From Gossypium raimondii (Eukaryota; Streptophyta; Magnoliopsida; Malvales; Malvaceae), in contig NC_068565.1 in the NCBI RefSeq assembly GCF_025698545.1, positions 5,394,001 through 5,458,000 of the forward strand: a stretch of DNA of 64,000 bases, written 5' to 3'. A program made the translations under genes and the position numbers. The notes under the pieces are model-generated. The model was not told where the DNA came from and did no database searches. It saw nothing but the letters and a program-made list of their open reading frames with translations. Positions 1 through 64,000 of this stretch are shown here, one piece after another (the first letter of the stretch is position 1; the number at the start of each line of letters is the position of its first letter).

Positions 1-1309
1 GCACCTCACAATTGTTACTCCAAACTCACTCGAATTAGGTGTTTGTATAAGGGATAAAAACAATATTTAATCTTTGATAGCTTTTTTCAACTTGATTTTT
101 GAATTTTTTTTAGTCCACATTAGTTCCGTGAATTTGCAATTTTTTTTTCTAATTTGACCCATGAATTTGGATTTCATTAAAGTGTAATGATGTGGTATTC
201 TGAAATTATATCATGTCATCGCCTAAAATTAGAAAATATTTATAATCTAAAAAATATAAAAAAGTAATTAAAATTTAAAAAATTTAGGTAATGATGTGAC
301 ACGATCTCAAAAGACCACATCATCATACCTTAATAGTTACCAAATCTAGGTACTAAATGTTACTAATGTCACTTAGTTTTCAACCGAAGGTAAAAGAGTC
401 TCGCAGATTCACTAAACAGTCTATTCGACAATATTAACTTGGTTTATTTACCTTAACTTTTTTTTTTCTTTTTATCCTTTATCCTTAATGGTTTGTTTCT
501 ATTCTTACTTCATCCCACAATTGTACTTAAATCTAAACACATATTTTATTATTGATTTTAATAATACTATTATAGTATTATTCTCACTAATAAATAATAA
601 ATTTCACCGTCCCGTTACTTTTAATTACATTAAAATTAATTTCATTAATACTCCAAATAGACTCTTGATAAATAAAGACAAGAGTAAGGCATTGGAGATT
701 TTGAGTTATTAAGTTTGGTATGTTAAATTTGATATTTCATGGATTAATTCAGTTCTTGATATAAAGATGTAATGATCATCATTCTAGTTTTTATATAGTT
801 GTAATTTTTAAAAAAATTGAAATATAGATATCAAAAAGAAAATTATTTCATACTATTGTTTGTGAAGCTTTTAAATTCTACAAGCGGGTTTAAGGTGTAA
901 CAAGTGTTTTACAGGGTGTAGTAAATAAATAAATATATAAATAAATGTAACACTTATCACACCCTCCACCTACCTGTGGAGTGCCTTATTAAAAAACTTG
1001 ATTAAGCTCATGAAAGATTTGAATTAAATATTAGAATATTTGAATTTTACTTGTTCAATAGCTCGAGTTTGAATAAACAATGACCAAATTGAATTCAAGT
1101 TTAATTTTGTCTAAACTAAACTTGAATAGCTTATATCTACAAGGTATATACCAGCAAATAGTTGAAAGAAGTGGAATTGGACTTTTTCCACGGGTATTTG
1201 AACCAAGTTTAAATCTTAGAGTCGACATTGTTAAGAGTTTATTTTAATATTACCCTCAATCCGAACAAGACTATGGACGAATGAGGAATATTCCTTTTAA
1301 AATTGTGAG
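1..1309. other. AT-rich intergenic DNA, no gene seen
   Basis: No convincing coding sequence on either strand. The short open frames lack family features and are rich in AT-driven residues. Around 1040-1140 there are several short degenerate copies of a CTCGAGTTTG / TTCAAGTTTA type phrase, which looks like decayed dispersed repeat. Confidence 0.5.
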
Positions 1310-1700
1310 TTTTCTTTAGAAAATGACTAATAGGACGCTTCCTACTAGAGTGGAGCTAAATAAACATGGGATATCGGTGAAATCTATGCCCATTATGCTA
1401 AAATGAGGAGGATGTGGATGATTGTTTCTTAAATGCTCATTTGCCCTAGCTGTTTGGTTTGAAACACCATTAGGAATCAAAATGGAGAATAAAAACTCTA
1501 TCCATGTTAAGAGTTAGATGCTGAGTTAATGGAGACACTAGAAGGAGACAGATAATCCAAATTTGATGTGTATTATTAGACCCTCGATCATATGGAAAAT
1601 GAGAAATGAAGTGATATTTAAAAATGCAAAGGTAGATCCATATAAAAAGAGGTGATAAGGATGGTAAGGGCACAACGATAGAATCGAAATCCAATTTGTT
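1310..1700 (+). pseudogene. Degraded LINE reverse-transcriptase tail (zf-RVT region)
   Basis: The plus strand from about 1320 translates with in-frame stops as NRTLPTRVELNKHGISV, then LFLKCSFALAVWFETPLGIK, then after frame breaks IIRPSIIWKMRNEVIFKNAK. This is the typical order of the zinc-binding RVT tail of plant non-LTR retrotransposons: LPTRxxLxxxGI, a C/H cluster, LFxxCxFAxxVWF, then IWxxRNExxF. Two stops interrupt the first part, and no reverse transcriptase core or poly(A) tail could be identified nearby. It is a dead 3' fragment. The family call rests on motif recognition only. Confidence 0.6.
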
Positions 1701-3485
1701 TGGGATTAAAAAAAACCGAATTAAAGCCAGATTATCCTTAACTTGGCAAGAAAAAAAGTTGAAATGCAAGAACAAGGCAAATGAGAAATAGGAGAATTCG
1801 ATAGTAAGCGAAAACTAATGAAAAAAGAAAAGAATTCGACAACAATAAATAAAAATCCAAGAGATTTGAAGTGAAAGGTAATTAAATTGTGAATGAGAGG
1901 CACGTTGTTGAAAGAATAACTTAAGATCTTAAAACCTAAAATTGAATAAGAATATAAAGCATTAAAAAAAGATTCTAACGAACATAATCAAGATAAATAA
2001 AGATATAGAGAAGATAGAAAAAGATAGGAGGAAAGATGATAAAAAGACAATGTCTTATGAAACTTTTTGAAAAGAAAAATTCTCAACAAACTTCACGAAT
2101 AGTTCTAACCAACTCCTTAAGACTGAACCCTAGTAAATTGGAAGGTGAAGAGCTTCCCATGACTTCAAGAAGAAAACCAAGAATATCAAGAATATAAACT
2201 TTTAAAACAAACAAGAGAGATATCTTGCTAAGATAGAAACTCGAACAGTTGTATTGAATCAACTAATGAATGGTCTCCTAAAGAATAATAAAACTCTAAT
2301 TAATCTAAACAACAAGTAGTTCTAGTTGAACTAAATTTTCTTGTTGACTAAGAAATATAAAACTTCTAAACTATTGAAAATGCTGAAAAATATCCTAAAT
2401 TTTAGAATAAATAAATATAAACCCTTATAAATACAATATTGAGCTAATATATAATCAAAATTCGTAATTTCTCGTAATAATCTTGTCCAGAAATTCTATT
2501 TGCACAGTCTTCACTAAAACAATCATAACTTGAGCTCTCAAATTCAAAATTGGATGATTCAAAGTGCATTTTTAAGCTAAGAGATAGCTCTTCGATCAAT
2601 ATAAAAACATCTAAACCCATAAAATTTTTTTATCCCATCCAAAAACTCGTCATAAATTGATTGATCTTTTGAGCTTAAAAAACAACAACTTCAATGAATG
2701 TAAGTTAATAAAATTTACCCCATTGACGCATGAATCACATCCCTAAACTAGGAATGTTCTAAGGAGGGACTTCCAAAACTATTATGGAAGTGAATTACAG
2801 TTGAATCTCGTGAAGATATTATTGTGGTATTTTTTTCATTTCAAATCATGTGAAATTTAGAAAAAAGCATTTGATGGGATTTACACTGTAATTTTTAATT
2901 TCTTTATTCAACTAAGCCTTTATTTAATTTTTAAATTAATTTTTATTAATATATTTATTACATAATTTTTTTCACTCACATTGTCGGTATATCATAATTT
3001 AGTTTATTTATTTTAAATATTTTAGGAGTTGGCGTACTAGATCAATCGAACATCAACTTACGTAAGAGTACTTTAATTTTTTTCTACTATTTTTATTTTA
3101 ATTTTCTTATTTCTATAAATATTAAACAGTTAATCATTAATTAACCCCCCTCACAAAGCAAGTGGGTATCCAAGTTTTTGGTTTGGTGTTTGGGGAGCAT
3201 TAAGCTAACAAATAGGGTTTTTTGTTTTTGTTTTTGTTTTTTTCCCTTTTCAGTTAAAAATAGTAAAAATGTATCATTGGTGAACATCTTTGTCCCGTAT
3301 ATGCCAATCATAAGAACAAACAAAAAAATGAACCATGAACCCACTAATTTTGTTGAATACGTGGTGAAAATTTTGGTGTTTCTAAAATAAGATTGCGAGT
3401 TGGGACCTTATTTATAGAAAAACGTTGGTAAAGTTTTCTTTTATTGGGGATTTGATTTTGTGGTTTTTATATTACTTGTATTTTA
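1701..3485. other. Intergenic DNA without recognised features
   Basis: AT-rich sequence with A-runs and T-runs and no supported gene. The short frames at 3141-3390 are driven by repeats of TTTTTG and are not credible proteins. Confidence 0.45.
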
Positions 3486-3720
3486 TTTAAAAAATAGACA
3501 AATTAGTCCCTGTATATTAGAATAAGTTAAAAAATTTATTCATTTATACTATTAAAAATTGGTCTTTGTATGTCAGCTTGAGGTACAGATGTTATGCCAC
3601 TATCTAGTTGTTTCATCAATCACCCAGTTTTTAACAATGCAAATATATGTAATTTTTAACAAAAAAAATCAATTTGCTATTTAATCTAATGTACATAGAC
3701 TACTTTGCCTATTTTTTAAT
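3486..3720. mobile_element. Long-TIR MITE-like element
   Basis: The left arm starting TTAAAAAATAGACAAATTAG pairs with the reverse complement of the right arm ending near 3720, which reads TTAAAAAATAGGCAAAGTAG. Similarity continues for about 35 bases through the TGTAYATTAGA phrase. Arms this long enclosing a short AT-rich centre suggest a non-autonomous DNA transposon of MULE type. I could not fix a target-site duplication, and a further repeat end (GGCAAACTACAATCTGACTT) abuts the right side. Confidence 0.5.
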
Positions 3721-4257
3721 AGAGAAGGCAAACTACAATCTGACTTCTAATACAAAGCTACATACTTTTATCGAATTTACTTGACTCAGTAATTTAATTG
3801 AAATCTAGTGAAATATAAAAAAGATTTCAAAAGAAAACCCTCAAACGAGAGCATTATGATATTGTGAAAAGGAGTTTAGTGATGAAGGTTGGGATAAGGT
3901 TTCCCCAATGCAAATATTTAAAATTCTTATTGGGTTAAAAGGTGAAGACCATAATGGGAAGTTGGAACCCAATCCATAATTAAATAAACCACTATCCTTT
4001 AATTAGTTGGTAATTTTCTGAGAGAAAAGAGTCCATAATATGGACTAAACCCAAAAAGGAAGACCAGAGAGCCTAATAAGAATAAGATTAAGAATAATAA
4101 TAACAACTATCTGCTAAATCCCTTTCCTCAATGAATTTAAAGCAAACCCATGTATACATACAGATTTTGCATTAAGTATATAGGTAGATGAGTGAGTAAA
4201 AAAATTTGATAAATAACAATAATAATGGAAAAAATTAAAAAGAAAAGAAAAGATTAT
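3721..4257. other. 3' flank of the ABC transporter gene
   Basis: Holds the presumed 3' UTR of the minus-strand transporter gene that ends at 4258, plus intergenic AT-rich sequence. No other feature recognised. Confidence 0.4.
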
Positions 4258-6087
4258 TTAGTTTCTAGCTTTGTAACATCTAAACCACAAAATAACTAAA
4301 CCAAGCACTCTATACCCAACTATGAAGCCCAACATGACACCTACATTGGTCCATTTCTGTGAATCTTTCAGGTCTTGCTGTCTTAAGAACGAACTCCCAT
4401 ACAACCTACATTCACCATTCTCAATTTCAATGCACTTCCTTTCCCCTTGTTCCCCTCCATACTCATTTATCATAAAGCATTCAAATGGGTACTTAAACAA
4501 GCTCAAATAATGCATGAAAACCCAGTAGCTTGGTATCTTATCTTTAGCTATAAAATAGCCTGAAAACAGGAAGAAAGACCCCATTAGACCTGCAATCACT
4601 GAGTTCCCCATTATGAAGTTTGGGACAAGTGCACTGAAACATGCCACGAATGAATTGGCCATCAAAAGTACCATCCATACCACCAAGGAGAAGTAAAGGA
4701 ACCCATCAACGGTGTCTTTTCTCAATCCAACAAGCCAGTAAACTGGTGAAGTGAAGAGGATGCCTATCATTAAAAGAAATGGGAGGAAAACAAGGGTATT
4801 GGACAAGACATAGGAGGAGACTCTGTATGCTCCTCTTGATGTTTCTCTCATTAGGATCCTTCTTTCTTGTAAGAAAATTGGTAGTCCTTCAGTGGTTGAA
4901 GATAGTAAGAATGTGAGGGTGAAAGCGAAGAACCCTGTTTGGGTTTGTAAAGCTATCCTTCCTTTATCATTTCCTACGTTGAAATATATGGTTCCAAGTA
5001 TAAAACCTGCTACCAAGGCTTGTATGACCCTTGTGGCAAAGAGTTGTTTGGTTCTGAATATGTTGCTGCAGAATCTTTGTCCTAATATCAAGACCTCGTC
5101 GAACCGGGAATTTGGGTAGACGAGCAGCTTTCTTTCGAAGCGGATTGGGGTTGTAATTTTACGGTCTTCCCGGTTTATGTTACTTAGAGTGCCTGGATTT
5201 GGGACGGGTAAAGTTTCTATAACATCAATGGCGAATTCAAGAACATTGACATGTCGAGGGATTCGATGATCAGCAAACTTTAGTCTTTCTTCGAGAAGGT
5301 TTAGCCCTCCGTTATGGACGACAAATCCGTTTGAAAGCAAAACGATGCGATCAAACAGTTCGAGGATCCGAAAACCAGGTTGGTGGATGGTTAAAACAAT
5401 AGTCTTACCTTGATTAACTGCCATTGATTTCAGTAGTGTCACTGCATGAAGAGCTGAAGCAGAATCCAACCCTGAAGTTGGTTCATCAATCAAGATAACA
5501 GCAGGGTCATGAACCAAATCGACCCCGATCGATACTCTTCGCCTTTCTCCACCCGAAATGCCGTTGTTCGATCCCTCACGGATCCTGGAACCCGCCACAT
5601 GTTCCAATCCTAGCTCCTTCATTAGCTCTTTCACTCTAGAACCAGCTTCCTTCCTCCCTCCTGGTAGCCTCAAAAGTGCACTATACATCAACGTTTCTTC
5701 GACTGTAAGCAACGGAAATAGCGCGTCGTCTTGCGTAACATACCCCGAAACTCTCCGAAAAACTTTAACATTAATAGGCTTGCCATTGACAAGAACTTCC
5801 CCTGATGACACTTCACAAGGTGGTATCTTCCCAGCAAGAATATCTAGCAATGTAGTTTTGCCTGCACCACTTGGTCCAGCTATTGCAGTAACCTGTCCGG
5901 GCCTAGCTTCACAGTTCACACCCTTCAAAATGAACTTAGCAGCAGCTCTACCTTCATTCCCACCACAAAAATCACACCTGAAATAGTCTTCAAATTTGGT
6001 GCTCAACTTGTAAGACAGATCCCTAGTTTCCAATCTGTACGGATATTTCCGGCCACCAGAATCCGGGGACTTAACAGGCAATTCCAT
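4258..6087 (-). CDS. ABCG10: ABC transporter G family half-transporter (WBC type), ABCG10-like
   Basis: Intronless frame of 609 residues, the normal size for a plant ABCG half-transporter. The nucleotide-binding domain comes first: Walker [10 protein letters not shown] at about residues 71-79, signature [12 protein letters not shown] near 177, Walker [13 protein letters not shown] near 198, and switch histidine TIHQP near 233. A C-terminal ABC2-type membrane domain follows, with about six hydrophobic segments from roughly residue 360 onward. The start [20 protein letters not shown] matches the N-terminus I recall for Arabidopsis ABCG10. The frame stays open 31 codons further upstream, but only from a GTG, so the ATG at 6087 is chosen. 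Such proteins dimerise and export lipids or phenolics across the plasma membrane. A legume ABCG10 handles phenylpropanoids; the substrate here is unknown. All ATPase motifs are intact, so it should be functional. ABCG5 is the alternative orthologue. Confidence 0.93.
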
Positions 6088-7425
6088 GAGAGAAAGAGAA
6101 TGTGAGAAAGTTTGAGAGGAAAAACTGGGGATACCTGAAGTTATGTGAAGAAAAGAATATAAAAGGAGATGAACCAACACACCAAACTGGGTATCCCTTC
6201 AACAAGCAACAACAAGAAATAAATGAATAGCTAAGTTTTGCATGCATGTAAATTTAGCCTGTTTTGGATTATTGGACTTTAATTGACTTTATTTATTATA
6301 GTTTTTGGTGGGGTTTGGGTGAATAAGATATTTAGTTTACAAGAAACCCAAAATGAAAAGAAGAAAGAAATAAATGTCACAAATTAAATTAAGTGATTGG
6401 CTAATGTTGAAAGTTTTACTTATTTCAGGTGAGCTACCCAAACCCATAAGAGGTATGTTGGTGGCCTTACCCTATCTTCCCTACTCTTGACAGCTAAAAA
6501 AGGTAGTTGGGAGAAAACTAAAACAATTGGCTATATAAACTAAGAAATTCCATTTTGGGGGGCTATGTTTTAATGGAACAACACAATTAATCCCAAGTTG
6601 GGTCATCCAATTTTAACTTATAGAACCCTAATCTTGATTTTTTTGAAGTTATGTTTATCAAACCAAGCTATCATTTTTTTTATGGTTTCCTTTGATTTAA
6701 CGAAATAGTTTCTTAAATGTTTTTGGTTTGAAGATTATGCTTAACAGATATATTTGGGAAAGGTGTGCTTAATGTAATGTGCCACACAAAACCTTACCTT
6801 ACTTATTTTTAATCAAGTGTTTTTGGAAAAAAAATTAGTGTTAATCGATGGATTTTAACATATTTGGTATTATCTTTAATTAAGATTTTATCTTTCACTC
6901 TAAAAAATAAGTGTTTCATATAAATATGTTGTTTAATAATATTAAATGCTGAATATTAAAATATTTTATATTTTTAAATTTACTCTCCTCCTACTATTTT
7001 AAATAAAACCATTTTTATGGATTCATCATCTTTATCATTAAAAATAAAACATTTTTATTGAGTTGGTGTTCTAATTTAATTAGAAAATTACTTTAATGCC
7101 CTTTTGCTATTAAAATAAATATATTATTTTGAGGGTACTTTAGTCTTTTAGTTTAAAAAGATCATTAAAAATATGCATGAGATGAAATTTGAACTCATGC
7201 AGACTGAGTTAATAAAATTTTAAATTTATCATTCAATCAAAGTTTTATTTTAATACTTTTATGCATTTTAATTTTAGGTTTATTATATAAAAAAACTCCT
7301 TGAAAACATTCAATAACCAATTGGGCCATCAGTTAAAAATAGCACTCAATTGAGACCTTAATCGAGTTTAAGCACTCAACTGAATCCTCAATTAAATTTA
7401 AGCAATCAATTAAGCCCTTGTTCTT
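6088..7425. other. 5' flank of ABCG10-like gene and intergenic DNA
   Basis: Presumed promoter and 5' leader of the minus-strand transporter, then AT-rich sequence. Around 7170-7260 there is a phrase GAAATTTGAACTCATG resembling the B box of tRNA-derived SINEs on the minus strand, but no full element could be delimited. Confidence 0.4.
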
Positions 7426-7975
7426 TGACAAGGGTGCTGAGATACATCAAAGGAACAACTGCTTTTGGTGTCTGGTTCGCAATGGTGAACTTCTTGAAAC
7501 TTATTAGGTACACTGACAGTGACTGGACTTGATCAGTGGATGACATGCGAAGTATCTCTGAATATTTCTTTTCGCTTGGATCTGGGGTATTCTCATGAAA
7601 TTTGAAGAAGCAATCAACAGTTACTCAATCCACAGCTGAAGCTGAGTATGTAGCTGTAATAACAACAGTCAACCTAGCGATGTGGTTGAGAAGAATTTTA
7701 TTTTATTTGAATCGTGAGCAGGTTGAAACAACTCAATTTTTTTGTGACAACCAACTAATCATAGCAAATGCGAAGAATCTAGTCTTTCATTGAAAGATAA
7801 AACATTTTAAAATCAAATACTACTTTGTAAGAGAAGTAAAGAAAGTGACTTTAGTCTATTGCAGTTCGGAAGATTAATTTGTAGATATCCTGACCAAACT
7901 ACTCAATAAGTTGAGGTTTGAAAAGTTAATAAATAAAATTACTATTTGCAACACGAAGGCTAAGAAGGAGTGTTG
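7426..7975 (+). pseudogene. Ty1/copia retrotransposon remnant: reverse-transcriptase end plus RNase H
   Basis: Plus-strand translation gives RVLRYIKGTTAFGVWF, then YTDSDW, DDMRSISEYFFSLGSG, KKQSTVTQSTAEAEYVA, and IKHFKIKYYFVREVKKVTLV followed by VDILTKLL. These are the successive conserved phrases of the copia RNase H domain through to the polyprotein C-terminus (VRYIKGT, YxDSDWA, RSTSGYxFxLGSG, KKQxxVxxSTxEAEYVA, HIxxxYHFxRE, ADxLTK). Stops after SDWT, at VFS* and elsewhere show that it is dead. No LTR or other domain was found next to it, so it is an isolated 3' fragment. Confidence 0.85.
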
Positions 7976-8224
7976 GGAAGAGGTCATCCATGCGAGCTCA
8001 CCTAAAGATGCAAGCTCACAAAGACTATAAGCTTATCAAATTGCGAACTCATCAAAATTGACGAATCTTCTACATATGGCGAGCTACTCCAAATGAACAC
8101 ATACTATCACAAAGTGACGAGTTCCTTACTTTGGCAAACTAAAGTCATAGTAAAACATGCGAGCTGCCTTGAAACTGCGAAACAACTGGAATTTAAAAGC
8201 TTATGTGTAAATTTTGTTTACAGA

Positions 8225-8248
8225 ATATATATATATATATATATATAT
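8225..8248. repeat. (TA)n microsatellite
   Basis: Uninterrupted alternating TA run of about 12 dinucleotides, roughly 170 bp upstream of the MORF8-like start codon. Confidence 0.9.
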
Positions 8249-8418
8249 TTATTAGTATTTATTAGTATAATATATTTAATATTTATTATCATAAAATCTT
8301 TAAAGCTTTAACAGAGGAATTTGTACCTCTTCTCTGCAGGTTTTGTAATTCCAACTAAACCCTTCAAAACCCTCGTAGCATTTTCGTGAACCGTCTAATC
8401 ACTTCGCTGCCTCCACTA

Positions 8419-10801
8419 ATGGCGACCCAAGCCCTCTCTCGCGCTCTCCTCTCGAAACCCAAAGCCCTTTCTTCCTTACTCTTCCCTTCCTCCCGCTCTT
8501 TCTCTTCCTTTTCCTCCTCCTCCTCCGCCGCTTCCTCCACCAAAACTCTTATCACCCCATCGCCACCCCCTTCCCTCTCCTTCCTCCGTCGCCTTCGTGC
8601 CCCGCCTTACTACTCACTCCTTCGAGGCTCACTTTCCCCAGCTGTTAAATCGTTCTCGACTCGAGCAGCCAGGTCCTCCCTCAATGATCCCAATCCTAAC
8701 TACTCGAACCGGCCCCCGAAAGAGACCATCTTGCTCGACGGATGTGATTTTGAGCATTGGCTTGTTGTGATGGAGCCGCCTAAAGAGGATGCTACTAGGG
8801 ATGATATTATTGATAGTTATATCAAAACCCTAGCTCAAGTAGTGGGCAGGTATTCTTTTTCGGCTATTTTTTTGCTAATTTACAATGAGTTTCTTTTTGG
8901 TTGTTTTTTAAATATTAAGCTATATGCAGTTTAATTTTTTTGGAATCAGCAACAATGAAAGTACTGATTTTTTGTTTTGTTTTGTTTATATGGCATTGAA
9001 GTTGTAATTTTATTACATTCATTTACAATCAACTCTGGCTTTTATTGCTTTATTTTACATGGTAGCAACTTTTGAGGATACTAAGCCTTATTTTTCATGT
9101 TTTTTCTTGTCTGCTAATGGATGTTGAGGAAAGTGGCGACTATATATAGTTTGATTGTTATGTTTCACGATTTCTTTTTTCATGGGAAATATGAATGTAC
9201 TGTGAGTGTTGGAATAAAGGTTGTTGGTTCGATGTTAGTCCGGGTTTATTGCTTTATCATTGATCTTAAGTGTTATTGTTTATTTGAGTTCTAGAAATGG
9301 AAAGAAAAATAATATGTTGAATTCAATGTTCTACTGTTTGTAGTTCGGATGTTATTTTTATTTTCGCACGAGTAGATACTTGTGTCATTCCTACACTTCT
9401 TTTATTGTTAGCACAAGATGAGTATGGTAACTCAGATAGGAGAGTATCTGCATATTAACTCCAGTCTTTGAAATAAATTTATTCATCCTTGATATGGAAC
9501 TGTGATACATAATTCTTTTGTCATTGTAGCCATTGAGTATGTGGATTACGATGTAATTGGATAGAAGAATCTCTGCATATTGACTATGGTCATTGAAACA
9601 ACTTTTTTCTTTCTTTGCATTGCAAGTATGCAATGCTTGTTCTACAAGGGATTTTAGATCTGGTCTATATTCATTCAACATGTTATACTATTAGTTGTAG
9701 CAAAAGCTCCATTTATCCATGTGATAATTGTTGTATTATTTAAGTGCTGGGATTTCCTTGTTTGTAGTGATGTTTTTTACAATTACTTGCTTGTTTTTAT
9801 TCCTCCAGAACAAGGGATGTATTATAATTATTTTTTATTTCTTGTGTTTATATGCAGTGAGGACGAAGCAAGAATGAAGATATACTCAGTTTCAACCAGA
9901 CATTACTATGCATTTGGTGCTTTGGTGTCTGAAGAGGTCTCATATAAGATCAAAGGTGCATGACCTCTTTTCTTATTTTTTTGCCACTCCAATGCTATTT
10001 GTTACCTATGTCTCATAATTTTTAATTTTTTCCTCAGAACTTCCTGGAGTTCGGTGGGTTCTTCCAGATTCCTATCTAGATGTGAAGAACAAGGATTATG
10101 GAGGTAAATGTTCATTTTTAATCTTGAATATTTCTTTATTTGGTGTCTCTTTGTTTTGAGCTATTAATACTAGAAACGTACGTTATTGATTTTCAGGGGA
10201 ACCTTTCATTAATGGGCAAGCTGTGCCTTATGACCCAAAATACCATGAGGAATGGGTGAGAAATAATGCTAGAGCAAATGAGAGAAATAGGCGCAATGAC
10301 AGGCCACGCAATTATGATAGATCAAGGAACTATGAGAGGAGAAGGGAGAACATGAATACTCGAGATAGTCAGATGCCTCCTCAAAATCAGGGCATGCAGA
10401 ATGTCGCTCCAAAGACTGCTGGGATGCCTCCCAACAACATGGGAGGGATGCCACCCCGCAACATGGGAGGGATGCCTCCCCAGAACATGGGAGGGATGCC
10501 TCCCCAGAACATGGGAGGGATGCCACCCAACAACATGGGAAGGATGCCACCCAACAATATGGGAGGAATGACACCGAATCAAGGATGGTCCGGTAACATG
10601 CCTGGAAATGCTCCAAACTTCCAAACTGGCCCCAACTATGGAAACGCTCCTGGAAATGCGCAGAACTTCCAACCTGGTCCTGGTCCTAACTATGGAAACA
10701 CACCTTACCAAGGTGCTACACCCAATGCTCAATATCACCAGAATAACTATCCTCCAAATGTTGGTGGAGGAAACATGCCTGGTGGGAACTACCAATCTTA
10801 A
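8419..10801 (+). CDS. MORF8: Multiple organellar RNA editing factor 8 (MORF8/RIP1)
   Basis: Four exons: 8419-8849, 9858-9955, 10038-10103, 10197-10801. All introns are GT..AG and the joined frame gives 399 residues. [11 protein letters not shown] begins a Ser/Arg-rich organelle presequence of about 90 residues. The MORF domain follows ([60 protein letters not shown]), then a basic [18 protein letters not shown] stretch and a low-complexity Gly/Pro/Asn/Met tail. The wording is nearly that of Arabidopsis MORF8, the dual-targeted mitochondrial and plastid factor that binds PPR editing proteins and supports most C-to-U editing sites. The ATG at 8421 has a G at +4; an upstream in-frame ATG at 8386 would add 11 residues before the presequence and is less likely. 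The leader carries AAACCCT-type motifs common in organelle-function genes. Confidence 0.95.
10421..10564 (+). repeat. Coding minisatellite in MORF8 tail, six 24-bp units
   Basis: Six consecutive 24-bp units encode [24 protein letters not shown] (twice), GMPPNNMG and RMPPNNMG. A degenerate GMTPNQG follows. Arabidopsis MORF8 has a comparable Pro/Gly/Asn tail with a different repeat, so the property is conserved but this particular array is probably a local expansion. Confidence 0.95.
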
Positions 10802-11642
10802 ATCTTTGTTCTAATATGAATTCAGAGACCATTGTAGCTTTTAGGCATTGTTGTAGATAAAGATAATATGCCTAGACTTATGGTTATTGGCTACTAAAGA
10901 ATTGCTATTGAATATGTTGGGCAACTTATAAGTTATAACAGATTCATTTGTTTGCATCATGTAGCACAATAAATTTTGTTGGATGTTTAGCAGGTTCATA
11001 ATATTGATGGTGTTGGGTAAATTTCTATGAGTGCCATGAACTGATTGATCTCTTTGAATGATATTTCTTTTGTTCATAGTTGCTCTTAGACCTTGCAATT
11101 CCATGCATCATACCTTTGATAGTGATTAGTGACATGTCCACTGGTCTGGTTTACTCAATAAGCGTGGCCTGTATGGATGGGTTTAGTATAAAGCTTTTCT
11201 AAGTTCAGGTTGGTTTGGCTTGGCCCAAATTATTATTTAACTTTGGACATAGTTTTGCATTGAAAAGATTTGTTAAAATTGGTCATTGAATGCCAATGAT
11301 TCAATAGATTGGTCTAAGTCTCATTGTATTAGTCTTTTTAATTTGTTCTCCATGGAGAATACAAGGGTCCTACCTAATCCAATGATCCTTTAAAACTCCA
11401 GGTGTATTTTCCAGTATTAATAACCCCTTGTGCCACTGCCCATAGAACAAAGTGAAAAACCTTGAAGAAAAACATTAAAAATCATGGAATAATTACCTAG
11501 AAAAACCTTGAACAATTCGTGTTTTCATTGCCTACTAGCGTAATCTAAACAACAATTGACTTTTCCTTGGGACTTTGCTCTTTATATATGCTTATGTTTG
11601 TCCATTGTTTTGCACATTGAAAATTTTAAAGCAAACTAAGCA
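10802..11642. other. 3' region of MORF8 and intergenic DNA
   Basis: 3' UTR of the MORF8-like gene and then intergenic sequence. No other coding region is supported. A TATATA motif at 11583-11588 lies about 55 bp before the next start codon. Confidence 0.5.
11583..11588 (+). promoter_or_regulatory. Probable TATA box of the first small-protein gene
   Basis: TATATA in the context TTTATATATGC, about 55 bp upstream of the ATG at 11643. The spacing suits a short 5' leader. Confidence 0.55.
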
Positions 11643-11942
11643 ATGGCCAGTAACACCGAGACCAGCAAGACCACTGCTGATTACATAGCTGTTTCTGCCG
11701 CCGTCGAGCCCCCTCCTGAGGCTGCCCTAGTTGTGCAGTCAAAGAACAAGAACAACAAGAAGAAGAACAGAAGGTGTATATTCTTGTGTTGCTCTAACAT
11801 GCAGTTCGAGAACGAGGAAGAAAAGGCGAAGGCCTTGCAGTTTTTGAACAGTGGGGAAACCAAAGTTGGGATGGTGATGTGTTGTTCCAATTTCCAAATC
11901 GGTTCTGAGCTTGAAGACGCCCCTCCCAAAATTCCAAAGTGA
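11643..11942 (+). CDS. Small cysteine-motif protein, 99 residues, family not recognised
   Basis: Single-exon frame with a good start context (AAGCAATGG) and a TATA box about 55 bp upstream. I do not recognise the family. The first 36 residues are Ala/Glu/Pro-rich and without structure signals. A lysine/asparagine-rich basic stretch (residues 34-44) leads into RRCIFLCCSNMQF (43-55), and a charged spacer then leads to VGMVMCCSNFQIG (75-87). The two CCSN segments are an internal repeat. The strongest evidence that it is real is a diverged paralogue 1.5 kb downstream, which keeps both motifs, their spacing and the single-exon form. There is no signal peptide. The paired cysteines could bind metal or be lipidated, but this is speculation. 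Confidence 0.7.
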   Translation: MASNTETSKTTADYIAVSAAVEPPPEAALVVQSKNKNNKKKNRRCIFLCCSNMQFENEEEKAKALQFLNSGETKVGMVMCCSNFQIGSELEDAPPKIPK

Positions 11943-12164
11943 TGTCACCATTCATGAACTGCCCTTTGGTAGCATAAATTACAAATAAAAGAACTTACAA
12001 TGTTTGTAAAATAAATAAATATTGTATCATGGTGTATAGAATCGTGTGTTGTTCTATCGATAGTATAGTTTTATTGTAATAAACATTTTTCTGTTCTTTT
12101 AGCTCTAGCTATGGTAGTGTAATAAACGAATTGTGAGTGATTTTTTGTGGTATTTTATTGTTTT

Positions 12165-12994
12165 GGGTAAAGTACAAAAATGGTATCTGAACTATTGACT
12201 TCATCCTATTTCAGTCATTGAACTATTAATTTTTTTTCGAAATCAAATATTTTACTGACTCTCCCCATTAGCTGCTATTAGATGAGTGATGGGAAATTGA
12301 TATATGGGTTTCTTTATTGGTCTAATAACAAATTTAGCTCTCTAATATTTAGATATTCTATCAATTTGATCTTAAATATAAAATATTTAACAAGTTTAAC
12401 CTTTAATATTTATACGCATTTGTCATCCATTACACCAATAACCAAATCTAATTGCAATAATCAATCTTTTCTTCTCCTTTTTAACTGTCAAAATAATCCA
12501 ATCAATAAACTCAAATCTTGCTACCAAACGCGACTCATTCACGGTTGATAGATTTTCATTGTTTTTATACCCATTATCAAAGGGTGAGCTAAAAGGGCTA
12601 AAAATAATCTCTTTTTTAAGATTGTTTTGTGAAATTTTTAGAGTTAAAACTAAATTGCATAAATTTTGTAATTTTTGAGGGCTAAATTTATTGAATTTTT
12701 TTAGAATTTGAACTAAAATGGACAAATTTTGTAAACATTGAGGGCTTAATTTGTTGAATATTTTATATATAGGATCAGAGCAATAGAATGTCTAAACATT
12801 GAATGGTTAAATTTGTTATTAGAATAAAAAAAAACCCCAGATCAACTTTCCGTCGCTCATCTAACGACAACTAACGGGAGAGTGATCAAAATATTTGATT
12901 TCGAAAAGTTAAGTGACTAAATTAAAAATTTTAATAATTCAATGACCAAAATAGAACGAAAACAATAATTTAGAGACCATTTATATAGTTTACC
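12165..12994. mobile_element. MULE-type MITE with long terminal inverted repeats
   Basis: The left arm beginning GGGTAAAGTACAAAAATGGT is matched by the reverse complement of the right arm (GGTAAACTATATAAATGGTC). Pairing continues for well over 120 bp, including the shared CGAAATCAAATATTTTGAT-like phrase, and recurs deeper inside near 12315 and 12815. Flanking 9-mers TATTGTTTT (12156-12164) and TATTATTTT (12995-13003) match at 8 of 9 positions, as expected for the 9-bp duplication made by Mutator-like transposases. No transposase remains. It separates the two small-protein paralogues. Confidence 0.8.
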
Positions 12995-13411
12995 TATTAT
13001 TTTTTATCCTTCGATGCTAAGTTATGGTATAAGTAATTAAAAGTAAGCCCTTGAAAGCAATCTTGAAATTGTATAAGATTATGTAAATGTATGAATAATT
13101 CTGCAATTGTGATTGGACCATAAAGAAACTTATACATAAACTTTTGTCTATGTTTCTAGATGGTCCATGCAATAATTTTTATTAAGCAAGTTCTACAATT
13201 TTCAGTAAGCAATGATGTAAATGCATTTGATAATAGCTTCAACTAAATAGGAAAATCAGATTATTATTTTTTAAAAAATCTACTCCTATTTTGAGATTCC
13301 ATTTGAAGAGTTGAAATAAAAATACTATGGAGACACTAAATATATATATATTTAAGCTCTTATCCATTCTGCCAATTGGTAACAAACCTGAAACAATTTT
13401 GATGGTAAGTG
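12995..13411. other. 5' region of the second small-protein gene
   Basis: AT-rich sequence with no gene. It contains the TATA motif at 13341-13350 listed separately. Confidence 0.45.
13341..13350 (+). promoter_or_regulatory. Probable TATA box of the second small-protein gene
   Basis: TATATATATA about 62 bp upstream of the ATG at 13412, nearly the same arrangement as in the paralogous gene. Confidence 0.5.
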
Positions 13412-13711
13412 ATGATCATGGGATACACTGAAAATACAAACGTCAAAGACAGTGTCACCGTGCCCCCTAAGGAACTCGAAGCTGTTCCGGAAGTTCCGGC
13501 CCTTGACCCCACCGTTGACCACGGCTCGATGTCTGAAAAGAATGATAATAAGAACAGGAAGAGAAGTTGTTTCCTGTTATGTTTCTCAAATGTTGAGCTT
13601 GGAAATGAAGATGGCAAAAGGAAAGCCTTTTCTTTCCTTGAGAATAGTAACAGGCGCTGCATGGCCATATGTTTTTCCAATTTCGAAGTTGGACCGAAGA
13701 TGAAAGGATGA
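13412..13711 (+). CDS. Small cysteine-motif protein, 99 residues, paralogue of the 11643 gene
   Basis: Single-exon frame starting MIMGYTEN; the ATG at 13418 is an equally possible start. The acidic, proline-containing N-terminal half is diverged from the first copy. The C-terminal half matches it closely: a basic NRKR stretch, CFLLCFSNVELGN (residues 53-65), a charged spacer, then CMAICFSNFEVG (83-94). Both repeats here keep a C-x3-C arrangement. In the first copy the second repeat has Gly in place of the leading Cys. Codon choice and open frame are preserved although the rest of the protein has drifted, which argues for selection on the CxxxC(C/F)SN segments. Family unknown to me; function not assigned. 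Confidence 0.7.
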   Translation: MIMGYTENTNVKDSVTVPPKELEAVPEVPALDPTVDHGSMSEKNDNKNRKRSCFLLCFSNVELGNEDGKRKAFSFLENSNRRCMAICFSNFEVGPKMKG

Positions 13712-13826
13712 TTCCAGGCTTATCGTGTATCCTGTTCGTAGTTCGTGTATTCATATCGTGTTTGTGTTATTATGTTGTAAGAAAATTGAATTTCCGAGTT
13801 TGGATAGTTCGTGTGGATGTTTTAAA

Positions 13827-16652
13827 TTATGCACACGACTGAAACATACCCCAGCTAACAAGCTTGCCATTAAAATTGTCTGCAACATCAATGTAAACCT
13901 TGGACTGTTTATATGCCTTTGCAAGCTCTTGTTTCCTAAAGTTCAGATCATCCTCTAACCTGGATATCCTCATAGCTAGATCCTTCAGCTTCTGACGTTC
14001 GATTTGACCGATGTAAGCGCAAGCGATTTTCTTCAAATGTTCCATGGCGAAATCCACCTTGAAACTGATACGTAAAGCGTCCTTGATTGCGTCCCTCCAC
14101 TTCAATATCCTATCCTCGGTGATTTCCTCGAGTCGAAGATCGTTCATCTCTTTGACACTAGCGCAGAACATTATGTATACCATCTCGGTGATGCTCGGGT
14201 TCATCTTACTTGTTGCAGAAATATCGCCACAAGCATCAATGATTGTCTCGAGGGTAGGGATCAGAGAGTGTGGGAAACTATATTTCCCGTGCTTTATGCG
14301 ATCTCCATCTAAGCCATCGAAGTCTGAAAACTTCCCCTTGCTCTCTTCCTCGGCTTCGATTTTCGTAAGTAGGTCGCTAATGGGAATTTCATCGTTACAG
14401 CATGTTGCTACTTCAGGTTTTGTCGGGTTGAGATCCACATTAACCAGGATCATCTGTAGCAGGTTTTGAAACTCATTCATGTCCACATCCATGAACTGAA
14501 AACATTACCAAACATTGAATTGTAAACCAAACACAGAGGAAATTGTACATGAGTTTTGGATTGAATAAATACTTACGTCTTTAAGAGGAAATGCTTCAAT
14601 GGCGGGGTTCGTTCTGGGATTGATTGCGGCAAGCTCCAATGACAAGAACTGCAACTGCAACATAAGTAGGTATATATAAATGTAAAATATATACAGTTAT
14701 GTTAATATAAATGTTAAGGGAGTCCAGTTTCTTTCCAGAGAAATCTTCAAAATATTGTCTATTTAGAGCTGATCGGCCCTTAATGGGCCGGTATTGTACT
14801 CGAGTTGAGTCGGAGCATGTGGAATGAGAATGCCTTGTTGGATTGGTCGTGAGTAATTGACGGGCCACGTAATGAGAGGATGTACGCACCTCGTGCTAGA
14901 TAGAGTTTGAACCCCTAATTTGTACCATCTTTTCCCTCAAATGATCTATATCCTATATAGGTCAAGAATTGAAACCTTACCGGGCACAACACACTCACAT
15001 CCCTTCAGTAGGTGGCCCGAGCATTAGGCACGACCTGATCAAATGTGGACCTCCTATTTTGAATACCCCGCCTCAAGCTCAGGCTCTCAACAGAGTCGGA
15101 AGACAAAATCCCTGTTCGACCAGGAGACAATACTGACCTATTTGAAGGCTCCAACTCAGGACAAATAATACTTTAAAGACTTCTCCTGTCCGAACTCCCC
15201 TCAACAAATAAACATAAACAGAAGGATCCACACCTCGCTCTCACGTTGCAGTGATTGAATGTAACTAAAAATCTCATCAAGCAAAAGCGCCCCCTGAACC
15301 TGAATCCAAAAGTGGCTTATATTGTGCCATAAGTAATGAAAATATTCGTATCCATTAGCATACCTTATTGCAAGCAGGGATCAGATCCTTAAGAATTTTG
15401 GTACTTTCACTTATTTGTTCTCTCATAGCCTGCCAATAACAAAGTTCAGATCAGTGGAAACATATTCAAAGCCTGCAACTATGTCACAAAATTGCAAAAA
15501 CTCCATGAATTATATATCAAATTGTTGAAGTTGGCCTCCATGCAGCACATGCAGCATCAAGAAGCAGAATAAGCTGCCCGAACCATGCAGGCTGCAGTTG
15601 AAGCCAATGCTGCTGATTTTGTTACTTCAAGTTAATGTTTTGCTGGTTAGTTAGATTTGAACTAAGTTGGTGATATACTTGATGTAATTAGGTGATGTTT
15701 GAGCTGATAAATCAGCTTTACAAAGTGTACAAGTTATGTTTTTAACAAGTTTCAATGTTATTAGTGGAGTTAGGTGATGATTAGGTGACCATGTTTTCAT
15801 TTTGACTAGCTGAAAAGCTTGTATATGTATTGGCATTATGCCATCTTTCAATGTTAATGAAAATTATCAGAATTCTTCATCAAATTCTCTCTTAGTTCTT
15901 TGCTTTCTTTTGTTCTTCAAGCCTGATTCTGTTTGTTTGTTCAGCAAGTATCGAGCCTTCAAGCTCAAGAAACTGCTAAATTCATTCATCTTCCATTCTT
16001 AGTTCCAACACAAATTACCCTGTGACCATCAGTGGCTTGAGCTCTTCTTGCTCCTAAATTGCTGTAATCTTGTTTAGCCTTTTGCTCCATTGGCTTGCCT
16101 GAACCTGAACTAGGTTCTGCTTCAGCTTTAGAATCACCATAGGAGAGCAGCAATTCCAGTTTTGATTTTAACAGTCTATTCTCAGCAATCAGCCCTTCAT
16201 TTTCCTCTTTCAAATGCTTGTTCTCCGCTGACAGTTCATCTGCTGTTATCTGCACTAAGACATGTTAGCGTCAAAGAAGACACATCTCCAGCTGACCATG
16301 GCAATCCTTAAAGTTATTTTAGAGTAACATAAAATTTGACAAACTTTGTTATGTTTTATATGTTTACCTTGCGCTTTTGCCTATACCTGTAATCACTTAG
16401 TTTTTTGTTTTCTCTTTTCTGAGCTAAACTAAGTTTAGGCCTTCCACCTTCAGATTTCGTTTGGTACGAACCTTCGGATGTTCCTAATTGATTCAACTGG
16501 TCTTGATCTGTTAAAGACTGAGCGAGTCCACCATTTATAGCAGAGATCTCAGCTTTGTCCTCCACGAAACCAACCAGCTCCATCCATTGACCATCAACTG
16601 GTTTCTTTGAAGTGAAAAATGAACTGGACCCATCTGATGAATAACCCTCCAT
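13827..16652 (-). CDS. Cluster gene A: bZIP-like + degenerate bHLH + PEARLI-4-like fusion protein
   Basis: Six exons (minus strand): 16368-16652, 16019-16249, 15364-15429, 15234-15293, 14577-14648, 13827-14495. All joins are GT..AG and in frame, giving 460 residues. Exon 1 ends in a basic stretch (ENKKLSDYRYRQKRK). Exon 2 opens with a leucine-rich coiled coil (ENKHLKEENEGLIAENRLLK), then runs into QDYSNLGARRAQATDGHR, the start of a CIB/BEE-type bHLH basic region. Exons 3-5 encode the HLH: MREQISESTKILKDLIPACN, LLLDEIFSYIQSLQR, FLSLELAAINPR. Their boundaries fall where subfamily-XII bHLH genes are split. The last exon is a PEARLI-4-like domain (LIPTLETIIDACGDISAT...) ending in a coiled coil. 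The bHLH basic region is shortened and lacks the E-box-reading Glu, so HLH pairing without DNA binding is likely. The protein is probably nuclear. Expression is not established. Confidence 0.68.
15530..15900 (+). other. Foreign insert inside an intron of gene A, possible retro-copied gene end
   Basis: Relative to the homologous intron of pseudogene psiE (around 25920-26015), gene A's second intron carries several hundred extra bases. On the plus strand these read LASMQHMQHQEAE, a stop, then AARTMQAAVEANAADFVTSS and a stop, followed by 3'-UTR-like sequence. This looks like the C-terminus of an unrelated protein with its trailer, perhaps captured by a transposon. I do not recognise the source. 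No poly(A) tail or target duplication is clear. Confidence 0.35.
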
Positions 16653-17901
16653 GCTCACCAGATAAAACTCTTTAATTTTGATTTTGTAGCCAGCAAAACA
16701 CAGAGACCAATGATGTTTAAGCTAAGACCATCTCATTCATATATGAAACAATGTTCGGAAACAACAAGGCTTGTATTTCCTTGGTTTTCTTGCTTCTTTC
16801 CTTCAAGATTGTCGCCACAATAACTTGTCACCTATTTCAATCATTCTTATAAGAATCTACTTAGAAATTGATTTGAACACTATTATTGTTGGACGGAGAA
16901 TGCTAAATGTCTGTGTTATATTGAGTAAAAATATTTAATTTGAATATAACGATAGATAATTCAGGATTTAACAAATGTGTAATGCTACAACTTCAATGGT
17001 TTTTGTTTGAGCAGGTTTGTAAGCTTATAGAACCTTTTCTTTTGCTATACAATTCTGAGACATGCTTATGAATTTCAAGACAACCATTTGAGGTAACAAT
17101 CAGTATATGAATCCAAATAAAATATCATAAAAAAATCCCTGTCTACGGTACCCGAATTAAGAAAAAAGTAGGATACATCCGGTATGAGTATCTACGTAGA
17201 CCAGATGTGTCACATAAGGATAATTTGAAGAAAATAAAGATTCCAAGTGAGTAAGTTTCTATCAGCTGCAAAATGTGACAGTAGTACAGAGACTATGTAG
17301 ATTGTTGTGATATCGACACAAACTACATGGTAGATCTCTCAATCCTTTTTAGGACTTTTTCCCATCATCCTTGCATCCGGTTCCCAGTCTTAATTCTCAA
17401 GCCAGTCCAATTGTTTTCAGCTTTCTTCACTGCTTGTGCATTCGATTTTGCTCAATGTGCCTCAAACCAAATTAACAAACCATAAGGGAACAACGCCCCA
17501 ATATTTGAGCCACCACCAACGATGTTTAGGTGGGTAGTTTGAGCGTCAATCGCTGATAAAGAAAGCCTTTTGGTGAAGCTCATTGGAGTGTTGGAGTTGC
17601 ATATCATCAAACAGATATAAATAAAAGTGGCAATTTCGATGCTGATACAGCATAAGATTGGGGGAAAATCCAAGCGATCTTATTTGGGTGAGCCCTAAAA
17701 TTTAAGGTATAAAGTGGATAACAATGGCGAGTATTACTCGAACAAATAAGAATACCATACAGAAAGATTATGTCAATCTTTTGAAGGAGCAAGATATCAA
17801 CTAAAATGGTATACCAGTTTCATATGATCGGATTTTTCCGCAGTATAAGTGTCGAGAATGGTATCTCATTTTCAGCAATGCATAATTCTATTGGAAGAAG
17901 A
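16653..17901. other. Intergenic DNA between cluster genes A and B
   Basis: Contains the 5' leader of gene A and the 3' region of gene B. The part from about 17700 to 17901 is duplicated beside gene D (26990-27420), for instance TACAGAAAGATTATGTCAAT against TACAGAAAGATTGTGTGAAT. No separate gene is supported. Confidence 0.55.
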
Positions 17902-20225
17902 CTAAGGAAATAAACCTGTGCTGACAGGTACTCCAATGAAGTTCTCAGCAGCATTGACACACATCTTGGACTCCTCATATATCTCAGTGCGTTTCTTCTT
18001 CCAGTCATTCACCTCAGCTTCTAATGTTGAGATCTTTGAATCAATGTAATGAAGCAATTTGCACCCTCGTTGACCAATGTAAGCAAAGACAACTTTCTTC
18101 AAATGCTCCATGGCAAATGCCACATTGAAACCAAGGCGTAAAGCATCCTTGATCACATCTCTCCACTTCAGAATTATGTCCTCAGTAACTTCCTCAAGCC
18201 GTAGATGTTCCATATCTCTGATCACAGCACAAAATAAAACATAGACTGTGGTAGAAACACTGGGACTTACTAGACTTGTTGCAGAAATATCACCGTAGAC
18301 ACTGTTTATTCTCTCAACAGTTGGAATCAGAGACAATGGGAAACTGAATCTCCCAAATCTTCTCTGCTCCCCGTCTAAGCCTGTGAAGTCTGAGAGGTCT
18401 ACATTGCTCGCAACTTCTGTATGAAATTCTGTAAGGAACATAGGCAACTTGATCTTAGCCACTTCAGCAGAACATGAACCACTCTGAGCACTCTCTGGAT
18501 GTTCAGTAGCAGGCTCATTGACAGCAGCTCTTGCATTTGGAGTCCTCTCTTTATTATTTGTAAGATTCTGACTGACAGCCACACCTCCATCATTTGAACT
18601 AATCTTCTGCTGATCTTGGATTCGTTGACGCTTTTGGATACTACTGGACTGAAACAATACGTTGGGAGGTAAAAAAAATCATGATAGCAGAAAAAGAAGA
18701 TTACACAAAAGTCGATTTGGTTTGAGACAATGAAGATGATTTTATTGAACATTCTATTTTCTTCCAAGTAATTGAGCAGTGTAAAAATTTAGACATGCAA
18801 GATTACTCATGCTCGAACCAAATAAATGAATAGCAAATGCTAATACAGTCAGAAAGATTTTAAAGAACTGTCGTAAATGGTCTAACAGGGAAAAAAAGAG
18901 CGAGAGATAAAAGAGTTTGTTGGGAGAGAAAAGGCTGGGGGAGGGGGGGGGGGTGATTCTTTTTGTCAAAAGATTGAGTGCAGGTATACTGCCAAGCCAA
19001 TGTTCAAGCCCATAAAAACCACTACTACTGCAACATGTTAAATCTATGGAATATCATTTTTACTGTTTACATAAATTCTTATTTGATTGAGACGATAGAA
19101 CATACAATGACATAAGCATTCCAAATTTGACCGATCAAAGTACAAAAGGATATTGAAAGAGTAAGACACAATTATAAAGGAATCTTGGTATGCATGCCAT
19201 TAATTCTGTCAAAGATAAGACCATATGCAAAATAATACCTAAGTTTTTTACATCGTTCTAAGATAATAAAACTGAGAAGAGATGATTGTGACTCTGTACG
19301 CTAAAACTCATCAGAAGCAAATGGTTGCTACCGGCACAGAAACACTTTGATCATCATGCCACTGGCTGGTTGATTGAGAAAAACAACATTCTACCTTATC
19401 TAGATCTTGGGCTGGAAGTTGCTGTTTGGCACGCAGCTGTGAAAGCTCCTCTTGGTACCATCTTATCTCATCCTTCAACTTCTGCAGTTCCATCTGCAAA
19501 ATAAAAAGCAACATCAAAGAATAATGTATTTGACAGCCAAGCTTCTTTTAATCTTGTGCAAAGTTAAAATTTTAACCTCGAGATCACTAGTCATTAACAT
19601 CTTTGTTTCAAACGCAACACCTCCATATTCTCAACAATATACCATAAAGATGAGCTATAGATAAGCGTTTTCAATACTACTTACATAAGACACTAAGAAG
19701 AAAGGTGAGACATGCACAGGCATATAGATATTAATCACTATGACTAGACAGTTTTCTTCTCATTTATCTCCATAGTATGTGCCTTTTGCAAATGATTTTT
19801 TTTTCTATTCAAGCAGCATGAACAAAAGAGATGAACTTTATACAATTGAATTTCGAATAGATACCTCAATTGTCAGTTCAAAAATTTTAAGTTTTGCGAA
19901 TTGTCTTTTAAACTTGAAGGATGTAATCCTAACTTTCTGCTATAAACAATGGGAAGAATGATAAAAGGAAGACATGTATATTCTTTACCTTCTTCCTCAT
20001 TCTGTACTGCTGATCCTTAGGCATTGTGGCCTTTCGCTTGTCTATTTCTGAAACAATGGATCCACGTTTGAAACCTATTCGTTTGTTATAAGCTAAACAT
20101 TTAGATGCTCCTGATTCAGCCAACTGGGGTTCAACACTTGTAATCAACTCAGTCTTCAAATACTTCGACTGATCAGCTTCATTATTCTTAAATGGACTGG
20201 AAACCTCAGACGGAGAAAGGTCCAT
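17902..20225 (-). CDS. Cluster gene B: bZIP-like basic/coiled-coil + PEARLI-4-like protein
   Basis: Three exons read from the minus strand: 19989-20225, 19332-19493, 17902-18648. The joined frame gives about 381 residues. Exon 1 (MDLSPSEVSS...) ends with KDQQYRMRKK, the shortened basic motif shared by the cluster. Exon 2 (MELQKLKDEIRWYQEELSQL) is a coiled coil, and its donor sits in the same GTAGCAAC context as in gene D. The last exon has a variable linker, then the conserved block FSFPLSLIPTVERI...YGDISAT...VLFCAVIRDMEHLRL, and ends in a C-terminal coiled coil and STGLFP. The pattern GDI, FCxxI, LxxVTED, IKDAL resembles the plant PEARLI-4 (phospholipase-like) domain, whose molecular function is unknown. 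A 45-bp exon present in C and D was not found here. Gene D is its closest relative. Confidence 0.7.
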
Positions 20226-21190
20226 GTTTCCGTGAAACAGTATCTGCCTGATTAAATTGCAAATAATTCTGAGGAAAATGAAAAGAGTGACCAAATTAAA
20301 AGATCAAAATAATCAGAAGAAAATATTCTTTCTTTAGCCGGTAAACAATCATTAACTCCGAATTTTAACCTACCAGTCATAGACAGATCTATAAGACCAA
20401 AAGTCAACTCTGCCAATCAAACAAAGAGATGAATTAATGAGAAAATCCGCTTCAGTATTGACAGGATCCGCCCTTCTTTCTTTTCCTTGAAACCTGAAAA
20501 TTTCAGCATAACATAGTTATAATTACTTATAAAACTCAGCTAGGTTGTGAGCGAAACTGAACGGAGTCGATGATGGAACTTCGATTTGGTTGCAAAGTGA
20601 TGAGAGGTAAGCGTAAAATAGAAGAATTTCCAGATTTCTATGACCTAGGATTAAAGTGATGAGAAAATGGAATTATTGCAAAGCTGCTCCCACCTACTTA
20701 TAACATTTTGGCTTTTTTTTTGGGCAAACTACACCCAAGATCACTGTACTATTAATGAGTTTTTTTTTTGGTCACTTAATCTCAAAAATTTTCAAAGTAA
20801 TCAATGTACTATTCGAAAGTTTTTATTAAAATTCATGTGATATCGAATCGGTTTGAAAACAATGAAATAGTATCCAGCATGAGACTATTTGTACTTATGT
20901 TTTGTACGAGGTGGACTAAATGAGTTAGAAATTGAAAGATAATTCTTGTCAAAAGATAATACCAAATTAATTAATCAGGGGAGGAGATCAATCTCTCATG
21001 CCTACAACATAATACTTTTGTCATTGGTCGCAAGATTGTTGGGGTTATTATTATTACCACATAATAATACTAATAAATTATCACTTTAATGTAAAATTAG
21101 TAATATAATTAATAATGAATGGTATTTTCAAAACATTTTTTTAAAGTAGTGCTTTTATATGGTATAGATGAATTTTAAAAATACAAGAGA
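20226..21190. other. 5' flank of gene B and intergenic DNA
   Basis: Presumed promoter and leader of gene B up to about 20680. From 20712 a MITE-like end (GGGCAAACTACACCCAAGAT) begins, of the kind seen at the long-TIR elements in this window, but its partner arm was not located. No gene. Confidence 0.4.
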
Positions 21191-21194
21191 ATCC

Positions 21195-21650
21195 AAAAAT
21201 GTATAATGACTTATTTGGCCCTCTAATTTCATAAAATGTCATTTTAGTCTTTTATTTAATTTTTACTTTTTAACCCTTAAACTTGTGTTTCTTATCAAAT
21301 TACCCCAAATGGATGGGAAAGTTCTTTTTTTTAACTTTGCTAAGGTGAGGTACATTTGATTGTCATATAGATGACACATCAACATTTAGTTAAATTTTAA
21401 AATTCTAAAATTAAAAAAGTTATAAAAGTTATAATTTTTATAATATTTTAAAATTAATTAACTATTGATATATCATCCACGTGATGCCAAGTTAACAAAG
21501 TTAACAAAGGTTAACTTTTCTATCTATTTTGGGATTTGGCCAAAAAAAAAAAATTTAAAGACTAAAGAAAGTTAAAAATAAAATGAAAGGCTAAAATGAT
21601 TTTTTTATGTTGGAAGGCAAAAACGTAATTATGCCCAAAGTACATCTGGG
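21195..21650. mobile_element. Long-TIR MITE
   Basis: The left arm (ATAATGACTTATTTGGCCCT, then GTCATTTTAGTCTTTTATTT) pairs with the reverse complement of the right arm (CATAATTACGTTTTTGCCTT, then ATCATTTTAGCCTTTCATTT). Both arms run on to a shared GAWAGTTAAC-like inner end, so pairing covers about 130 bp a side. Non-autonomous DNA transposon, probably MULE-like; the duplication is not clear. Confidence 0.65.
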
Positions 21651-22317
21651 CAGGGTTGGCCTGATTCAAAAAGAAAAAGTTCAAGCTAGACCCATTTTCG
21701 AGCCAGCCCAACTCACCAAAAAGTTCATTTTATCATTTAAAAATAAATAAAGTATTAAAAATCTAATTATATTTTTATTTTTTTATAATTAAATCTGAAT
21801 ATAATTTTTATTATTTAAATTTAAATATAAAATTAACTGTAATTATTATCTTTAGAATTTTATGATTTAAAAGTATGATTATAATTTTAAAATAAAGTAT
21901 GAGTTTTAATATTTTATTTATAATTTTCTAATATTTATAAATCTTTTAATTTTATTAAAATTATTGGTAAAAAATTCTAACAGTATCATAAAGATATTTT
22001 AATTATAGTTTATGTGCCAAATTAGTTATTGAATTAACGTATTATGTCATCATTTAGGGAAACGGAAATTAAAAGACTAATAACCAAAATGTAACAACTT
22101 GATAACATTAATGACTATTACATAACATTCAAAAATTAGATAATCAAAATATAATTTTAAACAAAATTTAGGTACTATTATTGTATTTTAACCTAAGACA
22201 AATATGAATTAAAATGATTGAAATAAATATCATTTGACATGAGATACTTTGTTTCGTAAAATCCTTTCTCAGTGCATAATAATTAATTAAAAATTATGAT
22301 TATACAACCGAGTTGGA
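21651..22317. other. Intergenic DNA before gene C, decayed repeats
   Basis: At 21655-21720 a short GGGCAGGTTGGCCTG...GAGCCAGCCCAACTC stretch resembles the GGGCC-rich dispersed repeat at 45.9 and 63.2 kb. The remainder is AT-rich. No gene. Confidence 0.4.
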
Positions 22318-25300
22318 TTACATAAACAGACCTGAACTGACAGACTTGCCATTGAACTTGTCCATAGCATCCTTGTATACCTTGGACTGTTCACACTCTT
22401 TAGCATGGTCTTGTTTCAAAGCATTCAAGGAAGCCTCTAAGTTCGATATCTTTTCTTCCATCTCATCGACCCTTTGGCAATGAATTTGGCCAACAAAAGC
22501 AGGAATAATCTTGTCCTTCAAATGATCCATCGCAAATCCCACATCGAATTTTATCCCTAAAGCTGCCTTGATCGTGTCGCTCCACTTAATTATACAATTC
22601 TCAGTAACTTCGGGAAGTTGTAGATCATCCATTTCCTTAATTGTCGCACAAAAGAGAATATATATCGTCTCGTCCACGCATTGGGGCATTGTGCTGTTCT
22701 CCGAAACATCGCCATGCATGTGGGTGATATTCTCGACAGTGCTTTTCAGAGATTTTGGGAAACTATATTTTCCAACTGCTACGCGCTCGTCAATGCCTAA
22801 ACCTGGGAAGTCTGAGTATGTAACTGTGCTCTTCCTCTTTTCGCCGATTCTTTTGAGAATTCTAGCCATAAGAGCACGAGAATTGTCTTGTTTTTCTGTA
22901 GGATTTGAACTGCTGGCAATGCCTCCTCCATGACTGTTTGAGTATGTCCACGGTGGATCCTGAACGTCATTGCTGAATTGCGAACCATTGAGCTGGAATT
23001 AAGTGGGGAAAACGAAAGTCAGGGTTCTAGAATTAGAAGCCCACCCAATGCATGGTTTTGTTTGAGATGAAATTGAAGCTATCTTTTCTCTTGAGTTTAA
23101 ACTTATCAAACCGAAGTATAGAGAAGAACTCAAAGAATGAGACATAGCAAAATGCAGAAAACAAAAACATATATTTGATTAACTAGGAGCAGTGTGGGTA
23201 GAAATGGATATGAGTACTTGATAACTAACTATTGTTAGGAAGCCTTGAAGAGCTACCTGCTGCTGGGCTGAACAATCTGAATGAAGAGGCTGCTGGAAGG
23301 TTGACGGAGTCTGCTCATTCGATTCCTGGCAACTGGTCGACCCTTGTAGAAGTTGTACCAAACTGTCCCTTTGCATTCGTAACGCACTTACCTGCACTCA
23401 ATAATGCAAAATCAAAGCAAAGATACATGGAAGAAAATATTTCTATGTTACTATGAAATAAGTATACATCCATAATCTTGTAACAAATATATTCACTGTT
23501 ATTCATCAGGAAATCAAGGTCTAAAGCTTATATGGTTCATATTAAAAGACCAGTAGATCATGATCCAAAGGAATCTATATGTTAAACATATGTTTTCGCA
23601 CCATTATCTGAAAGATTTACATTCAATTTATAAGATTAGTATTTTGGTTTAGATTAGTTCCCCAAACATGAGTTCGGATTATACGCAGATAAAGATACTA
23701 TAAATGCCCTCAAAATTATTTAAAAATATATGGCCCATACCTCAGGGTCCTGATCAAACTCTTCCGAGTCTTCTCCATGGTGGCTCTGCAAATTAAGATA
23801 ATCAAGGAAATGATGAGCTGGGAGTTCCCTTTAGTAACCATAAAAAGATACACCCATCAATAACCAGCAAAGAAGTTATAAATACATTAAGAAGTTGTGA
23901 GAAACTAGAGCAGTAGGATGTTTTTCTTCAAGCCAGTTTTTTTAGTCCAAAATCATATCTTTACTGCAGCATGGCAAATGCAATTGAAGTAAAGATCAGA
24001 TAGAAGCAAAACTTCGATATATACTGGCCTAGTAATAGGTAAAGAAAAGTTGAGGGTTGAATACAATCATATGGAAATGACCAAAGATAAGAAAGAAAAT
24101 CAATTCATATCTGTCCCTGAAGTAACAAAAACTCGGTAAATATGATTGAGTTTGACTTTGAACACTAACTCTTGGGAAGCCTGCTACAGGGGCCGAAAAA
24201 CTTGGATAGTGAATTTGTTGGTTATATAATTGTCCCATTTGTGCTGGAATTTGCTCATTTGGTTGCTGCCCACAGTCTAATGACGATCGCATATGTGCTG
24301 GGATTTGCGCATTTGGTTGCATCTGAATGATTATGTCTGATAACGATTGCTTCTGGGCAACCAAAATGACATTTTTCCTTTTCAAGTTTTCATTCTCAGC
24401 ATTAGTTTCTATCTGCAAAATCCAAGCAATGTTTAATGGTCACCTAGTTTCTTTCATTTGGATACTTTTAAATCCATTGCTAGTTGTGATTGATAAGAAC
24501 ATCAGATCCCATAAAAGAAATGGCCACATATCAGATTGAAAGAGATTGATTTACCTTTTGTTGCTTCATTTTCTTTTTATATTTCTGATCTGATTCTCTT
24601 CTTCTCTCTCGTCTTTCTGCCTCATTAGCTGCTCTGGGACGTCGAGTTCTTTTTTGTTGTGAACCTTGAGATGAGTATCCGTGATTCAATTGAGGTTGGC
24701 TTGTTGGTTGAGGATGCACCAAGCTGTTACTCTGCACTGAGTTCGTTAGATCTGTTTGATTCTGACCTGGTACACTTGATTGAAATTGCCCAGTATGCTG
24801 AGAGTTCGAGTGATGAATCAGAGTCTGGTACTGACGTGTTTCATTCAATTGAGGTTGGCTTGTTGGTTGAGGATGCACCAAGCTGTCACTCGGCACTGAG
24901 TTCGTTAGATCTGTTTGACTCTGACCTGCTCCATTCGATTGAAATTGCCCAGTATGCTGAGAGTTTGAGTGATGAATCAGAGTCTGGTTCTGACGTGTTT
25001 CATTCAATTGAGGTTGGCTTGTTGGTTGAGTATGTTCCCTAAAGGTCAACAGATCAGTTAGACACTGACCTGCTGCAATCGATTGACATGGCTGACTATG
25101 CAGGTCTGACTGATGATTCAGACTCCAAGTCTGATATGTTTCCTTCGATTGGGGTTGGCTTGTGTGATTAAAGCTCTGAATGTTACTCTGAACCTGATAT
25201 CCTTGATTGAATGAGGCATGGCCTGTTGGCTGAAAGTTCATCCCTACAACACTTTGCAACGAAGGGGGGTAGATCGATTGGTAATTCTGGCTCTCATCAG

Positions 25301-25409
25301 CTTGATTCGCCATGGATCCGTTGTTCATCTGTGAGGCTGGAAATGAACCGGAAGCCGTTGCCGCTGAGCCGTCCATGATTACTGGATATGAAAGCTCGCT
25401 TGGATTCAT
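22318..25409 (-). CDS. Cluster gene C: Gln/Asn-rich bZIP-like + PEARLI-4-like protein
   Basis: Five exons (minus strand): 24555-25409, 24170-24412, 23741-23785, 23257-23391, 22318-22992. All phases are zero, giving about 650 residues, the largest member of the cluster. Exon 1 (MNPSELSYPVIM...) is Gln/Ser/Asn/His-rich, contains a 53-residue tandem repeat, and ends in a strongly basic stretch (RRPRAANEAERRERRRES, then KYKKKMKQQK). Exon 2 gives a short coiled coil (ENENLKRKN) and a Gln/Pro-rich region. The 45-bp exon (SHHGEDSEEFDQDPE) is acidic and matches one in gene D. The last exon has YSFPKSLKSTVENI...HGDVSEN...ILFCATIKEMDDLQL, the PEARLI-4-like block, then a coiled coil ending SSGLFM. Nuclear localisation is plausible from the basic region. 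Biochemical role unknown. The second exon's donor (AGA|GTTAGT) is the least certain join. Confidence 0.65.
24690..25030 (-). repeat. Coding tandem repeat, 159-bp period, in gene C exon 1
   Basis: The phrase TTGAGGTTGGCTTGTTGGTT recurs at about 24690, 24849 and 25008, a period of exactly 159 bp (53 codons). It gives two full units and a partial third. On the coding strand each unit runs QPTSQPQLNETRQ, QTLIHHSNSQHTGQFQ, TDLTNSV, SLVHP. A more degenerate earlier unit can be seen upstream in the protein (SQPQSKETYQTWSLNHQSD). The long open frame on the opposite strand here is only a by-product of the repeat. Confidence 0.95.
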
Positions 25410-25610
25410 GTTTAACTGATGTTCACTGCAACAACAAAATTCTCTAAACAGTCAATCGTTTAAGATGTGAATCAACTATGAAGACAACGGAAAGTTGCCT
25501 TTTGATCTTTAAGGAAAGTCGTTGACGAACGTGGCCCTTCACCCTCCAATCGGACTGTGAGGATAAACACTATTGTTTTTTGCTTCAAAAAAAGTATTAC
25601 TATATTATTA

Positions 25611-25695
25611 TGGGTGAGTTTGGATGGGCGGTACATTTACGGTTAGTATAAAAACAGCGGTGACACGCAGTACCTAATCACTCATCCAAATAGCT
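25611..25695. mobile_element. Miniature Tourist-like element (85 bp) in gene C promoter
   Basis: Ends TGGGTGAGTTTGGATGGG and, reverse-complemented, AGCTATTTGGATGAG. It is flanked by TTA on both sides (25608-25610, 25696-25698). It shares the AAAAACAGCGGTG core phrase with the elements at 27416 and 46563. It lies about 200 bp upstream of gene C's start codon. Short and imperfect, so the call relies on the family resemblance. Confidence 0.55.
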
Positions 25696-25909
25696 TTAAG
25701 AAAAGTATTACTACTATTATTATTATCATTATTCCATTTTCTTTTCTTGGTGAGATAGTCGCTCTTTATCGCCCGGTCGTTGACTGTGTTGTTTATCTCT
25801 CATCGTTTAACCATAGAGAAGACCTGCTACTAGCATCAGGCAATCCATCACTTCTTTAGACCTAACAACGCCGATCTGGTCATCTCACATAGTCTCCTTA
25901 GATTGACTA

Positions 25910-26420
25910 CAACAGTGGAAACATATACAAATCCATCAACTATGTCAGAGTTTATGAATTTTGTCCATAATTTTGATTTTCTTTTCATCACAAGATTCGT
26001 AATGATTTTAGGACTACACTGTGATGATCAGTGGCTTGAACTCTTCTTGCTCGCAAATGGATGACATCTTGTTTAGGTGGCTCTGGTGGTTTAGAATTTT
26101 ACCTTAAAGCTATTTTTAGTGTTATTATAAATTTTGACAAATTCCTGAAGAAATTAATATTTGTTTACCTTGCGCATTTTCCTATAACATTAATCACTTT
26201 TGTCTAGGACTTCCACCTTTGGGTGTTTCTACTTGATTCAGCAGGTCTTGATCTGATTGAATTCAGTGAGTCCACCATTTATTGAAGACATCTCAATCAG
26301 CTCCATCCATTGATCTTCTTGTTTCTGTAAAGTAAAAATGAACTGGATCCATCTGATGAATCACCCTCCATGTCCACCAGACGCATAATTTGCTCGATTT
26401 AGACCAATAATGTTTCTGAG
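25910..26420 (-). pseudogene. Pseudogene psiE: truncated copy of cluster gene A, keeps bHLH basic-region exon
   Basis: Minus-strand homologue of gene A's 5' part. The start region near 26373 (GGACATGGAGGGTGATTCAT), the WMELIE-type segment, the intron with TTGACAAA and a remnant of exon 2 are all recognisable against 16010-16680. Most of the coiled coil is deleted and the frame is broken. What remains of exon 2 reads KPPEPPKQDVIHLRARRV then QATDHHS. That is closer to a genuine CIB/BEE bHLH basic region than gene A's own copy. The downstream intron (TGGAAACATATACAAATCC, 25917-25935) also matches gene A near 15455. HLH and PEARLI-4-like exons are absent, so no functional protein is expected. Confidence 0.75.
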
Positions 26421-27138
26421 TCTTGAAGCGGGAGCTTTCCTTAAGATTATCGTTCGAAAATTGTCCAATCGCCCGACAAATTCCAAGCTCACTCGATCGC
26501 CTGTCTGACTGACTTGTCTATTGTTTGACCAAGATCGTCTGTCTTGTTGCTTGATCACTGTTCATTTGTTCACACGTTGTCTGAAAGTCCACAGTTCGCT
26601 AGATAAGATGCAAGTTGTCTGGAAAGTGCAAAAGCATACGCTGTTTAATTAGTTTCTATCTGTGTTTCCCACGTTAAGAAATTATGAGTGCACAATCCCA
26701 TATACATATCTCTTAATGGATATCTTTGTTATTATTATTATTTAAAGATCATATATTTGAATCTTCAAAAACAAAACCACATATTTGAAGAATCATGTCC
26801 CCTATGTTTACAATTTGTATTTGAAAAAGTAATCAATGCATAAATGATACACCCAGGAGGCAATATTTAACATCATTTGCCTTCTACATTCATGTACGAG
26901 AGAAAAACCTACTATAAACATAGAAATTACAAAGATGTAAACAGCAGGGGTTTAAATGGTGGTACAGGATACTTTGGATGGAAAAATCCTAAGAATGGCA
27001 AGTCTAATTTCAACAAACAACAATTACCGTACAGAAAGATTGTGTGAATCATTTGGAGGAGTAAGATATCAGGTAGAAAATGGTAAGCTAGTTTCATGTG
27101 GTGGTACTTTGCCTGTAGTAATTGTTAAGAACAGTATC
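26421..27138. other. Intergenic DNA with a duplicated copy of gene B's 3' flank
   Basis: From about 26990 to 27138 the sequence follows gene B's 3' flank (17715-17870), for example CAGAAAGATT, GTAAGATATCA, AAATGGTA and GTTTCATRTG. An open frame at 26956-27144 across it is not supported as a gene, because the equivalent part of the B flank is not coding. Confidence 0.55.
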
Positions 27139-27371
27139 TATTAAAACCGAACCTCGATAAAGATAATATAGAACGACCGCAAAGCAATAAGAAAGAAAAA
27201 TAAAACACAGATTTTACGTGAAAACCCTCTTAGGAAAAAATCACGGGCAGAGAAAAAAAATTCACTAATGTTGAAAATCAAATGACATAAGAGAAGTTTC
27301 GACTACATCTATTTAAAGGTTGAAAAAACTTATTCTAATCAATGTGTCCTGTACCACCGATCTTTCTGTAT
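27139..27371. mobile_element. 233-bp insertion flanked by AGTATC, type uncertain
   Basis: AGTATC occurs at 27133-27138 and 27372-27377. Removing the intervening 233 bp restores colinearity with gene B's 3' flank (GAGAATGGTATCTCATTTTC, near 17850). The insert includes AACACAGATTTTACGTGAAA and AATCACGGGCAGAGAA, phrases I associate with dispersed plant LTR or TRIM sequences. It is probably a short retroelement fragment; the class is not established. Confidence 0.5.
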
Positions 27372-27415
27372 AGTATCAATTTCAACAATGTTTAATTCTG
27401 TTGGAAGATGACTAA

Positions 27416-28199
27416 GGCTTCCTTTAGTTTGGCTTTGCATGCCAGTGAGGTGCAGTTGGGGGGAAAATATGGTACCAACCTCACTGGTCAGCTCTTTGGT
27501 TCAGCATGTCAGTCCAGTGAGAAGCCATCTCCAACACGCTGGTCAGCCCCAAATCAGCTGGAGATTTCAGCAGCAATTGAAATTAACTGAGCTGTTGGTA
27601 TTTTTAACAGACAAAAATACCCTTACTTTTATTTATTATTTTACCATTTTATCCTTGAAAGTTAAACTATAAAAAATTAAAAATAATGTTACTATTTGTG
27701 AAAATAATATTTATCATTGTTATAAAAAATTTGATCCAAGTATAATGTTATTATTTGTTACTATTTGTGAAAATAATATTTGATCCAAGTATAATGTTAC
27801 TATTTGTGAAAATAATATTTATCATTGTTAATAAAAAATATGTAACTATAAAAAATTAAAAATAATTATCATTTTATCTAATAAATAATTTAAATTAATT
27901 ATATAATTCATTAAAATATTGGAAGATACATTTTAATATTTTATTAAATGAATTTTTAAATTCACATATTTTAATAATTTTAAAAAAGTAAAATAATTTT
28001 AAAAACTTCTATTATATATCAATTCTAATCTGATGTCCTTAATAGTCAATTTTTATTCTTACCTCACCGCTACAGCTGCGTTTGAATCCAAACACACACT
28101 CCATCATTGTTTCTAATCTCACCGCTACAGTATCTAATCTCACCGCCACCGCTGTTTTTAACCTCACTGGAGGTAAACACCGTCCATCCAAACTAAGCC
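27416..28199. mobile_element. Tourist-like (PIF/Harbinger-type) MITE, 784 bp, inserted at gene D's stop codon
   Basis: Ends GGCTTCCTTTAGTTTGGC and, reverse-complemented, GGCTTAGTTTGGATGG. The 3-bp duplication TAA lies at 27413-27415 and 28200-28202. Gene B has the empty site GACTAAGGAAATAAACC at the same place. TAA/TTA duplications with GG(G)...GTTTGG ends are the hallmark of Tourist elements. The right subterminal part (GCGGTGAGATTAGATACTGT, reverse strand) is shared with the element at 46563. The centre is very AT-rich and contains a directly repeated ATTTGTGAAAATAATATTTA-type phrase. No transposase is encoded. Confidence 0.82.
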
Positions 28200-29863
28200 T
28201 AAGGAAATAAACCTGTGCTTATAGGTACTCCGTTGAAGCTCTCTACAGCATTGATACTCATCTTGGACTCCTCGTATATCTCAGCGCGTTTCTTCTTCCA
28301 GCAATTCACCTCAGCCTCTAATGTTGAGATCTTTGAATCAACGTCATTGAGCCATTTGCACCCTGATTGACCAAAGAAAGCATAGGCAACTTTCTTCAAA
28401 TGCTCCACGGCAAATTGCACCTTGAAACCAAGGCCTAAAGCATCCTTGATGACATCTCCCCAATTCAGCATTATGTCCTCGGTAACTTGATCAAGCCGTA
28501 GATGTTCCATATCTCTGATCATGGCACAAAAAAAAACATAGCTCTTTTCAGAAACACTGGGACTTATTAGACATGTTTCAGAAACGTCACCATAAGCAAC
28601 TTTTATTCTCTCAACGGTTGGAATCAGAGACAATGGGAAACTGAATCTCCCCATTCTTCTCTGCTCCTCTTTTAATAAGCCTGTCCAGCCCGAGGGGTCT
28701 ACGTTGCTCCCAACTTCAGGATGAAGTTTTGTTAGGAACATATGCAACTTGTTCTTATCCACTTTAGCAGGACACAAACCACTCTGAGAACTCTCTGGAT
28801 GTTCAATAGCGGGCTCATTCAGAGCAATTCTTCCATTTGTAGTCATCCCATCGTCAGGAGGCAATTGTAACTCATCTAACCAAAAACCATCGAACTGGGA
28901 AAAAAATATAATATCAGTAAGTCAAAGTAATTATTGAATGATATGTAATTTAGGACAATTACTGCACTAAAGGGTTTCTAGACAATAGTAACTAGTCAAG
29001 ATATCACAAGTCAAATGTAGTTAAGTTGAAAGAATCACCAGTTGTACGGATAACGGTGGTTCTGTAAATTAAAAGAATCAGGCAGGTAAATGAGATTGAA
29101 ATAAATGTTCCCCTTCAAAGATTTTACAGTAATTAGTCAAGATTTATAGAATTGATCGTACATTGTAAACATCGTCACCATTAGTAAACTCCATTCCATA
29201 GTGATCCTGCAAGTTAAGACAAAGGATATAATATTAGCGATGAGTAGTTGGCATGATCAATGTGGTTTTAATCCGTACAGGTATCTTAAACCAACACAGT
29301 TGCTACCTGAAGTTGAACATTTTGATCAACCTGGCTAGGTGGGTGGGAAATATAACTGTCTTGTCTCCGCATAACTTCCACTGGAAGTTGTCCCTTGCCT
29401 TTCAGTCCGCTGATCTCCTCTTTTAATTGTCTGTTCTCATTCATCAACTCTCTGTTTTGGTCTTGCAAGCGTTGGTTCTGGGAAGTCATTTCGACAAATT
29501 TAGCCTGCACAAATGAAAGCCAAAGTTAAATAACAGAAAAGTATTTGTTTTCATACTAATTCAGTACTTCAGTTTATAATTCTATCCCATCCCTAATCCC
29601 TCCATTACCTTTTTATTTTGCCGATAGTCCCTATCAGTCTGCCTTTTGCGTGCTTTTCTCTCATCTTCACTCATTTTACCACGACAACATCCTCGTCTCG
29701 GTTGTTGCAAAGCTTCTCCTTGAAGAAACCTGTCTTGGGTTGCTTGAGAATATGACATTTGCTGCTGAGAACGAAACTGATAAGTTTGGTTAGATTGATT
29801 ATACATCGACGAACTGTCCATCCTTGAGGAGGGGCTGGTAGCTTCTGATGTAGTATCATCCAT
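28199..29863 (-). CDS. Cluster gene D: bZIP-like basic/coiled-coil + PEARLI-4-like protein
   Basis: Four exons from the minus strand: 29609-29863, 29307-29504, 29162-29206, 28199-28894. All are in phase zero, giving about 397 residues. Exon 1 (MDDTTSEATSPSSRMDSSSM) is Ser/Gln-rich and ends with DERKARKRQTDRDYRQNKK, the clearest basic motif of the cluster. Exon 2 is a textbook coiled coil (NQRLQDQNRELMNENRQLKE). The 45-bp exon reads DHYGMEFTNGDDVYN. The last exon follows gene B almost line for line (FSFPLSLIPTVERI, YGDVSET, FFCAMIRDMEHLRL, VTEDIML, STGLFP). The TAG stop uses the terminal C of the adjacent MITE as part of its complement, so the coding end is unchanged while the 3' UTR is replaced. 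The start ATG lies in a GCGAACATGG context resembling gene A's GTGAGCATGG. Confidence 0.7.
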
Positions 29864-32673
29864 GTTCGCCGGATGCAGAATTCGGCTTTGCTTTGGCCTA
29901 TTGCAGTCGAGATTAAGTAATAATACCTGCAAAGATACATCATAAGGAAATTCAACGAAATCCTTTTGCAGATCAAAGGATTGCTAATGATCACATCAGA
30001 ACAAAGTGAAATTCTCATGTTGTAGATGACCTAATCACAACCTGAAAACACTGAAAGAGAAAAAAAAAAAAACACTGAGAATGAACTTCCCATCAAGAAC
30101 TCTCCAAGATCCATGGATGCAGAATTTGGCATAAGCTCAGCAGATTGATGATCTGCAAACATAACATAACCTAGACACTTGAATGTGAATACTTGAAAAA
30201 AAAAAGGCAAGACAATCGACAGAACATTTCCTGGCCTAATCTTATTAGCAGGAAACGAGTGAAGATGAAAAATTTGTAAATCAAATGATTAATTTCCTAA
30301 ACCAATCATTTGGATCAACAAATTTCCCATCCTCACTACTTTCCATACCTAAATGATTGACCTATTTAAAAGCTAAACAATCAAACAGGTGATGGTGATT
30401 CCAATGAAACAAATCAACCCCTAAAGTGGAATATAAATCATTTCCACAAACAAAAGGTAAACAAAAGAATCAACCCAAAAAAATTCTATTCTATAATAAG
30501 CAGTATCAATTATGAACTAAAACAAGATAAATCGATGCTTACCCACTTCAAGTATAGGAACAATGATTGATTCCCAGAATCTAGCTTTTTTTAGCTCACT
30601 TTCCAAGTCTTTTAGCTCACTTTCCAAGTCGTTTTTTCCCCCAGTTGTCTGCATGACATGTTGAGCAAAACAAAAATAAATGGGGAAAAAAATCCAAATA
30701 AAAAAAAAGGAAATGAAATGAAAGAGTAGTAGCTAAGGTTTGCAGGTGAACCGTAGGATCAATGTCGTGCGTATAAAAGATATAAGAGCTGCCGCCGCCC
30801 TTGGTAATCGAGCGATCATCGCACGGTATCGTTGGGTCGTTGACCGCTTGTCGTTTAGCTTTCATCTGTCAATCTCTTTCACGTATTGCATTTGCCTACC
30901 TTTTGGAAAGATAAAAAATCCTTTTGATGTATGAAAAACAAATAAATTAATGATTATGCTCCTAAATCCATTGTTATGGTAATTAATTCATTGTAATTCA
31001 GTGAAAAGTTAAAGGGCGTAAATGATTTTTAATGCAAGAGTTGGAGCAGCTGGCCGAATCCAAGATGAATAACATCAAAACTAAAGTTATAGTAGTTTTG
31101 CAATGGAGGGTGAGGGTTGTTTCGATGACAACGTAAGGCCATCATTTGGAATTTATGAAAGATCAAAACACATGCAAAAACAGCCACTGCCGTCTCTTAC
31201 ATACGATCCAAAGACAAGGGTATGTTTTGTGGTTCGTTTTCACAGCTGTTTTGTCATTTTAATGTTAGTTAAAGGGATGGAAGTTAAACCCATCCAGAAA
31301 GAATCATACCAATTAAGAACTGCAAGCTGTTTGGTATAGTGACTTGTGATTCAGATGGTACGATGGTCGGTTCATTTAGATTGTTGTCACATGATGAAAT
31401 CCGCAACTAAGTTTGAACAAGTTGCAAATAGTTTATACATGCCAGCTCCTATCCTCAGCATCAAAACATTCATTGAACAGACTGATGATGATCTCATTTC
31501 AATATTCATGTAATGCTTTGTGGTTTGTTCGTGTCCTTATTCTTTGTAAGAATCTGAGACACTGAAAGCAAAATTCCATTTGACAACTAGTAATATCCAA
31601 AGTAACTAAAGTCAAAAGACAGTACATTTAATTGTCCCACTTAATAGACAGTCTTATTTTATTTTATTTTTATTTTAGAATTAATTGGTTAATCACATCA
31701 GCTCCTCATAATAATAGTGATGAGTTTGATATTAAATAGTGTATGTTTTTCTATCAAATTTATATTTGATGCATTAAATTTATAAATTCACAACGATGTG
31801 TCACTTTTTAATGAAGTATGGTCCTTGTGAATAGTATAATAACATAGTTGTTAAAGATATATATTTATTTTACTTTTTACAATCATTTATTTATTTATAG
31901 GTGGAATCACTTTACATTAATTTTAATAGAATAAATTATATCGTTAGTCACTAAATTAAATAAATTAAATCGTAGTAGGACAAATTGTTAATTTTTATTT
32001 ATATATTTGTGACATCCAAAATTATTTCTTGAAAAAATCTAGATTATAAAAGAGAAGTGAAAAAACAGAGAAAGTATCTATTGTTACTTAAATAAAAAAA
32101 ACTTTAAATAGTTGAATGATTAAATTATATTTTTAATTAAGTGACAAAATAAAAATTTATCCATTGATGATGTATAAAAGAAATAGAGTTTTAATACAAA
32201 ATAAATATTTAAAGGTCCGTACAATTTTTTTGGAATAATTACATTCTAAAACCAATTTAGATGGATAAATTTTTTTACTATTTTTGAACATTCCTTTGAA
32301 CAACTAAAAATAATTTGTCTGCAATGAGCAGCCATATATCTTCAAAAAAGCATTAGAAAAGATGCTTTAGGATAAAAAGTAAGCCTTCATCACCACCAAA
32401 GACGGAATAATCAAGGAAGATTAAATGTAATATCACAATTTTAAAATGGTTTGCAATTAAACATCCCCCACCTAAACAAAAAAAGGGTTTTAATCACACA
32501 CTCCCTGCAACATACCACTGGGAATTATTAGTGGAAACTTATGGTATGGCTATCCTATTAACAACAGCAAAGCCGATGCTGCTTGCTGCAAGAAAAAAAA
32601 AACCCCAATAGCAACCGAAGTAACTGCAAAATTTTCATTGTTCTAATGGAAGAATATCTCAAATAATATAAAC
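29864..32673. other. 5' flank of gene D and long intergenic stretch
   Basis: 29864-30900 contains gene D's leader and promoter. Near 30829-30852 a GTATCGTTGGGTCGTTGACC phrase resembles gene C's upstream region (TTATCGCCCGGTCGTTGACT, 25768-25787). Both include the TTGAC W-box core. A short direct repeat of AGCTCACTTTCCAAGTC occurs at about 30595-30632. An open frame of 78 codons at 31103-31339 (MEGEGCFDDNVRPSFGIYER) is not supported by any homology I can see. 31600-32673 is AT-rich and includes the presumed 3' UTR of the next gene. Confidence 0.45.
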
Positions 32674-35295
<2,622 letters not shown>

Positions 35296-36170
35296 TGTTG
35301 CGGAGAGTTCAAGCTGAAGAGTGTTGGAAGGGCTTGATTGAGAGACTCGAGGAGGAAGAAATGCTTGGGTTTTTTGTATTTCACTCTTTTACTGCTTTAC
35401 AGTAGCTGCCAAATGTCCTTTTTCCTCCTTTTTTGAGCTTACCAAATGATTTTTACTTATCTAACGTTTTTTGGGTTATTATTTAAACTTCAAAACTATA
35501 ATTATCTGATTCCCTAACATATTTTCAGTATTTAAAAAATTAAATAAACCCATACATGTTTGTGTTATTTTATATTTCTAGTACTTCATTCGATATCTTA
35601 ATAATTTTCTTATATAAAACGACCAAATTAATTTTGAGGAATATGCTACTTTGATCTTTAGCATCTTACCCCACACCAACCAAGCAAACAGGTGGTCATT
35701 GATGTCAGATTCTGATAAGCTTTTTATCTCATCCAAATAGTAGAAAAGGAGGTCTGAGATAGAAAAGAGTTAATGGACTATGGTACCATTAAAAATATGA
35801 AAAACACAAAGAAAGAAAAAGGTTTTGTTGGGTCATATTATTGGAATTTTCAAATATGATGTTTTCAAAGGAGTTGAAAAATATAGGAGGAATTGATAAA
35901 GAAATATGTTAATCTTCATTCCCACTTTTAATCTATGTATATATTTCCTTTGGTACAAAAATCCATGTATACATACACAATACTATGGAATAAGGAATCT
36001 TCATGACTGAATTTCTAGGGGTTAAGCTACAAATATATGCTGGGCCAGAAGAAAATAAGGGCTACAAATGTATGGTCAGTAAACCAATAAACACCACTTG
36101 AGACGCACACTACCGCATAACTTCAGGTTAGGCATCTGATGCTGATTTTGTCAGTCTAGACAGGCCCCCC
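35296..36170. other. 5' flank of the malate dehydrogenase gene and intergenic DNA
   Basis: Presumed promoter and leader of the MDH gene, followed by AT-rich DNA. No further feature. Confidence 0.45.
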
Positions 36171-39100
36171 TGGGAGCTAATGGTAATTTAACATTCTAGT
36201 GAATGTGTCCAATCTTGCTTCATTTGAGTGCTGTGGTGGAGCCAAGCCAATCATACGCCTTCCATCAGACCTTTTGAGGTTGGATTTATTTATGCCTCGG
36301 TGTTCCACAGCAGATGGCCAAAACAAGGGGGGAAAGAAGGTACCAATGCCAGTTAGCATAATATAAAGAGAGCATTAATCCCACCCATCACCATTAAAAA
36401 CATGTCAGTCACACACATCCCTACCTACCCATCAATAAAAGCGGGGGGGGGGCGAATGGGAGGAATATACTCCTGGTTCCTTAACAAAACAAAATTTCTT
36501 GAAAGCAAAAAAGATAAACAAATGGAAAAAGCCAAAGAGGATGACAATGAAAAGAGTTGAATGGTTGTGTTGATTTAAATCTTATAGACCAAATAGCCCC
36601 ATCTTTCATCAAGTAAAACAGATCCCATTTTCGTAAAGCTAACAAAGAAGCATGGTATTGAAGAATCAAAGTTGAAAGCTCAAAGATAATTCAGTCTGCA
36701 AAATAGTATTTGAGGCACATTTTTGGCAACTACACGACAAAAATAGGATATAAGGCTTTCTTCAAAACCACTTAAAAGCACTCACAACAAGAACCTCCTT
36801 TTAGAGGAACATGCCAAGAGAACTGAGTAGGTACAGATATCAAAATCAGCTAGCACAATCATAACCCACAAGGAAGTTGTTTCACAGATACATCACCTCC
36901 ACTCGAACTGGATATTGACCTAAGGTTTCAGTAAGTAAACTTAAAATTTCATGAACTACAGAACTATAGTTAAAAGAAAAGGAAAATAAAAGCTACCTTT
37001 TCAACCAGCCATATCCACAAAACCTATCAAGATACTAGCTCTAATGCATGGTGATCACAGAGTCCAAACCCCACTGAACAAAAATGTCAACAAAGAACGT
37101 TGCGGCAGATAGGAGAGAGGGACTCGGTTTATGTTGCCAATGAAGTGGTACACAGAAAGAGTCCATGTGCAAGTCCAAAAAACCGGAAAAAACTACACAG
37201 ATTATACAAGCAAACTGCTGATTAAGTACACCAACACAAAAAATATAGCAGCACCAGATCAAGAAGCAACTGACAATTTACTGGTATGCTTAATGAAGTA
37301 CTTGCTCTCACATCATTAGGTTCATAACTGAACCCACCCAAGAAGTCCATGATATTTGGGCATTCTACAAATTTTATACACAACAAGGAGAAAAGAAATA
37401 CTCCACTTGGAGAAAAAAGGCACATCAGTCAAGTATCAGGTGGAGAGGAGAGTCCAACACTACCAAAACTCTCGCATTTGTATGATAATTTGATGACACA
37501 ATAAGCTTGAAGTCATCTTTGGGTGGCAACTTTAACACGTAATTAAGCCAAGTACAGCAGAAGTGTAACAAAAACACAAAAGTTGACATTAGAAAATGGT
37601 GTTACGACTTTATGCAAAATAACAGTCCAGTAGCATTTTTCTGGGAGAGATTCACTACAACCCATTAATTTATACAGCAAAATAAATAACTACATTTAAC
37701 TTCAAAAAATAAGCTGCATGTCTGTTTTTAGTATAGTCCAGCAGAGTACCTAATAGAAAATCAATAAGAACAGTGATATCAACCAAGAAAAAAATAAAGT
37801 TCCAAGTAGAGGAGATGCAGCAACAACCACGGATACCGGCAAAAATAGGCAAAAAACTGTCACTACTTGTATTATTAAAAAAATATACTAATAACTAAAA
37901 GGTACCACTGGAACAAGAGTTCCTAACGGAACACAGAAAAACTAGTCTAGATCACATGTTTTGCCAACCAGCACTCAGAAACAAACATCTTAAAGGAGCA
38001 AATCAAGAGAAGTGGCTGTAAGAGCCCAGCTAATGCATTCATCAAGCCAGAGTATATATAGTCTGCATTCAGGCAATCACCAGAACCACAAAAAGCATCT
38101 GCGCCCAACAAGCTGTCATAAACCTGAATCAAACACCCATTTATAACTAAATTCATCATTTCACATCATCAAGCAAAAAAATGAAATGTCAAAAACTAAT
38201 TGAAAACAATGTATTAAAGCAACACTAGCGAAATAAAAACACATGCATACCCGCTGTACTTACATGTAGGGATAAGCTCAGACATTTGCCCCTTTTCAAA
38301 TGAACAAGAAAGAACAAACAGAAACACAAGGCAATTGCAATAATCATAGCGAGAATATATATAAACATATGTCTATCTAAATTGCACAAAAAACATTTAA
38401 AAAAATGTCTTAAGACTTAACAGTGATGGAAAACTTTTCCTCAAGAAAATTTGGATTACCAAATAATGGAAAGCTAGATTTCATTTGAAATGAATGAAGA
38501 TAATATTCCCTCTGATTAGTTAACAGTTGAAACAAACAGCAAAAAGGCATGCAAGGCGCCAGAAGCAAATCAGATGAACAACTAAGTTATAATCTACAAT
38601 GCAAAAATGACATATTTAAGGCAAGTTAAACTGGAAATAATAATAAATACGAGGCACCATATAGAGATTGAAATCCACTCTTCTTTTCTTTAGATGCAAT
38701 CAAATGAAATGCAAAAGCGTGGGCCATACAGAATTGAAATATTAAATGATACTACCGAGGAAGACACTCAAAAAACTGCATAAACATTGAAAGTACACAG
38801 CAAACTCAAGCATGAAAGAGAACTGCTATCCTATCTGGAAAACTGATCACATAGATGGACATCTCATCCAATATCAATATTATATATATCTGTTCTCCAA
38901 TTGGTAGCAGTAAAATAGAACCAACCAAGATAATTTAAGTGTACCCAAAAAATTTGTGCTTTATCAACACAACAATTCATTCAGATCATACCAAAAAATA
39001 GTAAAACACACGTACTGAATACAGTTCTCTAGACATGATTAGACAAGATCATAATATGCCTTCCAACACTACAAGTCAAAAGGGAAATAAATATGAGACA

Positions 39101-39804
39101 CAAAGAAGGAAACCTTAGTGCCATACCATAAAAGAATTCTAGAACACTCACTATGTAGGTGAAAATGAGTAAGTGATAATAAACAAGAGGGGAAAAAGGT
39201 TCCATAACTATGGGAATGATAATTTTCTCATCTGCATACTTGATTATTAAAAAATAAAAATATATATAACGACACTTATGTCCTTCATTTTAAAGGTTCA
39301 CTATAATTTTGTAGATGATTTCACAAAAGAATAGAGATCAACCGACTCCTTAGGGGGGGGGGACTCAATCAGAGGCTTCTAGCATAGATATTAAACACCA
39401 ACCATAGATAAATAAAGTTGTCTATACAATAGGGGCATATAATTTTCACAAAAGATACAGGCAAATAAAAGAAGATATCAAAACAAACCAGCAAAAGTGA
39501 AAAACCATTTTGGAAAAAAAAAATTGACCATGTATGGTATCTTTTACAAAAAGAAGTAAAATCACCATATGCAGACAACTATACAGGTATATAGCACACA
39601 AGTAACAGAATGCTGACCAAACAAAGCAGGAAAAGAAACACAGATTTTGAAGCAAGAACAAACAAGGAACAAATATCCACAACAAAGAATATGAGCAAGC
39701 ACAAACACAAAATTAACTCACTCTCAATCGGCAGAGAGTAAAAAAAGCATAACACCTGATGTAGTATAATGAATTTAAGGAATGCTAAATCAGGGAAAAT
39801 AACC
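36171..39804. other. 3.6-kb stretch without genes downstream of UBA2C, possible spliced 3' UTR
   Basis: No credible protein gene on either strand. It lies immediately 3' of the UBA2C-type stop codon. About 50 bp after that stop a good splice donor context (CATCAGGTGTTATG on the minus strand, near 39755) is present. Introns in the 3' UTR and splice variants are known for Arabidopsis UBA2 genes, so part of this may be UBA2C transcript. At 36177-36359 a minus-strand frame (NLKRSDGRRMIGLAPPQHSN) looks less random than its surroundings and could belong to a distal exon. Confidence 0.4.
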
Positions 39805-41121
39805 TCAGTAGAACGGTGGCCCATTGGGATACATTGCACCGGGTGGAACTCTTGGCGCAGGGGATGTCCCAGCCCCTTGGTGAAGCTGACTAGGGAAAGC
39901 AGCCGAGGAAGACAAGCTATAATGAGCAGTCTCTGGATAACCACCAGTTGGCATCCCAGCTGAACTCGGCGGCATTCTATACAATGAAGACCCTCCACTT
40001 GCAGCACCCAACCCACCCCCCGCACCAGCACCAGTCAACCCACCATAAACAGTTGAACCTGGTCCGCCATAGCCAGCTGATCCTGGTCCACCATAGCCAG
40101 TTGAACCTTGTCCACCATACCCACCATACGGCCCACCAAGTCCAGAATAACCCCCAGCAGCAACACCGCCATTTCCACTCAAAGCGCCCACTCCAACTCC
40201 TGATGAATTCAAGGGATGAGGATGACCCATAGGACCAGGCGGCCCTTGCATCCCACCTGAAAACCCACCATAACCTCCCGGCCCACCATATCCTCCACCA
40301 TGTCCTCCCATTCCCATCTCTGCGTTTCCCGGAACCCCACCGCCACTTTGCATCATCCCGTCTTGTCCTTGCTTCCCTTTTTTCCCTTCAATAGCCAGCT
40401 TACAATTCATTTGTCTCCCATCAATGTTCTTTACAGGCTCCGCTAACGCTGCCTGAGCCCCTTCTGCTGTCTTATAAACGAAAAGAGCAAAACCCCTTGA
40501 TTTCCCCGTCTGCTTATCGAACCCCAAGGGCCCCTCTTCTATTTCCCCATACTGAGAAAAATGGCCCAATAACTTATCCGCCGGCATATCATACGGTACA
40601 TTGGCTACATAAATCTTCCTCATATGAATATCCACCGGGTTACTATTCGTCGCCGAATTCCCTGCCGCCGCCAGCTGTGTCACGGTGACTCTCCCGTCGA
40701 TTTTCTTACTGGGTTCTTTAAGAGCAAGCAAAGCACCATCTACGTGCTTAAACGTAACAAATCCGTACCCTTTCGATTTCCCGGTAGTCTTGTCGAGGAT
40801 AACAACCGCTTCTTCAAGTTCTCCATATACCGAAAAGAGTGAACGAAGGCCATCAGTTGTGGTATCCCAACCCAACCCACGTATGAAGAGCTTCCGTTGA
40901 GACGGATCTTGATCGGCAATAGATCGAACGGCTGAAAGAACGTCGACGTGACGACAAACGGCGTCTTGGAGGATGTCGAGGAGTTGGTCGACGGTGAATC
41001 GCTCAATAAGTTTGCGGCCATCTTGTGGGGTTAGTTTGGTGATAGGGTCAGGTTCCGACTGCGCTGAAACAGTACCGTTTTCATCTAACTTGCGTTTCTT
41101 AGTTGGATCCATGTATTGCAT
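39805..41121 (-). CDS. UBA2C: UBP1-associated protein 2C-like RNA-binding protein, two RRMs
   Basis: Uninterrupted frame of 438 residues. The N-terminal acidic/helical segment ([20 protein letters not shown]) is characteristic of UBA2 proteins. RRM1 has RNP2 LFIRGL (78-83) and RNP1 KGYGFVTF (117-124). RRM2 has RNP2 IYVANV (170-175) and RNP1 RGFALFVY (209-216). The rest is a Gly/Tyr-rich low-complexity tail with [14 protein letters not shown]-like repeats, ending [20 protein letters not shown]. The end matches my memory of Arabidopsis UBA2C. Such nuclear hnRNP-like proteins bind U-rich 3' UTRs, stabilise mRNAs, and respond to wounding, ABA and senescence signals. ATG at 41121 (MQYMDPTKK) is used; the ATG three codons later is as likely. 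A telo-box precedes it. Confidence 0.93.
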
Positions 41122-41142
41122 GTTGGAGGATGCTTTACCCTT

Positions 41143-41156
41143 AAAACCCTAACCCT
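41143..41156. promoter_or_regulatory. Telo-box in the UBA2C 5' region
   Basis: AAAACCCTAACCCT about 20-35 bp upstream of the start codon, the interstitial telomere-repeat motif common near starts of plant genes active in growing cells, often together with ribosomal and RNA-binding protein genes. Confidence 0.6.
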
Positions 41157-41370
41157 ACGAAACTCACAGAGAAAAGAGAGACCGTCTTTCAACTTGAGGC
41201 TTGAAGATGATAGAGCCTAAAATTCCGCGTGTGTTATTTCTTTAAGGACCTGATTGTGTGAGCCACTTTGGTTTTGGGCCAACAACTCATCTTTTGTATT
41301 GGAATTTGGGCTCACCCCTTTTTCTGGGCTGAGATTTGTAACTTAATCAACACTAGATAAATTTTATTCA

Positions 41371-41679
41371 AGAATAAATCTCAAAATTATACATGAACTT
41401 TGATTTAATGTGCAATTATATACATAAAACTCTAATTATGGTTCAAATGTATATTTAAAATTTTAATTTTGATTTAATCATCCACATCTAAAGAAATAAA
41501 TATATCAATTTATTTTTATATTGAATAAATATAATTATTTATGTATCTAATATATAAATTTATAATGATGTTTTATGAGTAATTATGTTAACAATTTACA
41601 AAAATTGGATCAAATCAAAATTTCATTTCTAAAATTACACATTAAACCATAGTTCATATGTAGTTTTGATATTTATCCC
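41371..41679. mobile_element. Long-TIR MITE-like element
   Basis: The left arm ATAAATCTCAAAATTATACA...TGAACTTTGATTTAATGTG pairs with the reverse complement of the right arm ATAAATATCAAAACTACATA...TGAACTATGGTTTAATGTG. About 60 bp per arm are alike. The centre is AT-rich without coding. It lies about 250 bp upstream of the UBA2C start. Target duplication not determined. Confidence 0.6.
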
Positions 41680-43192
41680 TTTTATTTATAATCACTATAC
41701 CTAATTTATTTGTAATAATTTACCTTTTGAAAATTGGTGTATTTTTATATAAAAATATTAATAATGTCAATGTTCGGGCTGAATTTATAAGTTGAAGAAA
41801 TTTTATTTTTTTAAATATAAAAGTTAACTCAATTATTTTTAAATTCGGCCACAATCCTACTTCGTAAAAGGACAATATTTTGACGCTTGATTAACTCAAA
41901 ACACCAACTCAATCAAGCACATTATATAACATAAAATATAGAATAACATGATAGGTGTTATAAAAGGAAGGGTAGATATGGGTGCTCATTACAGATAAAT
42001 CACAATTAATTCTTAAACCTTGGTATTGGGTTAACATGTTTAATCTGAAAAATCCCCTTCCTATGATTTCTGTTAAAAGGTAGAGGTGTGCAAAAAAAAG
42101 GATTTGAAGAGATGATAGAGACAAGCAGCTAATGAACATGGAACATTGGACGACCTACAAAGAAACTTGTTTTCCCTTGCCACAACTATGTTTATGTTAC
42201 AATTTGTCCAAAACAAAGATAATGAGATTCGGATGATGTTAACTGAAAGAAGCAGCTTTGCACACTTCAGTTGTACAAAAACAAAATTGAGTGTTTAATG
42301 TCATTCATCCCCCTTCTAAAATGGTAGAATCACATTTTTCTAAAGTTGTCGGTTGCTAATCTGTAATGATCTTGAATCACCTTCCATCATCAGATGATCT
42401 ATACAAAAAGCAACAAGAAGCTCATCAAATGTAGAGAAACAAATATAACTGCATGATACATATCTAAAATGAATCAACATTTCTGCTCGGTTTAAGTTTT
42501 GCTTAGAACTCAAGAACCATGCACATGATGTTTAAAACAAAAGATTCATGTCAAATTTAAATCCACAAAATTAAAAAGATGAACTCTGAATTGGGCTCTC
42601 ATAGTCGTGATTAAGGTCTCGGTGATATAGGCAATCATGTGATGGAAGATAGAAATGAATCGGATGAAATGTAATCAGCAATTCAGCAACAGATACAACG
42701 ATCTGAAGTGAAACGAAGACTTGAGAAATGTTATAACCGAAGGAATGGACTAATGGGCAGGGTGGGGGGAAAAGAGGAAAGTACTTAAAATGATATATAT
42801 GATCCATGAGCAGAATATGACAACAGCAGAACATTGGTCATCCAAATTTTCAAATTGCTATCAAGCATCTTCAACATGCATGGAACATGTTCCTACTATG
42901 GTCCAATTTCAGGACATGAGACCAAAACCATCTTAAAGTTCCTTTTTTACCTATCATAATAAGGACAGCCATGAAAGGAAGTAAACAAAACAGGCATCAG
43001 AAGGATCAAAAACTATGTAACCTTGTATCTTGATATGTGTTTCACATGAAATTCAATGCAAACATAATCAAAAATACAATTGCACTACTTATACAAGAAA
43101 TAAGGATCGAAAAAATTCATTAGCCAAGATAATGACCCTTATGGCCCTACCTCAGTTAAGTCCATTAAAAACAAGGTGAACTACTCACATTA
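41680..43192. other. Intergenic DNA and 3' region of the GTE gene
   Basis: Contains the 3' UTR of the minus-strand GTE4-like gene (stop at 43193). The rest is AT-rich with no supported feature. Confidence 0.4.
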
Positions 43193-45327
43193 TCAAGATG
43201 AATTATCACTGTCAGAACCTGCATGAAAGTAGGGGTGTAAGAAATCTAGCATATACACACTCATATGAGCATAATGAAAGAAAAACTTCAATATTTACCA
43301 CTTGATGAAGATCCAGAGTCACTGCTAGAACTGCTTGAACTACTTGATCCACTCTCTTCATTTTGTTGCCTTTTTCCATGAATAGGAGGTGATGTAGGAA
43401 CAATCCTCTCCGCTGCTTAGCAATCCAACCAGTTTTAATAATGAGTGCATGAAAAATTCATCTTCTTCAGACCTAAACAAGTGACTAGAATACCAAGGAA
43501 AGCAAATTCTTGCAGGTACACAGCGATTACCTGTTTCGGCTACTTTTGATACCTTATTAGCAGGTGGTTCCAGATTCTGCAAAAAGAATAACAACAAAAT
43601 GTTTCAGTGAACAAAAATTCCCAACAGGCAAAACAATTGGAGGTTCAAAAGTCACTTGTCCATCATCTTACAGTCTCCTGAATATTATGGTCATCTTCAG
43701 TATTTGCTTGAAGAGCAACTTCAGCATTTTTCTGGATTTTGCTCAAACTCTTTTTATAGTTAGTCACAAATCTATCTAGTTCCCAAAGCGTTTCTGGATC
43801 AACACTATCGATATCCACCTCAATCTCATCTTCTTGCTGAAAAAGTGCCGCATTCCTCCTCTTAATAATCTGGACAATGCTATCAAGTTCCTCTGAAGGC
43901 AAGTTCTGAAGGTCTACACTGAGTCTCTGCTTCTCCTCATAAGTCATATCCCTCTTCTCAGGATCCTTTATCTTGGATTTCTTTGGTACTCCAATCCTAT
44001 CACTAGGAGTCAAGTCCACATCTCTTGATTTGGGGTCAACAGGCATTGTCATGGATTCTGACCTCTCAAGAGTCCTAGCTTCTAATGGTAGTGATGAATG
44101 AGCTAGAGCAGGAGGGCCATGAGATTGAATTGGTGCTGGAGCTGGAGCTGGAGCTGGAATTCTCCTTGAAGTGGGAGTTGGCAAACTGTAATCATGACTC
44201 CTTTCAAACCTCCTATTAAGGTTAGACTCAGACCCTATAGCTGCCCATTTTTCTTCAAATAGCCCTGACAATGTATCTGCCATAACATGCACATCCTGTC
44301 CTTTCGGGTTATACAGTATTGCATTACTGAAAGTTAGTCTCACATCCTCCGCAAACTCCCTAGGTGACTTGTACCAATTCTTGTTCAACCTAGTCTTCAC
44401 CGTACCCAAATCCATAGGATGCTTAACAATTGAATAATAATCATGCAACCCAAGCCCCTTCACATCCACCGGTTTATTAAAAACCCAACCAAACTTATGC
44501 TTCATTAACTTCCCTAACAAATTACTACAACTCTTAAACATCCGACTTGATAACTTCTCTGATGCAACCCCATCTCCCACTTGTCTCACATTATTCTTCC
44601 CAACATTTGGTTTCATCTTCTTCTTATTCTCTACAGGCTTCAACTTCTCCTTCCCTAAAACAAAGTCCGAGTTCTTATAATACTGATTAGCTTTTGGGGT
44701 TCTCTTCTCTTTCTCCACAAACTCACTCCCATTCCCACCACCATTGCCATTGTTACTCCGATCATTCTCTTCCACTGACACAGATAATCCATGAAAAGGC
44801 CTTGAACTAGGCAATCCCACAGAACCGACATCCGAGTTCATTCTAACTAAACTTCCACCACATCTATCAACATCCTCATTCCCTAAGACCCGCGAATTCG
44901 AATAACCACCACTAAACCTACCTTCTTTAGCATCAAATTTCTTAAGTAAACCCCTAACTTGCTCAAGTTCTCTAGTTAACTTCCTCTGCAAAACTCTAAC
45001 ATCGTTCTTGGACAGAACACTCAAGTTAATCTTAACAAGGTTGTCATATCTTACATGCCCAGAAGTTGCAGTCCCGTTGGTAGCATTTTGTGCACCCCGC
45101 TGCAACTGATTATGGCTAGACGAATCATCTGACGCCACGGCATCGAAGTGTTGGGGTGGCAGCTGCCGAGAGGAGTTGTGATAATCAGCTGTAGTAGTGG
45201 TGGGTAGAGTTTGCTCAGAAGATTGGTGAGGGAAAAAAGAGGGATTTTTGGGCTTGTTGTGGGTTTTCCTGGTATAAACTTTGTTGTCGTTCTTTGATTC
45301 TTCACCTTCAGTTTTCCCTGTAGCCAT
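43193..45327 (-). CDS. GTE4: Global transcription factor group E4-like bromodomain-ET protein
   Basis: Four exons (minus strand): 43672-45327, 43531-43576, 43299-43412, 43193-43218, giving 613 residues. Parts in order: a low-complexity N-terminus; the helical motif VKINLSVLSKNDVRVLQRKL (98-117); the GTE4-typical EKEKRTPKANQYYKNSDFVL (205-224); a bromodomain at about 264-366 with the acetyl-lysine asparagine in ILYNP (N340); an Ala-Pro repeat (391-399); the NET/ET domain from KRDMTYEEKQ to WELDRFVTNY (458-524); and an acidic Ser-rich tail (SGSSSSSSSSSDSGSSSS). It reads acetylated histones and supports transcription in dividing cells; Arabidopsis GTE4 maintains the mitotic cycle in root meristems. 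The three short 3' exons are confirmed by frame continuity and the family's Ser-rich ending. Nuclear. Confidence 0.93.
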
Positions 45328-45912
45328 TCATATAAGAAAGAGGAGAAACAAAAAGAAAACCCAATAGATCAAATTTTCAAAGGAGAAGAAAGGGGGAAAC
45401 CCCTAATTGAAAAATACCCAGATTAGGTAAAGGCTTAGAAATGGTGTTTTCATGTTGGGGCTTATGTTTGGGTTGTATGGAAAGATCAAGGTTTTTGAGA
45501 GGGAGGAGAAAAATGAAAATTTTAGGGTTTTTGAGAGAAGTAAAAAGAGAGAGCGAGGGTTTTGGGTTTTTTCCTTTTTAATTTTTTGGTAAAGAGGGAA
45601 TTTTGGAGGGATTATTTGGATCCTTCGATTTGTTTCTTTTGGTTTTTGTTTGTTTTCATATTGAAGAAGAGGAGAGTGTGCGAGAATCTGAGAGAAGAGT
45701 TAGTGCACGCGCGATAGAGAGCGAGTGACTGAAAAAGGGGAGGAATGTTTAAGGTATCACCACGTCAGATGGGAACTTAATACAATTGGCTGAGCCTAAT
45801 GGATTATTATTTTTCCTTTTATCTTTTCCGGAAAAACAACTCCACGGAGACAGAGAAATCGGTCAAACAAGACGGCACGAGAGTGAAGGGTGACCCACTT
45901 TGGTTTGGACTA
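45328..45912. other. 5' leader and promoter region of the GTE4-like gene
   Basis: GA-rich tracts (GAGAGAAGTAAAAAGAGAGA, about 45532-45551) and an AGGGTTTTTGAG telo-box-like motif lie within 300 bp of the start codon. No other gene. Confidence 0.45.
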
Positions 45913-45914
45913 GA

Positions 45915-46548
45915 GTTGTCGGGCCGAGTTTTAATAAAATTCTACTTCCATTTAATAGGTTTGAGTTTGGCCCAGCTTGAAAAATAAATCTAAATTTTTT
46001 TCAAGTTCGACTTAAATAAAAATATTAAAATTCGAGTTCGGCCCAATTTACTCATATTAAAATTTTTTATTTTATTTTTATAAAAAATTTAAAAATATAA
46101 TTCATTAAAAATACAAAAAATATTAAAATAAATATTTTTAAATAAATTAAAAAATTCTTTATGCTTAAATAGCATTAAGATAGGATACAATTTAACAAGC
46201 AAATGACTCTAAAATAGTAGCAAAATTAACAATAAAATAAGATTTATACAATATCCAAATGATAATAACAAAATAGTAGCAACATAGTAGTGAAATGACA
46301 TCAAAACAATGGGAAAAAAATAAGAAAATAACAGCAAAACAGTGGGAAAATAGCAGCAAAGCAGTGGGGTTTTTTTGCAAATTTGGGTCGGGTCGAGCTA
46401 GGACCAAGCCAAAAAAGCTTACCTGAGGCTCAGCCCGTTTTCTAAACGAACCTTATTTTTTAGCCCAAATCCATTTTTCGGACCTATATTTTTACCCAAA
46501 CCCTTTCACTTTTTAGGAGGGCCTGGCCCGACCTATGACAAGTCTAAT
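45915..46548. mobile_element. GGGCC-rich dispersed repeat with inverted ends
   Basis: Left end TAGAGTTGTCGGGCCGAG and reverse complement of the right end TAGACTTGTCATAGGTCGGG are similar. The right half contains AAGCTTACCTGAGGCTCAGC and ATTTTTACCCAAACCC phrases that I know from highly repeated Malvaceae intergenic DNA. The middle is A/T-rich with AACAGCAAAACAGTGGG-like direct repeats. A second copy, in opposite orientation, is at 63185-63800. Non-coding; transposon class unsettled. Confidence 0.55.
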
Positions 46549-46562
46549 TCGGACCATTCTTA

Positions 46563-46701
46563 AGGTGGGTTTGGATGGGTGATGCGTTTACCTACAGTTA
46601 GTGTAAAAACAACGGTGGCGATGAGATTAGATACTATAACGTGAGACAAAAGGTAAACTAAACACACTGCACCGCACTCAATTGTCCATCCAAACCCACC
46701 C
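46563..46701. mobile_element. Tourist-like MITE, 139 bp
   Basis: Near-perfect 15-bp ends: AGGTGGGTTTGGATGG on the left and GGGTGGGTTTGGATGG as the reverse complement of the right end. TTA lies on both sides (46560-46562, 46702-46704). The interior CGGTGGCGATGAGATTAGAT is shared with the larger element at 27416. Clean target duplication, so relatively young. Confidence 0.85.
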
Positions 46702-47258
46702 TTATAAATGAGATTAACATATTTTATATTTGGTTAACTACTGCTAAAGTTAAAAGTATCCATCACAAATTTTACTGAGGTAAACTACTTTAATCCTTAT
46801 TAACTTTTCACCTATTTTTATTTTAGTCAACTTTTTTATTTAATCACTAAATTATTTGAATTCATTTTTTTAATCAATGACCTGCTAAATAATTAACGAT
46901 ATTATGATATGACAGACATATTTTCACCATTTTGTTTTGATTAGTTGATGGAGAATGAACTTGATCAACTCAACCTTCATTCTCACCCACCATCATCAAT
47001 CCAAAATCCAACCACAACATTCAACACAACCCATATTAGATGAAAAAAAACAAAAAGCAAAATATACGAGAGGATTCATACCCGTTTTGGGTTTTGAAGG
47101 TTCAAGTCCTTGGGTGCCATTCTTTATGATCTGAACGGTCAGACGAAAGAGGGAACCGCAGAGAGTAACATATCTCGAGCTGGCAGTGATACAAAGGCAT
47201 ACAATGGCGGATTTGAAGTTTTTATTTCAAGCCAACAATTGAGCTTAATCATAATCAA

Positions 47259-50039
47259 TGTAACACCCCTCGCCTAACTTGATCACTGAGTTCGAACTAC
47301 AGGACGCCACATTCATTTTCGGAGTAACTACATTCAATTATGAAGTAACATAATCATTCAAATATACAATTATATGTTAAACACATTTACATTATGATAC
47401 ACAATCAAATCCGAGTCTTAATCGAGCTTACAAAAGCTCTTTTGCTGACCTGAGCATGAAATATGACCAAATTGTAAAGTTTCAAAATCTTAGGTCCAAC
47501 ATCGTGACGTCACTTCCTCCACATCGTGATGTCACCAGACAGTTTTTCATATCGTGACCTCAAACCACTCAACGTCGCGATGTGATTCGCTGTCGGTTGA
47601 CGTTGCAACGAGGAAGAATGCTCATCAAGACATGGACTTTGTTTTTTTATAAAATTTGAGTCATTTGGTACCTATTTCAATGTTATCTCACAATTCATCA
47701 AATTAAGCATAAATGGTTAACCACACATGCATCAAAACACTTTAAATACACACCATTCAAGTGCAAATGGCCACAACCTAATTCATATAAACTTATAACA
47801 TCTATTTTGCCATTAGACATATCATAGCATCCCCGGTGCATACATGTCAACAATTAAGCATATACTAATTTCATTAATACCAATTTCATATCCAAATATG
47901 TCATTTCATATGCCACATACATATCACAAACCATTTACCAAAACATATCATTTCAACAAGGCATTACATTGCCAAAATGAAACCTTGGAAAGGTTTTAAG
48001 CTATAACTAACACTTTAAGTTAACAAATACAAAACACTTATGTACATGCCACAAAATTGGACTTAAAACGGTCGAAAAGCTACCAATTTGAAAACGAGAT
48101 TGTGTGAGCTTTTGGACGATTTGCAAGTTGAAATCTATAGAGAAAGAGAAAAACAACGGGGTAAGCATATTGAATGCGTAGTAAGTTCATAGGCATTAAA
48201 CAAAAACTTACATTATCTTTCAATTAAACACAATAAGCTACTAAGCTTGACATCATTTGGCTAGACATGACAATCCACAACATTAACAAGGTGAGTTTAA
48301 CATATAATCAATCATGTAATATCACAAGTACATATCATGTAATTTCATGCCACAATACATAAGAAACTTAAATCTCATTCAATTCAAGAATAATGTAATC
48401 ACATATATAAATCGAAAGCTTTATACTCTAATCATTCAATAATCTATCATTTGAATATCAAATTCATTTCGTGCCATTTCAATCTTTCATATTTCATTAA
48501 CCACTTGGTTCGATGAACCCTAGTAAAACGGACTAAAAAAACACTGGTAAACCACACTACACCAGATAACTCGTAAGTGCTTTAACTACAACATACCAAG
48601 GCACCGAAGTGTAAAGCCTGTAAGCAATAGTTCATATAATCATACAACAGTACATCCCTCCACCACACCAGGGTCTCCGTAGAGACATACAATACTCGAT
48701 GATCCACAACAAGTGTTGGATCCCAATATAATTTTTAATAATCTCTGTACAATCAAGTATCTCACACAATCACATATATCATACAAGTACGCATATAACC
48801 CTATTGGCATGTCAATCGTATCCTATCCTTTACTACATTCACTCAGGCATCTTTAACACATATAATCATTTCTTTATAGTTTAGTACATATCTCACATTT
48901 TGTACCACATTGCAAACAATTCAAATTACAACCAAACATACACATATTCATAATTCAAATATATAAAATTTAAATTCAATCATACCATATAAACTTACCT
49001 AGTCAAAACAACAAGCAAATTGAATCTTCAAAGACTATTCCATAATTTTGCCTTTTTCTCGATTATTCTCGGTTTGATTCAATTATTGATTTAAACAATT
49101 GTTTTAAACAATCTATCAATACTAAAAAAATTTATAGTATCCCATAATATGCATGAACTAGTTTAATTCTATTTTCTGAATGCCCCTAAAGTTTTGTATT
49201 TTGTTCAATTTAGTACCCAAAACCAAAATTACCATAACCTTCAGTTTTGGGCTTCGGTTTCAAAACCGATCTAATCACATACTTTTAGGACCCTCTATCA
49301 TCTATTATTATAGTAATTTCACATCAATTTTGTAATTTATACACTTTAGTCCTTTTGTACAAAACTAACAATTAAACTTTACAATTCAGTCATTTTTCAC
49401 ATTTAAGCTTAAAATCTATCAAGTTAACACCTATTTCTTCAATAAATCATCAATGGAAACTTTCAAAAAATTTAACAACTTTACAAATTGGTACATGAGC
49501 TAGCTAAATCAAGCTCCAATGATCTCAAATACATGAAAATTACAAGAAAATGGCTTGTATAGCTTACCAATTTAAGGGATGAATGTTTGAAACTTTTTTT
49601 AGGTTTTCTTTTATTTCTCACGACGAGGCTGAAGAAGATGAAGAAAATAAAGGTGACATCTTTATGCTGTAACTTATATGCTTGTAATTAAAATATAATT
49701 AATCATAATTATTTATTTAAACTTTAATTAATTAAAAGTTAATTGGAAATAACAAGATAGTGGATTTTAAAACCTTTCCACCACCATTTGAAGAAATTAT
49801 AATGGTTAAATTACCATTTTAGTCTTTTAGCTATTTAAAAATCTATAGTGATAAGACTTTTACAATTTAGTCTTAGTACCTTAATTAACTATCAATTCGA
49901 CAAAATTACTGGACCAAACTTTGATATATTTCTATAATAGACCTGTGAATATTAATATCGTCAATATTAATACTTGATTTATGGAAATAGAGTTCCGAAA
50001 CCTTCGTTTTCGACACCATCGAAAAATCAGACTGTTATA
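47259..50039. mobile_element. Gypsy-type long terminal repeat (about 2.8 kb), apparently solo
   Basis: It starts TGTAACACCCCTCGCCTAAC and ends near CGACACCATCGAAAAATCAG then TGTTATA. This start/end pair is typical of the long LTRs of Malvaceae Ty3/gypsy (Tekay-like) elements, with the usual CA end decayed to TA. Inside are the low-complexity ATCATTTCAT-type tracts and a hinge with ACCAGGGTCTCCGTAGAGAC. No gag-pol lies next to it. The 5-bp flanks (ATCAA and ACTAG) do not match, so a simple solo LTR is not proven. Identification rests on recalled features. Confidence 0.5.
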
Positions 50040-50079
50040 ACTAGTGTTCTTAGAACATGATTGAATTAGTCGATCAAAT

Positions 50080-51910
50080 TGATTGGAACGAGAACCGACC
50101 GATAGACCAGTCCAAACACCTCAGAGAGTACCAATTGTAATGGAACTTCGGCTCAAATGCTTGACTCCTTGTAAGGTAGTTGATGTGCCTTTCCATACTG
50201 ACAATCAACACAAACTACATTGTCTCATACCTCAAGCTGAGGTAGTCCATTTAGCATCAACTTCTTCATCATTACCTTTAGCTTTAAGTAGCTCACATGA
50301 CCAAGCCTTACGTGTAATAAATCAACAGTTTCATTTTTTTAAGTCTTGTTTATATAAGCTGATTGTGCAGACATTATATAGACAAACTCTAATTGTTTTC
50401 CTTCTGTGTATTGGTTAGTTTTAGATTTCGATACACCTTCACTTTGTTGGGTTTGAAAACTATGTAGTTTTTGTCTAACGTGAGTTGTGATACTAATAAC
50501 AAACTCTTCTTCATCATAGGCACAAGATACACATTTTGTAGCTTAACCTTATGTGGAATGTAACGATGGATAATCATGGTGTCACCAATGTGGGATATTG
50601 GTAATATGGAATCATCGACAGTAACCACAATTCTTCCTCTTTGTACTCTGTTGCACTTGATAGCTTCTCTTTATCTTTGGTCATGTGATTAGAACAACCG
50701 GAGTCAACTATCCAATCATCTTGACAGTTGATCGAACTATTTCTTACTATTGTTTGGCCATGTTCTATCCGTGGCTCCTCGATGCATGAAACTGCAATCT
50801 CTTCTTCACCATCGTCTATTATTGCACAAAAGGCTTGAAAATCCCACTCATTAATGTAAGTAGGCGACATTTCCTTGAACTTTTCTTATAATGTAATCTC
50901 GAGCAAAATGTTTTGACTTACCACAATTACAGCAATTACCTTGCTTCTTGCGAGTATTTTTACCCTATTGATTATCTCGCTTTGACTAAGCTCCCCATTT
51001 ATGTGAATTTTCATCTCTTCTTTTATTCTTCCATCTTTGTTGTCGGCCTTGGGGTGCTCACCCTTTGCCCAAGCTTGTCTTACTTTGTTGACTTTGCCCT
51101 CGAGCATCCCGTCTTTTACTAAACATTTCTTTTTCCTCTTCCTTAATCGAGACTCTAGACATTTGGTTAGCTAAAGCTTATTACTTGGTCTGTATCTTTC
51201 CAACTCAATAAGCGCCAACTCTTTAGACCAACCTTCTGTAGCTATTATGAGAGGCCATTATACTTTGGATTTAAGCTATTAATTATAATTCTTCGTAATA
51301 TGGCTTCACTAGGCATCTCATCTGGAGCTAGCTCTACAATTTCACTACTAATCGACTTAGCTTTGGTAAAGTATTGACTTACCGATATGCTCCATTGAAT
51401 CAAAGTCATTAGCTCATTCTCCAAGGTTTTTAACTTTGCCTTATTTGTCTTTCCAAACAATGTTGCCAAAATATCTCATTCTTCATTTAGAGTCTCAACA
51501 TCGTATTGCAAGATTGCACCTTTACAACCTTAACCTCCCACTTTTCCATGTCATTAGCTTGAGTTGGTGGTTCAACCTCATTTTCGTCAACTATGTCACA
51601 ACTCTTTCCCTTTTAGATAAAATTTCATCTGAAGGTTCCACATGCTATAATTGCTTCATCTAAGCTTTTGAATTGTGCCGGCTTGCACACCAAAACTTGC
51701 CATGTAGACTTATTAACGTCTTGTGCTACCTTAATTATGTTTGGTCCTAGACCAAAAATTAATTGCAACCTTGAACTGCAAAATTAGCAGCACTTCTTCT
51801 TCCGAGTAATCCCTAATCGATACTAATTTAAGAAATTCTTTCTATAATCAAGTTAACTGATATCCATAATAGTCGTGAATTACTATTTAACTAGCTCTGA
51901 TACTACTTAT
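50080..51910 (-). mobile_element. Ty1/copia retrotransposon remnant (gag to pre-integrase)
   Basis: Minus strand, from right to left. A primer-binding-like TAGTATCAGAGCTAG near 51895 comes first. Then come gag pieces (ENELMTLIQWSISVSQYFTK, EAILRRIIINSLNPKYNGLS) and a decayed zinc knuckle. The protease core follows: DDWIVDSGCSNHMTKDKEKL near 50690, the DSG active site. Then ISHIGDTMIIHR, LQNVYLVPMMKKSLLLVSQL, and the pre-integrase phrase LGHVSYLKLKVMMKK...CVDCQYGKAHQLPY (about 50150-50310). Stops and frameshifts separate the blocks. No integrase core, reverse transcriptase or second LTR was found. Confidence 0.8.
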
Positions 51911-53160
51911 TGAAGTAATTGAAGGAGCAAATATAAAATAACTTAAGCAATAAAAAAATGGACTCAATTAAAAATTAAACAAAACTTGCTTACTTAATGC
52001 CAAAAAAGTAATGATACCAAAACTTTAAGAAAACATTTCACTTGTTTCTTTTCTAACTCACGCCTACAAAATGGAAAGGATTCAGCCTATTTATAAGCTC
52101 TGTATGACGGTTTATGTAAGTCGGCATACATTGAATCGTTATATCATTATCTAATTGTGGATAAAATCATATAATTATGTGTTTAGATAATGATAGATGA
52201 CGATAAGCTTGAGAATTCTCTAGAAACATTGAGAAAGAGAAGCCGGTGATTATTAACATGGTATGCAGAACTATGCTCAAATGTGTTTTAGGCACATTGG
52301 AGGCTTAGAGCTGTCCGAATTTTACAACGCCCTTGACGTGTTTGTGAACCCGACATTGAGGCCTCAAGGCCTCGATCTTATACCTTGATTGAAGGCAAGC
52401 TAACACATTTTTCTGACTTACACTAACTGGGTATAGGTAAGGGGACCTTCCAAAAACTTAGAAAAAAATGGTCTATGTTACAAACGTACTCGTATCTGAA
52501 ACTCACCCGAGTTCAAGTTTTTATGGAGAATCTTTATGAATCTGCTGACATGTTCAGCAAACAGCTGTAAGAAGCATCAATAAGCTATACTTGGTAGCAT
52601 TAAGCTGGTGTAATCACCAATAAAAAGCATTGTTGTAAGACATTTGCAGATGAATGAAACGCTGTTTCGAGAGTTGGTGCGCAAAGAGCATCAATTCAGC
52701 AACTTACACGTAATATTATGCCAAGGAGTCGATTAGCAATCTGATTAAAGCAACGTGTTTTTATCGGATAACATTTGCCTACGTAATCTAAACTTTTTGC
52801 TTTTTCAGTTAGATAAGTAATTATCTAATAATATCCACAATTTCATGAAAGATAATAATCTGGTGAAAATAAACAAGTGTTATTTAAATGAAACTGCATA
52901 CATATTACAACTCATACGTATTACCAACAACAGAAAATCTCAAAGTACTTGAGGATTAATTAACTTATTCTTCATGTTATACATTTTCATATCCAATGGA
53001 GCAAAGAACTAAGTTCCCTACATAACATTCTGCAATTTCTGATCAGCTGCTGTCTCATGACCTATCGAGCTTGAATACGTATATGTCAAGTTTGGATATT
53101 CAAAGAGGACAATATCGGATTGTGACACATAACCCAATAGGTCGAGTCATGACATGCTGA
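51911..53160. other. Intergenic DNA, probably including part of the copia 5' LTR
   Basis: Sequence right of the primer-binding-like site should be LTR, and CCTATTTATAAGCTCTGTAT near 52088 would suit a retrotransposon promoter on one strand or the other. The outer LTR boundary was not located. From about 52800 it is the 3' region of the CLE gene. No other gene. Confidence 0.35.
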
Positions 53161-53424
53161 TTAATAGTGATGCTGAGGATCCGGCCCTCCGGGCGAGATT
53201 CTCTCCGGGCTACTGCTCAGCATCCTTCTGTAATAGTCGATTTTCGATAAATCGTAACCAAGTTTCTCCAACATAGTCATGCCATCAATCTTTTCCGCCA
53301 TTGTTGGGTTACCATGAGGTCCATGACCATAAGGCCTCGCTTCAGTGTTCGTTACAAGCATCAATACAATGATGATGAACGACAGCATCACCACCAGCCT
53401 AGAACTTGAACCAACGATAGCCAT
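53161..53424 (-). CDS. CLE signal-peptide precursor (CLE1-7 class)
   Basis: Intronless 87-residue precursor. An N-terminal hydrophobic signal peptide (about residues 9-29, RLVVMLSFIIIVLMLVTNTE) is followed by a variable acidic/basic region. The CLE motif RISPGGPDPQHH occupies residues 75-86, with one trailing Tyr. Arabidopsis CLE2-type dodecapeptides read RLSPGGPDPQHH, so the mature peptide differs by a single Leu-to-Ile change. The secreted, usually hydroxyproline-modified peptide is perceived by CLV1/BAM-type receptor kinases. CLE1-7 relatives act in root and shoot signalling tied to nitrogen and sucrose. A TATATATAT motif lies about 70 bp upstream of the ATG at 53424. The second CLE gene of the window is on the same strand 6 kb away. 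Confidence 0.93.
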   Translation of the reverse strand: MAIVGSSSRLVVMLSFIIIVLMLVTNTEARPYGHGPHGNPTMAEKIDGMTMLEKLGYDLSKIDYYRRMLSSSPERISPGGPDPQHHY

Positions 53425-54361
53425 GGAATATACGATCTTTTTTTAACAATGAGAAACGAAGTTATACATCAATAAACATGTCGATAAGCTTATATATATC
53501 GAAGGAGAAACTGTGCTTGGACAAGATTGAAATGACATTTACCATAAAAAAAGTCCGTTATTTCTTCAATATAAGACATGGATATTGGAACATCGACGTA
53601 TAATCAGATAAAATTTGACTGGAAATGTTTTTGTCTTAACCCCACAAACACAGTTGATTTTCTGCTTTCCTGACTCACCACCATTAGCGTTAGAGAGGGA
53701 TACAAAAAATATGATGATGATGCTTTAAGGTCGTATCAAAGTTGATGTTCTTTGCCTTTGATAAACAGCCAAAAGGGGCGGGTCACTGTTTTTACGTTGT
53801 GGCAACTCGGAAATCTTGTCGTTCTTCTTCTCAAGTGCTTTATCTTCTATTAACATTATTACAGAATTGAGTCAAAAAGCTCATGAAGACAATACAACAA
53901 TCCAATCTTGTTTTGTCTTTTCCAAAGACTTTTTTCTCCAATAGAGAGAAATAGAATTTCAAGTTGTCCTTATGCATGAATACGGCAAATATTACTTTTT
54001 TTAATGTTTTCGTGGTTGTTTGTTTCTCTTTTGTTCTTTGTCCACTTGTAAGCCGCACGCACGCATGATCCATTGAAAAAAGTTTTTTGTCCACACTTCT
54101 AATATCTTCCCACGTATTAGTTCACATAATATACGAGAAGGAAAAAGCTAAATTTTTGGAGATAAAATCAAAGAATTTCGGAGAGCCAAAGCTTAATTTT
54201 TTATTAAGATGACTTAGATTGAATTTTCAACCTTTGAGAGAAGTTAAAAATGGAATTTTTTACATTTAACAAAGAGGTTAAATTAGATTAAAATAAATTA
54301 TTAATATCAGAAGGGATTGAAATTGCGATTGTATAGTTTAATAAAAAAGGTGAAGGCTATA
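53425..54361. other. 5' flank of the first CLE gene, intergenic DNA
   Basis: Promoter region of the minus-strand CLE gene with its TATA motif, then AT-rich DNA. An 84-codon frame at 53840-54094 shows no family features. Confidence 0.45.
53491..53499 (-). promoter_or_regulatory. Probable TATA box of the first CLE gene
   Basis: TATATATAT about 70 bp upstream (minus strand) of the start codon at 53424. Confidence 0.55.
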
Positions 54362-54795
54362 TCTAAAGGTGTTCAAATTTCGATAAAAACTGAATTAACT
54401 GATCGAATCGATCTAATTCGGTCAGAGATCAGTTGATGATTTTTTGGAAGTTTTGTTATCGGTTAATTCGGTTAGAAATCGGGTAATTAACCAAATTAAC
54501 TTAACTTAATAATTAATAACATAAATTATATGTAGTTTTAATTCGGTTAATTCAGTCAAATGAACATTATCAATTTATTTATTTTTTATACTCGTTTTAA
54601 CCAAAAAAGCAAAACTATATAAATTTCGTTTAATTCGGTTAACCGGCCAGATTATTCGAAATATTTCAGTTCGATTTTTTTTTTGAAAAAAATTTAGTTC
54701 GATTAATAGTTAAAGGATTAAAAAAAACGGTTAATTTGATTAATAGTAGTTCAATTTGGTTAACTGATCAATTAACCGTTTAAACACCTTTAGGT
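54362..54795. mobile_element. MITE-like repeat with CTAAAGGTGTT ends
   Basis: The left end CTAAAGGTGTTCAAATTTCG and the reverse complement of the right end (CTAAAGGTGTTTAAACGGTT) are inverted repeats. The interior repeats the phrases CGGTTAATTCGGTTA and AACCGAATTAA many times in both orientations. Non-coding. Target duplication not clear. Confidence 0.55.
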
Positions 54796-56279
54796 ACGCT
54801 TACCCTTAGCTACACCTTCTATGAAACCTATGTTATTTAAATTTGAGATAAGTGTGAGATATGTTTTTATTTAAAAATTTGAGGATTTAATGACAACTTT
54901 CAAGTGGTCTAATTAAAATTTTATTCAGCTTAATAACAATTTAAAAAAATAGAGATTTAATTAAAAATTTCAAAAACTTTTAAAAATTAAAGAAGATTTT
55001 AAAATGTTTAGAAATTTAATTAAAAATTTCGAAGGCTAATGAAAATTTATAAAAGATTTTGGGATCTTAACCCATGGCTACTATTACGGTCCGCCTCTCT
55101 CTATATACATGGAGAGTGATTCGTAGGAATAAAGTATTTTAAAGAGAATGAAAAATTGGAGTAATATATATATTCGTGAAAATACTTGGTAAATCCGAAG
55201 TTTTATTAAATTAATCACTCTATTATTAAATAAATTAATTTAGTTATTATATTATTAAAAAGAATTAGATAAGATTAATTTTGATCAGTGTTAACATTTA
55301 TTGTTTTAAAAATATTATTTATCATATAATGGAGTTATATTTTAAAAGCTTTTAATAGTTTTGCAAATGAAAAAAATTCACGTCATTTTCAAACAATAAT
55401 GACCCGTTTGATTATTAGTGTAATAACATGAGAAAGAAATTTATTTAATATACATGTTTTGAAATATTTAGATATAAAATAAAGAATAATTAGTACAAAT
55501 TTAAACTTAAAATTAAAAGTATGAGTCGTAAAAAAAATAAGACATTTTAAAATAAGCAAAAAATTATTCTCTTTGCCACAAACAACTCATGTGAGTGGCT
55601 AAAGATGACCAATTGTAGTTAGGTTATTGCTAATTCATGTACTAAAACATGTGGAAAAATAATACTCCTATCAAACATAGTATAAATATTAACTTTATTA
55701 CAATTTGACATTATTTAATTTTTTAGTAGTACAAAATTAAATTAATCCATTTCATAATAAAATGACTAGTTGATATAATTCATATAATAAAATATATTAC
55801 AAATACTTTCACCAAAATAGGCCTATAATCAAAATCTTAAGATAGAAGAAAATTTGAGAATTTGTCATATAAATTGGAAATGATTAAATTAATATAAAAA
55901 TATATCATGATTAAATTCATACTTACGAGAATATTTTGTAGAACAAAACTACGAGATTTTAAGTCAAAGGAGATAATACTTGTATAAGTATGACTATGTC
56001 CAAAAATAATGTCATAAATTATTAAAAATAAAAAATTCCTTAAATTCCCCAAAAATAATTTTTTCCTATTAACTGTGACCGTTTACTCCACAAATTATCT
56101 CTATTTGAGATTGTTTGCAAATATCAATGCATAATATGAGTCATTTACATTGTTATTTTCTCTTTTAATGGGTTTTGCATTATTAATTTAGAATATTTAA
56201 TGCTTTATTATCAATCTATATATGACAAATGAATGATAAGAAATGACCTCATTAATAAGCAACATAAATATTAAAAATG
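54796..56279. other. Very AT-rich intergenic DNA
   Basis: No gene, RNA or well-delimited element recognised. Confidence 0.5.
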
Positions 56280-56365
56280 TCGATTGAGTCTTAACTCGAT
56301 TGGAAAGGGACTATGAGTAGTTCTAGACATTGTGTAAAAAAAAAACTCAGATATAATCAGAACCT
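56280..56365 (+). mobile_element. tRNA-derived SINE copy with internal deletion
   Basis: The head TCGATTGAGTCTTAACTCGATTGG (split here as TCGATTGAGTCTTAA plus CTCGATTGG) carries the A-box-like segment. It is joined directly to the tail GGGACTATGAGTAGTTCTAG then ACATTGTGT and an A-run. A copy at 57177 has the same head but continues with the B-box region missing here. This suggests the same family with the middle lost. Confidence 0.5.
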
Positions 56366-57175
56366 GTAATAAGATATTCTAAAATTATGCCTTTGTCCTT
56401 TAATCCTTTAAAGGTATTCTTCTTAATTTAGGTAAGATTTCAAATGTTTTTAGCATGATAGTAAAAATAATTCTCATATTAACTATTAAGACTATGAATT
56501 AATGTACCATATCATCGATTAATTAATAATTATTTTTAACTTCTCATAATTAAGTGACTAAAATAAAAATCTATTAATAATACAATATGTAAAGGTATAA
56601 CTTATCTAGTAATATTTATTAGCAATTTAACGAAAGGAATGACTTAATCGATTTCAAATAATCCATCAAATTCTAATTTTTCATAATTGAATAATTTAAA
56701 TATAAATATATATAAATTTATCCATATAATAATGGGTGGAAATGATATCTGTGAAGTTATAATAATTCATCAGGTTTTTGCGCATTGAAATTGTAGGAAT
56801 TAATTGGGATTTGACATACATCAGAGTATCGTATCCACTATTGATTAAGACATCATATGTAGAATGTTACATGCATACATGAATGTCTACAATTCCTTTC
56901 ATGACATCATCTCTCCCTCTTATGGTCTTCATCTTATCCTTACGCTCAATATCCATCTGTGTTCACATTCATAAACTTTCCACTAATGAAATTTCAGTTC
57001 AATTTTAATTTAAAATCACATTAAATTGAGGTATTAATTGAAAACTCACAATTAATTACATTCTTAAAATTTATCTTTAAAGTTTTGAACATTATTTAAT
57101 TTTGTGTTATTTCGATAATGATATCACAAATAATATGATAATTAAAAGAATATCTAAAAATACTTATAATCATGC

Positions 57176-57295
57176 TAATTGAGTTTTAGTTCGATTGGCA
57201 TCGATATTGTTGCTAGTTCAGGAGGACGTAGATTTGAATACACTGAAATGCATAACCTTTCTCTTTATATAAGAACATATAATAAGATTAATGTT
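57176..57295 (+). mobile_element. tRNA-derived SINE, 5' portion
   Basis: AATTGAGTTTTAGTTCGATT then GGCATCGATATTGTTGC, GGAGGACGTAGATTTGAATA and CACTGAAATGCATAACC. An A box (TAGTTCGATTGG) and B box (AGATTTGAATAC) are spaced about 35 bp apart, as in tRNA-like SINE heads. The body then decays into AT-rich sequence. Confidence 0.55.
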
Positions 57296-57598
57296 AAAAA
57301 AATACTTATAATCATAATCATTTCATTTAAAATTTACCCAATGATAATTTTATAATTTTTTTATATTTGTGTTCTGAAAACATATTTTAATTTTAAATTT
57401 TATTTATGTCCACAATAAAAATTTAAATTCTTTATACAATAGTGAAATGAGTAAAATTTTTCATTAAATTTATTGATTTTTTTATTTTTAAATATTCTAA
57501 TTTTTAGGATGTTTCTTAATTTTTTTAGATTTTTATTTATAGAATTTTGAAAATTTCAAATATTTGTTAATATAATATGATTTCAATTCTAATTTATA

Positions 57599-57678
57599 CT
57601 CTATTTTCTGAGCAAGAAGACTATCCTTTTATCTTGATCTCTATTTTCTGAGCAAGAAGACTATCCTTTTATCTTGAC
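57599..57678 (+). repeat. Perfect-looking 40-bp tandem duplication
   Basis: Two adjacent copies of a 40-bp unit beginning CTCTATTTTCTGAGCAAGAA and ending TATCCTTTTATCTTGA(T/C). The two copies differ at most at the last base. Non-coding. Confidence 0.95.
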
Positions 57679-59383
57679 CTTTATTATCAAATGATGAAAT
57701 GTGAGCAAAAGTAAAGAACACTATTGGCCTTTGGTTGGGTCTGGTCGGTCTCATTCAACCGATTTTGGTCTTCTTTTTTTTTGTTCTATCAGATTTCTTT
57801 AGTAGGATCCACTTAAACCCCCACTTCATTAACTACTTGGATTCATGATGATTGTGACTCATACTAGATAGATATGAAATAATATAATATGAAATAAGTA
57901 TAAAGTTTAAGACTATTAATATATTTTTGATAAGATTGTAGGTTAGAACATATTAAAGCCTAATATATAAAAAATTTTACTTGTGTCTAATAAGTTGAGT
58001 ATAGGGAATTTGACTTTTTTTTAGTGATTGAATTCAAGTTTAATGATTGAAAATAACGTTAGCTAAAGGGGTGAGGAGAGATCTGGTCTCGCTTGGCTTA
58101 AAAGGAAAATTTGAAAAATTCAATTTAATTTTTTAACCTTTCCAAAATTAAAAGATAAATAATTTAATTTAAGTATTTTCAATATAGAAATTTTAGCTTT
58201 GTTCACCAAATTTTATAATTTTACCTCGGCTATCCTTAAACAAAATTTCTCACTCTACCTTTAAATGAAATAATTTATCTCTCATTTAGGAGTTCAGTTT
58301 TATTTGACTTTGAATTTAATCCGATTTAAGTGTAACTATTTTTATACAAAACCCATATTCTATTTATAATTCCTCTTCAATTTTTAAATTAGAGAAATCA
58401 TCTTAATTATTACAATAGCAATTATATAATTGAGCAAACATTTACAATCAATAGGACGATTCGAATCCATGTTAATCCTTTATATTAGTGGCCGTCCCCT
58501 TTCACATTTGGATAAAAAAAAAAACACCAAGTCAAAACTTATTCCTAATTTGAGTTCTAGCTAGGAAGACGATGTGGAAATTGAATCTAAAATAGAAACA
58601 AAGTTGCTGTTTATTCGTTTGAAAGCTGACACTTACCCACAAAATATGGTTGGGAGTGTATACACATACACTGGACCTGCCTTCATAGGTGGGTTGGTAG
58701 TTTAAACAGTGCAATACACATACAATCCAGTTTTTAGTATTTATCTTGTATTATTTTAATTATCTTTTCTAATAATATAATCGTATTATATCCAATGAAA
58801 AGAATCTTAAAATCATGACATGAATCCAACTTTCAATAAAGAAAAGTGCTTTTTGATATCAATAAATATTAATTTTACATGTGGTGAAAAATGATTTGAG
58901 CAAAAATCTAGCTAACACCAAGGGCAAATGCATGTGCTGCAGAGTGCAGCTATATAGATCGATTCCCTCCTCCCCCAAAAAAAAATAAAATAAAGAAAGA
59001 AAGAAACGAAGGTGGTCGTGATTTGCTGATTTGTAAGTGTAACGAAGATATCCGAATATCCCACCATCTCCAAAGTAGTTTAGCCAGAAAAATGTTAAAA
59101 AGAAGTCTATCCATAGAAAATAAAAGCTTCAGATAGTTGAATTGCTACAAAATGATGGATATATAGATTATTGAAGTCTGATATATTATTGGTCAAATTA
59201 TGTCACCTTATTTTGATCTCCAATAGCTAAGTAATTGAAGAACAATTGTACAAACAGTCATCCACACACCAAATGATCTACACTAGAAGCAAGTAAAAGA
59301 AAATGTATGGAAAATGAAATTTCTAACATTTTTCTCTCTTTTTTCTGATGGTGCAAATCACTGGCTGCTAACAAAACGCATGA
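57679..59383. other. AT-rich intergenic DNA and 3' region of the second CLE gene
   Basis: No supported gene. The last few hundred bases should hold the 3' UTR of the CLE gene ending at 59384. Confidence 0.45.
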
Positions 59384-59770
59384 TTATTTATGATGATGAG
59401 GGTCAGGTCCCCCTGGACTAAGTCGTTTCGACTCGAATGGGATTCCGCCATTTCTTTGAATGCTTGCTTTAATGGCTTCCCTGCCTTCTTCGATCAATGG
59501 ACGGTTGGCTTCAATAATGGTTGCTTTAGAGTGTTGTTTGCCTGCAACTGCCAATGCTAACTGGTCTGTGCCTGAAAATTGTTTCGATTCAAAATGTCTA
59601 TAAGTTATTTCTACTTCATCATGTTTACTACTAGCCTTATACTGTGATTTTGATTCCATTTCCAATGCCGGATCAGCAGTCGAAAATGGATGAAACAACC
59701 GAGCCCCGGAACTCGAAACCAAGAACAAAACTTGCAGGGAAAGGTAGAATAAAACTTTGAAGCTCGCCAT
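59384..59770 (-). CDS. CLE signal-peptide precursor (CLE1-7 class), longer form
   Basis: Intronless 128-residue precursor, longer than most CLEs. The signal peptide is about residues 1-23 (MASFKVLFYLSLQVLFLVSS). A variable region of about 90 residues rich in Lys, Glu, Gln and Ala follows, and the motif RLSPGGPDPHHH occupies residues 116-127, with a trailing Lys. The dodecapeptide falls in the Arabidopsis CLE1-4 group (RLSPGGPDPxHH). Secretion, processing and perception by CLV1/BAM-type receptors are expected from the family. The TATA motif TATATATA is about 57 bp upstream of the ATG at 59770. Outside signal peptide and motif it shares nothing obvious with the gene at 53161, so the two are old relatives rather than a fresh tandem copy. 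Confidence 0.93.
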   Translation of the reverse strand: MASFKVLFYLSLQVLFLVSSSGARLFHPFSTADPALEMESKSQYKASSKHDEVEITYRHFESKQFSGTDQLALAVAGKQHSKATIIEANRPLIEEGREAIKASIQRNGGIPFESKRLSPGGPDPHHHK

Positions 59771-59826
59771 TGAGAGTTATCAAATGCAGGGTTGATAGTT
59801 GCCTAGCATGGGGTGCATGAATAGAG

Positions 59827-59834
59827 TATATATA
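59827..59834 (-). promoter_or_regulatory. Probable TATA box of the second CLE gene
   Basis: TATATATA about 57 bp upstream (minus strand) of the start codon at 59770. Confidence 0.55.
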
Positions 59835-60167
59835 GGCTTCATAGCCATCATTTTTCCAGAATATTTTAAGTTTTGTCAAGTGGGAGTCCAATGATCTTTT
59901 CTTTTCTTTTTGAGGGGTCTAGAGATGAAATTTTCAGTGCTGGAATTGACTTTTTCTTAAACCAACACTAAAGTATATGAAGAAGATGAACATTAACCAA
60001 CAAAGTTATTTCAACTTTGCCAAAGCATGTTACCGGATTTGAAGATAAAATTAATGCCCCACTAATCCATTTAGTTTTTCATCATCTAGCCTCTAGCGTT
60101 TTGACAAAAAGGAAAAATGAAGTGTTCCATGTCATGGGGCTTGGCATTTTGCATCAGCATTTGTTGG

Positions 60168-60236
60168 AAAGCAGTGTGGTCTGGATTTCCATTTTCTCTT
60201 AGATTCTTTCTTACCAAACAAAGGGCCATTGCTAAT
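60168..60236. repeat. CLE upstream segment, copy 1
   Basis: AAAGCAGTGTGGTCTGGATT then TCCATTTTCT and ACAAAGGGCCATTGCTAA lie about 400 bp upstream of the second CLE gene. The same order of phrases recurs in direct orientation at 63861-63928. Confidence 0.85.
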
Positions 60237-63184
60237 TTACTCTTTTCTCTTATTTCTTCTTTCCTTTTTCATTTTCTCATTGCCCTTTTTTCATTTTCTT
60301 CAATATCAGAAGAGCTTGAACAAAAACAAAAAATTCTGCTATTACATAAGGCCCTGTTTTAACATTATTAATTTGATGAAAAATGGCAGAGGGAAGATTA
60401 AGATTGCGTAAATTATGTTCTTAATTTTTCTCTACGTAAACCTGCTTTCAAATATGTTAAGTTCATATAGGGTATTCAATTCATCGACCTTGACTTACAC
60501 AGCAGGCGAGTAATTAACATTCTTTGTGGAAACTAAAGAATGCTAATTGATTCCACTAAAAAAGTAAGAAATTATTCAAATGGTATAAAGATATATTAAA
60601 TGGCAGAACATTTATCCTCTCAATGCATCTTTTGTATAATACATACAGACTTTTTTCTTCATCAAATAACTATTTATGCTCTGTTACTTCAACAACTCTC
60701 TCCCACTCCACAGTCCAAGCTTTAATAAATACACAATGCTGTTTAAACAAAATAAATTATGGCCTAATGAATCATTTAGTCATTAAACTATCTTGCTTTT
60801 TCCGCTTTCATTTTTAAAGTTTTTTCTTCGGATTAAGAACTAACATTATAAAATCGACCAAAATATCTAATCAATTATAAAATGGCACGTAGTTATTCAT
60901 GAAAACTAAATTTCTTATTAAATCTTCTTAATATTCTCATATGACTCTCTTTCTCACATAATATTTCTTCTTCTCTTGTCTTGAGGTAATTATGAGAAGA
61001 GTTTGGAGTACTGTTACGAGTACTATTCAACCTTATAACTTGCCATATTTAGCGTTAGACAACTTTTTGTAAATAAAATGGATAGTAGGAAGTGAAGGAT
61101 GTCGAGAGTAAAGTCAATAATTTTGCAATTTGCAAAGTTTAATTGTTTTTCAATATCCATTTGTTTACCCGATAATTCCACGTAAATTAATTAATTGAAA
61201 AGTAAGACATGTGGTATTTTATTATTGATTGAATATCTCAATAAATAAATTAAATTATTGCAAATGTATCTCTGAAAACAGTTGCCTCAAAGTCGGCAAG
61301 AGAAGGGTAGTGCATGTTCCAACCTTGATGGTGCAATTTAATAATAAAAAATACAGAACAGGATAATGAAAATTTGCTTTGCTGATGATAATAGGCAATT
61401 CCTTCATCTTTATCAGCTTGTAGCCGCCAATTTTCATCATCAAATTGCTGCTCTTAAATCATTTAAATCATCAATTGGTTTGGAAAGATTTGATGGTCGA
61501 TACCAACTAATGTGATTAACCATTTAAATCATTGGTGATTTTCGTAGATTAACAAAGTAGAACAGTTCCTCTGCAACTATGTATATTACATTATTGAATA
61601 TTTTGCAACTTAATGCTTCCAGATGGTACAAACTTGGCTCTACCGCAACAAACAAGTCTCATATGATTAATTCATTGCTTAAGCATATGAAAAGGGCTTA
61701 AAGGTTTACCTTAACAATCAATTGGATGATGAGATGTTTGGGCAATTAAGAGGGGAGGGTAAAACAAGAGAAGGGATGGTGGAGTATATGATCTCACAAT
61801 TGGCCAATCACTTGACTGCCACCTCACGCCGTCCCAGTTTGCGGATGCTAATACGTCGTCATGTGCTTGGATGATGTGGATCTTGCTTCATTTGACTCCC
61901 ACTTCAACCCTTTGTTTTATACTTGCAAAAAGTCATTCGTTTCAACTTATTAATTTACATTAGTTAGTGCTTCGCATGGATCACCACTTCCATTTTTTAT
62001 TCAAAAATTATCTAAAATTGATTTAAAATATATATATATTAGATTAGGGTATATTTATGATGAGGGTAAAAAAATTGTATAATAAAATTTAAAAATATAT
62101 ATGAAAATTAAATGTAGCTTTAGTCGAATTAATAAAATCGAGGAAAACAAATTTTGAAGTCTTGGATGAATCTTATCATGTACAAAATTATTTTATAAAA
62201 ATATTGAAGTTTTGATTAAATTAATTTTGATTAGCTATGAAAAATTGATTTACTCAATATTTTATCCATTATCGATATTTAGTATTTTTTTATAATTTTT
62301 AAAAATACTGAAACTTTTATTATACATTCATCTATATTTAATATATTCTTTTATAATTTTTAAATTATTTTAATTTTTAAAATTTAATCGTCTTTTATTT
62401 CTTTGATTTTAGATTGTGCTTTATTTTTATGTAGTCAATTTTTTAATTCTTTTAATGTTTAGGCAAGTAATTTTTCTTTTCAATTTTAATTTTATTATTT
62501 CTATTGTTTTAATTTTTAATCAAATTTCAGAATTTGATAAAACCATGCATGGTGGTTATAATTTTTCAAATTTGATTTTTTTCTAGTGTTTTTTTCTATA
62601 TTTTTAATGGTTGATTTTATTTTATTTTTCAATTTTTGCTTGTGATTTTTATCAATTTTTTCATTTTTAATTATTGATTTAAGCATTTTAAATTTTTATT
62701 TATGTTTTTTTAACATATAGTTTCAACATTTCCTCAAAATTGTAATTATTTTAATTAAAATTAAATTAAATTAGAGATAATTTCGTATGTGATTGAATGT
62801 AGAATAATATTTGTATGTCTTTAAAATTGATGATGTGGCATTATTTATATTTTATTGATACCTAAAATTATATATTTTAATATCATTATAATTTAAGTTA
62901 TTCCCACTAAAATAAGTCTCTTTTACAATTATTTCTTAGCATAGGTTCATTTCTAGATGTTGAGTTTTTTTATAAATGTTGAAAACTAATAGCAAAAAAT
63001 ATGTTATCCAATCATCTGGTTTGATGATGTGACATTATTTTGACCTTGACATCCATTAGTATCAAGGTTCTTCTGAGTAATTTTTAGAAAAACCCTTAGG
63101 ATCGGAATCTTGTACTTTGTTGTTACAGATATGGATTTGAGTTAATGTGGCAGAACCTTGAACCATAGTGGTGTTAAATTTAGA
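60237..63184. other. AT-rich intergenic DNA without recognised genes
   Basis: No supported gene on either strand. 61740-61920 is less AT-rich than its surroundings (CACCTCACGCCGTCCCAGTT) but has no coding frame. The rest is homopolymer-rich. Confidence 0.45.
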
Positions 63185-63800
63185 CTAGACTTGTTCATGG
63201 GTTGAGCCACTCACCCAGACATGAAGGCCTACTTAAAAATGGGTTTAGACAAAATACGATACCCAAAAAATGGACTTGGACAAAATTTATGGCTCGTTTT
63301 CTATATGGGTTGGGCCTTAGGCAAGATTTTTGGTCTAACCTCGGCCTGAATATATTATGTTATAAGAATATTATATTAATTATATATGTTAAATAATAGT
63401 TATATATTTATATTTATATTAAATCACTAACCTAATAACAATTAAACTCATTACCTAAAACCTAAAAAAAATAAAAATTTACCCAACTAAATAAGCCGAC
63501 CCAAAATATTAAATTTTAAAATTATATTTAATATAATAAAATATTTATTATATTTATGATAGTGTTTTTAATATAAATAATTTTTAATGTATTTTAATAT
63601 GTTAGAAATTAAAAACTTTTATTTTAGTATTTTTTAGTGCATTTAATTTTATAAATTGATTTTTTAAATAAAAATTAATCTTAAAAAAATCAAATATGGG
63701 CAGGCCGGGTCCTGGTTTACCTTTCTTAAATTAGATCGGATTTCGGTAAAAATTAGCTCATTTTTCGAACGAACTTGAAAAATTGATTTTAATACCTTAT
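63185..63800. mobile_element. GGGCC-rich dispersed repeat, second copy (opposite orientation)
   Basis: Starts TAGACTTGTTCATGGGTTGA, matching the reverse complement of the right end of the repeat at 45915-46548. It continues with GGGCCTTAGGCAAGATTTTT, an A/T-rich middle, and GGGCAGGCCGGGTCCTGG near the far end. Decayed and non-coding. Confidence 0.5.
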
Positions 63801-63860
63801 AAGGATCTGACTTGAACAGACCATTTGGTGAGTATGAAGGTTATGGTAATTCCGAGTTGA

Positions 63861-63928
63861 AAAGCAGTGTGGTCTGGATTTCCATTTTCTTTCTGATTCG
63901 CTCTTGCCAACAAAGGGTTATTGCTAAA
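63861..63928. repeat. CLE upstream segment, copy 2
   Basis: AAAGCAGTGTGGTCTGGATT then TCCATTTTCT and CAACAAAGGGTTATTGCTAA repeat the sequence at 60168-60236 with a few differences. Sequence on either side differs. The final 70 bases of the window show no feature. Confidence 0.85.
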
Positions 63929-64000
63929 ATTAGCCACCGAATACGCACTTCCATTTCCTTATGAAATACTGTACGTCCATGGTCTGTTACTTTAAAAAAA

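Follow-up and report, generated by a model that had tools for sequence, protein, structure and literature searches.

IBH1, PRE1 and PAR1 are stand-alone helix-loop-helix (HLH) proteins. According to the passages of PMC5558667, binding of the E-box by bHLH proteins follows a rule based on Glu-13 and Arg-16 of the basic region, and the passages of PMC8997993 describe an HLH protein without Glu-13 and Arg-17 which pairs with CIB5 and blocks its action; HLH4, a stand-alone HLH protein of 158 residues, is also described there. A fusion of PEARLI-4 with bHLH was not found in the titles, the beginnings of abstracts and the passages that made up our literature search, and it is absent from the passages of PMC5558667, PMC8997993 and PMC10949617; none of the papers searched contains both 'PEARLI-4' and 'bHLH'. 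In PMC6359015 (spaceflight, HSFA2), the terms 'PEARLI 4' and 'helix-loop-helix' each occur once and 'coiled-coil' four times.

Here we describe such a fusion in Gossypium raimondii (assembly of 751 Mb in 281 contigs). It lies in the window, i.e. the whole analyzed stretch of 64,000 nucleotides (contig C1, positions 5394001-5458000), and is encoded by a gene referred to below as gene A. We consider gene A, judging from its DNA, to be a genuine exon-shuffled chimera. Our main reading, to which we give a probability of roughly 0.55, is that this chimeric gene arose by exon shuffling and that its HLH pairs with bHLH partners into dimers unable to hold the E-box.

Gene A occupies positions 16652-13827 of the minus strand and consists of six exons and five GT-AG introns, with all junctions in phase 0. 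The joined coding sequence (1389 nt, 462 codons) is open, and its sole stop stands at the end, finishing at 13827. The six closest PEARLI-like paralogs are located on contig C5 (L053-L058); L056, L057 and L058 are also contained, with longer flanks, in L041, L043 and L042. The features of the locus are as follows (the donor-like bHLH genes are L039 and L040, described below).

16368-16652, minus strand: exon 1, target part, beginning with the ATG; 54-56% over 98 columns to exon 1 in L041, L042 and L043
16137-16249, minus strand: first part of exon 2, target coiled coil (ITADELSAENKHL...LLLSY); homology to C5 ends at 16137
16019-16136, minus strand: second part of exon 2, captured from the bHLH gene: linker and shortened basic region (DSKAEAEPSSG...GARRAQATDGHR)
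15364-15429, minus strand: exon 3, captured helix 1 (AMREQISESTKILKDLIPACNK); GT-AG, phase 0, donor DNA homology
15234-15299, minus strand: exon 4, captured end of the loop followed by helix 2 (VQGALLLDEIFSYIQSLQRESE); 15234-15293 with the other acceptor
14577-14648, minus strand: exon 5, captured FLS exon (FLSLELAAINPRTNPAIEAFPLKD); donor DNA homology
13827-14495, minus strand: exon 6, with the target's PEARLI-4-like domain and the stop codon; similar in protein sequence to the C5 copies
15523-16010, unstranded: solo-LTR-like repeat (TGTTGG...CAACA) lying in intron 2 and flanked by the target duplications ATTTG (16015-16011 and 15522-15518)
13830-14495, 17905-18501, 22324-22905 and 28205-28759, minus strand: array of four PEARLI-4-like exons, belonging to genes A, B, C and D
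25913-26371, minus strand: A', a decayed partial copy with exon 1 and the captured bHLH linker/basic region (NSKPPEPPKQDVIHLRARRVQATDHHS), upstream of gene C

A preliminary description of this DNA had proposed four exon intervals for the part under study, and all of them are present on the minus strand, with GT/AG borders and in phase 0. For exon 4, an acceptor six bases earlier (start at 15299) is the counterpart of the acceptor of the donor-like genes. Intron 3 measures only 64 nt (70 nt with the alternative exon 4 acceptor), and the captured part corresponds to about residues 134-240 of the 462. This anatomy can be read directly from the DNA.

Other open frames were noted on the plus strand of the window. 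Two 100-codon frames (11640-11942 and 13409-13711) have similar Cys-rich parts and are apparently small paralogs; the latter is located just beyond the 3' terminus of gene A and on the opposite strand to it. A further frame (10190-10801) is rich in GMPP(N/Q)NMG repeats and presumably resembles the genes for organellar RNA-editing factors (MORF).

Gene A resembles its PEARLI-4-like paralogs on C5 in exon 1, in the coil at the start of exon 2 (residues 1-38 match L041-L043 at 68-71%) and in the PEARLI exon, whose product is 60-66% identical to those of the six C5 copies and 43-49% identical to those of genes B, C and D. The exon 6 domain scored 31 bits against PF05278 in the genome search and 28.9 bits in a scan of the joined protein (curated cut-off, 29.9). 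Structure prediction from 13 sequences gave a mostly helical PEARLI-like exon with a 61-residue helix (mean pLDDT 82); when this model was compared with solved structures, none of the 90 matches with E up to 10 reached E 0.001.

What sets gene A apart from the C5 copies and from B, C and D is the presence of the HLH exons. None of the six C5 copies matched its HLH segment at E up to 5, and the bHLH segment of L039 gave only one chance-level match to them, far from the gene (L043:7260-7304, E 2.6); bHLH queries run on the window (E up to 20) did not reveal such exons in genes B, C and D either. Where gene A carries its insert, half of the six C5 copies (L056-L058) have a 12-codon exon, DHHGSRPEASDR or a close form of it, and a similar exon is found in gene C.

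Between 16136 and about 14563, gene A is, at the DNA level, a partial copy of a bHLH gene. The same genome contains two donor-like genes that are intact, L039 (C3:53.897 Mb) and L040 (C12:7.657 Mb). Both bear introns, have an intact basic region, helix 1, loop, helix 2 and FLS exon, and are divided into exons exactly as gene A is; we take them to belong to bHLH subfamily XII ('bHLH60/bHLH79-like'). The captured part of exon 2 matched L039 at 62% (45 columns, E 3.7e-9) and L040 at 55% (44 columns, E 4.5e-8). DNA identity amounted to 82% between exon 3 and L039 (111 bp, flanking intron included), 84% between exon 4 and L040 (79 bp), and 80-82% between exon 5 and both L040 and L039 (91-100 bp); overall, the blocks of exons 3, 4 and 5 are 76-84% identical to L039/L040 and reach into the adjoining intron ends. 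In the intron after helix 1, L039 itself carries a second copy of the end of that exon with its splice site (L039:2898-2860, minus reading; CTGGTCCCTGGTTGCAATAAGGTATATAGC).

When the bHLH segment of L039 was searched against the window and 11 loci, it matched the A' remnant (E 3.9e-10) and the exons of gene A (E 4.7e-9, E 5.4e-9 for two linked exons, and E 0.002); thus, the similarity to bHLH proteins on which the preliminary description depended does exist. No other matches to bHLH queries were obtained in the window at E up to 20. A genome search with the joined HLH segment (86 aa) yielded 74 places at E up to 10, including gene A's own exons. The top scores outside the window were CIB-type loci with unbroken exons 3 and 4 (L009, E 4.2e-9), and the exons of L039 and L040 scored lower, each exon singly (E 0.013 to 7.2). 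With Pfam PF00010 the joined segment reached 16.4 bits (E 0.0083), below the cut-off of 20.7, and a search of solved structures gave weak matches (best E 0.065, to Max; MYC2, 0.43). In a tree of 8 rows and 91 columns, gene A grouped with L039 and L040 (support 99/98) on a long branch (0.44). Sequence, exon borders and tree therefore agree in establishing common descent with the L039/L040 clade, and the donor homology, the shared introns and the tree strongly support the claim that exons of a subfamily XII bHLH gene were captured between the coil and the PEARLI-4-like exon.

Several other sources of the bHLH exons were considered. Chance similarity is ruled out by the intact donor-like genes in the same genome and the shared intron ends. 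A donor of the CIB/BEE type, whose exon boundaries the preliminary description had recognized, is ruled out as well: in the CIB-type loci of this genome (L009 and L011-L014) exons 3 and 4 form one uninterrupted stretch, and the tree places gene A, albeit on its long branch (0.44), with L039 and L040, so that the border between exons 3 and 4 is a real bHLH gene border but that of L039/L040. Also excluded is a dispersed repeat with a 44-residue piece of a bHLH exon (L015, L017-L023, L025-L029 and L031; also L016 and L037), the copies of which have fused exons 3 and 4 of another type. This repeat looks like a mobile element that amplified a bHLH exon: 13 of 20 other loci align with L017 over about 890 bp or more, and in those 13, L017 and L016 the 3' ends read near GGAGCCCTAAG or close forms, the 5' ends being variable.

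The 5' border of the insert is clean. Homology to the C5 paralog L041 extends from 16652 to 16137 and that to L039/L040 starts at 16135-16136, which places the junction near 16137/16136, inside exon 2 and in frame (...LLLSYG followed by DSKAEAEPSSG...). The switch to bHLH sequence had originally been set at QDYSNLG, about 20 codons too late. About three letters (ATG) at the join can be read in both target and donor, as after end joining. On the 3' side, the donor homology ends at 14563-14565, a short way into the intron that follows exon 5.

The introns kept within the captured piece indicate that it was copied from the genomic DNA of a gene like L039/L040; a retrocopy is ruled out, the donor introns being still in place. 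Capture by a Pack-MULE or another element with terminal inverted repeats is not supported, as no such repeats frame the piece within 14480-16260; one inverted pair in this interval (24 nt, 71%) has one arm in the LTR and lies off the 5' border. Gene A reads as one protein because the splice sites of the donor were carried over with the piece and every junction is in phase 0.

Two of the introns contain additional DNA. The LTR-like repeat (488 bp, with a 5-bp duplication) was inserted eight bases from the start of intron 2, so that GTAATTTG remains at the donor site, and is absent from A'. Among the best 40 of 723 candidates scored there were 39 other copies with 76-84% identity, several of these copies forming pairs separated by about 4.4-4.5 kb. 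Intron 4 has a length of about 585 bp versus roughly 80-100 bp in the donors, and its middle 548 bp gave five matches elsewhere (70-82% identity over 74 to 245 bases).

A' consists of exon 1, a piece of intron 1 and then the linker/basic region, and is 74-89% identical to gene A at the DNA level in four blocks. Its exon 1 has suffered deletions of 1, 3, 21, 1, 24 and 32 bp (three out of frame and three in frame), it has lost the donor splice site and contains frameshifts, and the 5' capture junction itself is deleted. A' retains the codons for PPEPPK as well as a remnant of the sequence that follows the His, both of which are missing from gene A; compared with L039/L040, gene A shows deletions of 18 bp (PPEPPK) and 12 bp (SLAE) in the hand-made codon alignment and the DNA alignment. 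Since A' lacks these two deletions, both postdate the split of A and A', and the two sequences thereby fix the order of events as capture, duplication within the array and, finally, the 18-bp and 12-bp deletions of gene A. From the order of the parts (exon 1, start of intron 1, bHLH piece) and from letters shared by A and A' against both donors, we infer that the capture is common to both; independent captures, for which the deleted junction in A' leaves some room, are disfavored by these same shared features.

The next question is what remains of the bHLH domain. In the residue numbering of PMC5558667, gene A keeps His-9, Arg-14, Arg-17 and Leu-27, but Glu-13 has been deleted together with the rest of Ser-Leu-Ala-Glu, and Arg-16 has become Met. 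The loss of the E-box Glu and the retention of the His, both proposed beforehand, are thus plain from comparison with the family rows. By the Glu-13/Arg-16 rule as given in the passages of PMC5558667, the protein should not bind the E-box. The HLH surface was said to be kept, and most of the core does survive: the hydrophobic columns are retained at 5/6 in helix 1, 3/3 in the loop and 9/10 in helix 2, within region limits set by us. The changes in the core are one helix-1 residue to Thr, one helix-2 Val to Ser and one missing Lys codon in the loop. Of the columns invariant in the family (seven rows), 10 of 22 are changed in the linker and basic region and 7 of 31 in helix 1-loop-helix 2, so that damage is not significantly more frequent in the former (p 0.13). 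With the HLH core kept and the E-box residues lost, gene A has the makeup of an atypical HLH gene; it probably encodes a non-E-box HLH protein, and pairing of this protein with bHLH partners is plausible.

Whole-branch omega values, which take in the time before capture, were 0.31 for the 106 captured codons (omega = 1 rejected, p 0.0026), 0.345 for exons 3-5 alone (68 codons, p 0.0225), 0.31 for the PEARLI exon (p 3e-5), 0.48 for exon 1 (p 0.11) and 0.24 for the head of exon 2 (p 0.09). However, a model with donor-like constraint before capture and neutrality after it was only 1.0 log unit worse (-742.4 vs -741.4), and selection on the captured exons is not proven, since pre-capture constraint with later neutral drift fits nearly as well. 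Unique changes in exon 1 numbered 6 in gene A versus 22 in A' (p 0.004).

The most serious alternative, which we nevertheless regard as unlikely, accepts that the capture is real but sees the bHLH exons as passengers, i.e. drifting, skippable pseudo-exons in a selected PEARLI-4-like gene. It draws on the fit of the neutral model and on several other observations: changes private to gene A are spread near-evenly over the codon positions (17, 13 and 19, compared with 8, 3 and 20 between the donors), the linker/basic region has evolved no more slowly in A than in A' (4 and 5 unique changes in 62 sites), skipping of exons 3-5 leaves the frame intact (all are in phase 0), and the LTR sits close to the intron 2 donor site. 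Against it, the 324 captured bp are free of stops and frameshifts, and introns 2-5 have all kept their splice dinucleotides. At the drift of 0.106 per site given by the neutral model, the probability of an open captured frame is 0.29, that of intact splice dinucleotides 0.17 and that of a wholly open coding sequence 0.004. These values precede the counting of indels, of which gene A has four relative to both donors (+6, -18, -12 and -3 nt in the hand-made codon alignment), all multiples of three; the argument from frame is weakened by the fact that three of the six exon-1 indels of A' are also in frame. The frame and splice sites of gene A survive where those of A' broke. In these comparisons, the evidence that gene A is kept as a gene is good and the evidence that its captured exons stay in frame is moderate, but there is none that the former basic region still matters.

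It is improbable that transcripts end in, or retain, intron 2, giving a short coil protein and leaving the HLH exons in no mRNA. As noted in the preliminary description, the frame of exon 2 does read on to a stop at 15986, and the LTR could bring termination signals. On the other hand, there is no AATAAA or ATTAAA on the sense strand of the gene A introns, although plant signals can be looser, and the omega of the downstream PEARLI exon (0.31, whole-branch) suggests that transcripts reach that exon. Lower still is the probability we give to a separate, unrelated bHLH pseudogene lying within an intron of gene A, with exon 2 ending elsewhere: the bHLH part alone does have a donor-like intron-exon structure, but the junction lies inside exon 2 and in frame, donor homology begins only at 16135-16136, inside the donor's basic-region exon, and the association of exon 1 with the bHLH piece recurs in A'. 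Finally, an artefact of the assembly or of the gene model is hardly credible, for although the sequence comes from a single assembly, mis-joining would hardly produce a divergence from the donors of about 16-24%, a decayed partial copy, and an insert that contains an LTR and its target duplication.

Under the chimeric-gene reading, a segment of a gene of the L039/L040 clade, from inside the basic-region exon to the intron after the FLS exon, would have been copied into a gene of the PEARLI-4-like kind, where it apparently took the place of the 3' part of exon 2 and of the small third exon retained by some paralogs. The predicted protein would contain, in this order, the coil, the shortened basic region, the HLH with the start of the next helix, and the PEARLI-4-like helical domain. 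The chimera would then have been duplicated within its gene array, the A' copy dying and the surviving gene A losing in frame the four codons (SLAE) that include the E-box-reading Glu, with Met now in place of Arg-16. The HLH part would pair with bHLH factors, most plausibly those of subfamily XII itself, and keep them off E-boxes, and the coil and PEARLI-4-like parts would supply self-association or other contacts. Expression, dimerisation and inhibition by the gene A protein are what we infer from its sequence.

A more far-reaching version, which we put forward tentatively and regard as rather unlikely, holds that gene A is a young regulator, in which a PEARLI-4/coil scaffold employs an HLH that came from a DNA-binding factor and was stripped stepwise of its E-box contacts to titrate or tether subfamily XII bHLH proteins. 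If true, a dominant-negative HLH protein would have arisen via exon shuffling and not by decay of a whole bHLH gene. If gene A is expressed, it would provide an ordered example (capture, duplication, loss of DNA-reading residues) of a dimerisation module entering an unrelated scaffold, in which a DNA binder became a likely partner-titrating HLH. Each of these steps is testable, as the donor-like genes, the insert-free paralogs and the dead partial copy are all present in one genome.

Compared with chimeric genes generated by exon shuffling or transposon capture (Pack-MULE, Helitron, retrocopy), gene A likewise carries a gene piece in a new context and in frame; it differs from retrocopies and from captures by elements with inverted repeats in that its insert has kept the introns and has no inverted-repeat ends within 14480-16260. 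With bHLH genes of the L039/L040 type it shares the linker, the exon borders and intron ends, helix 1, the loop, helix 2 and the FLS exon. The homology is limited to the part from linker to FLS, which in gene A is fused to a coil and a PEARLI-4-like domain and lacks SLAE with its E-box Glu, Met replacing Arg-16. Like the atypical plant HLH proteins (IBH1, PRE1, HLH4 and PAR1), the gene A protein retains the HLH, is missing the E-box residues and would act by pairing; those proteins, however, are stand-alone, whereas gene A derives its HLH from a DNA-binding clade and carries it within a larger scaffold.
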